Assembly: GCA_030765065.1 (NCBI GenBank) | Contig: CM060977.1 | Location: forward strand, 96,427,795-96,491,794 | Direction: 5' to 3' | Source of the DNA: Deroplatys truncata | Taxonomy: Eukaryota > Arthropoda > Insecta > Mantodea > Mantidae | DNA: 64,000 nt | Part shown: in pieces, positions 1 to 64,000 of the stretch | How positions within the stretch are numbered: position 1 is the first letter of the stretch | Layout of the letters: each line of letters opens with the position of its first letter | The notes under the pieces: model-generated | The model's database searches: none | Told to the model about the DNA's origin: nothing | Seen by the model: only the letters and a program-made list of their open reading frames with translations | Made by a program: the position numbers and the translations under genes

Positions 1-403
1 TTTCTTAATTCTTCCACTTCTCAACAACGTTTAATTTCTCACACTTTATTTTGTTTCCTTTTAGGATACACAAAAATTTTACAATTTCCTAACCTTTATG
101 ATGCTATCTGATGATGTTGCTTTATTGTCCATCTTCCTGCCCCTCTCTCCTAGATGTATATGTCGCCTCTGCGTCGTACTACGATGGATCTGCGTCGTCT
201 CCCTGTCTTGGTGTCCTGTAGTCGAATTCCCCTGTTGCCTTTTATTCTCGTAGTTACTGATGTCCACTCATCCGCGTCGTAGGTCGTTCTTGTGGTTGTT
301 TCTGGGATCTGCGTCTTGTAGTTAATTGCACTGCTCCATTCACGCCACGTTCTGGTTATTATATCCCTTTCTGGTTAATTAACCCCACGTTGGGCGCCAA
401 ATT
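1..403 (-). mobile_element. LTR retroelement, internal leader next to LTR A
   Basis: On the minus strand this segment directly follows the LTR at 404-1190 and begins with a primer-binding site, so it reads as the start of an internal region that continues beyond the left edge of the window. It is richer in purines and CpG than its surroundings. A short minus-strand reading frame (79-267) shows nothing I recognise as gag. The element is a fossil seen only in part; family within LTR retrotransposons not resolved. Confidence 0.6.
383..399 (-). promoter_or_regulatory. Primer-binding site complementary to tRNA-Lys 3' end
   Basis: The minus strand reads TGGCGCCCAACGTGGGG. This is the classic complement of the 3' end of tRNA-Lys(1,2) used by several retroviruses and LTR retrotransposons. 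It lies about 4 bp inside the LTR end at 404, the usual spacing, and fixes the element's orientation as minus strand. Confidence 0.8.
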
Positions 404-1190
404 TGTCGCGGTATCGTTCGTGTTATCTTATTTGCTGAGCGCCTGTTATTGTTTTACTATTTCGACTTTTGAGTTCTTTGTCTTCCGGCTAGCTATTATT
501 ACCCAGTCGAGCAAATCTCTTGAACAGGGTGTGTAAACGGAAAGGAGTTGTTACTAAAAGAAAACACTGATAAAAGAATTTTTTTACACTTTTATTGCCG
601 TCACACTTTATTAATTTCACATAATTACTCTTGATACACGCCCGACTGAAACTGTTATATTTTCGAATCACTTATTTGCCGCACATTATTAATTCAAGTA
701 TTTCACATTTTTGTAACTAGCTTTACGACGCGAGAGATTCTGTAGAATTGCGCGACGTTTAACTCGTGGATGATTCTGTTGAATTGTGCGTTATTTGTCT
801 CTGGCTTCATAATTTATACTCCCTCACCCCCATATGCCTTAACATTATAACAGAGCTGCTATTGGTTAATAAAGCGCGCCAGCATTAGCGTCTATTTTTA
901 TATCCAATCAAAATTACGAACACATATGCTCTAGGGAAGATATTCCCTCCATTTCTAAAGAAAGGCACGCTACTCTGACTCATTTGTTTGTCTCATCTAA
1001 TTGATAAACAACTCATCGCATCGTTTCATTGTTACCCGCTCCTATTGTAAGTTTCAGTGAGGCCGTGTAAACTTATTTTCTAACAATGCTTATAATTAAC
1101 AAACATCTCAAATCATTGTCATACAATAATGCTAATTTACACTACAATTACTCTGGCATTTACAATGTTGTGATATAAAATACTGCCTCA
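404..1190 (-). mobile_element. LTR (copy A) of an LTR retroelement
   Basis: On the minus strand the segment starts TGAGGCAG (or TGTTGAGG, three bases earlier) and ends CGCGACA, then the primer-binding site follows. It aligns over its whole length with the inserts at 41610-42507 and 43318-44253, sharing blocks such as GTTTACACGGCCTCACTGAA, GATTGGATATAAA and GTTTACACACCCTGTTCAAG. A TATA-like stretch with AGTATAAATT lies before the CAGTTTCAGT region, consistent with a U3 promoter. About 790 bp. Fossil; a matching second LTR is not in the window. Confidence 0.75.
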
Positions 1191-1193
1191 ACA

Positions 1194-2254
1194 GATGTCA
1201 CCATAATCCTAGCAGAAGCGTGGCGTTTACAGCTATGAATGCTTATAGTTGTTGAGTTTGCATTCGACCTGTGGTTTCAGTTGTATGAAGTGTTGTGTGT
1301 TTTTGGTGCTTCAGAAGTAATATTTGACTCATCTAGTTAAGCTTATATGACCAATTAGGCAAGTTTGAGATGATCGATATATATATATTACATGTTATGA
1401 AGTGTTTATTTAGCAACAATATTCATGCATACGTTTTTTCAAGCAGCGTCTCTCCTAGACACATAGATGCTAAAGCTTCCAAAATGGCCTGGCTCATAAA
1501 TTGAACCTCTGCTTGAACCCTATATTGAACTAGTGCAATTTAGGAAACCCATTGAAATTTCTAGAGCTGTTCAAATGCGAATAGTATATCTCGTAAATAA
1601 ATATCGATATAACATGTTAAGTAAAAAAAAATCATGTTAAAATAGTGGCTGACATGAATGTGTGATGTTAATTGTCTGAAATTATGAAGATGATCCAATG
1701 TATCAGTTGTACGATATGGCTTCACCAAAAGTTTGCAAAGGTGCTAAGAAGAAAGTGTTTTATTGTGAAGACTGTGTATAATTGGACTACTTTTGTATGA
1801 GAGTAAAAATTAGTAAAAACTATATTTGCAAATAATACCTATTTCAAAAACCAAGTGATTGTCATTATATAAAAATTCAAAGTGTTCAAGTAAATTGCTA
1901 TTCTTATCACAATTTAGGAATCTACTTTTGTTGCTGATAGCACATTTGTTTTGAATGTACAGTAAAATATGTGTATTTTGTATTAATAAAAATACTTTTA
2001 AACTTAAAAGTATGTGGTTCATTTTAAGACACGGGTGGTTTAATTTAAGGACCACGTTCCTAATTTGAACCGATTTACACCATCTCACTTTTTAAATGTT
2101 ATTTAACTGATAATTGTATTAATTTAAGTTGTATTGAGGGTATTGATAGTGCAAGGATTTGTCACTTTAACGCTTGTGTTTCTGAAAATTTTGATTTGAA
2201 GTTATAATTATTATTTACTATTTAGGCGTAAGTGGTTCAATATAGGGGACCTTA
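1194..2254. other. No gene seen; unclassified AT-rich DNA
   Basis: Only short chance reading frames are present, and no recognisable motif, repeat block or RNA gene was found. A short (AT)n run lies near 1380. Confidence 0.5.
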
Positions 2255-2472
2255 CCCTATGGATTTTAAAGCCAGCATATAGCGTCCAATTCTTAAAAAT
2301 TTAACTGTCGCTGTTCTCTTTGTATCTATAACTAAACGTTATATAGCTGTTTGTGTAAAGATTTATTTGAATAAAAATTTAGTAGGTAGAAAAGTAAGTT
2401 TTAGTAAGAATAATTTAATAATAAACGACAGAGGGTAGAGAAACTCATGTGAATGTGTTACATCAGATTTCT
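2255..2472 (+). repeat. R1-Y fragment, right end
   Basis: Carries the Y-specific right half (CAGCATATAGCGTCCA, then GCTGTTCTCTTTGTATCTAT) and the R1 right terminus GGGTAGAGAAACTCATGTGAATG ending in CATCAGA-like sequence. The left two thirds are missing. Confidence 0.8.
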
Positions 2473-3244
2473 AGCTTAAGGTTGAATTTTTTATTCCAGA
2501 ATTGATGTCTGTTTTGCTGTGGAGTTATTTACATATACAGTTGAATCAACAAAAAGCAGTTCCACTCTACTTCAGAGGTAAGCACTTCAAACGCAATTTA
2601 CGTAATTACTTTTGTGACATATTATGCGTAATTAAAATGTTAAATTGTTAATAAACAGTTGCAGTTAATGTTGCTCTGATTCGCTAGTTAGTGCGCATTT
2701 CTGTAGTTAAAAAGCACCTTCCATCTCTCTTTAATCTTCCATTCATAGCACTGAAGGTAATGAAATATCTATGGAGCGGCATTTAATGAATGATGGAACA
2801 CATATTGCGTTTGGATTAATATGGGAAATGAAACATGTTTGTTATGAGAGATGAAAACGAGAGCTGAATTTAATACTTCAAAATATATTTAACATTGTAG
2901 GTAAATCTGTTTCAGTCTGAATGAATTATAGAAAATAGATAACTCGCGTCCAATCATTTCTGAGTTTCCAGCGCATGCAACTGAATTTCATGTTGTCACA
3001 TATAGTTAGTGGGTGTAAGTAAAGGGTGAAAGGCGTGTAGCCAGGCAGGTCTATTGACGATAATGATTACAATGAGAGGCTGTAATACCGCCCAAAAAGA
3101 AAATTTTAAATTGTAGGATGCTTTATACATACTTGTTAATATTAAAAAGATGATCTAAATTGAAATATACTCTATTTATTGACATTAATGGCCAAAAAGT
3201 AGTAAATTATTTATAATACGCATAACTACTATACAAGCAGAAAA
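2473..3244. other. No gene seen
   Basis: I see no coding frame, repeat block or RNA gene that I can support in this AT-rich stretch. Confidence 0.4.
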
Positions 3245-3782
3245 ATATGAAACACTCACATGACTTTCTCTACCCTTTATTGTTTATTAGTGAGTATATA
3301 CACCATTCTTCCTGAAGTTCATTTTTATGTCTACTACGTTTTAATCCAAATAAGCCTTTGCAGTAATAGCTACATTACACATTTCGTCATTGATACCAAG
3401 AGAACAGCGATAGTCAAATGTTTAAGAACTACACGCTGTAAGCTGCGTTAGAATTCCATACTGTTTCCATGCAATCGCAAGAAACAACTAACATTTAAAG
3501 ATCTTAAAGGAATCACCAAGAAATGAAAAATTGGGACCATTGTGTGTTTAAAGAGATCTACATATTTTATGTAGTACGTTTTCGTCTACCACTTAACGTT
3601 TATCAGTTGCACAAGATTATACAATATCCCTTACCAATGAAGAGGATTTCAAAGTCTATTCCAAGAAAATATATAGTTTTATTTTCCATGTAAATATCTT
3701 TAATATATAGCAGTAGAAATTGTTTTAATTAAGTGTACCTTAAAACAGTTATTTCCGGTGAAATGTGCATATCGAATTATTT
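3245..3782 (-). repeat. R1-Y, internally deleted
   Basis: Starts with the right terminus in reverse (CACTCACATGACTTTCTCTA) and runs through the Y block to CTTAACGTTTATCAG. After about 3720 it jumps to the TTTCCGGTGAAAT block of the left end, so the microsatellite part is missing. Confidence 0.8.
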
Positions 3783-4488
3783 AGTGTTATGCAGAACCTT
3801 CTCTGGCCTTGTCATGCATAAAATGTGGCCCTGTCTCCTAGATCGACAATGTTTCTTTTTTGTCCTCGTGGGATTTCCACCTTCATGTAAACAAATATTG
3901 ACTCTATCCAGTCAGTATCTGTCCTCTGTGACTGGCCCACGAAACAATACAGCTACATAATAATAACCAATGAACGATGTTTATAAACTATGGGGAATGT
4001 AGGAGTGGTTCGCATACCACGTCAAGTTTCGCTACAAAAGGTACACAAGAAAAGGTTACATTAATGTCAATATAAATCGGCCTTTTAGACAAAGGGGCAA
4101 ATGATTATTTGCCGTATATTTAATCTGAACGATAAATACGACATTTACATATAGGAGAGCTTTCATCAGCGACATGTAGACGAAGGTTAAGTCATTGCTG
4201 CTGCTAAACGGCAATAAGAAAACCGGCATTAAGAAATTGGTACTGTAGAATGAAAATATAAGGTTTAAGTTGTAATGTTACCCTTCGGCAGTTCGGTCAT
4301 ACATTGTGGGAGGTGAAGTACCCTGCCAATCCACTGGCTGAATTATGCTTGAAAAACAGAGGTGGTCAAGCTGGTAGGGGACATGGCCAAATTTTGTAGT
4401 ACAAACATAAATAGTTCCTTTCTGCATGTTGTGCACGCCAGTTTATGTGGTACAGAAAGTAAACATTAATTAAAAATACAGACAGGTA
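3783..4488. other. No gene seen
   Basis: Unclassified AT-rich DNA without a recognisable gene, RNA or repeat block. Confidence 0.4.
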
Positions 4489-4615
4489 CTTACACACACA
4501 TACACTGACCATTTCTGAAGATATATTTTGGTTTTAGGGGCCTCCAAGCATTTAATTCCGGTGAAATCTCGATGTACAACTTTTGGGTGGAATACATTAC
4601 TTCATTTGCTTACTG
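4489..4615 (-). repeat. R1 left-end fragment
   Basis: Contains the (CA)n remnant, GGGGCCTCCAAGCAT, TTCCGGTGAAATCTCGATG and TTTTGGGTGGAATAC, which are the reverse complement of the R1 left quarter. Confidence 0.75.
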
Positions 4616-4748
4616 TACCTAATTATATGGTTGGGACGGTAATATACTAAAACATAAACAAAGAAAATTACGGTCTGTCCAGTATACGTTGGAGGGTCCT
4701 ACTGTGTCCTAAAACGTAAAACAGAGTATTATTATTGTTGTTGTTATT

Positions 4749-4892
4749 AGTTTTTCTACTACGTACAGTAAGTAGGGGAAGTATTGTATTCCACCCAAAA
4801 AATCGATATTGAGGTTTCATCGGAAATGCATGTTTTGACGCTCCTCGAATCCAAAAACAACATTTCTAGAAAAATATCAGTGTGTCTGTGTG

Positions 4893-4923
<31 letters not shown>

Positions 4924-5596
4924 GTAGGTGTATGTGAAAAGCGAAAAATCGGATAAACACCAGACATGATATTAGGTTCAGTACCTTCAAAATCTGATGC
5001 GCGAAGATTTTCAAGAAAATTCCCCCACACCAGATTACCCTTTACATAGAGCATTTTACCAATTCTTTTATTTTATAAAAAGTGGCTATAACTGTTTTGA
5101 TTAAAATAACATATTTAGTTACATGCCAAATAAAATGTATAATTTTAATTTTCTGGGTATAGTCCTTAAGTGCACTTCATTTGGAAGATAATGTTTATAA
5201 TCTTATGTAACTGGCAAACGTAGGACTCCAAAAATGTAGATCTCTTTGAAACGCACAACTTATTTGAATAACTTTTTTTATAGCATAGACCATTTCTAGG
5301 ATATGTGTCATTAAAGCTTCGAAATTTTCATCTATTAGTCATTCTTTTAAAGTCATTTCAATATTTAGTTGTTTCTCGCGATGTCATGGAAACAGTATGG
5401 AATTTTAAGGCCAGCATACAGCGTCCAGTCCTTAAATTGTTGACAGTCGCTGTTCTATTTGAATCTATAAGTATTTCTGCTAAGGTTTATTTGAATTAAG
5501 AGGTAGTGGACAGAAAAATAAACTCTAGTAAGAATAGTTTAATTTTCCAGTAATAAATGATGGAGGTTAGAGAAAGCCTGCGAATGTATCGTCGGA
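4749..5596 (+). mobile_element. R1-Y, near full length
   Basis: Runs from AGTTTTTCTACTACGTACAG through the full block order: ATTCCACCC, the CTGT/GT microsatellite near 4880, AACGATTTT-like stretch, then the Y right half. It ends GGTTAGAGAAAGCCTGCGAATG and GTCGGA. Flanked by TTGTTATT on the left and TTTTTATT on the right, an imperfect T-rich match that is either a degenerate 8-bp duplication or chance. It encodes nothing convincing; the minus-strand His/Thr-rich frame at 4866-5054 is just the microsatellite. Confidence 0.85.
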
Positions 5597-6324
5597 TTTT
5601 TATTAATATTAATGAAATTCCGTTGTTTTCAAATAATTTACTATAACCCCTACTACACATGGATACTTTGAATCCACATCGACATTCATGTTATGATTTT
5701 TTCTCGGCTTTTCCATTATAGCTCATATTTTAAGAGTTATTTATCAACCATTGAAATCTGACACTTCCAGTACTGACAAACTTTATATCGCTATAACGTA
5801 GAGGCATCATGTTTTCAATACGTGTATGTATTTTGGGACGGGAAACGAACTGTAACACAGAGCTGCGCTATAAATACATTGACCTTTTCATTTTAGCGAT
5901 TTCGTACCGTTTTCCTACATGTATATGCAGAGCCACTTCATGGTAATTCGTCTTCTGGAAATTATTAAAACGTTCTCTCAGTTTATTTCTGCGATAAATC
6001 GATTAAGGTAATTTACATCCTGAAATCTTAAAAAAAAAGAAGCAAAGGAACAAACAAAGGATGGGAAAAGAGAGGCGGTAGATCCATGGTACAACTCCCG
6101 TCTACGGCATTGAATTTTTAAGTCTGATTGTACCTTTCCAACCTTACCCTAAACACAGCTTCACGAAAAATTACCTTTGATTGAACTAATAGTAGTTAAA
6201 ATAAACTCTGGGACTTACAGTACTTACTACATTGTCAAAATTGGGGCAGGTTAACTCAAAATGAATTTGAGATCTCCTTGTGATGTACCGAAAAATATGT
6301 GGCATAAACCTCTCCAAAATTGCT
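5597..6324. other. No gene seen
   Basis: No supported gene, RNA or repeat block. Confidence 0.4.
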
Positions 6325-7902
6325 GCATTATACATTTCGTTATAGATAGCAAGAGAGTAGCGATAGTCAAATGTTTAAGACTGAACGCTATATGCTGGCC
6401 TTAAAATTACATACTTTCCATGAAATCGTGAGAAACCACTTCAAATGGACGGGACACTAAAAAAATAAAAACGTATTGCACGATTCAAACTATTTATAAC
6501 GGATATTTTAGAAATGGTTTATGCAACCTAAAAAGGTATTTGAAATAAATTGTGTGTTTAAAGAAATCTACATTTTTACTTTTTTTACTACATATGTAGT
6601 AGGTAGAGAAGCTGTGGAATACAATAACTTCTCTACATTGCATTCTCTAGTATTGCATCCACTAAAATATTCGATACCGAGATTTCGCCGGAAATACGTT
6701 TTTTGAGGCACCGTGAATCCAAAAAGAAAAACATTTTTAGAAAAGGTCGCCTGTGTGTGTGCACGCGCGTGGGTCTGAAGAGTATAACTCAAAGCTAAAA
6801 TTCGGATAAATGCTACACTTCAGTACCTTCCAAACATATGACATGAAGATTTTCAAGAAAATCCCCCAAACCCAACTACCCTTTACATGGAACGATTTTC
6901 GAAAATTCTGACTTTTTAAAAAAATTGCTCTAACGATTTTGATTAAAATATCGTATATTAAACATATTTACATGACAAATAAAATGTATGTCTTGAATTT
7001 TCTTGGGAACAGTCCTCTTCATTCGGAAGCAGTTTTGTATAATCTTATATAACTGGTAAACGTTAAGCGATAGACGAAAACGTAGCATACAAAAAATGTG
7101 GATCTCCTTAAAACACACAATTTACTTCAAATAAGCTTTTCTGTAGCATAATTCATTTCTGATATATCTTTTGTTAAAAGTTCGAATTGTCCAATTGTCA
7201 TTCTTTTAAAGTCTCATCGATTTTCAGTTGTTTCTCGCGAATACATGGAATCAGTAGGAAATATAAGGCCGGTCTATATCGTTCAGTTCTTAAACATTTG
7301 ACTATCGGCGTTCTGTTTGCGTCTATATCGAAATATATAGCTATTTTTGCAAACGTTTATTTGGATATAAAAGTAGTAGATATAAAAATAAGTTCTATTA
7401 AGAATAGTATATATACCCATTAATCCAGATGAAAGTAGAAAATGTTATGTGAATATATTACGTCACATTTTTTGTGTAGTGCGTTTAATCTTTACCAGTT
7501 ACAAACGCTTATATAAAACCCCTTCCGAAAGAAGAGGACTTCACAGGCTATTCCCTGAAAATTCAAGATATACATGTTATTTTTAATGTAAACCTATTTA
7601 ATATATGGTGTTTTAATCAAAATCGTTATATCCATTTTGAGGCAATCATAAATTTAAAAACTGTTTCATGTAAGGGTAGTTGAAGGTGAGAGGATTCTTT
7701 TGAACATTTTCGTGAACAATATTTGGAACATATCTATCTAATCGTTTTTTTTAGTTATGTTGTTCACACACACGCACACACTCAAACACACACACACACA
7801 CACGTAACCTTTTTCTAAGTATGCCTAGTTTGAGTGCAGAGGTCCCAAAACATATATTTCCGTAAAGTATCGACATCGAATTACTGGGTGGAATACAATT
7901 AA
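6325..7902 (-). mobile_element. R1-Y outer copy, split by an inner R1
   Basis: The Y right half in reverse occupies 6325-6577 and stops inside GAAATCTACATTTTT. The same copy resumes at 7468 with TTTTTTGTGTAGTGCG and continues through the microsatellite (about 7767-7802) to GGGTGGAATACAATT. The whole interval 6578-7467 is a later R1 insertion. The right terminus of the outer copy is missing. Confidence 0.8.
6578..7467 (+). mobile_element. R1-Y inner copy nested in another R1
   Basis: Begins ACTTTTTTTACTACATATG and ends ATTACGTCACA. It carries GTGTGTGTGCACGCGCG as its microsatellite and the Y right half. It is bordered by five T on the left and six T on the right, inside the ATTTTTT run of the outer copy. 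The identical arrangement occurs at 36224-37139. Confidence 0.8.
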
Positions 7903-8196
7903 TGAAGAGGATTCAAGACATAGTTTTATTTTTCATGTAAATACCTCTCATATATGGTATTTTAAGCAAAATAGTTAGAGCCATTTTTCAGAAAATAAAA
8001 ACATTTCGAAAAATGATCCACGTAAAGGCTAGTTGGAGTGTGAAGATTTTCTTGTTATGCTGTTCACGAACACACAATTGCTTTTTTAACTTCAGGGGGG
8101 CCTCAGTACATATTTCCGGTGAAATATGAACATGGAATTTTTGAGTGGAATACAATACTTCTCCATACTTCTATACATAGTGGAAAAAGTAAAAAT
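7903..8196 (-). repeat. R1 left-half fragment
   Basis: A second partial left half in the same orientation as its neighbour. It starts AATGAAGAGGATTC, passes TTATGCTGTTCACGAACAC and TTTCCGGTGAAATATGAA, and ends TATACATAGTGGAAAAAGT, close to the R1 terminus. Confidence 0.75.
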
Positions 8197-8311
8197 GCAC
8201 AGCTCCTTATTAATGGAACTTGTGTACTCAACTAAAACTATAAATATAGGAAAATAATACATTAGGTGTCAAAGGTTTCGGCGTTGAAATGTATAACTCA
8301 CCTCCGTCTAC

Positions 8312-8961
8312 GAGGCTATTCATAAAATAAGTTACGTTTGTTTTTTTAAAAAAATATAAAGTTGCCGAATTTGTTTTACAATACTTTGAAAGTACACATT
8401 CTAATTTATTTTTCCACATAGTTTTCAGCCACATTGAGGACACTTGTGGCGTTTTACGAGCTTTGAAATGCCGCAATCGTAGAATTCCGTCTGTGATTGA
8501 AGTCAACCTATCAAACAAAACCTCAATCAATGAGAGGGGTCATACTGGATCACCGAAACAACCCACAAAGTGCCGTCAAACACTTTCCACCAGGAAACCC
8601 ATCGCAACTGTCTTCTGGGACACAAGAGGAAGTTTGGTGTTGGAGTTCTTGAAATATATTGTAACACACTAATAAAATTGAAGAGTTATTCAAAACAAAC
8701 GTCGTGGCAGTTGAAGTGGCTTGGCTTTGGCCTGGCGAGTTGATAACCAGCGTCATAGTTTGGCTTCAGTCACAGCGGTAGAATTCTATGATTGCAAAAT
8801 TTCAAAGCTCGTCAAACGCTACGACAAGTGTGTCCATGTGGCTGAAAACTATGTGGGCAAATAAAATAGTATATGCTTTCAAAGTATAGTAATACAAATT
8901 GTGTAACTTGATTTATATTCTTTTTAAAAAATAAACTGAAGTTACTTTATGAATAGCCCTC
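8312..8961 (+). mobile_element. Mariner deletion derivative with ~200-bp terminal inverted repeats
   Basis: Left end GAGGCTATTCATAAAATAAG is mirrored at the right end (CTTTATGAATAGCCCTC). The mirror continues inward for about 200 bp, including CACATAGTTTTCAGCCACAT on the left and its complement near 8840. Between the arms, 8538-8650 encodes a fragment similar to the mariner transposase middle (HTGSPKQPT..., ATVFWDTRGSLVLEFL). In the family that WHxG...VFWD block lies between the first and second catalytic Asp; neither Asp is present. Reads as a non-autonomous, internally deleted copy. No clear TA duplication seen. Confidence 0.65.
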
Positions 8962-8970
8962 GTGTGTATA

Positions 8971-9319
8971 CAGGGTGGACTACTTAAGTCCAGACTCTAC
9001 ATTATCTCCAAAGCTAAGCGTTGTAGTAAGAAATCTCTTGAATGAAAGTTTCTTGATATTTTGGAAAAAAGTAAATCTTGTATTTGGAAGACGTTGTGAT
9101 GATCATTTTTGGGTCAATTTAATTTTTTAAATGGAAACCTGCAATTAGGGTCAGGTTAAATTGATTCTAAAATGACCATCACAACTCCCTCCAAATAAAA
9201 TACGACTAATGGCATTTACTTTCCCCTATAATATCAAGAAACTTTTATTCAAGGCATTTCTTTCTATAACGCTTAGTTTTGGATATATTGTAAAGTCTCA
9301 ACTCAAATGGTCCACCCTG
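8971..9319. mobile_element. Fold-back MITE, near-complete palindrome
   Basis: The left arm CAGGGTGGACTACTTAAGTC is answered by the right end ...TGGTCCACCCTG. The inverted match runs almost to the centre: CTAAGCGTTGTA with its mirror TATAACGCTTAG, TTTCTTGATATT with AATATCAAGAAA, and GTTGTGATGATCATTTT with AAAATGACCATCACAAC. Arms are about 155 bp and the loop about 35 bp (near 9129-9165). No coding capacity. Lies 9 bp from the mariner derivative on its left; no obvious target duplication. Confidence 0.75.
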
Positions 9320-10495
9320 AAAAAAGAAAGAAAAAATATATAATATGTGTGAAGAAGCAATAATTACAATTGTGCATTTGCACGACTGTTTCGTTTCCAA
9401 TAACCTTACAGAAATGATGCTCTGTCTGCACGGCAGCACCTGTAGTGCCATTATTTGCTGTGTTGCAGTCATAATTGCTCATAAAAACTGCACGAGGAAG
9501 CTAGGGTATTAATTATCTTCATAATACAAATCAAAGTTTCATTAATATTTCAGAGCAGTGAATTGTGGTATTTCGTGTTGGTAATAAAAAAGAGTCGGTA
9601 AAACAAGGCAAATTAAATTCCCAACCCTGTATTAAAGCGGGAAGCTTACTTTATCGTAACACTCTCATAAACAGCCCGATATTATGCTGGAAAGGCAATA
9701 AAAAGAACCCTTGGTCCCAATGTTTGTTGGATACTGCTCATGCGCCGAAGAGAACGACCTGAGAGACGATGTTGCATAATTCATGTGACTTCTACATCTA
9801 GGGAAGTCAGAGGAACCCGTTGGGTTAGAAAATAGGTAAGGAAAGAAAGCGTCAAAATGATGAAATATTTATGACTTCATCTTAATCCGTTTATCTTGTA
9901 ACCATGTGATAGGAAGGGAAGGTGTGAGAAAGGAAAAACTGCGGTAGTCATAGCCATGCTGTTCTGAAGGAATCCGTTTCCTTCCTTTTCTTACTCGTAT
10001 TCAGTCTCAACTTTGCAGATGTCCTAAGCGTTTCCTTACGTCATCGCCATTCTGTGGTTCCTGATTTCCGTATTTTCCTTTTTACGTTATCCGCCTTCTA
10101 TCTATAGTAGATAACTGGAAGTATTGTATCTAGGAATCGACCTGGATACTTTTCTATACTTTTAAGTGTTTAAGTTTGGCATTATTGAAAGTTGTTGCCT
10201 TTAACTTTATGCTAGAGAAGGAGAGAAATGAGTCGAGGACTTCACATTATTGCCTCACACGTGTCCCCAAAGATTTGACGGACTGTAGTTGTTGATAGAC
10301 CTTGACTGCGTTTCCTGTGGGTGAATCAATACAACATTTCATAGACTCTTGTGTCTAATGAAAACATGTAAAGTAATGGGGGAAGGAATAGAGATACTCC
10401 TGTGGCGTTGAGCTGTGAATGAAGCTGATTCAGCTGATATACTAAATCACGTTTCTCCAATAGCAAGGCTTGGTGACTCACTCTCAGACATTATT
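9320..10495. other. No gene seen
   Basis: No supported gene. The reading frames at 9245-9472 and 9565-9762 are short, lack recognisable motifs and have no start context. Confidence 0.4.
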
Positions 10496-11361
10496 ACTTT
10501 CTCTACTACGTATAGTAAGTAGGGGAAGTATTGCATTCCACCCAAAAATTCGATACCGAGATTTCACCGGAAATACATGTTTTGAGACCTCCTGAATCCA
10601 AAAAAAGCATTTTTGGAAACATGTCCGTGTGTGTGTCTGTGTGTGTGTCTGTGTGTGTGTGTCTGTGTGTGTGTGTTTGTGAACAGCATAACTCAAAAAC
10701 TAACAGTCGGATAAACACCAAACTTGGTATTTACGTTCAGTATCTTCCAGAGATGCGACACGAAGATTTTCAAGAAAATCCCCCCACCCCAGACTGCCCT
10801 TTACATGGAACATTTTTCGAAAATTTTAATTTTCTCAAAAATGGCTCTAACGATTTTGATGAAAGTATCATATGTTTAAGATAATGTCATGAGAAGTGAA
10901 ATGTATATCTGGAAATTTCTGGGAATGTCTCCAAAAGTATTCTTCATTATGCACGACTTTTGCATAACTGGCAAACCATAAGAGATAGACAAAATGTTAC
11001 TACACAAAAAATGTAGATCGCGTTAAAATACACAACTTATATCACATACATTTTTTTTGTTGAGTTACCGTTTTCGAGATATTGCTTGTTATTTCCTTAA
11101 ATTTTCCAATACTTATACTTTTTCTCAAATTCGTTATTCATTTTTTTATGTCCTGGAGAATGGAATGCGCCACATAGCAACCAGCGATAAAATATTTGAC
11201 TATCGCTTAAAAACTACCATATTCCCCTTGCATCTACAAGAAAATTACAAATAAGATTGACATCTCGATATCTCGATTAATATGAAGCATATGGAGAATA
11301 GGCATTTGTAAAAATAGATTGTACAAGAGTAGAGAAAGTCATGTGAGTGTAACACATCAGA
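10496..11361 (+). mobile_element. R1-X, full length (type copy)
   Basis: The best complete X copy. It has ACTTTCTCTACTACGTATAG at the left, ATTCCACCCAAAAATTCGA, TTTCACCGGAAATACATG, then a GTGTGTCT-rich microsatellite at 10626-10679 and GAACAGCATAACTCAAAAAC. AACGATTTTGATGAAAGTATC follows, then the X right half (AGAGATAGACAAAATG, GTCCTGGAGAATGGAATGCG, CCCCTTGCATCTACAAG). The right end is GTAGAGAAAGTCATGTGAGTG with AACACATCAGA. The 11-bp inverted repeat ACTTTCTCTAC/GTAGAGAAAGT is flush on the left but 22 bp from the right end. The Val/Cys-rich frame at 10531-10884 is a translation of the microsatellite, not a gene. Confidence 0.9.
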
Positions 11362-11677
11362 ACTTTTTTACCTATTCCGGTAGCCAAAACCTGTAAATGC
11401 AGCAGAAAAATCATAACTTAACGCTGGGATAATAAAACGCATATGAAATATTTTGTTCTTTCCTTCCATTTGTTAGTTTTTACTTACGCAAATCAAAGCC
11501 GGTTCACGAGCGTCGCTTACATGTGTGCGTATGATTAATTTTTATACACATTTTGTTCCACCAATGTAAAACAGTGATATTGAATAAAATATCGGTGTAG
11601 TTTGGAGCTATTTTGAAGTAAACAGTACTAATAATAGAGCAATAGGAGATACATAATCTGAGGCATTATCTAGATAA
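11362..11677. other. No gene seen
   Basis: Nothing recognisable between the R1-X copy and the R1 scrap at 11678. Confidence 0.4.
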
Positions 11678-11736
11678 CAAATTTCTCCCGTCTATCGTTG
11701 ATTAATGAGTGTACAAACTATTCTTTCTAAAGGAAT
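11678..11736 (-). repeat. R1-Y fragment, right end
   Basis: TTTCTCCCGTCTATCGTTG and GTACAAACTATTCTTTCTAAAG match the reverse complement of the Y right end. Confidence 0.6.
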
Positions 11737-11744
11737 TAATTGTT

Positions 11745-11890
11745 ATTCTACACAAGCCGTGTGTTGGACAAGGTTCAAAAGGTAGAATAAGACGACTGAA
11801 AAATTCAATGCCATCGTCGGTGATTTGAACCACGGATCTGCCGGTTTGCATCCGATTGCTCTAATCACTGAGCTACCATGTCAACATGCC
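11745..11890 (-). mobile_element. tRNA-derived SINE (short)
   Basis: The minus strand carries a tRNA-like head: A-box region TGGTAGCTCAGTGATTAGAG and, about 30 bp later, B-box GGTTCAAATC. An unrelated tail of about 65 bp follows (GTCTTATTCTACCTTTTGAA). A functional tRNA is unlikely because the acceptor ends do not pair. It sits against an R1 fragment. Confidence 0.6.
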
Positions 11891-12039
11891 GGTAGGACAT
11901 TAAATTCCCCAACTGATTATTTTACCTAATAGTGGTTGAAACCATGAAGCCCGGGACTTAAAGTGCTTACAGTGCTCCATAATGCTACACAAAATTTTTA
12001 CAGTTTTTAATACATTACTTTGAGTTACTATTTTTTCTT

Positions 12040-13240
12040 TCTTTAGTCCATCATGCATTTTAACACCGTTGTTATTTATGCATGGTGGGTCATAACAAAT
12101 TCATATTGCTTTATTTTTCTAAACCATTTTTCTCTTACTCTCACCATATATTCTCCTATTCTTTTTATGTCCCTCTCCTTTTGTATTTTCATTATCCTAA
12201 CTTTTAATACTTATTTGTTAACATTCTCCCATTCTTTAGATAAAAACTGATCTCTCCACAACTTATTTTCTTCACATTCAGTTACATAATGCATATCATT
12301 ATCTGCCTCTTCACAAAGAGAACACCTATACAAATTCGCTCCATTCCTATCTCCCCTTAGCCTATATGCACCACATCTAGACCGGACCCACCCTTCTCTC
12401 ACTAACCTATTACCTACATCCAAATAAATCTTCCTTCCCCAGTCCACCTATTAATTGTCTATATAGTTCCAAACTTTTCTTTCCTTTCAAACTTTGAAAT
12501 AATTCTTGTTTCAGTTCATCCCAGCACTGGATTTTTCTTGTATTATTAAACATTGCCTCAAGATATTATGCTCATCCAATGATTTCAATCTATGCCAATA
12601 TTTAAGTATCGTTTCCACTATCATGCCTTTGCTACCTACTCTTCCCAACTCCAGCATTGCTGCTCCATTAGTTGATGAAATAGATAAACGATCTATGTAC
12701 TTTATCAATCATCTCCTATCCTTTGTCACTTCCCCAAATCTCTGATCCATAGACCAATTTTGCTTCAACTACAGCTTTTAAAACCCTTTGCAACCATTTA
12801 ATTTGTATATCTGGTATTTTCTTTAAGAATATTCTTATAGCAGTCATTGCTAATCTTCCCTTAGCTAAGGCACTTATCTTGTGATCATTCTCTCTCCCAT
12901 TACTACTTATTCTCACTACCAAGTAAACAAACTTGTTTACTATTTGCAGCTCTTCCCCTTCCACATACAACTTTTCCTCCTTCTTCAATTTATAGCTCTT
13001 TTTAAATACCATTATCTTTGACTTTTTAAAATTTATTCTTAAACCCCATTTCTTACAAAATGAATATATGATATGTAACACTTTTGTTAGACCTCCTACT
13101 GAAATAAAACCTACCACTAAATCATCTGCAAAAAGTAATCCTGGAATTTCTCTATAATTTACTGTGGGTAAATATGTTAGCCTTATTCAACTCTTCCAAT
13201 ATATCGTCAATAAGTAGCTTACAGGATTGTAAGTCGCTAT
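12040..13240 (-). pseudogene. Non-LTR retrotransposon (LINE) fragment: RT C-terminal half plus Cys-rich tail
   Basis: Minus-strand translation shows the reverse transcriptase catalytic motif LLFADDLVV near 13105-13145. Then follow the thumb-region segments SFCKKWGLRINFKKSKIMVF and FVYLVVRIS (12716-13117), KYWHRLKSLDEHNILRQCL (12511-12708), and a C-terminal finger-like motif CSLCEEADNDMHYVTEC (12211-12447). In LINEs the FADD Asp pair is the polymerase active site and the Cys/His motif lies after the RT. The pieces lie in different frames with stops between them. The 5' part with endonuclease is missing (5' truncation), as expected for LINE insertion. A related tail is at 62971-63861. Clade not assigned. 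Confidence 0.8.
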
Positions 13241-13329
13241 TTGGGTATGTAATCTCAATACAATTTGAAATCTCCTTGAGGTTTACCAGGAAAAATTTAA
13301 GCTTTAATATTCATAGTCATACACTTGAG

Positions 13330-14470
13330 TCCAGTCAATAGCTGGTGGAAAAATTATGGTTACTTCTAAAGAGAACATCAGATTCTACATTTTCACGCAC
13401 TACAAGCCAGGTGAAAGAGAGAAAAAAGAATCCAAGAGGACTTGTTAGCTGTTTATGGTGATCAAGTTTGTTCATTTGATACCAGCAAGATGGATTTCAC
13501 CATTTGAGAAGGGCGAGAAACTTTGAAAGACAACCCTCGTTCTGGCTGGCCTCAGGAAGCTGTAAACGAAAGAACAATTCAAAGAGTGAGGAACTTGGTG
13601 ATGGAAAATCAACATATTAGTGCTGAAATGCTAAGTATAGAAACCGGTATCAGTGTTGACAGCATTGACTGTATACTCCGTGAACATTTAAAGTTGCAAA
13701 AAGTCTGTGTATTCTCTAAACAATGAAGAGAAGTAGAGGAGAAGGGAATGTGTAAGGAACTGCTGAGCATATTTCCACGTAATGACCCTAAACGTTTCGC
13801 AGATGTATGCGCTGGTGATGAAAGTTGGTTTATTATTGTACCACTCCAAATAAACTCAGAATTGTGTCTGGGTAAATGAGAATTTTCCAAGACCAGTCGT
13901 TCTCCTACAAGATTTCGTTCTCGGTAGCGAATGTTCACGTGTTCTTCAACAACGAGGGACCATCGTAGTTGACTGCGTGCCAGAAGGAATAACAATGAAT
14001 GGATAATACTATGGCTTTTATGTTTTGAATCCTTTATTTGAAGATCTGACGGGCGGTGTCCAAAGACAGGAACTCCAAGGCTGTTCTTTTGCATAACAAT
14101 GAGTCTCCTCACAGAACCGCGACAAATTTGAGGAAACGGGAATCCCCTGAAGTCCAGTTGTTTGACCATCCACAGTACAGACCTGACTTTGCACCGTGCG
14201 ACTTCTGGCTGTTTCGTTGAGTGAAATCTTGCATTGCTGGAAAACCTTTTAAACGAGTGCAGGGCCTTGTTCAGGCTATACATTCAGTTCTGTTGACAAT
14301 ACCTCAGTCTGAGTATCGTAGTGCTTTTGACAAGTGATTGCACAGTCTACAACTGAGTGTGGGGAGAGATGGAGACTACTTCGAAGAATTGTTCTTTAAA
14401 AAAGGATAAGCTTCTGAATTCAATCCTTACTTTGGATCATATTTGTAAAACATTTTTAATGCCATCGTAT
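13330..14470 (+). pseudogene. Mariner (DD34D-type) transposase, broken
   Basis: The plus strand encodes a mariner HTH region (NPRSGWPQEAVNERTIQRV to LQKVCVFSKQ, about 13523-13726). The first catalytic Asp is in DESWF (about 13815), and the C-terminal catalytic region HPQYRPDFAPCDFWLF near 14180 retains the last Asp. The C-terminal tail (SVGRDGDYFEEL) is near 14355. At the second catalytic position I read HNNESPH rather than the family HDNxPxH, so that Asp appears lost. Several frame changes separate these parts, so it is not functional. Terminal inverted repeats were not identified; an R1-Y scrap begins right after it. Confidence 0.8.
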
Positions 14471-14477
14471 TTACAAC

Positions 14478-14558
14478 AGTTTATTTGAAATACTTTTTTT
14501 GTGGCAAATGCGAGATATCCGTATTATGACATTCAGTGCTTCAATGTTTGTTAATTTT
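14478..14558 (+). repeat. R1-Y middle fragment
   Basis: TTTATTTGAAATAC..., TTTTGTGGCA and GAGATATCCGTATTATGA are the central Y block. It is truncated on the left by the mariner and ends at the next R1 copy. Confidence 0.65.
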
Positions 14559-15238
14559 ACTTTTTCCACACCTGCCAGCAGCAGGTAGGGAAAGTATTTT
14601 ATTCCACTAAAAATTTTTATTCAGAGATTTCATTTGAAATGCACGCTTTGAGGCGCCTGAATCTAAATAAACATTTTAGAAAAAAATGTCTGTCTGCGAG
14701 TTTGTCTGTAAACACCATTTCAAAAACGAACATTCGCTTGAATACCAAACCTTTTTAGGTAAATAAACATGTTAGACGAAACGTCAAGGTGTTTTAGAAA
14801 AAAAAGTACACCAAACTGCCATTTACATGGAACATTTTCCGATATTATTTATTTTCTCAACAATTTTGATTAAAATATCATATAATATTTAAGATATGTG
14901 TATAACAAATTAAACGTATACCTTTAATTTTCTAAGGATAGGTCTTTGAAGGTCTCTTCATTTTTAATGCTTTTTTATTACTGGTAAACAGTAAGAGATA
15001 GACAAAGTCTTACTGCAGAAAAAATGTAAAATCTCTCTAAAGTACACAATTTATTGCAAATAAACTTTCTATAGAGTTAACTATTTCCAAAATATACCTT
15101 GTTACTGGTTTGAATGCTCAAATATACCTACTTTTCTCAACTGGAAGTTCGCTATTCGTTATTTTTTCTTTCTTACTTGGTGTAAGGCAAAGAGTATGGA
15201 ATTTCGAAGACATTATATAGGATCGGTTGTTTAAAAAT
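14559..15238 (+). mobile_element. R1-X, diverged, right end missing
   Basis: Begins ACTTTTTCCACACCTGCCAG and passes GAGATTTCATTTGAAATGC, GTCTGTCTGCGAGTTTGTC and AGTAAGAGATAGACAAAG. It stops near GGTTGTTTAAAAATG, just before an R1-Y copy in the opposite orientation. More diverged from the others than the 10496 copy, so probably old. Confidence 0.75.
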
Positions 15239-15241
15239 GAA

Positions 15242-15601
15242 TCTGATATGTTGCATTCACATAACCTTCTCTACAGTTTATCGTTTATTATTGGGTATAC
15301 AAATTACTCTTGAAAAAAATTATTTTAATATTTTACTTAGATCGAGATGAAACTTCTCGGAAATAATTGCATTATAAATACAACGGGTATAGCGACAGCC
15401 AAAGGTTTTAGCAGTGGACGCTCTATAATGGCCTTAAAATTCCACACTGTTTCCATGACATCGCTAGAAACAACTGAAAATCAACAGACTTCAAAACAGT
15501 GGCAAAGTATTGAAAATTCGAACCATAAATGACAGATATGTCAGAAATGGCTGCTGCCATAAAAAAAGTTGCTTGAAATAAATTCTGTGCTTTGGAGCTA
15601 T
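15242..15601 (-). repeat. R1-Y right-half fragment
   Basis: Starts with TCTGATATGTTGCATTCACA and runs through CATCGCTAGAAACAACTGAA to GAGCTATCTAC. The left half is absent. Confidence 0.75.
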
Positions 15602-16360
15602 CTACTTCTCCGATCTCTCCGTGTTTTTCACTGCTCTGCATCGCTGGGAGAGGTCTTGTAGATTATGCTACTCTGCTTGCCTCTGGACGATGCGTGTTAG
15701 TGTATATTGTTATATACGGGGGTGAGGCTAAAGGTTTGTAGCTAGATATTAAATTTTAGTTGCCCCGGATATATATTGAGAGGAATAGCTGCAGAGGTAG
15801 CAAGAGGACCAGAATCTTAAACTACGCGTGGGATAGTTATAACAAAATATATAGAATTTCACATTAATCACATTACCTGTGTATAAACACGGTGCCCCTA
15901 CATGACACATAAAAAGAAACAAACTGAGGGGAGATGCTACTTACACGAGGCTACATTAACGCAATTCACATACAACCTTTCAGACCGACAGTCGACCTAA
16001 AAGTGACGATCAACACACAGCACACAAAGGAATAACTCACTTCCCCCACTCACCACCACTAGCTAGGATCGCCATTTAGGAGGTAGCGAGTCGCCAGGCC
16101 AGACGAAACTTCAAAACCCCAGCAGACAGAATTACCCCAACAATACTGTCGCCAACGACGCAATAATGTGTCTGGCGTGACAATACACACACATACACGC
16201 CACAATATGTTGTATTATTAACAATTGCCCATATAGAGTAAATAGTGTTTGATATGTCTCGGCTAGTTCTGTATGGGTAGGTACTAATCAGGGTAGGAAC
16301 AACCAACAGGGATAAAATATATAAATAATAACACGTATGTTTCACTGATCATCGATTTAG
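15602..16360. other. Unclassified insert between R1 pieces
   Basis: About 760 bp without R1 blocks or a recognisable coding frame. CpG and GC content rise around 15960-16150. It could be a degenerate mobile element, but I found no terminal repeats or target duplication. Confidence 0.35.
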
Positions 16361-16369
16361 CCCACTGTA

Positions 16370-16503
16370 TGCTGTAAGGTTATCTGTAAATATAAATTAA
16401 AGGTTTATTCTGATAAACAATAAATAGATAGAATAAGTAATCTTTTGAAAGAATGGTTTACAGAGTAGTGAGTAGAGAAGCTACATGAATGCAACACATT
16501 AGA
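16370..16503 (+). repeat. R1 right-end fragment
   Basis: Ends AGTAGAGAAGCTACATGAATG, CAACACATTAGA, the R1 right terminus, directly upstream of the next copy. Confidence 0.65.
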
Positions 16504-16522
16504 TTTTTAATACATTTTTTTT

Positions 16523-18202
16523 ACTTTCTCTACTACGTATAGTATAACCAAAAATTCGATGCCGAGATTTCACAGAAAATACATGTTCTAAGGTCTCCTG
16601 AGCCAAAAAAAGCATTATTAGAAAACGGTCTAAGTGTGTGTTGAGGGAGGTTTTATTTTTAGGAGGAGTTGTATTGTAGTTCTACTGTTGGGGAGCCAAA
16701 CTTGATGAAGTAACTACCGCACACGTATGGTGGCCTTCGCCCCAAGTTTAGTAATCAACTTTGTATTTTTATGTTTCTTTAAATATACGTTTACCTCGGC
16801 TGCGTCAGTATTGTAGAAACATGTATTTCATAACAGGGAGTGATGCGGCTAAAGAATGTATGCTTACACAAATTATAATTTTTACTTCACTCCATTTATT
16901 AATCCTTCACACGATTAAATAACGCTTCACTTATACAGAGGGCTGTGAGATTATTTATTAATTGCACTTTTAAACACGTAAACTTTATAATATTTTCGCC
17001 GTAACGAATTTTCGTCTCACACTGGATACGTACGCGTCTAGCGTCCGGTTAGGAACACTGTCTCCTATCGACTGACTTCTACCAATTAAATTTGTAAATT
17101 TTTCTATTTCAAGTCTCTGATTGACTCATCCTACTACAATAGAATACTTTTATTTAACTTTTAACCTTTCTAGTTGTTGATTGGCTATTTATAAACTGTT
17201 TTAAGAATATTACATTATTTTTTCCAAGAATTACCAGTAGCATTATTAAACTTTCCAATTCATTATGGCTTCAAGATTACCTCATTGTTAGCAACTTTCG
17301 GCCTCTGCTCTATCAGCTCCAACATTATTAAATTATGTATTACATTCACATAACATTATTAAACTTGTACGTAGTAATATAAACATAATACAGTGACTGT
17401 TACATACATGTTACATGTTATTTATACACATATTGCTTTAAGGCGGGCTGTTATTATATTTATATTATATAATTTGACTGAAATCATTTAAGTGTTAAAA
17501 AATACTGCCTCAGTGTCTGTGAACAACATAACTGAAAGACGAAAAATCGTATGAACACCATACCCAATATTTAAGTTAATTACCTTCCAAAAATGCGACA
17601 CAAAGATTTTCACGAAAATCTCCCTACACCAATTAGCCTTTACAGAGGCAAATTTTGTAACCTTTAATATTCTAAAAATGACTCGAACGAGATTTTTATT
17701 AAAATACCATATATTAAACATATTTACAAGGCAAATAAAATGTATATCTTGAATTTTCTGGGAATAGCCTGTTAAGTCTGTATGAGGAAGGTATTTTGCA
17801 TAATTTTGTATAATCAGTAAACGTTAAGCGTACCATTCAAAAAATGTGGATCTCTTTAAAGCACGCAATTGACTAAAATATGTTTTTCTGTGGAATAAAG
17901 CGTTTCTGAAATATCCATCATTAATGTTCAAATTGTTAAATACTTGTCATTGCTTTAAAGTTTCAGCGATTTTCAGAAGTTTCTCGCGATTGCATGGAAA
18001 CAGTATGGAATTTAAGGCTGGCATGTAGCGTCTAGTTCTTAAAGATTTGACTAGCATTGTTCTCTTTGTATAACGAAATGTGCAATGTAGCTATAGGTTT
18101 ATTTTGATTAAAATGTAGTAGATAGAAAATAAGCTTTAGTAAGAATAGTGTATATACCTACTAATAAATACAGAGGATAGAGAAAGTTATGTGAAAGTCA
18201 GA
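16523..18202 (+). mobile_element. R1-Y split by an LTR-like insert
   Basis: The left end ACTTTCTCTACTACGTATAG starts after a run of eight T. The copy breaks inside the GT microsatellite at 16641 and resumes at 17513 (GTGTCTGTGAACAACATAAC). The Y right half ends GATAGAGAAAGTTATGTGAA with GTCAGA at 18202, followed by a T-run and G-run. Confidence 0.85.
16642..17512 (-). mobile_element. LTR-like insert D with 4-bp target duplication
   Basis: On the minus strand the insert starts TGAGGCAGTATTTTTTAAC and ends ACCTCCCTCA, so its ends are TGAGG...CCTCA. It is bounded by GTGT on both sides (16638-16641 and 17513-17516). Near its right end is TTGGCTCCCCAACAG, at the position where copy A has the primer site. 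Fossil; about 870 bp. A different subfamily from copies A-C, sharing mainly the start block GGCAGTATTT. Confidence 0.65.
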
Positions 18203-19004
18203 ATTTTTTTTGGGGGGGGGACTTTTACTTTTGATTTAACTATATGTATATTTTGTCTATGTTACTTGTTTTACAGAATCACGTGAATTTCTTATTATCG
18301 ATACAAGATAAGCCGGTGATCTGGTTTGAACTGTGTTAATATTACGTCGTGTAATAGGGCAGAGGTCGAACCTCACTGGTATTGTGCTGCAACCGTACAT
18401 ATATTATAGGACTTATGCCTTATCAATAGCAATTGCATGTGTGGCATTCGCGTTCCAAATGCCACGTTTACGGTCTGTGATTGGTCGCGAAGCGTATTCA
18501 TTGATATATAAATACTTTGCACTGTCCTATTCGTTTAATTACACATATAAATATTACGTGTACACCAATCACTTCAGATCATCTTATATATATTTATTCA
18601 TCCTTGTTTAGCCACTGGCTATTGGTTATCACTCTTACTATGTTGCTAAGAAAATTGTTTACGACACATTTGTGTTTAGTGTGTCCTAATTAAACATATA
18701 GTACTTTATGCATCAAAACTATAACGGTATTAATTAAGATGGTAGTGTAGCTTATTTCCTAATATTCATATGAGCATCTTAATTACTGTTATACTCAAGT
18801 TACATGCTACGGCTTCTGGTCGAACGCACTGTAATATCAAACTTCGAGTTTCTACAATAATATTTTACCTTATTAATTATGTGTAACTAAATGTTCGCAG
18901 CATCTGGCCATATGCTGCACTACTAGCGTGTTTGTGAAAAGTTTAACATATTGCAGTACTATTGAGTCCATGCCGTATTTATTTGTTTTTTGTTCGTTGC
19001 GTGT
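18203..19004. other. No gene seen
   Basis: Starts with an A/T-run and about ten G (18212-18220). Nothing recognisable beyond short frames. Confidence 0.4.
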
Positions 19005-19155
19005 TTGTCTGCTGTGTCTGTATCTGTGAACAGAATAACTCAAAAACGAAAAGTCGGATAAGTACCAAACTTAGTATTTAAGTTTAGTATTTTCCAAGCA
19101 GCGACAGAAATATTTTAAACAAAATCCCCCAAACTCCCCTTTACGTGGAATATTC

Positions 19156-20023
19156 ACTTTCTCTACTACGTATAGCCAGTAGGGGAACTATTGTATTCCA
19201 CCCAAAAATTCGATACCGAGATTTCACTGGAAATATATGTTTTGAAAACCCCTGAGTCCAAAAAAAACATTTTTGAAAACATGTCCGTGTGTATATCTGT
19301 GTCTGTATGTGTATGTGTGTATGTGTGTGTGTGTGTCTCTGTGTGTGTGTCCGTGAACAGCATAACTCAGAAACGAAGAGTCGGATAAACACCAAACTTG
19401 CTATTTACGTTCGTATCTTCCTGAGATGCGACACGAAGGTTTTCAAGAAAATTCTCCCATCCCAGATTACCCTTTACATGGAACACTTCCGAAAATTTTA
19501 ATTTTCTCAAAAATGGATCCAACGATTTTGATTAAAATATCATACGTTTAAGATATTTTCATGACAAATGAAATGTATATCTCGAATTCTCTGGGAATGT
19601 CTCCAAAAGTATTCTTCATTGTGAACGACTTTTGTATAACTGGTAAACCGTAAGAGATAGACAAAATCTTACTACACCAAACATGTAGATCGCGTTAAAA
19701 TACACAATTTATGTCATACACATGTTTGTGAGTTAACCATTTTCGAGGTCTTGCTTGCTATTCCCTTAAATTTTCCAGTACTTTTTCTGAAATCGGAACT
19801 CGTTATTAACTTTTTTATGTCCTGAACATACAAAGAGAATGGAATGCGCCACATAGCAACCAGCTCTTAAAAGATTTGACTATCGCTTAAATACTACCAT
19901 ATTCCCCTTGCACCTACAAGAAAATTGGCAATAAGATTAACATCTCAATTAACATGAAGCATATGGAGAATAAGCGTTTGTAAAAATAGTTTGTTCGAGT
20001 AGAGAAGGTCATGTGAGTGTAAC
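19156..20023 (+). mobile_element. R1-X, full length
   Basis: Begins ACTTTCTCTACTACGTATAG and ends AGTAGAGAAGGTCATGTGAG, TGTAAC. Very close to the 10496 copy throughout, with a long GTGT/CTGT microsatellite at 19285-19352. The near-identity suggests fairly recent activity of subfamily X. Confidence 0.85.
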
Positions 20024-20108
20024 AAAATGAATATCTTGAATTTTCTGGGAATAGCCTATCAAGTCCTTTTCATTGGGAAGCAAGTTTTTAAAATCTTGTA
20101 TAACTAGT

Positions 20109-20928
20109 TGCACCACTGGGCGGTAACTTCTTGCGTTCTGCTGCCACTTTGCTCTGTGCGTTTAGTGTACTGTATTTCTGGTTACACTTGCAGTACTATC
20201 GTTTACCATACTCGGAGGGAAAGTTTCCGTGAAAAGGGGACAATTGCTTAGGAGCTAGGAAGTAGCTAATATTCATCAATACATATAATAACAATTTATT
20301 TTAAAGTGATATACCCGTTTACAATGGTCAGATCAGTTTGCTTTAACACTTGTTCAACAATTAATATGCTCAAATACAATGCGATATTTTCTTTGCTTTC
20401 TACGCTTAAAGTTGCCATCTGCGTTTAAAGAATGTATGACAAAGTAACGAATACCATAAAGTTACGTGAAAAGCAATGTCAATACTTCTCCCTACAACAA
20501 TTTCGAAAATCATCAAGAGTTAAAGATTGAATTTTGAAAAGCCTACCAAACAAGGTTTTAAGCACAATAATTTAGAAAAAGCCGAAATAACCCTTGGTGA
20601 ATTATGCCGAACCTCGCTGTCACGATGGCTAGTTGTTCCGCCTCGGTCCCTGGCGAAAAAGCGACTCCTCTTCTCTGCCTGCTCAGGAGTTCCAGGAACC
20701 GTCGGAGAAGTTAATGGCGCTGGCATCAGTGGCACGTCGCAACCCAGCCAATGACTATCGTGCCTGATGTATTACGTGATGAGGTGATGTCTTACGACAC
20801 TCCTAACAGTACGTTGTTCAAAGTTTTGGACTTTGGCTTTCTCTGGTTATGAATGGCGTCATCACCCTGAAGCATTGTGACGTGCTGGTTGCATGAGCCA
20901 CGACCATGGGGGAGGCGAAAACGGCACA
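20109..20928. mobile_element. Probable solo LTR (E) with TAGT duplication
   Basis: Begins TGCACCACTGGGCGG and ends AACGGCACA, so it has TG...CA ends. It is bounded by TAGT at 20105-20108 and 20929-20932, inside the R1-Y motif TAACTGGTAAACGTTAAGC. About 820 bp. A GC-richer stretch (20600-20760) makes the two overlapping frames at 20520-20754; I see no protein motif in them and do not call a gene. Unlike the A-D group in sequence. Confidence 0.55.
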
Positions 20929-21398
20929 TAGTAAACGTTAAGCAATAGTCGAAAAAGTACTACATAGAAAACATAAACCTCTATAAAACATAACTTATTT
21001 CAAATAAACTTTATGTGGGAATAGCAATTTCTAAGATATCCATCATTAATGGTTCGAATTTTTCATTCCTTGGTCCAGAGTGCTTCTAATATTCAGTTGT
21101 TTCTCGCGAATGCATTGCAACAGTATGGACTTTTAAGGCCAACTATAGAGCCCAGTTTCTAAACATTTGACTGTCGGTGTTCTCTTTGTATTTACAAGGA
21201 AATGTGCAATGTAGCCGTTTCTGCATATGTTTATTTAGATAAAATGTGGTAGGCATGAAATAATCTTCAGTAAGGATAGTTTGTATATTCACTAATAAAA
21301 GATAGAGGGAACAGAAGTTAATGTAAATGTATCACATCAGATATTTTGACAAACAAAGTGAAGAATGGAATATGTCTTCCGTATCTCAAAAATCTAAT

Positions 21399-21470
21399 GA
21401 GTTACATTCACATTACTTTCTCCACTCTCCATTAGGTATTAATGGATATAAAAACTATTCTTATTCAGCT
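21399..21470 (-). repeat. R1-Y right-end fragment
   Basis: TCTAATGAGTTACATTCACA, TTACTTTCTCCACTCTCCA and TATTAATGGATATAAAAAC match the reverse of the Y right terminus. Confidence 0.7.
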
Positions 21471-21692
21471 TGCTACTTTCTCTACCACGTATAGTAGGTA
21501 GAGAAAGTACTAAATTCCGCCCAAAAATTCTATACCGAGATTTAACCGGAAATACATGTTTTGAGAACCTTTGAATCCAAAAACACATTTTTAGAAAAAT
21601 CTCCGTGTATGTGTCTGTGTGTATGTCTGTGAACAGCATAACTGAAAAACGAAGAGCTAGATAAATACCAAACTTGGTAATTGAGGCAAATA

Positions 21693-22897
21693 CACCATGT
21701 GATCAAAATTACCAGGACACCCCCACAAACATAGGTTTTTCATCTTAGGTACATTGGGCTGCCACCTACTGCGCCTGGTACTCATTATACGAGACCTCAG
21801 TAGTCATTAGACATCGTGAAACAGCAAAATGGGACGCTCCGTGGATCTCACGAACTTTGAACGTGGTCAGATGATTGGGTGTCACTTGTGTCAGAAGTCT
21901 GTACGCAAGATTTCCACACTTCTAAACATCCCAAGGTCCATTGTTTCTAATATGATAGTGAAGTGGAAACGTGAAGGGACATGTACAGCACAAAAAGCGT
22001 ACAGGCCGATCTCGTCTGTTGACTGACAGGGACCGCCGACATTTGAAGAGGGCCGTAAAGAGTAATAGGCAGACATCTATCCAGACCATCACACAGAAAT
22101 TCCAAACTGCATCAGAATCCACTCCAAGTACTATGACAGTTAGTCGTGAGGTGAGAAACCTTGGATTCCATGGTCGAGCGGCTGCTCATAAGGAAAATGC
22201 CAAAATGCTTCGCTTCGCTTGATGTAAGGAGCGTCAACATTGCACTATTGAACAGTGGCAAAACGCTGTGTGGAGTGAGAATCACGGTACACAATGTGGC
22301 AGGAAGTGTGCATGGCGAATGTCCGGCGAACGTCATATGCCAGCGTGTGAACTGCCAACAGTGAAATTATGGTGTGGTCGTGTTTTTCCTGGAGGGGGCT
22401 TGCACCCCATGTTGTTTTTCGTAGCACGATCACAGCGCAGATCTACATTGATATTTTAAGCACCTTCTCGCTTCCCACTGTTGAAGAGCAATTCGGGGAT
22501 GGCTATTGCATCTTTGAACACGATCGAGTACCTGTTCATCCTGCACGGGCTGTGGCGGAGTGGTTACACGACAATAACATCCCTGTAATAGACTGGCCTG
22601 CACAGAGTCCTGACTTAAATCTTATAGAACACTTTTGGGATGTTTTAGAACGCCGACTTCGTGCCAGGTCTCACCGACCTATACCTCTCCTCAGTTCCGC
22701 ACTCCGTGAAGAATGGCCTGCCATTCCCCAAGAAACCTTCCAACACCTGATTGAAAGTATGTCTGCGAGATTGAACGCTGTCATCAAGGCTAAGGGTGGG
22801 CCAACGCCATATTGACTTCCAGCATTACCGATGGAGGGCGCCACGAACTTATACGTCATTTTCAGCCTGCTGTCCGGATACATTTGATCACGTAGTG
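21693..22897 (+). mobile_element. Tc1-family transposon with TIRs and TA duplication
   Basis: Left end CACCATGTGATCAAAATTAC and right end complement CACTACGTGATCAAATGTAT form terminal inverted repeats of about 26 bp. TA is duplicated at 21691-21692 and 22898-22899, as in Tc1/mariner transposition. Total length 1205 bp, typical of the family. The TIRs have diverged at several positions and the transposase is broken, so the copy is an old, inactive one. It lies inside an R1-Y copy, so it is younger than that copy. Confidence 0.9.
21829..22815 (+). pseudogene. Tc1 transposase, frame-shifted
   Basis: MGRSVDLTNFERGQMIGCHL opens the paired-like HTH DNA-binding domain (21829-22000). The frame then changes and continues with TDRDRRHLKRAVKSNRQTS. 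A stop follows MLRFA, and another frame change near 22365 leads into the catalytic half (VWSCFSWRGLAPHVV to GGPTPY). In that half, EHDRVPVHPARAV holds the second catalytic Asp and SPDLNLIEHFW the final Glu (DD34E family). The first catalytic site reads VWSENHG instead of the family VWSDES, so the first Asp is lost. About 340 codons when whole. The product would cut and paste the element at TA sites; this copy cannot. Confidence 0.85.
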
Positions 22898-23524
22898 TAT
22901 CTTCCAAGGCTGCGACAAGAAGATTTTCAAGAAAATCTCCTACCGCAATTACTCTTTAGGTGGATCATTTTTCGAAAATGTTTATTTCCTAAAGTGGCGC
23001 TTAACGATTTTGATTAAATTTCCATATATGAAAGATATTCTAATGACAAATAAAACATATATTTTGAATTTTCTGTAAGCCTTCTTCAACCGGAAGCAAT
23101 TTTGTATAATCTTGATAATTGGTAAACTTTAAGCGGCAGAAGAAAACGTACCACAAAAATGTAGATCTCTTTAAAAAACAGAAATTAATTTCAAATAATT
23201 TTGTTGTAGCATAAGCCTTTTCTGAGATATCCATTATTAAAAGTTCAAATTGCAAAGTACTTGTCATTCTTTTTCAGTCCGATCGATTTTCGTTGTTTTT
23301 CGCAATGGCATACACACTGCCAGCATATAGCGTCCAGTTCTTAAACATTTGAGTATCGCTTTGTATCTATAACGAGATTTGTAATGCATCTATTTCTGCA
23401 AACGCTTTTTCTGTATCAGAATGTATTATATAGAAAAACGAGGCTTAATAAGGATAGCTTATACCCACTAATAGTGGTAGACGGTAGAGGAAGTCATGTA
23501 AATATATCACATCAGATATTTTTT

Positions 23525-24235
23525 TTCTATTTACTTCAATTTAACCGAGGCAAACCTTTGCAGAGATAGCTATATTACACATTTCGTTATAGATACAAAC
23601 GGAACAGCGATAGTCAAATGTTTAAGAACTGGATGCTATATGCTGGCCTTAAAATTCCTTACTGTTTCCATGCAATTGCGAAAAACAACTGAATGATTAT
23701 GACTGTAAAAGAATGACAAAGAATTCCACAATTCAAACCATTAAGAACAGGTATCTCGGGAATGGTTAATGGTAAAAAAGAAGTTATTTGAAATAAATTG
23801 TGTGTTTTAAAGAAATCTACATTTTTTGTGTAGTACGTTTTCGTCTAATGCTTATGGTTTAGCAGTTATACAGGATTATACACAATTCTCTCCTTATGAG
23901 GAGAACTTTACATCCTATTTTCAGAAAATTTAAGATATACATTTTATTTTTCTTGTAAATGTCACTAATATATAGTATTTTAAACAAAAATCGTTTGAGC
24001 CATTTTGGAGAAAACAGAAGGCTTTGAAAAGTTAAATTTGGAGGGAATTTTCTTGAAAATCGTCGTGCAGCCTCTTTAGAAGGTGCTGCAATTAATACCA
24101 GTTTGGTATTTATCCGGCTTCTCATTTTTGAGTTATAATGATAATAGACAGTCGGAGCTCTTTCTAAAATTCCTTTTTGTATTCAGGAAGCTAAAACATG
24201 TATGTCCGCTGGAATTTCGGAATCGAATATTTGAA
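23525..24235 (-). mobile_element. R1-Y, right terminus missing
   Basis: Runs from GCAAACCTTTGCAGAGATAG through ACTGGATGCTATATGCTGGC, GTGTAGTACGTTTTCGTC and GGTATTTATCCGGCTTCTC to TCCGCTGGAATTTCGGAATC. The microsatellite has shrunk to a few bases. Confidence 0.8.
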
Positions 24236-24540
24236 ACCGCAGATCAAATATTCAGGTTTGAAGCATTAAGCTGCGTATTATCCAGTGTTCTTATAATATC
24301 ATATTTATTTATGTTAAGTTACTCCTTGTTAAGTGACAATGTAGTACAAAATGATACTGAAGGAAGCTTTAAGAATTCTTCATTCACAACAAAGCAATCA
24401 GTTGCTTTGAACCTAGTGCTCTACTTTTAAAAGGCAGTGGCACAGTTACAAAGTGGAAGCCGTTACAAGAGGGGCTCAGAAAGCCACGTGTATGCGTACA
24501 TCTTAAAGGGGATGTGTTGATCCTGTAGTAACGAGGTTTA
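24236..24540. other. No gene seen
   Basis: Unclassified; only short frames. Confidence 0.35.
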
Positions 24541-24880
24541 CTTCATCATTTCACCTAGCGGGCTGATTCAGCTGGTTTCATCTGAGGTCCGCATTCGGGA
24601 GTTTCCGACTTCTATTCCCGGCCTCAACCCGCTCTAACCTATTGGTTTTCACGTTTTCCCTGGGGTCGACAGGCTGGGGACGTTTCTTATGTAGCACGAT
24701 TTCCTGTTATTTCCCTTTCATTTTGTTTGTTTCTCATCTTTCAGACCTTTCGTGGTGTATAGCGGTGCCGGAAAGATGTCGCGGATGCTTGCTCACTGGA
24801 AAGAATACTCCCCGTGGACATCAGAAGACTGCTCGACAGCGGCAAAAACCACACGCTTTTCCAAATTTTACTTAGCAAGT
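24541..24880 (+). mobile_element. tRNA-derived SINE-like repeat
   Basis: The head reads GGCTGATTCAGCTGG (A-box-like) and, 34 bp on, GCATTCGGGAG followed by TTCTATTCCCGG (decayed B-box). A GC-richer body of about 280 bp follows. Relatives with the CATTCGG-AGG-B-box layout lie at about 25690-25960 (minus) and 55690-56000 (plus). Confidence 0.5.
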
Positions 24881-25689
24881 ACAATACTAAATTTATACTT
24901 GTATTATGCGTGTGGCATACAGTGAACACCAGGATTACAGCGGGTTTCAATTTAAGGAGTTCCTAAAGGTAAAGATGAATACTTGCAATTCATTTGAAAT
25001 TTGCAAGAAAAATAAAGCCTTTCAAAAGTAATTCATATTATAGCTACATGAATTAATGATTATTTTTTTGTACTGTTTGAATCTTGCTTTTCTTCCTTAC
25101 CACTTACATGAATCAAACACTGGATTATTTTATTGTGAAGAGTGTGCATGTACCGCGTTAGGAAAAAAGATATAACATTAATGGGACCATCACGCAATTA
25201 TTCATGGACGCTACACATTCTGAGAAAAAAAGATAATAGTTCTAAGTACTTTCACTTAAATGAATGTAGTGGGTAACATGGATGATTCACAAACATATCA
25301 TGTACCTTGAAAGACGGCAAAAAAATGGTAGCAGAGCGTGGTTATCACTCACAGATAACAGGAAAGCCAGTACACAGGCAGCAAAGCTACATGCATTGCA
25401 TTAAGATGGTTATTTACATCCGATTAGAAGTGCACATCGCGGGTAGATGGACATGAATAAACGATCAGTACTGTTTAATACCACACCATGCGTGCGCTGC
25501 TATGCTCAAACAACGATACATACATTTTAACAGTTGCGAATCAAGACACAGAGTTGCACAATTTCAGCAATATTTCAGTGGGTCGTTCATCACCCTCTCT
25601 CGTCGGCTCCGCGGTCACACACAGGTCTTCGAGTATGGAAATGTTAGGGACTTCCGCGCGTTTCTGTGGCCTCCTGTGTGATTTATTCA
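24881..25689. other. No gene seen
   Basis: No recognisable gene or repeat block in this segment; frames near 25488-25736 overlap the next SINE and lack motifs. Confidence 0.35.
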
Positions 25690-25960
25690 CTTCATCCGTT
25701 CCTCCTAAGAGTAGTAGGAACAATACATGTCTGTAGGTCGAGTGCCGAGGTGTCCCTCTCAGATGAACAACCTATAACTCTGAAACATGAAAAGGGAAAG
25801 CACATGATAGGGAATGAGGGAAAGAAAGTTCGTGGTAGAAGAGAAACCGCCCCAGCATTACCCTTACCAACCAAAGAAAACAACTGCCAGAGTGGGCGGC
25901 CCCAGGGTTCGAACCCAGGTCCTCCCGAATACGAGGAGTCGTCGCGGAATCATCACGTTT
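25690..25960 (-). mobile_element. tRNA-derived SINE-like repeat
   Basis: The minus strand has GTATTCGGGAGGACC and then the perfect B-box GGTTCGAACCC near 25912. A body with CTTCTACCACGAAC follows. The A-box is weak, so the head is probably truncated. Overlapping frames at 25666-26023 have no protein motif and are considered chance. Confidence 0.5.
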
Positions 25961-26026
25961 GGTGCCTACATGCTTTGTAAAAGCCCAGCATTAGAATTTG
26001 AAAACATTTATTTCGTGAAATGATGA

Positions 26027-26980
26027 ATTATAAGAAACAACTGAAAATTCATGGGACTTAAAAAAGAACAATAGGTGGTGAACAATTTTAACCTTAATAA
26101 CAAGTTAGTCAGAAACGGCTTATGCCACAGAAGACTTATTTGAAATAAATTGTTTTAAAAAAGTTAAATCGAGTTTTATTTATAGACGCTCTTTAACTGC
26201 TGTGGTCCTTAGCGTCCCATTCTATATTGGGCGTGAAAGACCGGTAATTTTCCTCAGAGGTTCTTTATCAGGCTTGAGGTTATTTTACATGCCGTGAACC
26301 TATGACACGGGACTACCGGCTTTACTTCGCTTTCGAAGGAAGCTATGCTAAGGATTTTTACGCTGGAAAAAATCCATTGCCCTCCGCTAGGTTTGAACCC
26401 GCGCCATCAGGAACTAGAGCCTAGCATGGTATCCACTACACCACGGAAGACGACAGTGTGTTTTAAAGAGATATATTGTTTGTGTAGTACGTTTTCGTTT
26501 ATCGTTTAACGTTTATGAGTTATACAAGATCATTCAAAGTTCCTTCCGAATAAGGAGAGCTTCCTAAGCTATTCCCAGAAAATTCAAGATATACATGTTA
26601 TTTAACATATAAATATCTTTAATATATGGTATGTTAATCAGAATTGTTAGACATTTACAGAAAATCAAAATTTTGGAAAGGTGTTCCAAGTAAAAGGTAT
26701 TTGGGGTGGGGGTATTTTCTTGAAAATCTTTGTGTCCCATACCTAGAAGATACTGAACTGAAATACTAAGTTTGGTATTTATCCGACTTTTGTTTTTGCG
26801 TTATGCTGTTAAGACACACATACACAAGCACGCAAGCTCGCGCACACATACATATGGAGACATGTTTCCAAAATTGCTTTATTTGAATTCAGGGAATTGA
26901 GAAACAAAGAAATCCTGATATCAAATTTTTGGGTGGAATGCAACACATTCTCTAACTATTATGTACGTGGTAGAGAAGAT
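26027..26980 (-). mobile_element. R1-Y split by a SINE
   Basis: AAGAAACAACTGAAAATTCA and GGCTTATGCCACAGAAG lie left of the SINE. The copy resumes with GTGTTTTAAAGAGATATA and GTAGTACGTTTTCG and runs to TTGGGTGGAATGCAACAC and ACGTGGTAGAGAAG at the terminus. Confidence 0.8.
26165..26452 (-). mobile_element. tRNA-derived SINE, ~285 bp, with target duplication
   Basis: Minus strand: A-box GTGGTGTAGTGGATACCATG, B-box GGTTCAAACC about 40 bp later. A body of about 200 bp follows, ending with a TAAATAAAACTCG tail. The R1 motif ATTGTGTGTTTTAAAGAG is broken with GTTTTAAA repeated on both sides, a target duplication expected of LINE-driven retroposition. The acceptor stem does not pair as in a working tRNA. 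Confidence 0.75.
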
Positions 26981-27084
26981 AAAAATGTGTTATATTTTAA
27001 ACCCTAAAGCAATAACACAATTTCTACGAAATGGTTAAGCCCATAAGGATTTTTAATTTTCCATATCTTCTATGCTTTAACGAG

Positions 27085-27300
27085 ATCTACACTTTTTGTG
27101 AGTAAGGTTTTTTTATTTCTTACGATTTTGAAATACGACAAACGTATACAAACGTCATTCATTATGAAGAAAATTCAGAGGCTATTTGCAGAAAGTTCGA
27201 GATACACATTTCATATTATATGCCCATATCATAAACATATGTTATTTTAATTAAAATCTTTAGAGCCGTTTTTGAGAAAATCAAAAATAATATAAAATTT
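27085..27300 (-). repeat. R1-X middle fragment
   Basis: CTTTAACGAGATCTACACT, TTTTTGTGAGTAAGG and TTAGAGCCGTTTTTGAGAAA match the central X block in reverse. Confidence 0.65.
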
Positions 27301-27433
27301 TCTTCTCAGGGCTTAGGCCATGCAATCCATTCCGGTTGCCAAATATCTCGTTCATGTCGGGTTATATAGCAAGGCTCTTTTTGCTATTCTTGCATTGTCC
27401 ATTCTCATTAGGTGTTTCGTTCATTTTGTTATA

Positions 27434-28358
27434 CACCAGGTGGCCAACACAAGCCGTCCTTAGTTGAAGTTTGTTTATACCGGATAGCGCGGATGTTAAA
27501 AGGTTTGCATAAGCAGAACTGCAAAGGGGACTGCATACCAACAGAGAGGAGACCGCTAAATGAAAGATCAACGCTTGAAAACGAATACTTCAATTGCTAT
27601 TACTAGTCCCAGAGCTCATTCAGTAGAGAAAATATAGCTGCTTCTGTTTGGATTCCCGGTTGGCCTCTAGAAAATTGTCTTTAAACAAAAACTTTCACGG
27701 CATCACCAAAGTCTGGTGTTTGAATGCCAGATTACCTGTGTGTGTCGGTGGTATTGTTCGTTATTTGATGATCAATTCGTTCATTAACGAGAATTCAGGA
27801 TTGCTGCTTGACCTGAGCACACATGTTAAATCTTTTAGGTACATGACAATTAATCTACAATCAGTAAAATTAGGTGACAGCAATTGGTGCCGCAAATTAA
27901 CAAGATTAATTCTATTTTTATTATATATATGTACCCTTAAAGGTACGTTAAAGCTAAAATATTCTTATTAGTGCAATATTCATAATAAGCATGTGCAAAA
28001 ACATGCCACCTTTGTGGATGAATTAATGCTAGGACCTCTAAGGCCCACGTTCTACCTGGAATGATCCAAGATTTCTTAATATTATTTCTGTAAGCGTCTG
28101 AAAATGTTCAGAACACAGCCTTCGAGGCTCAGCTGCATGTTGGCGCGACCTACCTCAAACTGTATGCAGGTCACCACACGGCGCTTATCAGTAAGAAACC
28201 ACCACTTAAAAACCTTCAGAAAGCAGCACTACCTCAGTGACGTTTTGCTTTTTACCAGCACTGTCCCTTGAACAGCAGTAATGCGCCAACTTCTTTTGCA
28301 CCACCTATGTATGCGGGAGACATAAAACTGCAATGGACAGCTTTTTTGGGCCACCTGG
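27434..28358. mobile_element. 925-bp DNA element with CCAGGTGGCC ends
   Basis: Left end (CA)CCAGGTGGCC and right end GGGCCACCTGG are inverted repeats, and TA flanks both sides (27432-27433, 28359-28360). No transposase frame was found. A second copy, about 75-80% similar by eye, is spread over 41497-42888, proving this is a repeat unit. Both share GAACTGCAAAGGGGACT, GTCTTTAAACAAAAAC and ATGACAATTAATCTACAATC. Class unknown; a non-autonomous TA-targeting element is the simplest reading. Confidence 0.7.
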
Positions 28359-28689
28359 TATATACATACATATATGTTTTAATTGTATCTCCTATCTTAT
28401 AAATATTGAATTCCTCCTGTATTGCTTCATTCCTTATCTAAGCCGTCCTTGTACATCATTTAACATTACGTAAAAGTAGCATATAAGTCGTTTGTCTTTT
28501 ACTTTCATCTTTCGATTCAATTATCCAGTTTTCGCTTCTATATAAAACAAGGGGACGGACATTGTTTTATATAATTTGAGCTTTGTCTCTTTCCTGTTTT
28601 TTTCTGCCTAGGGTTCTTTTGATGGTTCCACATATTGAGAGGAATTTCATTACCTTTCTTCTGTAACTTTTTCTTCTACATAAGTTATA

Positions 28690-28860
28690 TGTAACGGAAC
28701 ATTTTTCATGTAAAAAGTGTTTGGAGCAGAGAGATTTTCTTGAAAATCTTCGTGCCAAATGCTTGGAAGATACTGAACTTAAATGTACTAGATAATCGAC
28801 TTTTCATTTTTGAGTTATGGTATACACACATCAATACAGACCTTTTTGTAAAGAACGCAT
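28690..28860 (-). repeat. R1 left-half fragment
   Basis: GAACATTTTTCATGTAAAAAG, GATTTTCTTGAAAATCTTCG and TTTTGAGTTATGGTATACAC are R1 in reverse; it ends where the next copy begins. Confidence 0.7.
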
Positions 28861-29723
28861 TTTTATCCTACCACCTGCATAGTAGATAGAGAAGGAATTG
28901 CATTCCATCCAAAATTTCGATACCAATATTTCACCGGAAGTACTTGTTTTAAGGCCCCTATAAATCCAAACAGTCATCTTTAGAAAATGTTCCGTTGTGT
29001 GTGTATGAACAGCATAACTCTAAAACGAAAAGCAGAATAAATACCAAAATTGGTATTAAGGTTCAGTATCATCGATAGATCCGACATAACGGTTCTCAAA
29101 AAACCCCACCCCTATCTAACCTTTATATGGATAATTTTAGTTTTTATTTTCTGAAAAATGCCCCTAATGATTTTGATTAAAACACCATATACTAAAGATG
29201 TTTACATCACAAATAAAACTTATACGAATCTCTTGAGTTTTGTAGGAATAGCTTGCAAAGGTCTCTTCAGTTGGATGCAATTTTATACATGCTTGTGAAA
29301 CTGGTAAACATTGCATGATAGATGTTAACGTACTACGCAGAAAATGTAAGTCTTTTTATAACACTGTTTGTTTCAAACACGTTTTCTTGTTGAATAAGCC
29401 ATTTCTGAAATATCTGTTATTAATGGTTTTCATTTTTCAATACTTTGTCGTTCCATTAAACTCCTTTTGAAATTCAGTTGTTTCTCGCGATGTCATGGAA
29501 ACAGTATGGAATTTTAAAGCCAGCATATAGCATCCAGTTCTTAAACATTTGATCATTGCTGTTCTCTTTGTATCCATAACGCAATGTGTAATGTAGCTAT
29601 TTCTGCAAACGTTTATGTCAATTAAAATGAAACACACAGAAAAATATACTTTTGTAAGAATAATTTGTACTTCCACTAATAAATGTTAGAGTAGAGGAAG
29701 TTATTTAAATGTAACGCATCAGA
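28861..29723 (+). mobile_element. R1-Y, near full length
   Basis: From CTACCACCTGCATAGTAG through TTTCACCGGAAGTACTTG, GTGTGTGTATGAACAGCA and the Y right half to GAGTAGAGGAAGTTATTTAA and GTAACGCATCAGA. The microsatellite is short here. Confidence 0.8.
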
Positions 29724-30904
29724 TTTTTTTAAATACGCATGTATTTTTCTTTTATTGCATAACGAAAGTCTGTGAGATCATTCACAGTATTGAGTAAAAA
29801 TGTGTGGGAATAAAATATTGTTTGTTTGTAAATCACATGACAAAAATTTATAAATACGTAATAGTACGACTCTTACAAATATGAAAATGTTCACATGTCG
29901 AAGAACCTTTGAGATGAGAGTAAAAGTAAGGGGGAGGGGAGAGAGCAAGATCGAGGGAAATACAGCCTATCATTTGGTTTGGTTGTAAAAAGAACTGAGG
30001 GCCAGGAATAACCAGCGATTCTAAAGCGGAGACTGCTTCTGGCAATAATCGATTATTTTATCATTAGTTTTGCGCATATGCCAAATCGACTGCCCTATCG
30101 GCCATTAGCGGCGCCTGGCGACAAGCAGGTGAATTATATTAAATAAATGATGCGACACATCCACAGAGTTTAATGCAGGCAATATTCAAGTCCCAAGCAT
30201 AACCCCATCCATCGCAATTCCATTCATAATGAAACTGTTCGGGGAAGCTTTTTAGAATACATGTCTTTGGTTTCTATCTCCTATGTTGCGTCAGAATGCA
30301 CGCGTACGTCTATTATATATGTGACAGCATTCCACTGCACCGCGAAACCTCAGAATTTTGGAAATTCAAGTCACAGCCCGGATAATTAACAGTTTGTGGC
30401 ACATTATGATTATTATTGTTGCTATTGCGAGTATTTATTTTAGATTTGGAATGAGCCCATGTATGGCTACGCAAAGTACTCGAAGAGTTTCTTTGCTTTC
30501 CTTTGAATCAATAGTTCGATGTTTCCTTTCTCTCGTCTGTCCATTCCTTTCCATTTTTTTTCTGTTCTTCTGTTTGTCCTGCTCAACTTGCCACGTACGC
30601 ACTTTGGTTCTAAGGATATCTCCGTTTAGCATATTTTATTTTGTCATTTTTTACTGTACCAATCCTTTTCATAGTGACGACGTTTTGTGCTTTACTTGTA
30701 TTTTCGTTGAATTCCATTATTTGCTTTGTGAACCTGATTGATTTCATTGTTTTAATATGTCCATAACATTTTAACGTATTGTTTATGTCACTGTGAATGC
30801 CTTTATTTATTTATTTATTTTTCTCTTTTGTGTCGGTATTGCCCACCTATGATTTGTGGACCTAAAATTGTTCTTAGCACTTTGCATTCTTTTACTTTCA
30901 CTGT
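29724..30904. other. No gene seen
   Basis: The 127-codon frame at 30358-30741 is Cys/Phe-rich low-complexity sequence from a pyrimidine-rich tract and has no motif. I do not call it a gene. Confidence 0.4.
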
Positions 30905-30995
30905 CACGTACATATTGGGTACCGCATTCCACCCAAAAATTCCATACCGAGATTTCACCGAAAATAAATGTCTTGAGGCTCTTTGAGTAAAAAAA
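30905..30995 (+). repeat. R1 left-end fragment
   Basis: ATTCCACCCAAAAATTCCA and GAGATTTCACCGAAAATAAA identify the left quarter of R1. Confidence 0.75.
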
Positions 30996-31019
30996 TTTTG
31001 ATATGTTACATTTATAACG

Positions 31020-31540
31020 GGTATGGATTAATAACGGATATCTCGGAAATAGCTGATGCCGCAAAAAGCTATTTGAAATAAATTGCGTGTCTTAAACATA
31101 TCTACAGGTCTTGTATAGTGTGATTTTGTCTATCGCTTAACGTTTACCAGCTATTCAAGATTATACAAAATTCCTTCCGAATGGCTCTTCCCAGAAAATA
31201 CAAGGTATATATCTTTAATATACGGTATTTTAATCCAAATTGATAAAGTAACTGTTTAAATAATCAAAGCTTTCGAAAAATCTTCCATATAAAGCGTAGT
31301 ATGATGGGGAGATTTTCTTAAAAGTCTTCGCGTTCCATCTTTGTAAGGTATTCTGCCAAAATACCAAATTTGGTGTTTATCCTACTTTTTGATTTTTAAT
31401 TATGCTGTTCATAAACACACACACATACGGACCTTTTTTCTGAAAATGTTTCAGATTCATGGACCTTAAAAACATGTACTTCCGGTGAAATCTCGCTATA
31501 TAATTTTTAGGTAGAATGCAATACTTTCTCTACCTACTAT
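31020..31540 (-). mobile_element. R1-Y, right half truncated
   Basis: Starts ATAACGGATATCTCGGAAAT, passes GTTTACCAGCTATTCAAG and CACACACACATACGGACC, and ends TACTTTCTCTACCTACTATA. The terminus abuts an A-run, then an R1 copy in the opposite orientation. Confidence 0.8.
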
Positions 31541-31554
31541 ATACCAAAAAAAAA

Positions 31555-32301
31555 GGGAAAAAAATTTAAAAAACGGTTCGTGTGTGTGTGTGCGTCTGTG
31601 AACAATATAACTCAAAAACAAAAAGTCGGTAAATACCAGAAGTAGTATTTGGGTTCACAATCTTTCAAAGATGCAACACCCACCCCAAACTACCCTTTAA
31701 ATGGAACATTTTTCAAATTTATTTACTTTTTTAAAAAATGGTCTAACGATTTTGATTAAAATGCTATACATTAAAGATCTTTACATGAAAACAAATTACA
31801 TCTTGCATTTTCTGGGAGTAGCCTGAAGTCCTCTTCATTTGTAAGGAATTTTGTAGAATCTTACTTAACTGGTAAATGTTGAGTGATAGACGAAAATGTA
31901 CTGCACAAAAAAAGGATATATTTGTTTAAAATACTCATTTTATTTCAAATAAACTTTTTAGTGTCATCAGTAATTTTAAAAAGTATCCGTTATTAATAGT
32001 TCAATTTGTTCGATGCTTGGTAATTTGCTTTAAGTCCTATGGAATTTCAGTAGTTTCTTGCGATATCATGGAAATAGTATGGAATTTTAAGGTCAGCATA
32101 TTTCGTCCAATTCTTGAACATTTGACTATCGCTGTTCTCTTTTTATCTACAATGAAATGTGTAATATTGTAACTATTTCTGCCATGGTTTATTTGAATTA
32201 AAATACAGTAGATAGAAAAATAGGCTTTAGTAAGGATATTTTGTATACCCAGTAATAAACAATAGAGGATAGGGAAAGCCATGTGAGTGTATCACATCAG
32301 A
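31555..32301 (+). mobile_element. R1-Y, left end missing
   Basis: Begins in the microsatellite (GTGTGTGTGTGCGTCTGTGA) and continues to GATAGGGAAAGCCATGTGAG and TCACATCAGA. Together with the preceding copy it forms a head-to-head inverted pair. Confidence 0.8.
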
Positions 32302-32428
32302 CTTTTTCACAGTATTTTCGATATCTGCTTTTCTATTCAAAATTGTTTCTGCTCCACAGAGGCACTCTGGTTTAACTGAAGTGCTATAATGCCTAAATTT
32401 TGTATGCTTAGACATACCTAAGCTTTTT

Positions 32429-33179
32429 ACTTTCTCTACTGCGTATAGTGAATAGGGGAAGTATTGCATTCGAATCAAGAATTTGATAGCGACTTTTCAC
32501 CGGAAAAATATGTCTTGAGGTGCCCTGAATTCAAATAAAGCATTTTTGGAAATATGTCTGTGCCTGTCTGTGAAAAGCATAACTCAAAAACAAACATTCG
32601 TAAGGGTAAAAAACTTGGTATTTGAATGGATATGACACGAAGATTTTAAAGAAAATCCTCCACCTCAGACTGCCCTTTACATGGAACATTTCTCGAAGAT
32701 TTTGATTTTTTAAAAACTGGCTCTAACGATTTTGATTAAAATATGATATGTTTAAGCTATTTTCATGGCAAAGGAAACGTATACATATAATTTTCTGGGG
32801 ATGTTCCGAAAAGTAATCTTCCTTCTGAATGACTTTTGAATAATTGGTAAACAATAAGAGATAGACAAAAATTTGCTACTCAAAGAATGTAGATCTCGTT
32901 AAAACATAAAATTTGTGTTATATATGTATTTTTTGTCCAGTGAATCATTTCCGAATTATTCCATGTTATTTCTTTAATTTTCGAATACTTATACATGTTT
33001 CCAAATGGGAATTCATTATACGTTTTTTTTATGACCTGGACATACAAAGAGAACGGAGTGCTCCACATAGCAACCAGCTATTAAAAGTTTTGACTATCGC
33101 TTAAAGCCTATCATATTCCCCTTGCACCTACAAGAAAATTAGCAATAAGATTCTGCAAATGTTTATCTCACACATTAGA
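32429..33179 (+). mobile_element. R1-X with shortened right end
   Basis: ACTTTCTCTACTGCGTATAG to CACACATTAGA. It has the X blocks GACCTGGACATACAAAGAG and CCACATAGCAACCAGC. The usual ATGGAGAATAAGCGTTTG segment is missing, so it jumps from GTTTATCTC to the last 10 bp. Confidence 0.8.
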
Positions 33180-34207
33180 TTTTTATTTTACGTGTTTTAC
33201 TGCTTCCATTATAATTATAATAATATTATTATTATTAGTGATAGTAGGATGTTTTATTTTTATTTCCTACAATGGACATGTTTTACGATCTCCGGTTAAA
33301 AGCGGAGGTTTTCTAACTTGTAGTTATTGCTACCTTTTGGTTTTACGGTGTGCCCCGTATTACGAGTGCAAGATAACTTTAGGGTAATTAATCTATAGTT
33401 TATTAACAATTTGGTATGGTTGGCAACATTTTTGTTTGCGATTTCACGCCACCTGGTTGGAAATTTGTTACATTCGATTCTTAAAATAAGTTTTCAGCTG
33501 TAATTTTCTTGAGCTTTCCATCTAATTTCTACGTACAACAAAATCTAAAAGTTTCTATTAAATTGGTTTGAGGAATTCTGTGATTAAAGTGGATCGTTTC
33601 TGATGGCTGGATGCATTCGAAACGCAATAAAGCATACTTGTTAATACTATGACTTTTATAGGTTAGGGAGCGGCACATTTGTAAGGGTTATGCTAGTTTG
33701 GTTAGCATCGGAATAGATTAAGTGCGTTTCGGTATGTTTAAAAAAGAATAATTTGCCAATAATATCGTTCTTGGAGATAGTGTAAAATAAGCTAGCTATG
33801 CGTTTAGCGTAATTCGAAAATAGGTCAGGGCATTTCGTAGTATTAGGTTATCTCGGATTTCGCTCTCCATATAATTTAGATAAATGGAAAAAACAGATTT
33901 TTCATATAAGAACGCGTTGGTGGCGGAGAATGCTAGAGTCCCTCGATTCTAACATATGCTAACCCGTAGTGTATTAATTTTTCTGTTGAAACATTGAAAC
34001 TGATTAGAGTGGGAATAAAATGGTTTACCGGAATTGGATTAAAAAAAGACCATAAACTCAGGAAGAGATTGTGATGCTTCTACAAATTATTAGAAAGCTT
34101 AAGTGTGATAGAAAATAAAACCATAGTGCAGCTTTCCTACAATGAATAAACTGAAATTTCCTCATCCTTCTCCTGAAATATATTTTCGAGGTATTACTCC
34201 TATTATA
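33180..34207. other. No gene seen
   Basis: The motif ACGATCTCCGGTTAA at 33276-33290 also occurs inverted at about 38257-38271 (TTAACCGGAGATCGTAAGAC), hinting at another dispersed element. No coding sequence supported. Confidence 0.35.
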
Positions 34208-35680
34208 CAGGATGTTTCAAAAATAAGGGTATAAGTTCAGGTATGCATTTCCCATATATAGACAATAAAAAACTCAATTACAATATTTGCTCGGAAATGC
34301 TTGGTTTCTGAGTTATGGTCATCAAAACAGTGATATTCTCCGGAAGGCTTATCTTCCCGCAGGTAGTTGCCATGATAGAAGATATTAATGTGACTGTTCA
34401 TTCTGAGGTGAGGAGTACATCAAGTGATGGTTGTTGGTATTCGACTGAGCGACATGTACTCAAATCAGCAGTGGCAGAAGACATGTACAGTAAGGCGGAC
34501 GGTAATGCTGCGCTGACTCATCGTTTGTAACAAGAGATGTACGCACAGCGATGATGTCCATATCGGAAGACATTTGAACGTCTCCATTGCCGTCTGTGCG
34601 CTTATGGGAAGTTTACACCTTCTGGTTTAGGGAGGGGAGGACTGAGATCTACAACTCCAGATGTAGAGGAGGAGATTCTGCATTTTGTGCACACGACTTC
34701 TTCCATCAGTGCACGAAGGTTAGCGTTGCAAGTGAGTGTTCCTCATACGGCTGTCTGGATACTGTTGCGAGAGCAACAGTTATATCTTTATCATTTGCAA
34801 CGTGTGCGGGTCCTGTCACCAGCAGATTACCTTGCTCGATTGATGTTCTGCTAATGGTTCATGCAGCAGTGTGCTACAAATCTGAACTTTCCTTCCTTGG
34901 CATAATTTACAGATGAAGCACAGTTCACACGAGATGGCAATACAAATTTCCACAATCAGCATGCATGGGTGTTGAAAACCCAGATGTAATCGTTCCATCT
35001 CATCACAAAGTGCGGTTCACTCTCAGCATGTGGGCCGCTATTATTGGTGATCGCTTAGTTGGACTCCATCTATTTGTAAACAGACTTATGGGGCAGGAGT
35101 ACACAAACTTCCTGGAAAACGCCATACCTCTGTGTACGAAGGCACTCCACTAAGCATTCGTCAACACGCTCATTTCCTACATGATGGCTCTCCTGCACAC
35201 GTCAGTCGTACCGCTCGCCGGTACTTTAATCGAAGGTTTCCTGATCGATGGATATATGGAAGTGGTCAAATTTCTTGGCCACCACGAATACCTGATTTGA
35301 ACCCTGTTCGATTTCTACTTGTGAAGCCATTTAAAAGTGTTGGTGTATTCGTCCTCGGTACCTGACATGAAATCCCTTCAGAATCCAATTGTGGCAGCTT
35401 GTGCAAATTACACAATATTTCTGGAATTTGGGGCCGTGTTTGCACGGGCATGAGACGTCGATGTGAGGTCTGTATTCAAGCATGAAGTGAGTACCTTGAA
35501 CATCTTCTGTAAAGATAACTGCCTGCGATAAGAACTACGTTCCGTTGGATATCACTGTTTTGAAGGCCATAACTCAGAAACCAAGCATTTCCGGATACAT
35601 GTTGTAATGGAATTTTTTATTGGCTACAAATGTAAAACGCATACCTGAAATTATGCCTTCCATTTTTTAGACATTTTGTT
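34208..35680 (+). mobile_element. DD41D Tc1/mariner-superfamily transposon, broken
   Basis: Ends are inverted repeats. The outermost part is diverged (CAGGATGTTTC...TTCAGGTATGC against its mirror). A 26-bp stretch at the inner edge is identical on both sides: GAAATGCTTGGTTTCTGAG at about 34293 and its complement near 35570. The transposase between them is split. FTDEAQFTRDGN (about 34909) holds the first catalytic Asp. FLHDGSPAHVSRTARRYFNRR and FPDRW...PPRIPDLNPV (35165-35310) hold the second Asp, but the third position reads VRF in that frame, where relatives have LDFFLWG. Spacing of 41 residues between the second and third sites fits the DD41D (rosa-like) group. Several stops and frame changes; inactive. 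Confidence 0.8.
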
Positions 35681-35854
35681 TAAGTAATTTCTGAGTATTC
35701 ATTTGGCATCGCTACAGATGGAATAATGTAGGGATTTCGCTAGATTAAAACATCTCAGAGCATTAAATGATATAGATTTCGCTGTTAATATCTCTCTGAA
35801 GTGTGAATGAAGTAATTAATAAATGCTTACTGTAGAAGAAACCCCAACAAAAAA

Positions 35855-37606
35855 TCTGGTGTGTTACCTCACATGACGTTATCTACTCTTGTACAAACTA
35901 TTTTTACAGACGCTTATTCTGCATATGCTTCATGTTAATCGAAATATCCAGATGTTAATCTTATTGCTAATTTTCTTGTAGATGCAAGGGGAATTGGTAG
36001 GCTTTAAGCGATAGTCAAACACGTTAAGAGCTGGTTGCTATATCGAGTATTCCATTCTCTTTGCATTACCAGAACAAAACAAAATGAAAAACGAATTCCC
36101 ATTTCAGAAAAAGTATAAGTGTTGGAAAATTTAAGGGAGTAACAAACAATGTCTCAAAAATGGTTCACTCAACAAAAAATAAATATGACATTAATTGTGT
36201 ATTTTAACGCGATCTACATTTTTAATTTCTCTACTACGTATAGTAAGTAGGGGAAGTATTGTATTCCAACCAAAATTTCGATACCAAGATTTCACCGGAA
36301 ATACATGTTTTGAGACCCACTGAATCCAAAAAAGCATTTTTGGAAACATGTCCGTGTGTGTGTCTGTGTGTCTGTCTGTGTGTATCTGTGTGTGTGTGTG
36401 TGTGTGTGCAGCATAACTCCGAAACGAACAGTCGGATAAACACCAAACTTGGTATTTATGTTCAGTATCTTCCAAGGATGCGACACGAAGGTTTTCAAGA
36501 AAATCCCCCCACCCCAGAGTACCCATTACATGGAAGATTTTTCGAAAATTTTAATTTTCTCAAAAATGGCTCAAACGATTTTGATTAAAATGTCATATGT
36601 TTAAGATATTTTTATGACAAATGGAATTTATATCTTGAATTTCCTGGGAATATCTCCAAAAGTATTCTTTATTGTGAACGACCTTTGCATAACTGGTAAA
36701 CCATAAGAGATAGACAAAATTTAACTACACAAAAAGTGTAGATCGCGTTAAAATACACAATTTATGTCATATACATTATGTCATAACCATTTTCGAGATA
36801 TTACTTGTTATTCCCTTAAATTTTTCAATACTTATTTTCTCAAATGGGAATTCGTTATTCATTTTTTTTGTCTTGGATATACAAAGAGTATTAATCTGTG
36901 GCATAGGGAATGGTGCTGCACCTAGCAACCAGCTATTAAGAGATATGTATGTGCTTAAAGGCTACTGTATTTCTATATTGCCCTTGTAAATATATATTCC
37001 CCTTATATCTACAAGAAAATTAGCAATAAGATAGTCTGCAAATGTTTATCTCGATTAACATTAAGTAGATGGAGAATAAGCGTTTGTAAAAATAGTTTGT
37101 ACAACAGTAAAGAAAGTCATGTGAGTGTAACACATCAGATTTTTTGTGTAGTAACATTTTGTCTATCTCTTATGGTTTACCAGTTCACAATGAAGAATAT
37201 ATTTGGAGACATTCCCAGAAAATTCATGATATACAGCTTATTTGTCAAAAGAATATCTTAAATATATGATATTTTAATCAAAATCGTCAGAGCCATTTTT
37301 GAGAAAATTAAAATTTTCGAAAAATGTTCCATTTAAGGGGTAATCTGGTGTAGGTGGATTTTCTTGAAAACGTTCGTGTCGCATCTCTGGAAGATACTGA
37401 ACCTAAATAGCAAGTTTGGTGTTTATCCGGCTGTTCGTTTCTGAGTTATGCTGTACAGACACACAGGAACAAACCGACATCTTCCCAAAAATACTTGTTT
37501 TGGATTCAGGAGGCCTCAAACCATATATTTCCGATGAAATCTCGGTATGAAATTTTTGGGTGGAATACAATACTTCCCCTACTTACTATACATAGTAAGG
37601 AAAAGT
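35855..37606 (-). mobile_element. R1-X outer copy, split by an inner R1-X
   Basis: The right end TCTGGTGTGTTACCTCACAT starts it. The X block runs to ACGCGATCTACATTTTT at 36223, and the copy resumes at 37140 with TTTTTTGTGTAGTAACATTTTG and reaches TACTATACATAGTAAGG at 37606. Both ends are present, so this is a full-length copy interrupted by one insertion. Confidence 0.85.
36224..37139 (+). mobile_element. R1-X inner copy nested in R1-X
   Basis: AATTTCTCTACTACGTATAG to GTAACACATCAGA. It has a long CTGT/GT microsatellite at 36353-36408 and an additional ~65-bp X variant near 36900-37000 (CTGTATTTCTATATTGCCC). Five T on the left and six T on the right, the same junction as the copy at 6578-7467. 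Confidence 0.85.
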
Positions 37607-38544
37607 AAAAACATGGGAAGCATAAGTTAAGTATGATTTCTCCGTTAATATACTCGTATAGATTAGAAATACGTTGTGGTGATTTCGGTGTATTAAGTTA
37701 CATGAAATTTCTCTTTCTTCTTCCTGTAGGTTAGTAGGAAAATAGGACTTGAATATAAGGTTACGTTTCGCTCTGATTTTGTAAAGGTTACTTGCAAAAT
37801 AGAATCGATGCACAAATATGGAGTTAATACTAGCTACATTATAGTTAAGCAAACATGATTGTCATTCAGATTAAAAAAAACGAGAAAGTAAAATGACATG
37901 GAAACTATGCCTAAGAATAATGTTGATATGCAATAGGGATTAGGGTAACCACTGCAATTTTTGGAAGTCTTATAATGTTTACTAAATTTATCTTCATCCC
38001 AGATGTGGAAATTACTCTATCGAAACTCTTAATTATTTTGACTTTCCTCCTGTTATTGCTCTATAGTTTGCCATAGAATCGTTATCGACTATCAACTGAG
38101 CCCGAAGGTACGCTATTTTGTATGGTTAACTCCAAGTTAGTACTCTAAACGCTACCCGAGGTGGCGGTTAGTTCGCTAAGAATAGCTCCGTTTAGCTGTT
38201 AACTGAAGGTCGTAATACGAAGAATTTCCGTGACTCCCAGTTAATATCCAATAGGATTCTTAACCGGAGATCGTAAGACCGGCCCTAAGATGTGTAGTAA
38301 AGTAAGCGAAGAATTGTAAAAATTATTATTAAAATTCTTAAAGCAAATCGGGCTTTTTAGCCGTACTCTAAATGATAAACTATCGCTTGACGTTTCGCTC
38401 GACATTCCGGGTGGGCATCTTAAGAGGACACACTTAGCGGCTTCTGAAACTAAGTGTTCATTAATGGGTAACCAACCTGTATTTATACCAGGGACAGTAC
38501 AACGTGCACTACTAATATGATTAGATGACGGTTAGTCATAGCGT
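37607..38544. other. No gene seen; inverted-repeat-rich stretch at 38040-38290
   Basis: Within 38040-38290 there are several short inverted motifs built on TTAACTGAAGG/CAGTTAAT and TTAACCGGAGATCGTAAG. A MITE is possible, but I could not define both ends. No coding sequence. Confidence 0.35.
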
Positions 38545-39301
38545 TACTGGGCCTGGAATTTGGCAATTGCCCCATCGTGTTGGCAACAAGTACTGTTTAG
38601 GTATTCCCGCATTCTGTAGGTGTGGGATGAATGATTTATTAATCATATGGAGATAACTGTTCTGATTAACAGAGCCATCCAAAAAGTATGAGCCAAACAG
38701 ATGCATTTGTATCATTCTGGAACAGATCATGACATGAGGTGGGTTCTGCTCGATTTCTTGAGAAAAATTTGAATTCTCTTTTCCCCAAAAGTAAACATTC
38801 CGACTATGGGAGCTGCAATAAATCGCATATTCGTCTGTGGACTTGACTTTTGACTTCTGAGCCATTCTTTGGAATTGTTGCAGCATCCGACCACAAGCAT
38901 GAACACGCCTTTCCAAATCATCATCTGATAATTCATTGACACTCAATGGACGCCAACACTTCATTTTCAGATCCACTTTAATGTGTTTCCTCGTGGTTGA
39001 TTCCTGTATCTCTAACTCTGAAGCACGTTTCCGTACGGATTTGGCCGGAGATTGCTCGATAGAGTTCTCCACGTCATCACAAAGTCCAAGTTGGTTGATG
39101 TCTAGGCACGTCGTAAACACTGCCCGTTAAAATGCTTTCTTTTTCCAAACTAACAACGTCTTCTTCGTCGGTACTGCTTTCACAAACCGCGTAACGAATC
39201 GTCCATCTCATTTTGAATTGATTTTTCATTAATTGACGCTCATAAACCCACACAGCGGTCACCAAGCGTTCCTCAGTTGCGTAATCGCTTGTATCAGCCA
39301 T
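38545..39301 (-). pseudogene. DD41D-like transposase fragment, C-terminus lost
   Basis: Minus-strand translation begins MADTSDYATEERL at 39301, the usual start of an insect Tc1/mariner-superfamily transposase lineage. It continues DDVENSIEQSPAKSVRKRAS (HTH region), LSDDDLERRVHACGRMLQQF, DEYAIYCSSHSRNVYFWGKE (first catalytic Asp in DEY) and LFGSYFLDGSVNQNSYLHMI. It ends near QHDGA (second Asp, in another frame). Everything downstream, including the third catalytic residue and the right terminal repeat, is missing. About 200 of 340 expected residues remain, with two or more frame changes. Confidence 0.75.
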
Positions 39302-40212
39302 TCTTTCAATATCTTGGCATCAACTGTTTTGCAGTCATATGATTGATTGCGTCAATAACAATCTAACAGCAACAACCGAAGTGGATAACAATGGGTATCT
39401 GACAGGAGAATATATACCAAACCCAGGGGAAAAAAATACTCGCGTAATTTTGAATTTAATATAGGGGTATACGGACTTTGTGCGCACGTTGTAACACGAT
39501 AAATTTTTATGAGAACAGTTTGTAGAAGAAAGAGTATAGAAGGTGACGTGCGTGCAAAGCATCAGATGTTTATTCACAGTTCTTTTTATTTGGTAATGCG
39601 GTTTATCAAATCTGATTTTTTGAATGCAAGAATTTTTCCATGCGGATATGACTGTGTGAGGTACTCTTTAGCTGGCATTTCGCCTGCATGTTGGTGTAGC
39701 AATAGCAAATGGGCGCCTGGAGAAAACAGAATGACTAAACATGGGGTAAAATAAACCTCATCTTCCCAAAGGCACAGAAAGCTTTCTGCCGCAAATGAAA
39801 TGTTTGTAGAAATGCACCTCTCATTTTTATCTTCACGCAATATTTCCACTCATGAATAATAATATATCGCGATATGAGTGTTTCTCATTGGAGAAGGAGA
39901 AAAAGTTTGAAGTGAAGTATTCTCTTCCTCAGAGATTCTCATATGCACTTAAGGAATGTTTTCTGCATATAATTTTATTCACGCTAGCAAATAAAGGAAA
40001 TAAAGAAGAAGGAAATAAACTTCTCGCTATTTTATGACGTCCTGGGCTGATTAGAATATTGTTTAATGTACAATGCTTCACATTTACTTTTCGGCACTTC
40101 AGTGTATTTATCTTCTATTTAATTTTACTGTTTCTATCAATTTTACTACGCTTGAATTACCTTTGTCACCGTTAAAACATTTTTATTCTCTTTACCACTT
40201 CGGTTTCTTATA
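39302..40212. other. No gene seen
   Basis: Short frames only (for example 39509-39754); no motif. The first ~60 bp may be the 5' non-coding part of the transposase fragment. Confidence 0.35.
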
Positions 40213-41492
40213 CAAGGTGTATCTTTATTGGTGTCATATATTTTGGGAACGTGTTCCTGATATAAAAAATGTTAAAAACAGTTCATATGAAAATTAACCG
40301 TTTCGTTGTTATAGGTCAAAGAAGATGCATTCCAAGAGTGAACAGACGGATATACACTACACGTATAGCCGTCAGACGTCAATGCAGCACGAGCAGTGAA
40401 CTTTATGCAGAAAGGTACTCTGACAGGTCATTACTGTGTGGAAGAACATTCGCACGAAATCACCAACGCTTGAGAGAGAATGGCGCATTTGAGAGGAGTA
40501 CTAGGGATGTTGGGAGACCAAGAGCGGTACGAGGCATTGAGCTTAAAAAACGAGTTCTTCGTGCTGTGGATGCAGACCCATCACAAAGCATAAGACGTAT
40601 GGCTGTGAGGGAAAGAATTAGTCATATGACTATCTGGAGAATTCTGCATGAAAGTCTTCTGTACCCGTAACACCTTCAACGTGTGCATGTATTAAATGAG
40701 GCGCACTTTCAGCCAACAGGACGTTTCTGTCAACGCATGTTACAGCAGTGCGCTGTGTTCATCAATTTCCTAGCCTGTATCTTATTCACAGATGAGGCTG
40801 GTTTTACTCTCGACGGTATCTTCAATTTTCATAACACTCATAACTGGGCATTTGAAAATCCTATTGAAAGAACGACAGGAAAACCATGAAATGAGGTTCT
40901 CTCTTAATGTTTAGGGTGGAATCATTCATGATCACCTTATTTGTCCCTACTTCTTCCCTCCGCGTCTGAATGATGCAACTCCGAAATGTGTTGCATCGCT
41001 TAACTGATAATGTGTCTCTAGACATCATCCAACGAATGCAGTTTTTACACGATGGTGCTACAGCTCATTTCAGTATGCTATTTCGTAAGTTTTTTAATGA
41101 TCGATTTCCACAAAGATGGATTGGTCGAGGGGAACCCATTGCATGACCTGCTCGATCGCCTATTTGAATCCAATGGATTTCTTCCTTGGGAACATTTTAA
41201 TGCGACGCCTGCACCTGATGTTGACATTTTGAGAGGACGTATCCAAACTCAATTTGACCAAATATTAAGCACACCAGGAACTATCAAAAGAGTACGCCAG
41301 AGCATGGAACGTAGTCTTACTGCATGCATCGAAGCAAGAGGAAGCCACTTCGAGCAACTTTCTAGCTTTCGATTTTGTGTTGTAACTCTGAAATAAATGG
41401 TTTTCAGACCCATGTTCATATGGACTTTTGTTACTGTTTTGATATCTGGAACACATCCCCCAAATATGTGACACCAATGAAGATACAACCTT
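40213..41492 (+). mobile_element. DD41D Tc1/mariner-superfamily transposon with ~100-bp TIRs
   Basis: Left end CAAGGTGTATCTTTATTGG is matched by the right-end complement AAGGTTGTATCTTCATTGG. The repeat extends inward for about 100 bp (CATATATTTTGGGAACGTG against CACATATTTGGGGGATGTG). TA flanks both ends (40211-40212, 41493-41494); TTATACAA is also present on both sides, so a longer duplication cannot be excluded. The 1280-bp length suits a single-gene transposon. Confidence 0.8.
40335..41396 (+). pseudogene. DD41D transposase, broken
   Basis: FARNHQRLRENGAFERSTRD and VGRPRAVRGIELKKRVLRAV form the linker and HTH region. MTIWRILHESLLYP follows (about 40625). FTDEAGFTLDGIFNFHNTHN carries the first Asp (about 40790), FLHDGATAHFS the second (about 41045), and YLNPMDFFLG the third (about 41165). 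C-terminal RVRQSMERSLTACIEARGSH ends near 41350. All three acidic residues survive, with 41 residues between the last two, but the parts lie in different frames and stops intervene. Confidence 0.8.
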
Positions 41493-41496
41493 TATA

Positions 41497-42888
41497 CAAG
41501 AAGGCTCACACAAACCCTTGAAGTTAGTTTATACCGGACAGCACGGATGTCAAAGGTTTTGCCTAAGCAGAACTGCAAAGGGGACTCCATACCGACAGCA
41601 AGGAGACCCTGTGTCAGTAATTTATATCACAATAATGTAAATGCCAGAGTGATTGTAGTGTAAATAAGCATTATTGTGTGACATTGATTTGAGATGTTTG
41701 TTAATTATAAGCATTGTTAGCAAATAAGTTTACACGGCCTCACTGAAACTGACAATAAGAGCGGATAACAATGAGCAAGGGGGTGAGTTGTTTATCAATT
41801 ATTAGAGACAAGCAAACGACGTCAGATTGGCGCGCTTTTCTTATAAATGGAGGGAATATCTTCTTTCAAGCATATGTTTTCGTAATTTTGATTGGATATA
41901 AAAATAGACGTTAATGTTGGCGCGTTTTATTAACCAATAGCAGCTCGGTTATAATCTTTAGGCATATTAGGGTGTGGGAGTATATAAAGCTAAAGCCTGA
42001 GGCAAGTATTGACCAGTTCAACAAAATCATCCACGCGTTAAACGTCGCTCAGTTCATCAGAATCGTTCGCGAGTTACACGTCGCAATTCTACAGAATCTC
42101 TCGCGTCGTAAAGTTAGTTATAAATGTGAAATACGCAAATTAATAAAGTGCGGCAAATAAGTGATTATAATAACATTAGAAAAGATAACAGTTTCAGTCT
42201 GGCGTGTATCAAAAGTCAATATGTGAAATTGAATAATGTGTGACGACAATAAAAGTGTAAAAACAAATTCTTTTATCAGTGTTATCTTTCAGTAACAAAT
42301 TCTTTCCGTTTACACACCCTGTTCAAGAGATGTGCTCGACCGAGAAATAATAGTTAGCCGGAGGACAATGAACCCAACATTCAAAGTAGTAAAACAATAA
42401 CAGGCGCTCAGAAATAAGATAACGAAGTGACCGCAACAAATTGGCTCCCATACGTGGTGCAGATAAACATGAAGCATCTTCCAACTACTAACAAACCATT
42501 GACTTCAACCCTAAATGAAAGACCAATGCTTGATAACGAACACTTTAACTGCTATTACTGGTCCCAGTGATCATTCGGTAAAGAAACTGCCTGCTATATA
42601 AGTTCTTCCAGTTCGATTACCGGCTGGGCTCCAGAAATTTGTCTTTAAACAAAAACATTTCAGGCTTTGCCCAGTCTGGCGTTTGAATGTGACAGTACCT
42701 GTGTGTATCGGGGTATTATCGGTTATTTAATAAGCAATTCGCTCACCAATAAGAATTCAGAATTGCTGCTTGACGCAAACCTGAGCACAGGTGCTAGGTC
42801 GTTTAGTTCCATGACAATTAATCTACAATCACAATATATTGCACCAGATGGTGCCGTAAAGTTAACGAGATTAAACAAAATACTATTT
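41497..42888. mobile_element. Second copy of the CCAGGTGGCC element, split and truncated
   Basis: Left part 41497-41609 (TTTATACCGGACAGCACGG, GAACTGCAAAGGGGACTCC) and right part 42512-42888 (TAAATGAAAGACCAATGC to GAGATTAAAC) align with 27460-27925. An LTR-like insert separates them. The left end was replaced by, or lost next to, the DD41D element, and the right end is cut by an R1 copy. Confidence 0.7.
41610..42507 (+). mobile_element. LTR-like insert B with ACCC duplication
   Basis: Begins TGTGTCAGTAATTTATATC and ends CATTGACTTCA. ACCC flanks both sides (41606-41609, 42508-42511), and the empty site can be read from the intact relative at 27550 (GAGACCGCTAAATG). It aligns with LTR A up to GCAACA at 42438. 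A primer-site-like TGGCTCCCATACGTGGTGC and about 47 bp follow before the TTCA end. Fossil of about 900 bp. Confidence 0.7.
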
Positions 42889-43016
42889 TATTACCCTCTC
42901 CACTGCGTATAGTAAACGGGGAAGTATTGTATTTCACCCAAATAATCAATACGGAGATTTCACCGGAAATACATGTTTTGAGGCCTCCTGAATAAAAGAA
43001 ACACTTTTAGAAAAAG
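42889..43016 (+). repeat. R1 left-end fragment
   Basis: ACCCTCTCCACTGCGTATAG, TTTCACCGGAAATACATG and GAGGCCTCCTGAATAAA, stopping at the microsatellite position. Confidence 0.8.
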
Positions 43017-43313
43017 TTAGAAATCGCCAGGGACCCAAGAATATTTTTGTGCTTTCCCTGGGTGGGTCATTTGTGATTTTTTTCAGGGTCAGAGTTCTGG
43101 AGATTTGTGGGTAGGGTCGGGAGGTGGTTGATGCGTTCGATCCGGAAACGTTAAGGATCCGCCAGTGCTTGCGCCCTGATTGACCTTCGGGTCTCCCTTC
43201 AAACCAACCTTCCTGGATCACAGTAGAGGCATAAAGGGCCGTTATGGCCAACTTGTGGTGCTCGGTCCCGGGTTCGCGGGCCGCTCCCTTCGTCTCCTTA
43301 AATTTACCGTTAC
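43017..43313. other. Unclassified GC-rich segment
   Basis: About 300 bp that is clearly more GC- and CpG-rich than the rest (for example GGTCCCGGGTTCGCGGGCC near 43263). Frames exist on both strands but show no motif. It lies between two R1 left ends and may be part of another mobile element. Confidence 0.4.
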
Positions 43314-43317
43314 CTTT

Positions 43318-44253
43318 AGTGGCAGTATTTTATATCACAACAATAAATGCCAGAGTGATTATAGTGTAAATAAGCATCATTGTATGACATTGATTTGAGA
43401 TGTTTGTTAATTATAAGCATTGTTAGGAAATAAGTTTACACGGCCTCACTGAAACTGACAATAAGAGCGGGCAACAATGAGCGAGGGGGTGAGTTGTTTA
43501 TTAATTAGAAGAGGCAAATAAATGACGTCAGATTAGCGCGCTTTTCTTAGAAATGGAGAGAATATTTTCCCTAGAGCATATGTGTTCGTAATTTTGATTG
43601 GATATAAATATAGACGCTAATGTTGGCGCATTTTATTAAGCAATAGCAGCTCGGTTATAATGTTTAGGCATATTGGGGTGAGGGAGTATAAATTCCATGC
43701 CACAGACGGGTAACGCGTAGTTTGACAGAATAATTCACGAGGTAAACGTCGCTCAGTACAATAGAATCATACAAAGGTTATACGTCACACAGTTTAAGAG
43801 AATCGTTCACGCGTTATACGTCGTGCAATTCAACAAAATCTCTCGCGTCATAAAATTAGCTACAAATGTGAAATACGCGAATTAATAACGTGCAGTAAAT
43901 AAGTGATTATAGTGATATTAGAAAATATAACAGTTTCAGTTGGGCGTGTATCAAGAGTCAATATGTGAAATTAATTCATTGTGACGGTAATAAAGGTGCA
44001 AAAACAAATTCTTTTATAAGTGTTATCTTTCAGTAACAAATCCTTTCCGTTTACATACCCTGTTCAAGAGATATGCTCGACTGAGTAGTAATAATAGCTA
44101 GCCGGTGGACAAAGAACCCAACATTCAAAGTAGTAATACAATAACAGGCGCCCAGTAATAGATAACACGAAGTAACCGCGACAAATTGGCTGCCATATGT
44201 GGGGCAGATAAACATGAAGCATTTTCCAACTACCAACAAATAATCATACTTCA
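43318..44253 (+). mobile_element. LTR-like insert C with CTTT duplication
   Basis: Starts AGTGGCAGTATTTTATATC and ends TAATCATACTTCA. CTTT flanks both sides (43314-43317, 44254-44257). It aligns with insert B over its whole length and with LTR A up to CGCGACA. The primer-site-like TGGCTGCCATATGTGGGGC lies about 65 bp before the end. Fossil of about 935 bp. Confidence 0.7.
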
Positions 44254-44936
44254 CTTTTACCACACTCTCTACCAAGTACCTAGTAGGAAGGGAAGGTATT
44301 GCATTCCAGCCAAAAATTCGACGAGAAACATAACCGGAAAAACATGTCCCGGAGCCCTTGTATCCAAAGAGAAAACAATTAAAAATGTATCTCGAGTGTG
44401 TGTAAGCGTGTGTGTATGTGTCTGTGAACAACATAATTCAAAAAGAAAATGTTGGATAAATAGAAATCTTGGTATTTAAGTTTAGTGTCTTCCAAAAATG
44501 CGACACACAGATTTTCAAGAAGATCCTCACTCCAAACTAACCTTTACATGCAAAGAATTTTGATTTTCTAAGAAATTATCAAAATACAATGTATTTAACT
44601 TGTAAACATCAGATAGTATGCAAATATTGAGTTTTCTGGGTATAGCTTATGAAGTCTCCTACACTCCAAACGAATTTTGTATATCTTGTAAATCAAAGAG
44701 TACAAAAAATGTAAATATCTTTAGAAAACTCAACTTATTTTATATGACTTATTTCTGGCATTAACATTTTCAAAATATCCGTTATAATTGGTTTGAATTA
44801 TTCAACACCTTATCACCATTTTAGCGTTTTCGCTATTCAGTTGTTTATCGCAATGCCATGGAAAGAGTACGGATTTCAAGGCCAGCATATGGTGGCCGTC
44901 TTTTAACATTTGACTGTAGTTCAGGTTTTCTGTATC

Positions 44937-45285
44937 CCCTTTTTTCTTTCTTTCCTTCTTTTTACGTGGTTTTATTGCGGGGAATTTCTTAGGAGATACT
45001 GATTGATCAGCGGGTGGCAAACAACTAGCCTTTTAGGTCTCATTCCTGTAATACACCATCTTGCTTCGTCACGTGTCCACAGAGGCATGTATACAACAAC
45101 TGTACCTCTGCTTCCACATGCACTGGCCAGATTTCACTAGAGTACCGTACAGTCTGCTTTCAGTTTCTGTGGATAAATGGAAGAGCATTCGTTTTACCAT
45201 CTATTTTTCTGTTTTACCATTGTTTTAGATTTAAGTTGGAATTTTGGTTCCTATTATTGAATATGCTGTATGATATTTACCTTTT
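44937..45285. other. Unclassified insert in R1
   Basis: About 350 bp interrupting the R1-Y motif between TGTATC and CTAAAACGAAATG. It starts with a pyrimidine-rich run (TTTCTTTCTTTCCTTC) and has no recognised coding or terminal repeat. Likely another retroposed or DNA element. Confidence 0.4.
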
Positions 45286-45321
45286 CCTCTTGTACCTAAA
45301 ACGAAATGTGTAATTGAAGCA

Positions 45322-46758
45322 TACTAACGTCAAAAAATTAAGCATAATCCATTAAACCGAGAAATAAAAGGGCAAAAGGTGAGCGAGCGCTTTTAAGCTT
45401 TATGGCAGCGTGTGCCTCACCTTACTTGAGCTATTTGCATAGGGAAGGGGTACTTTCATCTCCGAATAAATACATAACTCAAAGGTCAACAAAACCAGAG
45501 TAGAAGTGCAGCTCATTCGTTATTGTTCTTTCATTGTGGACAGAGAGTAGTTTCTTAGTAAAGTGTCTACATGGAAAGCAGCAACATGCAACAAGACGCC
45601 AAATGGACCCTGCTTTAAAGGGTAGAATAATCGGATGTTTAGAAGCAGGCCAGATACAAACCAAAATCCCTCGAGTCTTAAATGTGCCACAAAGTATATT
45701 TTCAAGGCTTTGGCGGCGGTTCCAAGACACAGAAGGTGTTCGTCATATGGCTGTACAAGGTCGCCCACGGATCACAACGACGCTACAGGACCGATATTTG
45801 ACCTTAAGAGCACGGCAACATCGGAGGATACCTGCAAGTCAACTGCCTTCCAAGCTTGCAGCCACCTCAGACGTTTGAGTTTCTAGTCAAACTGCATAAC
45901 AGAGATTCAGGGCAGTAGCTCTATATGCCATAAGTCCAGCAGTAAGTGTTCCACTCTTTCGAGTACACAAAAGGGTCCGTCAACATTGTACCTTGAATGA
46001 ATGGAGGAACGTGCAGTTTGACTAATGATCCTAGTCGCACAATAATCTGGAGAGAACGTGAAACCCGCTTTCATTCCACAAACATCGTGGAAAAGCGCCA
46101 ATATGGTGATGGTGGTGGTGATGTACTCGTGTGGGCAGGCACAAAATTCAGTGTAGACCTACAGATCTGCACATCTTCAATGTGGTATTGTGAATGCCCA
46201 GAGGTACAGAGACGAGGTATTGGAACCACATGTGCGACTTTTCAGAGTTGCAGTTTGTCTATGCTCAATCCTTATGGACGATAATAACGTCCGCATAGAG
46301 CTCATCGGTTACGACTATTTGAGGGGTAAGGTATCCAGCGCATGCACTGGTCACCGAGGCCCCCGGATATGAACCCTATACAGCATGCATGGGTTGCATT
46401 AGCAAGACGAGTTACAGCCCGCCAGCCTCCATAGAGGATACTTTCAGACCTCCGTACTGCCCTTCGTTCTTGAACCACCTCATAGAGAGCATGCCACGGC
46501 GCTGCGAGGCCTGTGTAGCCATGAGGGGTAACCACACCACATATTAACCGCTCAGCAACATGATTGTTGTTGTGGAAGCGATAAGTCTGATTTTGTAATT
46601 GTGTAAACATGTATCTTTAGACCACACTAAAACAAACTTGTCTAATATTTGTTAGTCTGTTGCATAAGAGATCATGAGTGATTCCTTGTAGAAGTTTTGT
46701 GCCATTTTATAGTTTGGTAACAAAATATTGAACTGTACTTAACTTTTGGGCACTAGTG
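45322..46758 (+). mobile_element. Tc1-family transposon
   Basis: Left end TACTAACGTCAAAAAATTAA and right end complement CACTAGTGCCCAAAAGTTAA form diverged terminal inverted repeats. TA follows the right end (46759-46760); the left flank reads CA. The element breaks the R1-Y motif AATGTGTAAT...TTTATTT. About 1440 bp. Confidence 0.8.
45534..46450 (+). pseudogene. Tc1 transposase, broken
   Basis: MDPALKGRIIGCLEAGQIQ, then SIFSRLWRRFQDTEGV and GRPRITTTLQDRYLTLRAR give the two HTH DNA-binding subdomains (45604-45830). The catalytic half continues LTNDPSRTIIWRERETRFHS (about 46018), GGGDVLVWAGTKFSVDLQ and MDDNNV (second Asp, about 46273). MHWSPRPPDMNPIQHAW near 46340-46400 is the region of the catalytic Glu, where the codon gives Gln. 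The stretch holding the first Asp (family FTDESRF) is deleted. Several frame changes and stops. Closest in character to Tc1 elements of arachnids and insects, from memory of the family. Confidence 0.8.
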
Positions 46759-46789
46759 TATTTATACAAAGGTTTATCTCGAGTACTAT

Positions 46790-47190
46790 GAGGACTGATC
46801 AACAAAGACTGAGACTGATTTTTTTTCACAGATGTTTTTTACTCCATTTCAATGTTTACGTGATCCTTTTCAAAGTAACCCCTTCCTACTTCAATGCACT
46901 TTTTATATCGTCTCTACCAGTCCTCGAACACATGATACAGTCCATTCTTTGTTTGATCCTTGAGGATCGTCTCATTTTTTTAGCGCTGCTTCAGAGTTCT
47001 CAAATCGAATGCCCCGGAGATTTGCCTTCAGTGACGGGAATAAAAACAATCACAGAGTATAAGATCGGGGCAGTAGACAAGTAATGATACATTTATACAA
47101 AAGCTGCGTTACTTGATTTGCGACGTGTGGTCGCGCGTTGTCATGATGTCATCCAGTCCGATGAAGTTCTGATCGTTTCCTTGCAATGTG
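46790..47190 (-). pseudogene. Mariner transposase C-terminal fragment
   Basis: Minus-strand pieces: HDNARPHV-like context near 47140, YCPDLILCDCF (last catalytic Asp) near 47080, LKANLRGIRFENSEAALKK near 47010, and GLYHVFED...KKCIEVGRGYFEKDHVNI near 46870-46930. Only the last third of a mariner gene remains, in several frames. Confidence 0.65.
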
Positions 47191-47425
47191 TTTCGGCATT
47201 ACTGACGTGTATACGCTGCTATAACAGTGGTATGAGGGGAAGCTACGTGCTGGTGAATCAATTTGTGATGTGAAATGCAGGCAGGGTCCACACAACAGAG
47301 CATTACTACCAACTTACCGATACCAGAGTGCTACCGCCAATGGACATTATACGTAAAATGTTTTCTGTTTTGTCAGAAGCTATCTCCCAAAATTTGTCTC
47401 TGTAATTTATTAACACCCTGTAGAT
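47191..47425 (-). repeat. End of an unclassified DNA transposon
   Basis: The minus strand starts ACAGGGTGTTAATAAATTAC and includes GGCGGTAGCACTCTGGTAT, a block I associate with terminal regions of arthropod DNA transposons. No partner end seen. Confidence 0.4.
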
Positions 47426-48197
47426 ACAAGAGCAGAAAATTGGAAAAGTTGTAGGATTGTCCCTCTCCTGACAGAAAGCGAATTACTGCTCCTTGTTGAG
47501 ACTCAAAACCACTGTAATACAACATAATTAATTCAGATTCTAAATTGCTTTCCAGTTTTGCGTATTACTGCAGTACGAATAGCAATTAAAATTGCCATGG
47601 AAGCTACAAAAAATGAATGATTGCCTCCACAGTCAATTTACTGAGGCAAACAATGAAACTTGTGGTAGTACTGAGCCTCCATCAAGGATAATGCTCCGAG
47701 TTGCCAACTTTGCGGCTGTTAACGAGTCGATACACGTGGTAACACTTGAACCGTGAAACTCAGGAACATGCAAATTTGAAATTCAACTACGCCTCTCTCC
47801 CTCCATTCCCGCTGTCCTTTTCATCGCTTCTCGCTCATTTGCAAGCTCTGTCCAAAAAACCATAAAGTGGCAATTCGCACACAGCTTTGTAGGACTGCAC
47901 ATAATGGGATCTGCAAAATACGTCCTGTATTTATTTGTATGTGCAGGCTGTATGGTTCTTTAATAGGTATGTGCGAGAAATTCAATACCAAGCGCTACTA
48001 ACGCTCACGTGAAATTCAGCTTAAAAAGTAAACACAAAAATCCACTGATGTATGCATTGACGTAACTTGAAACCTAATTAGGTGCCCTGTAGAGGGATTA
48101 ATAAACCAAATGAAAAGAGCTCTTGGTCATATACTGACAAAAAATAACACTGAGACATCAAAAAATGTTGGAAAGTAGCTTGCATATTTAATATAAA
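47426..48197. other. No gene seen
   Basis: Unclassified DNA, no supported features. Confidence 0.35.
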
Positions 48198-48246
48198 AAT
48201 CTGATGTGTTATATTCACATGAAGTTTTTATCCACTACGTTTATTG
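48198..48246 (-). repeat. R1 right-end fragment
   Basis: AAAATCTGATGTGTTATATTC and CACATGAAGTTTTTATCCAC are the reversed R1 terminus. Confidence 0.65.
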
Positions 48247-49916
48247 CCTTCTATACTCCGTATTTACAGTAAGTAGAGGCAGTATTGTATTCCATCCTAA
48301 AGTTCGATGTCAACATTTTGGAAATACACGTTTTGAAGTTCACTGAAACAAAAAAGAAGTTTTAGAAATAGCTCCATAAGTGTTTAAACATCATAAATAA
48401 AAAACAAAAAATCGGTAATACCACCATTTATGTTTAAATTTTGAACTTAAAAGAATACGAAAAAGCATTATGAACAATCCCAGCCCCACAATAAACTCCA
48501 CTTTACATGGAATATTTGTGGAAGTTTTAAATGTTTACTTTCTCTACTACGTATAGCAAGTAGGGAAAATTTCGATACCGAGATTTCAATGGAAATATAT
48601 GCTTTTAGGTGCCCTGAATCCAAATAAAGCATTTTTGGAAACAACTCTTTGTGTCTGTCTTTGAACAGTATAATTCAAAAACGAAAAGTCTGTCAAACAA
48701 ACTTGGTATTTGAGTTTAGTATCTTCCAAAAAGGCTACACAAAGCCAAGAAAATCCCCATCCCACACTACCGGTTCCATGGAACATTTTTAGTCAATTCT
48801 GATTTTCTCAAAAACGGCTATAACGATTTAGATTAAAACATAAATATTTTAATACTAAACACTGAAGCATATTAAATATGTTTAAGATATTCTCATGGCA
48901 AATGAAATGTACATTCTGAATTTTTTGGGAATGTTCCCAAAGTCCTCTTCATTCTGAGTGACTTTCGCATAACTGATAAACGTAAGGCATAGACAAAATG
49001 TTACTACACAAAAAATGTTGATCTTATTAAAACCCACATTTTATGTCACTTTTTGCCCAGTGAACTATTTCCAAGATATTCCTTATTATTTGTTGGAATT
49101 GTCCAATATACTTTTTCTCAAAAGGGTATTCGTTATTCGTTTTTTTTTATGTCCTGGACATGCAAAGAGAATGGAATGCTTCACATAGTAACCGGAACTT
49201 AAAAGATCTAACTATCCCTTAACGCCGGTCATATTCCCCTTGCACCTACAAGAAAGTTGGCAATAAACATTTATCTCGATTAACATGAAATAGTTGGAGA
49301 ATAAGCGTTTGTAGAAATAGTCTTACAAGAGTACAGCATGTGAGTGCGACACATGAAATGTTTTAAAAAATTGTTCTAAGAATTTTGATAAAATACCATA
49401 TATTAAAAATATTTAAATAATAAAATGTATATCTTGATCTTTCTGGGAATAGCCTCTGAAATCCTCTTCATTCTGAAGAATTTTTTATCATGCTGTATAA
49501 CTGCTAAACGTTAAGCCATAGACAAATACGTACTACACAAAAAATATAGACTGCTTTAGAGCACACAATTTAATTGAAATAGCTTTATTGTTACACAGCA
49601 ATTCCGGTATACTCGTTATTAATGGTTCGAATCGTTCAATACCTTCTCATTCCTTTTAAGTCCTGTCGATTTTTACCTGTTTCTCGCGATTGCATGTAAA
49701 GAGTATGGAATTTTAAGGTCAGGTTAAAACGTCCAGGTCTTCAGATTTGGCTATGGCGTTTCCCTTTGTATCTATAACGAAATGTGTATGTAGCTGTTTC
49801 TGAAAAAAATCAATTAAAGTGAAGTAGTAGGAAAATAAACTTTCGTAAAAGTAATTTGTCTGCTCACTAATAAGCGTGGTAGTGTAAAGGAAGTCATGTG
49901 AATGTAAAACATCACA
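48247..49916 (+). mobile_element. R1-Y outer copy, split by an R1-X
   Basis: The left part 48247-48536 (ATTCCATCCTAAAGTTCGA to GAAGTTTTAAATGTTT) and right part 49359-49916 (TTTTAAAAAATTGTTCTAAG to AAGTCATGTGAATGTAAAAC, ATCACA) are collinear. Confidence 0.8.
48537..49358 (+). mobile_element. R1-X inner copy
   Basis: ACTTTCTCTACTACGTATAG to GAGTGCGACACATGAAA. It is inserted in the T-run of the outer copy's GATTTTTTAAAAATGGC motif, a different internal T-run from the one used at 6578 and 36224. Confidence 0.8.
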
Positions 49917-50384
49917 TTTGTAGAAAAAGATCCGTGCGTATATAAATCTATGTGTCCGTGAACAGCATAGCTCCAAAACAAAAGGTTGGTTAAATATGAA
50001 ACCTTGCATTTAAATTCATAACCTTCCAGGGATGCAACACAGGGAAATATAACACCCCAAACTATTTTCTCAAAAATGGCACCAAATATTTTGATTAAAA
50101 TAAGATTAAGCTATTTTCAATATGAAGTAAGTCTAGAATTTTCTCGGAGCCTCTGAAGTCCTGTTTCTGTACCGATTTTATATACTTGGTAAGTCGTAAG
50201 GGATGGACAAAATCGTATTTCACAAAAAATGAAGATCACGTCAAAGCGTATTAGTTTAGACGCAAAAAAAATTATTTGCAGCATTAACCATATCTGAGAT
50301 GCCCTTTGCTTTTGGTTTGACCTTTCAGATAATTTATAGTTTAAATGCTGCAAATAGCTACTCTATACTTCTCTCTCTCTCTCT

Positions 50385-50431
<47 letters not shown>

Positions 50432-50600
50432 GTCTTGCTTTCTTTCTTTCCTTCCTTTTCGTGTTCATGTAAATAGAACAGAATTTCAGACATCGCATCC
50501 TTACTCCATGCATTAACAAGAACTCAAAGAGTAGGCCTTTGTAGGAATAGTTGTTAGAAGAGTGGGTAAAGAAAGCCATATAAGTGCAACACGTTGCATG
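49917..50600 (+). mobile_element. R1-X, left end missing
   Basis: From GTAGAAAAAGATCCGTGCG through GTGTCCGTGAACAGCATAGC to GGGTAAAGAAAGCCATATAA and CACGTTGCA. A CTTT microsatellite interrupts it. Confidence 0.75.
50368..50457. repeat. (CT)n/(CTTT)n microsatellite
   Basis: CT repeats pass into about thirteen CTTT units with a few interruptions. The Arg/Lys/Glu-rich minus-strand frame here is only its translation. Confidence 0.9.
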
Positions 50601-50609
50601 TTTTTATAT

Positions 50610-50815
50610 AGGTTCTACAAACTATTTTCATTTTAATACAAACGAGACAAACGTTTGCAGAAATAGTATCATTACATATTTTATTTTTGGGTATAAGGAG
50701 GTTAGGGGAATCCGATTCGATAGTTACATCCCTAAATGCGGCTTACTATTATCTGGCCTTTAAATTCTATACTGTTTCCATGATATCGCGAGAAACAACT
50801 GAATAGCAACAGCAC
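50610..50815 (-). repeat. R1-Y right-half fragment
   Basis: GACAAACGTTTGCAGAAATAG, CTGGCCTTTAAATTCTATAC and GATATCGCGAGAAACAACTG mark it. Confidence 0.75.
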
Positions 50816-50929
50816 AAAGGCTTATTGTTCTATGTACTTCTTGTTAATACAGATAAACGTTCATTTATATTTACAGGTTTTGTTGTAGGTATAAGAAGAA
50901 TACAGTAGGCTATAGATGGAATCAAAATA

Positions 50930-51688
50930 TAAACATTTGCACAAATTATCTTATTGTTAATATCCTTTTAGGTGTAAGGGTAATACGGTAAACTTTAAGC
51001 GACATTCAAATCTTTTAAGAGCTGGTTGCTATGTGGAGCATTCCATTTTTTTGTATGTCCAGAACATAAAAAAAAACGAATAACGAATTCCCATTTGAGA
51101 AAAAGTGTAAGTATTGGAAAATTCAAACAAATAATAAGGAATATTTCGGAAATGGTACACTCGACAAAACATATATATGACATAATTTGTGTGTTTTAAT
51201 GAGATCTGTATATTTTTTACAGTAAAATTTTGTCAATACTTACAGTTTGCCGGTTATGTGAAGGTTATTCAGAATGAAGAGTACATTTGGGGAAATTCCC
51301 AGAAAATTCAAGATATACGTTTTATTTGTGATGAAAACGTCTCAAACAGGTGATATTTGAATCGAAAACGTTAGAATCACTTTGGAAAAGTCAAAGTTTC
51401 ATGAAATGTTTCATAAAAAGCGTAAGCTGTGGTGAAAGGATTTTCTTGAAAATTTTCGTGTCGCATCTTTGAAAGATACGGAACCCAAGTAACAAATTTG
51501 GAACTTATCCGAGACCGTTTTTGAGTTAATGCTGTTCACAGAGACACAGACACACAAACATACACTCGGACCTTTTTCTAATAAATACTTTTTTTTTCAG
51601 GAGTCCTCAAAACATGTATTTCCGGTGAAATCTCAGTACTGAATTTTTGGGTGGAATGTAATACTTCTGTTTAGTATAAATAGAAGAG
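50930..51688 (-). mobile_element. R1-X, right terminus missing
   Basis: AAGAGCTGGTTGCTATGTGG to GTTTAGTATAAATAGAAGAG. The (CA)n part and TTTTTTTTTCAGGAGTCCTC are near 51540-51605. Confidence 0.8.
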
Positions 51689-51690
51689 AA

Positions 51691-52399
51691 AGTAAAGTAA
51701 CCTGATGTGCTTCACTCACATGACTTTCTCTGTTCTTGTATATAGTATTCTTACAAACGTTTATTCTTCATCTACTTCATGTTAATCGAGATAAACATTT
51801 GCAGAACCTACCTTATTGCTAATTTTCTTGTAGGTGCAAGCGAAATATGGTAGGCTTTAAGCGATACTCAAATCTTTTAAGAGCAGGTTGCTATGTGGAG
51901 CATTCCATTCTCTTTGTACATCCAGGACATAAAAGAAAGCATAACAAATTATCATTTGAGAAAAAATTCAAACAAATAACGAGAAATTTCTCGGAAATCG
52001 TTCACTCCACAAATAATGTATACGACATAAGTTGGTGTATTAACGCGCAATACATTTTTTGTGTAGAAAAACTTTGTCTATCTCTTATGGTGTACCAGTT
52101 ATGCAAAATACCATGTCCTTTTAGGGACATTCCCAGAGAATTCAAGATATACATTTTATTTGTCATGAACGTATCTTAAATATATGATACTTTTATCAAA
52201 ATCTTCATACCACATCTTTGAATACTGAAGCTAAACACCAGGTTTGGTATTTATTCAACTGTTAATTTCTGAGTTATGCTGTTCACAGACACACAAACAC
52301 ACACACGGACATGTTTCCAAAGTACTTTTTTTGGATTCAGGAGGCCACAAAAGATACATTTATGGTGAAATCTCGGTATCTAATTTTTTGGTGGAATGC
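51691..52399 (-). mobile_element. R1-X ending in a poly-A run
   Basis: Starts CCTGATGTGCTTCACTCACA. It ends at TTTTTTGGTGGAATGC, where the last ~45 bp of R1 are replaced by 25 A. Confidence 0.8.
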
Positions 52400-52424
52400 A
52401 AAAAAAAAAAAAAAAAAAAAAAAA
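52400..52424. repeat. 25-A homopolymer at an R1/R1 junction
   Basis: An uninterrupted A-run between two same-orientation R1-X copies; the next copy starts directly after it (TCTCATGTGTTGCACTCACA). Confidence 0.9.
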
Positions 52425-52657
52425 TCTCATGTGTTGCACTCACATAACTTTCCCTACTCTTGTACAAACTATTTTTACAAACGCTTATTTTCCATCTACT
52501 TCATATTAATCGAGATAAACATTTGCAAACTCTATCTTATTGCCAATTTCCTTGTAGGTACATGGGGAATATGGTAGGTTTTAAGCGATAGTCAAATCTT
52601 TTAAGAACTGGTTGCTATGTGGAGCATTACGTTCTGTTTGTATGTTCAGGACATAAA
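52425..52657 (-). repeat. R1-X right-half fragment
   Basis: TCTCATGTGTTGCACTCACA to TGTATGTTCAGGACATAAAA, then an abrupt switch to the opposite orientation. Confidence 0.8.
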
Positions 52658-53275
52658 AACATAAAGCATTTTTGGAAACATGTCCTTGCGTATGCCTTGT
52701 GTGTCTGTGTTGTGTCTGTCCGTGAACAGCATAAAAACGAAAAGTCGGATAAACAAATTGGTATTTAGGTTTAATATGTTCCAGGGATGCGACATAAAAG
52801 TTTTCAAGAAAATCCCCCACCCCAAAATCACCCCTTACATGGAACATTTTTCGAAAGTTTTTATTTTCTCAAAAACGGCAGTAACGATTTTGATTAAAGT
52901 ATCCTATGTTTAAGATATTTTTATGGCAAATAATACTATAGCTTGAATTTTCTGGGGATGTCCTCTTCATTCTGAACGACTTTTGCATAACTGGTAAACC
53001 GCAAGAGATAGACAAAATTTTACTACAAAAAATGTAGATTCCGTTAAAATACACAATATATGTCATAAACATTTTGTTTTGTAAAACAAACCATTTTCTA
53101 GATACTCCTTGTTATTTCTTTAAACTTTCTGATACTTACACTTCTTCTCAACTGAGAATTCGTTGTTCTTCTTTATGTTCTTGACATGCAAAGAGAATTA
53201 CATTTTACACATAGCGACCAGTTCTAAAAATATTTGACTATCGCTTAAGGCCTACTATGTTCCCCTTGTTTTGTA
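52658..53275 (+). mobile_element. R1-X, both ends missing
   Basis: AGCATTTTTGGAAACATGTC through GTGTCTGTCCGTGAACAGC to GGCCTACTATGTTCCCCTTG. Forms an inverted pair with the following copy. Confidence 0.8.
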
Positions 53276-53289
53276 TTTGCAAGGGCAAT

Positions 53290-54028
53290 ATAGAAATACA
53301 TTAGCGTTTAAGCATAGACATATATCTTAATAGCTGGTTGCTATGTGCAGCACCATTCTCTTTGCCACAGATTAATACTCTTAGCATACCCAAGACAAAA
53401 AAAATGAATAACGAATTCCCATTTTAGAAAAAGTGTAAGTTTTGGAAAATTTAAGGGAATAACAAGCAATATCTCGAAAATGGTTCACTGAAAAAAAAAA
53501 TGTATATGCAATAAGTTGTGCATTTTAATGCGATCTACATTTTTTGTATAGTAAAATGCTGTCTATCTCTTATGGTTTACCAGTTATACAAAAGTCGTTC
53601 ACAATGAAGAATATTTTTGGAGACATTCTCAGAAAATTCGAGATATACATTTCATTTGTCATGAAAATATCTTAAACATATGATGTTTTAATCAAAATCG
53701 TTAGAGCCATTTTTAAGAAAATTAAAATTTTCGAAAAATGTTCCATGTAAGGAGTAATCTGGGGTAGGGGAGTTTCTTGAAAACCTTCGTGTCGCATCTC
53801 TGGAAGATACTGAATCTAAATACCACGTTTGGTGTTTATCCGACTGTTCGTTTCTGAGTTATGCTGTTCATAGGCACAGACACACAAACACACACGGACA
53901 TGTTTCCAAATTTTTGGGGGGATTCAAGGGGTCTCAAAACATGTATTTCCGGTGAAATATTGGTATCAAAGTTTTGGGTGGAATACAATACTTCCCCTAC
54001 TTACTATACGTAGTATTCAAAGTAAAAA
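53290..54028 (-). mobile_element. R1-X, right terminus missing
   Basis: From AGCTGGTTGCTATGTGCAGC to TACTATACGTAGTATTCAAAG, i.e. complete at the R1 left end. The shared variant segment CCACAGATTAATACTC is also present in the 36224 copy, pointing to a common source. Confidence 0.8.
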
Positions 54029-54570
54029 AGCTTGATTAAGTACTGAATCCGCAATAGTGAATGGTGCTTCATAATATTCATATAATTGTAAGGCAGCAAA
54101 ACAAATATCTAAAATGATAGTAAACATTCATTCTTTGGCTGTTCAATTTCCCCGTCACTTCATACCTTCGTGAGGTAGCCTCTTCTTTCTTACGGTTTGT
54201 TTCATTTGGAAGTTGAACAAAATATCCCTTCAAGCCCTCACTCCTTGGCAATACTAACTGTAGGTCACAGTTGCCGTCACCAATTCGCTCCGAGAAGTGA
54301 CCTCATTTCACTAGAAACTCATCCGCAGTTCGCTCGCTCACTGACTGACTGACCCCGCGAGACTAACCAGTGTCAATCTATCACAGAACATTCTAGAAAT
54401 ACGTCTACCCCCGTTCTGGAGGCAGGGGGAAGAAACTTCCAGGATCACGATAACACTCCCAGGGTATACGCTGGCGAGCCCTACTTATCGTTGTTTATTC
54501 CGACCGGTCGGCGCAGACTTTCAAACAGCTTTGCATCATAGATGCTGCGTTACAAAACAGTATTAAAATA
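54029..54570. other. GC-richer unclassified insert, possible solo LTR
   Basis: About 540 bp lying between two R1 pieces, with CpG-rich blocks (GTTCGCTCGCTCACTGACTG, CGACCGGTCGGCGCAG). TG- and CA-type ends can be picked, but no duplication was found, so LTR origin is unproven. No coding motif. Confidence 0.35.
54386..54398. promoter_or_regulatory. Heat-shock-element-like motif
   Basis: GAACATTCTAGAA contains three alternating GAA/TTC units with the correct 5-bp period of an HSF-binding site. Chance occurrence in AT-rich DNA is possible; no linked gene. Confidence 0.3.
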
Positions 54571-54862
54571 AAAATAGTTAGAGTTAGTTTTGGGAAAATA
54601 ACAAGTTTGGAAACAGGTTTAATGCGAAGGAGAGCTTTGGGGTGGGCGAATTTTCTTGAAAATCTTCGACGCATTCTTTGAAGACACTGAACTTGGATAT
54701 AAGGCTTGGTATTTAAGCCCTTTTAGTTTTTTAGTTTGCTGTTCACTGGTAGACACAAATACGCAGACACGGAATTTTCTTCCAAAAATTATGTTTTCTT
54801 CAAAACGTGTATTTCTGGTGAAAACTTGGTATAGTATTTTTGGTGGAAAACAGTACTTCTGG
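54571..54862 (-). repeat. R1 left-half fragment
   Basis: GGGGTGGGCGAATTTTCTTG, GGCTTGGTATTTAAGCCC and TTTCTGGTGAAAACTTGG show it. Confidence 0.75.
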
Positions 54863-55689
54863 TTACAAAAATTCTATTTATAATAATGTTTGTAGTTATT
54901 TTATTTAAAACCCATAAAATGTGGTTACTCCTTTTCACCTCTCTCTTTCTGCTCATATACATATAGAAAAGCAGAAACGACGCCCCACAAGTAAGCCAAA
55001 GTGCGGAATGGAGAGAAACAGAAACAGATGGCATTAGGAGGATTGAGTGTTTTTCTTTTCACGTGGAGTTTTGTAGATCCTCCTGGGAAATGGAGGATAA
55101 AACGGGTTGTATTACCGCCCAGGGGTCAGCGTTTGCGGCAAGAGTATCGCATATAACCGATCCCATCCCCCAGGTGATTTGTGGCTTCTGCTCACACTGC
55201 CATCCCAGAGAAGCGTTTGTTCTCCGCAACACACAAATATTCCCGATAGATGCTATGCTCAAGGCTTGATCACAATAGTAAGGTAGGTCTTAAATTATTA
55301 TTTAAGTCTTATCAAAGTGATTCAAGATATGAAACTCGACAAACAGATAAAAATTATATGATGCCGAATTAGGACTATGGAATGGATTTTCTGAAGTACA
55401 CTCTACCACGTACACTCGAGTGCACGAAATCGTGCTCATACATTGCTTAGTGGTTTATGTTGATAAGGAAGCCTTTGACACACCCTTACCTGCTTCTAGC
55501 ACTCCACTTAAAGTATCTTACTTCCCCCCGTGTTAAAATGTAATGTTGTGATGCTATCCTTTTGACATCGAACCAATACGAGACGGGCTCATCCAGGTGT
55601 TGTTGTGGACCGTCGTTGCGAAGTACGCCTTCCAGCCATTCAAGTGAAATGTTTCTACTCCTCCCATTTTCACCGAAATAGGTGGTGCC
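54863..55689. other. No confirmed gene; GC-rich frame at 55059-55262
   Basis: A GC-richer island near 55050-55270 is open on both strands (68 codons plus, 67 codons minus). The minus-strand product (GNICVLRRTNASLGWQCEQK) has a balanced composition, but I recognise no family. It could be an exon scrap or part of a mobile element. Confidence 0.3.
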
Positions 55690-56000
55690 ATAGTAACATT
55701 ATAACTTGCATTCGGAAGGTCTCCGGTTCGATTTACAGCGACTGTTCACTAGGACAGTGGGGTTTTCGTGGTTTCCCCGGATCAGCAGGAGAATGCTGGG
55801 GGTGAGAGGTTCATCTTCTACCAGGAATCTCGTGCCCCTCATTTCCTGTACACTTTATCTTCCTTCTCAACTGTTTCGGGATTGTAGGATCAGGCCATGG
55901 TGTTCGTGGGTTGCAGCTGGGCGGTGGATGTGCACTCTGTAGAGGTTTCTTCCCTTGCGGCGTTGTGGGACAGTTAAGTCTCGCCTCTGATGCTTGAGCC
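55690..56000 (+). mobile_element. tRNA-derived SINE-like repeat
   Basis: GCATTCGGAAGGTCTCCGG followed by TTCGATT (B-box-like), then GTTTTCGTGGTTTCCCC and a long GC-rich body. Same layout as the repeats near 24541 and 25690. The A-box half is not clear. Confidence 0.45.
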
Positions 56001-56409
56001 CATCTTCAACCGAATCTGTTCGCCATCAGGTCTCTCACTTCATCTCTCCCACCCAGGGGTCACGATAAAAACAAAATCACCGTTGCGGCCTATTTGCCGT
56101 GCTCTGTCCCATTGAAGGGGCCCTCCACTCGTCCGTTGCTTTACCTTCCCTTTTTGACGCTACATAGACCTGAACATTATTCATAAGCTGGTGTAGGTGT
56201 GTGTTTGTGTCCGTGTGTGTCGGACTTGAATTCAACAAATAAGAGAATGTAAAACTCAGGGATGGTGTGGAACACAGATGATAAGGAGTTTCTGTAAAAA
56301 TTAAATAAATTAAAACACTATAGGTAAACGAAAGTATCGGTACCTTTCCGAGCACTTGACTGTACCTAATAGGTACATGACTTAATGCATTCTAACAAAA
56401 AATTAAATA
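56001..56409. other. No gene seen
   Basis: The continuation may belong to the SINE-like body; a (GT)n tract lies at 56197-56220. The minus-strand frame 56077-56355 has no motif. Confidence 0.35.
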
Positions 56410-56960
56410 TAGGTATTTCATCTCAACTACACATTTTGAGCCCATTGTTTATAAAATATTTATGTTGATCTTCTTAGAAAATATTGTGTGTGTGAATAGT
56501 ATATTTCGAAAACGAAAAGTCCAAACAATACCAAACTTGTAATTAAGCTTAGTACCTTCCATAGAGCTCAAAATACATTTTAAATACATTTACCCTATTT
56601 TATGTTTCCTCAAAAATGACTGAGGTTTTTATTAAATTACCACATGTTTAATAAAGTTACATGATAAATAAAATGCATATTTTAAATTTTCTGGAAAGAA
56701 CATCGAAGGTCCTTTGATTCTAAATTACCTTTTTTATGATTTGTAAACCATTCACAAAATAATGCAGATCTCGTTAAACATCAACCTGTCAAAGTTTTCT
56801 ATAGCGTTAACAATTTCCGCGGTATTCGTTTTTTGAGTTTTCAACTGCTTAATTTTTTTAAAGCATAAGTCCCTATTCATTTTTTCTCAAGAACATGTAA
56901 AGACCATGGAATTTCAAAGCCATCAATAGCCGTCGCTTTACCTACTGCATCGTACAACAA
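56410..56960 (+). mobile_element. R1-X, highly diverged
   Basis: TGTGTGTGTGAATAGTATAT, CAATACCAAACTTGTAATT and CATGTAAAGACCATGGAATT follow R1 order with many differences, so this is one of the oldest copies. Confidence 0.7.
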
Positions 56961-57071
56961 AATGCGTAAATGTGGATGTGAATAATAGATTCTGGTATGC
57001 TATTTACTTTCGAATTTTGCATGTGATACACAAGCTGAATAACCTAAACCTGGCAGCGCATCTAAAAAAAT

Positions 57072-57722
57072 TCCGATGTGTTGCATTTATATTTCTCTCT
57101 CTACCCTCCATCGCTTACAGTGAGCATACAAATTATTGTGACGAAAGTTTATCTTTCTACCTACTTCATTTTAATCGAGATATACCTACCTTTCCGGAAA
57201 TAGCTATTATACATTAACATCCCCCAAAAATACAAAGGAAATAGCGATAGTCAAATGTTTAAGAACTGGATGCTATAGCCTGTCTTTAAAATGCCATACT
57301 GTTTCCATAACATCGCTAGAAACAGTTGAAAATCCACAAGATTTGAAAAGAATGACTAGTATCGAACAATTCCAAGCATTAATAACATATATCTCAGAAG
57401 TAACTTACACCACAAAAGTATTATGAGAAATAAATTGTGTGTTTTAAAAAGAACCGCATTTCTTGTGTGGTAGGTTTTCATCTATCTCATATCGTTTACC
57501 AGTTATATGAGATTATACAAAATTCCTTCCTAAGGAATTATTCCCAGAAAATTCTATTTGTCATGTAAATATATCTAATATATGGTATTTAAATGAAAGC
57601 TGTTACAGGCATTTTGAAAAAAAAACAATTCCAAACATATTACATATATAGCGTAGCTAGGGTGGGAGGGGATTTGCATCTTTGAAAGGTACTGAACAAA
57701 ACACCAAAAGTTGCTATTAGTC
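57072..57722 (-). mobile_element. R1-Y, left end missing
   Basis: TCCGATGTGTTGCATTTATA to GATTTGCATCTTTGAAAGG, with ACTGGATGCTATAGCCTGTC and GTTTACCAGTTATATGAG between. Confidence 0.8.
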
Positions 57723-58744
57723 CTGGTACTGGAATTAGTCCTCGTTCGAAATATTTAATTCGTCTGCTAAAGCTTTTTTTTTTGCATACCTGATACATAA
57801 ATAGCTATTGTTTACTTGTTCTTTAGCATTAAGAAGTTAAAAACAAAGTCACTTTCCTTTGGGCTTGCGGATTGACGACGTACGCTACCTGCATCACTTT
57901 TAATGTCTCCAATATCTACTGATGAATCTTCTGCCGGCTGCTACAGTGGTGAGCGATGATATCTTTCTCTAAGGGTATACGTGGATGGGTGTAAGGATAG
58001 ACAGAATCAGTTTAAATTGACTGAGAAATTTAATGTGATCTAATACTTGAGCTTGGGAAGCGAGTTGCAGACGGTTTGAGGATGAAAAATTTAAACTGAT
58101 TTTTAATCTTATCACGGAAAACTGTAACTGTTAAATTATTATATCTGCTAACTTCTGAAGTATCAAATTTGGAGTTTAAAATAGCTGTTTCCGTTATAAA
58201 ATCTAGAAGCATAAGTTGCCGTGAACCTCAGAAAGTACGGCAACTTTCTTCGTGACTACTGTCAAGTATGTAAAGAATTAGCGCGGTTTTCAGGTGCCAC
58301 GGATTGCCGACAGTTTGTCACCTAAAAGAATGTAAATGAAAGACAGGGGCGCAAGACACTAATTTTAGAAACACACGCCCTTTTATTAACCTAAACTAGG
58401 CTACTTTACAACTACCCCATCAAAGTTCCTACATTATACATTGTCAAATTTGTGCATTTAAAAACAAACTTTTACTACATGACTGCATAAATTCTAAAAA
58501 AATTACCTTTTTAATTTTTAGAACCTGATGTTTGAGCTAATGGGCTTCTTCTTGACCGAGTTCGCCGGAACACAGAATTGCTGTAGCTACTGACTTCTAC
58601 CTAATTACCTTTCCTCAAGATATAATTTGCCTCGTAATGACTTCCTTATTGGCTTACAAAGCTGTAACTCTTTCGTCTTCCATAATGAATTGATTCAATA
58701 TGTATAAATTATTTAAGTTATTTATCTACCTATCATGTCTTTAT
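57723..58744. other. No gene seen
   Basis: No supported frame or repeat. The minus-strand frame 58030-58212 shows no family motif. Confidence 0.35.
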
Positions 58745-59745
58745 ATAATTAATAATAGTATTAACAGGAAAGTCACAAAATTGTTACAAAAATGGAATAG
58801 AAAGCAAATAAATCAGAGTGATAGGGAAAATTTACATCAATTGCTACACCAGAGTCAAAATGGAAATCAAAGGAGACACATTTAAATTAAAAGAAGAGTG
58901 AAGCAAGGTGACCCAAATTTACCTAAACTTTTCACAGGCTTACTGAAAATCACATTCCGCAAATTAAAATGAGACAGGAGGCGAAAAGGCATCAATATAA
59001 ATGGAAGGAGACTGTCCAACTTGCGCTTAGGGTACGATATTACAGTTGTCACAAAGTCTGCAAAGGAGTTAGAGACAATGCTCAAAGAGCTGAACACCAT
59101 CAGCCAACAAGTGAACCCAATTTAGACGAAAGTGATAACAAATGCTGGAAAATTACCAAAGAACAACTATGGAGTATGCAGAGGACTACATCTACTTAGG
59201 ACAAAGTATTTCGAAGACAGGAAACTGCGAGACAGATATCAAAAGAAGAAGAAGTGCAACCTGGTAACAATTCTGGAGCTTGAAGGATATCCTACCAAAC
59301 AAATACCTAAATCTGAAACCAAAAACACAAGTGATGGAATCGTACGTAATTCCAGTGCTCATATACCTGACGTGGAGTTTCACCGCACGTCAAACAAAAA
59401 ACCCACAAGTGTGCCAGAGAAAGATGGAACGGTACATCAGCCTACAAAATATAATACGAAAGACAGAAATCAGAAGAACGACAGGAAAGGAGGACGCAGC
59501 AGTACGAGCACAACTAAAGTGCAAATGGGGAGGCCATGTAGCAAATATGGGCCACAGAAGATGGGCCCACGCGAGCACAGTTTGGTACAAGAGGCTTGGG
59601 AAAAGAAGAGGAGGTCAGACGAACTGGCATGGGGAACTGGAGGAAGATGGAACACTGTAACCAAGGCCCGCCAACTATGGAAGGAAGTCACCTCCAAGGA
59701 GTTCAAGCTACAATCAATGTTATTATATTGACGAATAATTGACTA
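58745..59745 (+). pseudogene. Non-LTR retrotransposon (RTE-like) reverse transcriptase remnant
   Basis: In order on the plus strand: RRVKQGDPNLPKLFTGLLKI (RT motif 4 region, about 58890) and GININGRRLSNLRLGYDITV (about 58990). The active-site segment FADD is degraded to LGYD. Then come ELETMLKELNTISQQ (about 59070), DIKRRR, SYVIPVLIYLTWSF (about 59340), MERYISLQNIIRKTEIRRTT and LKCKWGGHVANMGHRRWAHA (about 59520). GKRRGGQTNWHGELEEDGT closes the C-terminus near 59660. The KWxxGHVAR-type block is typical of RTE-like LINEs. At least two frame changes and several stops; 5' truncated. Ends near 59745 without a clear poly-A. Confidence 0.75.
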
Positions 59746-60785
59746 AGCTTTGATGAAAAGGATTAAGTTAAAAAATAAGTAAAGCGTTACTTCTCCATGT
59801 ACTGGCTCACCTTGAGAGTTTTTATATGAGCTACCCTGCATAGAGCAGAAGCCCAAGGTATTTAAGGCTGTCATATCTTATGTTAAGAGTTAATAATTCT
59901 GATATTAAGATTGTAATCAAACTGATGTTTAATACTCGCTTAATATTCTGTATTTGGCCGAGACGTACCCATTGAACATTACTGAAGGCGATTTCCTCAA
60001 CCGAAGAGTGTTGAAAAACATATATCTAATGTTACCTTCCAATCCTGCAAGTGAATGGAGACCAATTGTTTTAACTTTATTTTTAAAAACTCCTCTTAGA
60101 TAATAGTCATATCAATTTAAACATAGGGAAGTAAAAGAACTGTCAAAATAATTTTTCCTTCACGCTGAACGAGTAAGGTTGAATGGGACTTAAAAATTGC
60201 TGCAGTAATGCGGGCTACGTTAAGAATAATTTATATATCTGAATATTTTAGGTCACCAAGAAGATTGACATGAATCGAATAAGTGGATTTCCATGCCAAT
60301 CATCGATTTGGAAATGTCTATGGTTTAAATATTGACAGCGGAGGAACTCTGTGTTCTGAAATAGTGGCTCACACTTGACATACGAGAAACGTAATAAGAG
60401 TGACTGAAATTGGCCGCACGACTCAGCGCTTGAAATAAACGCTCAGGAGTTCACAAGTTATAAATACGCACAAATAAATTCACTTTGAAACACAAGGTAG
60501 ACCCAAACTCTGCTCATTAAACACACTAAAAATCGTTAAAGTATTTTTCATTCAAGAAAGTCTTTAGCATTTAATAACATTTAGGCAACGACATGCAAAT
60601 AAACAATTAAAGGTTGAAAATATATAACTTTATTTTATTTAACTTTTTAACATTAAAAATTGAATACCATAACTTCAGTCTTTTCTCGTTTATATTTCTG
60701 TCAAAACCTGTATCTAAAAAAATATGCTGTTTTCAAAGTTTAATATTGCGAAAGATGTTGAACAACTGCCTGAAGCTACATTCTG
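59746..60785. other. No gene seen
   Basis: AT-rich unclassified DNA. Confidence 0.4.
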
Positions 60786-61028
60786 GCTTTCTCTACTATC
60801 CACTTGCTTATAGTAAGCAGAGGAAGTATTATATTCTACCCAATTTTCGTATAGAGATTTCAACGGAAATACCCATTTGAGGCTGCTCGAATAAAGAAAA
60901 AGTTTTAGAAAAGGGTTCATCTGTCATTACTCAAAAGCTAAAATTCGCTTAAATACCAAACGTGGTATTTTCAGTGTCTTCCAAGGTTGCTACTCGTAGA
61001 AACCTTCTTATCACAGACTATCTTCCAC

Positions 61029-62275
61029 AGAGTGTTCAACAAGAGTGTCCTATTTTGAACTTACATAAAGCACGTTCTATAAATGATAGGGGTTTATTTC
61101 TTAATGACATAATTAATGTCATTACATGTGGAAGAGAACATCAATTAAGTGACCGCCGCGACTTCGTTGGGTTGCGCCTATTCGGGACCTAATTTTTAAT
61201 GACAGAAGAACGTAAATTAGGTCCAACTTCACGAATAACGTGTGATGTTATTCATAAGGTCATTTACTGTTTCTGGCTTGTTAATATAAACTCGAGATTT
61301 AACATAACATCGAAAGAAGTAATCCAACGGTATTAAATCACATGATCTCGGGGGCCAGTTAACATCACCCTCACGGGAAATGATGACACCTCTGAACTTC
61401 TTCAAAAGATCGATTGTTTCGAAAGCAGTATGGCATGTGACGCCCTTTTGCTGCAACCAGATGTTTCTGAGAACCATACCATCCAATTGAGGCAAAAAGT
61501 AGTCCCTTATAAAAGCCCGGTATCTTTCTCCATTGACAGTTGAAGTTTCTCAATCTTCATCTTGGAAAAAATATGGACCAATGATTCCTCCACACCAAAA
61601 TCCACACCACACAGTAACCTTTTGGTGATGAATTGGTCGTTCTTGAATCTGCATTGGATTGTGATTGCTCCAATAGCGGCAATTTTGTTTGTTAACACTA
61701 CCATCCATCCAAAAGTGGGGTTCGTCGGGTCAGCTTCCAATTGCTCCAAGGCCCAGTCAGCGAATACACGGCGCAACCTATGGTCGTTGGGCTTTAGTTC
61801 TTGAGTTAACACCATTTTGTAAGCGTGAAACTTCAAGTCCAGATGCAGAATTCGCCAAGTTGTGGTCGGCGAAAGACCCAATCCTTGCGCTCGACGAGCA
61901 ATTGCTTTGTTTCCGTTCTCGCGTACACTCTCACGAACGGTGCGTATGTTTTCTGGAGCGCTTACGTCGATTACTTAAAGGCGTTCCTTGATCCCACAGA
62001 ACCACTTCTTTCAAATGTATCGATCAAACGCCGAATCGTTCTCTCGCAGAGACATTATGCACACCGTAATCTTCACGCAATACACTGAAGGTTTGGCGAA
62101 TAAATGATCAATTTTGGTAATACATTTTCACAATTTCTACGCGTTGTTGAATGCTGTAACGTTCCATGGCTATTTTTCAAGAACAACTGTAACCACATGA
62201 AACAAAAGATGCTGTAACTCAAAAACAACGGCAGCTATCACATGTTAAGGATAGGACACTCTTGTTGAAGGACCC
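61029..62275 (-). mobile_element. DD41D Tc1/mariner-superfamily transposon
   Basis: Terminal inverted repeats share TTCAACAAGAGTGTCCTAT on the plus strand at 61034 and on the minus strand at about 62268. The element breaks the R1 motif CAGACTACCCTTTACATGG. No clean TA duplication is visible, so the exact ends are uncertain by up to 10 bp. Confidence 0.75.
61229..62167 (-). pseudogene. DD41D transposase, broken
   Basis: The minus strand begins MERYSIQQRVEIVKMYYQN near 62165 and continues QSIARRAQ...MGLSPTTTWRILHLDLKFH (HTH and linker, 61881 downward) and VFADWALEQLEADPT. About 11 codons before the first catalytic Asp are missing; the Asp itself survives in DEPHFWMDGS in another frame. QLDGMVLRNIWLQQKGVTCH shows Lys in place of the second Asp. 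NWPPRSCDLIPLDYFFRCYV keeps the third. Several frame changes. Inactive. Confidence 0.8.
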
Positions 62276-62425
62276 TTTATATGAAAAGAAAATCTGTTAC
62301 TGTTTTTATATTCTCATAAGTAAGGTTAACGATTTTAAATAAAATACTAGAACTTTAGTATGTTTACATGACAAATAAAATTTAAAACTTCAATATTCTG
62401 GGAATATTCATCCTAAATGAATTTT

Positions 62426-64000
62426 ACTTCCTCTACTACGTAAAATAAGCAGGGCAAGTATTGTATTCCATCCAAAAGTTCAATACCGAGATTTCATCCG
62501 AAATACATCTTTTGAGGCTTTCTGAATCCCCCTCAAAAAGCATTTTTACAAAAAGTTCCGTGTGTGCCTGTCTGTGAACAACATAACTGAAAAACGAAAA
62601 GTCGTATTAACACCAAACGTTGTATTTAAATTCAATACCTTCCAAAATACAACAGGAGGATTTTCAGAAAAATCCCTCACCCAGACCAACTTTTACATGG
62701 AACATTTATCGAAAATTTTGATTTTCTAAAAAAATGGCTTTATTATTATTGATTATTTACTTCAAAAGTAATCATTTATATATATTCAATATTCTAGGAA
62801 TAGCCTTAAAGTCCACTTCACTGAAGGAATTTTGTATAATCTTGTATAACTGGTAAACGTTAAGCGACAAACAAAAACGTACTACACAAAAACTGTAGAT
62901 CTCTTTAAACCACAAAATTTATTTTAAACTAGTTTTTTTGCCATAATCCGCTTCTGAGATATCCTTATTATGAATGAATAAATTTATTTATTTATTTTAT
63001 TTCACTTCCAATATACATAAGCTATTAACTCTCTAGAACTATCTCTATTACATATATGTGTACCATCTCTTCCTTTCTAATATATATACACTTGAATTGT
63101 ACTTGGTGCAAATGTAACAAACATTGTGGTTATTAATACATTACGAGGTTCACTAACCAACTACTTGTAATACACACTTATTAATTCAATATATCAGTTT
63201 ACTTGATAGGCATCCTAGCAAAATATACAGATTTATAATTTTGAAATTCCTCTGTTATATTTTTCTTTAGTCCTTTTCTAATAGTCTGCCAACTTTGTAA
63301 TCTCTTCTGTATTCTTAAGCTTTCCAATTCTCATTTTAATTATTGGTCTCGGTAATTTCAACCACCTAACTAGTACCCATTGATCTCTCCATAGTTTAGT
63401 CTCATTACAATCTAAAATAAAATGTAGATCATTCTACATTTCCCCACATAATGTACACTTCTGTGGATCCATTTCACCTTTCATTACCCTTAATTTCTTT
63501 GCTCCAGATCTAAACCATGTCAACCCTTTTCTTTCTAATTTATTGCACACCTGAATATACTTTTCCCTGCCACAATGTTTTTTAATTTGTCTGTACTAAA
63601 CCAAGTTTCTCTTATCCCTAATACTGCTAAAGCTATCTTGTGTATATTCATATTCTCAACTCTGTCTGATTTCTTTCCAAAACCTTCCTTCTAATAATTC
63701 TCTCTTTCTCCAAACATTCCCTATACCTATTTCCTCTATCACCTTTTGTACAAATAAGGCCCATTTACGATGCATTGGCAATTTTTCTTGCATAATCATA
63801 CATTGTTTTACAATATTCTGGTCATCCAATGCTCTAACCCGATGCCAACAGTTTATCAATTATCCGTTATTAAAGATTGGAATTGATCATTACTTGGTCA
63901 TCGCCTTAAAGTTTTTTCAACACTCAGTTGTTTCTCGGGATGTCATGGAAACAGTATGATATTTTAAAGCCAGTATATAGCTTGCATTTCTTAAACATTT
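62426..64000 (+). mobile_element. R1-Y split by a LINE, runs off the window
   Basis: ACTTCCTCTACTACGTAAAA through GTGTGCCTGTCTGTGAAC to TTCTGAGATATCC at 62964. It resumes at 63862 with ATCCGTTATTAAAGATTGG and reaches the window edge in the Y right half (CAGTATATAGCTTGCATTTC). Confidence 0.8.
62971..63861 (-). pseudogene. LINE 3' end with target duplication
   Basis: The minus strand encodes WHRVRALDDQNIVKQCMIMQ, then CTLCGEM...NDLHFILDC (Cys/His motif, about 63420-63480) and KLWRDQWVLVRWLKLPRP. It matches the order of the 12040-13240 element (KYWHRLKSLDEHNILRQCL, CSLCEEADNDMHYVTEC). The 3' tail is a (TAAA)n run at 62975-63000. ATCC(G)TTATTA occurs on both sides (62961-62970, 63862-63872), giving a target duplication of 10-11 bp. 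5' truncated; in-frame stops present. Confidence 0.85.

Follow-up and report, generated by a model that had tools for sequence, protein, structure and literature searches.

The window, by which we mean the whole stretch of 64,000 nucleotides of Deroplatys truncata DNA that was analysed, is dominated by a single repeat, R1, which the first-pass annotation had noticed as dozens of related copies. Motif counts, blastn and a profile search of the window all bear out that this repeat is real. The left motif, ACTTTCTCTAC, occurs 26 times at no more than one mismatch (10 of these exact) against 1.31 expected, and none of 100 shuffles attained 26. With the copy at 10496-11361 as query, blastn found 47 local matches, itself included, while a profile built from five window copies found 52 matches at E <= 1e-3. 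The profile matches cover 23,514 of the 64,000 bp (36.7%); 21 of them reach the 5' end, 19 the 3' end and five both. The reversed window gave five profile matches, all in the microsatellite part of the model. The main copies are as follows.

6578..7468, plus strand: older R1 copy nested in minus-strand R1 6359-7899, with T5 on its left and T6 on its right
10496..11361, plus strand: R1 reference copy, very probably a HINE (non-autonomous Helentron); blastn, profile
19156..20024, plus strand: R1 copy within an older R1 fragment, final bases eroded; blastn, profile
28868..29728, plus strand: diverged R1 copy in which the profile reaches both ends
35850..37606, minus strand: host R1 copy split by 36224-37139; profile
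36224..37139, plus strand: R1 copy nested in minus-strand R1 35850-37606, with T5 on its left and T6 on its right
48537..49363, plus strand: R1 copy nested in R1 48248-49917, with TGTTT on both sides, one possible duplication
51701..52401, minus strand: R1 copy in a head-to-tail chain with R1 pieces 50945-51693 and 52420-54023

The copies at 6578 and 36224 occupy the identical internal insertion site of their host R1. Between 52418 and 54023, the profile aligned R1 pieces 1-762, inverted 754-106 and then 640-877, a fold-back within one copy. Two other remnants lie in the window: a DDE_3 transposase (22351-22815, 7.3e-12) and a reverse transcriptase (12716-13186), whose RVT_1 match of 1.8e-6 is just under the curated cut-off.

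R1 had been described by a left motif, a microsatellite, a right motif and a foldable terminus, and all four are found in the reference copy, whose parts are these.

10491..10495, plus strand: probable 5' terminal T5, TTATT in this copy, which would belong to the element
10496..10506, plus strand: 5' subterminal inverted repeat ACTTTCTCTAC; motif count
10519..10529, plus strand: inverted arm GTAGGGGAAGT, counterpart of the 'IR' of DINE-1; sequence
10627..10681, plus strand: GT microsatellite
11329..11339, plus strand: 3' subterminal inverted repeat GTAGAGAAAGT
11341..11357, plus strand: 3' terminal stem-loop ATGTG-7 nt-CACAT, followed by CAGA to the end at 11361

The GTAGGGGAAGT arm, passed over in the first-pass annotation, is a third, inverted copy of the motif, 12 bp inward of the left one, and it would allow the 5' end of R1 to fold into a hairpin with the subterminal repeat. 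ViennaRNA gave this hairpin -4.7 in the reference copy and -11.2 in the copy at 21475, which has perfect arms. In PMC4067079 this arrangement bears the name 'IR' of DINE-1. On the right side, the 11-bp GTAGAGAAAGT sits exactly 22 bp before the end at 11361, and R1 has the inverted repeats expected of a HINE, at least 11 bp long and set off from the 3' end. A 3' palindrome is likewise present: the arms in the reference copy are ATGTG (11341-11345) and CACAT (11353-11357), and 88 of 105 stem positions are paired across 21 3' ends in the window. Among these 21 ends no double compensatory change was found, the variants being wobbles or breaks. The consensus ends of R1 are TTTTTACTTT at 5' and CATCAGA before a T-run at 3'. 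Of the ends first proposed for the reference copy, the right one (11361) is correct, with CATCAGA followed by a T-rich flank; the left one probably lies at 10491 instead, because the five bases preceding ACTTTC appear to be owned by the element. The reference copy has one frame of at least 120 aa (121 aa), which matches no Pfam family, as expected of an element without coding capacity. The middle part of R1 may resemble Drosophila INE-1.

How far does R1 extend beyond the window? In the assembly of 4.29 Gb (818 contigs), counted on both strands, the exact motif ACTTTCTCTAC occurs 668,437 times (4,701 for the reversed control), the exact 20-bp R1 5' end 173,596 times, and the exact 38-bp 3' end with five Ts 98,329 times, with reversed controls of zero for both ends. 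The R1 family has well over 100,000 copies in this genome and is often nested in itself. R1 made up 17.3% of 20 kb sampled, a small sample of ten stretches of 2 kb each, taken at round-number positions from nine contigs, with matches in five of the ten stretches and none in the reversed control; the window is richer (37%) than this genome sample. The exact 3'-end pattern had no match in collections of viral contigs and genome contigs, and a text search of a collection of papers returned no match to four R1 sequence strings.

Some genomic settings of R1 deserve separate mention. What might be taken for a dense R1 cluster on contig C1 (19,012-120,899; L001-L034) was rejected as such: it is a 3.4-kb tandem repeat carrying one R1 per unit. 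The compared units are about 98% identical, the R1 insertion having been swept along in the satellite, and all but one unit (L009) were excluded from the copy statistics. Among the matches listed, R1 5' ends also recur as inverted pairs with a spacing of about 4-10 kb (C1 near 8.18, 13.84, 22.03, 26.13 and 32.88 Mb; also L142 and L144), and the outer arms of the pair at C1 13.83-13.84 Mb are inverted copies, 99.5% identical over 428 bp. By eye, one young R1 lies within an apparent coding region of another mobile or virus-like element (L036) and another within an apparent retrotransposon coding region (L037).

The borders of R1 are best followed in 41 full copies from outside the window, which have distinct flanks. 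Exact ends were the basis of their selection, and they tend to be young, diverging by 1.5-9.5% from their consensus. Window copies, the duplicates L040 and L047 and the loci lacking an end (L039, L041, L044, L050, L054, L057, L061, L063, L070, L079-L088, L090, L094, L096) were left out; for several loci among L079-L088, L090, L094 and L096 only the flanks had been retrieved. Thirty-one copies have a left T-run of exactly five and five copies a run of six; in another five the run is interrupted (three with TTATT, one each with TTGTT and CCATT). The right T-run is at least five in 39 of the 41, a figure biased by the way most copies were selected: L035-L038, L056-L058 and L059-L098 were drawn from exact 3' ends followed by five Ts, so that right-run lengths in this set (L035-L038, L056-L098) are skewed. 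The 10 full copies from L042-L055, chosen by two exact 11-mers, have a left run of exactly five in seven cases and a right run of at least five in nine. Genome-wide, exactly five Ts precede 100,260 of the 173,596 exact 5' ends (57.8%), and six or more precede 32,541 (18.7%). The base before the T-run, among the matches listed, is C in 18 cases, G in nine and A in all others.

T-only flanks alone cannot tell Ts borne by the element from a duplication of five Ts. The first-pass annotation had called for a comparison of filled with empty sites, and where R1 has inserted into R1 the empty state is known. At L069 a host run of T5 became T5-R1-T5; at window sites 36224 and 6578 a host run of T6 (T6 in most unfilled copies) became T5-R1-T6; and at L058 a host run of T7 became T5-R1-T7, where the right side may not be the original host because two R1 tails come after it. 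Host runs of five, six and seven thus gave 5-R1-5, 5-R1-6 and 5-R1-7, and only five Ts were gained. No 8-bp target duplication of the hAT type is seen at L069, L058 or the two window sites. Moreover, in none of the seven copies (of the 41) with a non-T5 5-mer on either side does the left 5-mer equal the right one. Since an interrupted left 5-mer has no counterpart on the right, the five Ts would appear to be the element's own 5' terminus, and the simplest explanation is that this terminus reads TTTTTACTTTCTCTAC. The old window copy at 48537, outside the 41, has TGTTT on both sides, which argues against element-owned Ts; it is the exception to an otherwise T-rich insertion without target duplication.

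The first-pass annotation had correctly reported that no Rep/helicase partner lies in the window (tblastn of the Helentron protein described here gave no match at E 1e-3), and had proposed a search for one with the R1 terminus. Such an element is present elsewhere in the same genome. Among 152 PF14214 matches in the genome, 18 of those listed have open frames above 2000 aa. The best-scoring matches are mostly interrupted by stops; eight of 12 fetched loci (L099-L110) carry RGLPHAH, a pattern not found in the other four. A second class, at E of about 1e-26, holds most of the 18 long frames. Its members, by their predicted proteins, are autonomous Helentrons; they measure about 10 kb, and their intact ORFs encode 2324-2345 aa. 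Two of them, C5 and C9, with proteins of 2324 and 2345 aa, were read end to end: they are 99.2% identical over 7 kb and part directly after GTAGAGAAAGTTATGTGAATGTAACACATCAGA (CATCAGA) plus its T-run. Their final 38 bp are 94.7% identical to those of R1, and the region upstream of the coding part matches R1 positions 2-657 at 93%; the likeness does not extend beyond the 5' ~650-720 bp and these final 38 bp. In further copies the 3' windows end at the same place in eight of eight, and the R1 5' end is present in six of seven read on the 5' side; the seventh 5' window (L135, on C8) fell inside the Helentron and shows a whole R1 inserted in its 5' part. An autonomous Helentron sharing the ends of R1 therefore exists in this genome and, given the shared 5' part and 3' end, R1 is most simply a deletion derivative of it.

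The predicted Helentron protein begins with a viral-tegument-like deubiquitinase (Herpes_teg_N, 1.2e-8), followed by DUF6570, Rep (Helitron_like_N, 1.2e-27), a PIF1 helicase (1.9e-28) and a C-terminal AP endonuclease. Rep (HUH) and a PIF1-type helicase are thus joined in one protein (PF14214 and PF05970), the helicase also matches Helraiser 7lcc (1.4e-22), and RVEFQMRGSPHEH and YIIKYISK are visible by eye. The endonuclease was matched in the C-terminal 230 aa (PF14529 Exo_endo_phos_2, 1.8e-6, 28.2 bits at a cut-off of 27.4); with the whole protein the match is weak (Exo_endo_phos, 0.057), and this piece found no PDB relative (best 0.39). The Rep motif reads RGSPHEH, and the S at this position is diagnostic of Helentrons according to PMC4067079; the Helentron class within the Rep/helicase elements is assigned here from this S-versus-L residue rather than from a tree. 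The domain order, the C-terminal PF14529 endonuclease and the S in RGSPHEH are all as in autonomous Helentrons. Deubiquitinase domains in Helentrons have been described before, with an Asp-x-His motif named for the VTD deubiquitinase (PMC9741609). Like the VTD-containing Helentrons of that account, the partner of R1 combines a Herpes_teg_N deubiquitinase with an AP endonuclease and shows the motif, here DPH; unlike them, it has a single such predicted domain. Residues ~300-600 of the protein from L113 (630-7601) form a run of charged repeats of about 21 residues (63 bp), and frame lengths differ between copies (2324, 2345 and 2408 aa).

Could R1 instead be a MITE-like derivative of a cut-and-paste TIR transposon, bordered by a 5-bp TTTTT or an 8-bp hAT-like duplication? 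The T-runs on both sides, the gain of exactly five Ts at nested sites and the TGTTT on either side of window copy 48537 are what such an element might leave. Against this stand the absence of matching 5-mers in all seven copies with non-T5 flanks and a left run that stays at five when the host run is five, six or seven. In addition, the repeats are placed unequally, 0-5 bp inside the left end and 22 bp inside the right one, and the coding partner with the same ends has Rep, helicase and endonuclease and no DDE transposase. A TIR origin is accordingly very unlikely. T-runs at the borders could also be read as the reverse complement of a poly-A tail, which would make R1 a SINE-like retroposon, and the window does contain the reverse transcriptase remnant at 12716-13186. 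Yet the left run is usually five Ts while the right run at nested sites is simply the run of the host, the window has no Rfam match at gathering scores, and the ends of R1 are common to a DNA element encoding Rep and helicase. Precise ends in the 41 copies say little on this point, because the copies were chosen for intact ends. We consider retroposition exceedingly improbable.

Considering that RGLPHAH elements, by their motif a separate population of canonical-type Helitrons, coexist in this genome, and that most R1 insertions among the matches listed fall between A and T, a derivative of a canonical Helitron might be proposed. Canonical Helitrons have 5' TC and 3' CTRR ends. R1 has neither, and its ends match the RGSPHEH, endonuclease-bearing class, so that this origin is barely conceivable. 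None of the outcomes that the first-pass annotation had named as fatal to a Helentron-like class (consistent 8-bp duplications, a transposase-coding relative with the same ends, retroposition) has come to light, and the coding partner with the same ends and the filled and empty sites both support its assignment of R1 to that class.

We therefore regard R1 as a HINE, a protein-less derivative of about 860 bp, with a consensus of 862 bp, of an autonomous Helentron in the same genome, with a probability of roughly 0.95. This reading draws on sequence, namely the shared ends, the intact coding partner and its domains, filled and empty sites, composites and copy number. R1 has every HINE/Helentron feature tested, a set to which neither a Rep tree nor the DINE-1 core belongs. 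R1 resembles the HINE/DINE-1 elements (INE-1, DNAREP1) described in PMC4067079 in its subterminal inverted repeats, the inverted arm near the 5' repeat, the microsatellite, the 3' palindrome, a T-rich target with no clear target modification, a partner sharing its ends and a high copy number; the likeness is one of description, not of DINE-1 sequence. R1 differs from the same account in having exactly five Ts at 58% of exact 5' ends, where the number of Ts is given as variable, in a 3' repeat that lies closer to the end, at 22 bp (against 38-60 bp in the mite families described there), and in a dominant self-insertion site. The class is a known one; less usual are its scale, a number of terminal Ts that is mostly five, and one dominant site of self-insertion.

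How might R1 move? The protein of the Helentron, with its deubiquitinase, Rep, PIF1 helicase and AP endonuclease, would act on the ends that R1 shares with it. The T-rich 5' junction would be nicked, and helicase action would peel off a single strand until halted by the 3' hairpin plus CATCAGA. The endonuclease would nick a T-run to receive this strand, in most cases where a non-T base, chiefly A, is followed by at least five Ts, with no target bases duplicated and five Ts gained. The family may also be active at present. Since any 5' and any 3' end carried by the strand could be used, nesting would be expected to yield composites with extra 5' modules or 3' tails.

Such composites are indeed frequent, and many trace to one place. 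The junction of CGTTATTCA, T5 and the R1 5' end, at consensus position ~626, has 13,671 exact occurrences genome-wide; a junction of equal length at the antisense internal site used by both window nestings has 276. These are raw junction counts, not divided by host copies. Composites that were mobilised whole must account for part of the ~626 excess, which therefore does not give the number of independent insertions. Unfilled exact copies of the ~626 site number 26,648. At least seven of the 41 full copies (L038, L053, L056, L058, L059, L062, L074) directly precede a further R1 3' tail that starts at the ~626 site, and L059 has three such tails in a row. The host body is present on the left in L058 and L062, with only its final bases recognisable in L074, while the left flank does not match the R1 body in L038, L053, L056 and L059, as expected if the strand overran the inner 3' end and continued as far as the outer. 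The opposite case is L064, where a full R1 follows the host body and the ~60 bp read beyond it contain no tail. At the other end, two 5' ends are stacked, R1 1-630 ahead of the element's own, in seven of nine Helentrons read on the 5' side: both end-to-end copies and five of the remaining seven. This sets them apart from the usual autonomous Helentron. Because the two end-to-end copies differ in their outer flanks, the two-headed Helentron has moved as one unit.

A precedent is the composite Helitron2 FoHeli of Fusarium, for which it was proposed that an element inserts into its own kind and that the outermost 5' end is then used together with the first 3' end (PMC5148889). The R1/Helentron composites are like FoHeli in their duplicated 5' termini; unlike what that text describes, they arise at one recurrent insertion point, are frequent and carry up to three extra 3' tails. 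One possible synthesis, which we put forward tentatively and with somewhat less than even confidence, is that R1 copies serve as landing pads for R1 and its Helentron, with CGTTATTCA^TTTTTTT as the preferred target, and that, once elements are stacked, rolling-circle use of any 5' end upstream and any 3' end downstream sets modular composites free, among them an autonomous form with two 5' ends that would itself be the amplifying lineage.

A dominant and previously unclassified repeat can now be assigned to a transposon family with a coding partner, in a very large genome. Variable terminal Ts, self-insertion and tandem composites have been loosely described traits of Helentrons, and here they are measurable on more than 100,000 copies; the counts suggest a terminus that as a rule carries five Ts, not a number set by random cutting. 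If R1 copies do act as landing pads, such self-targeting would spare genes and would also drive expansion in this 4.3-Gb genome.
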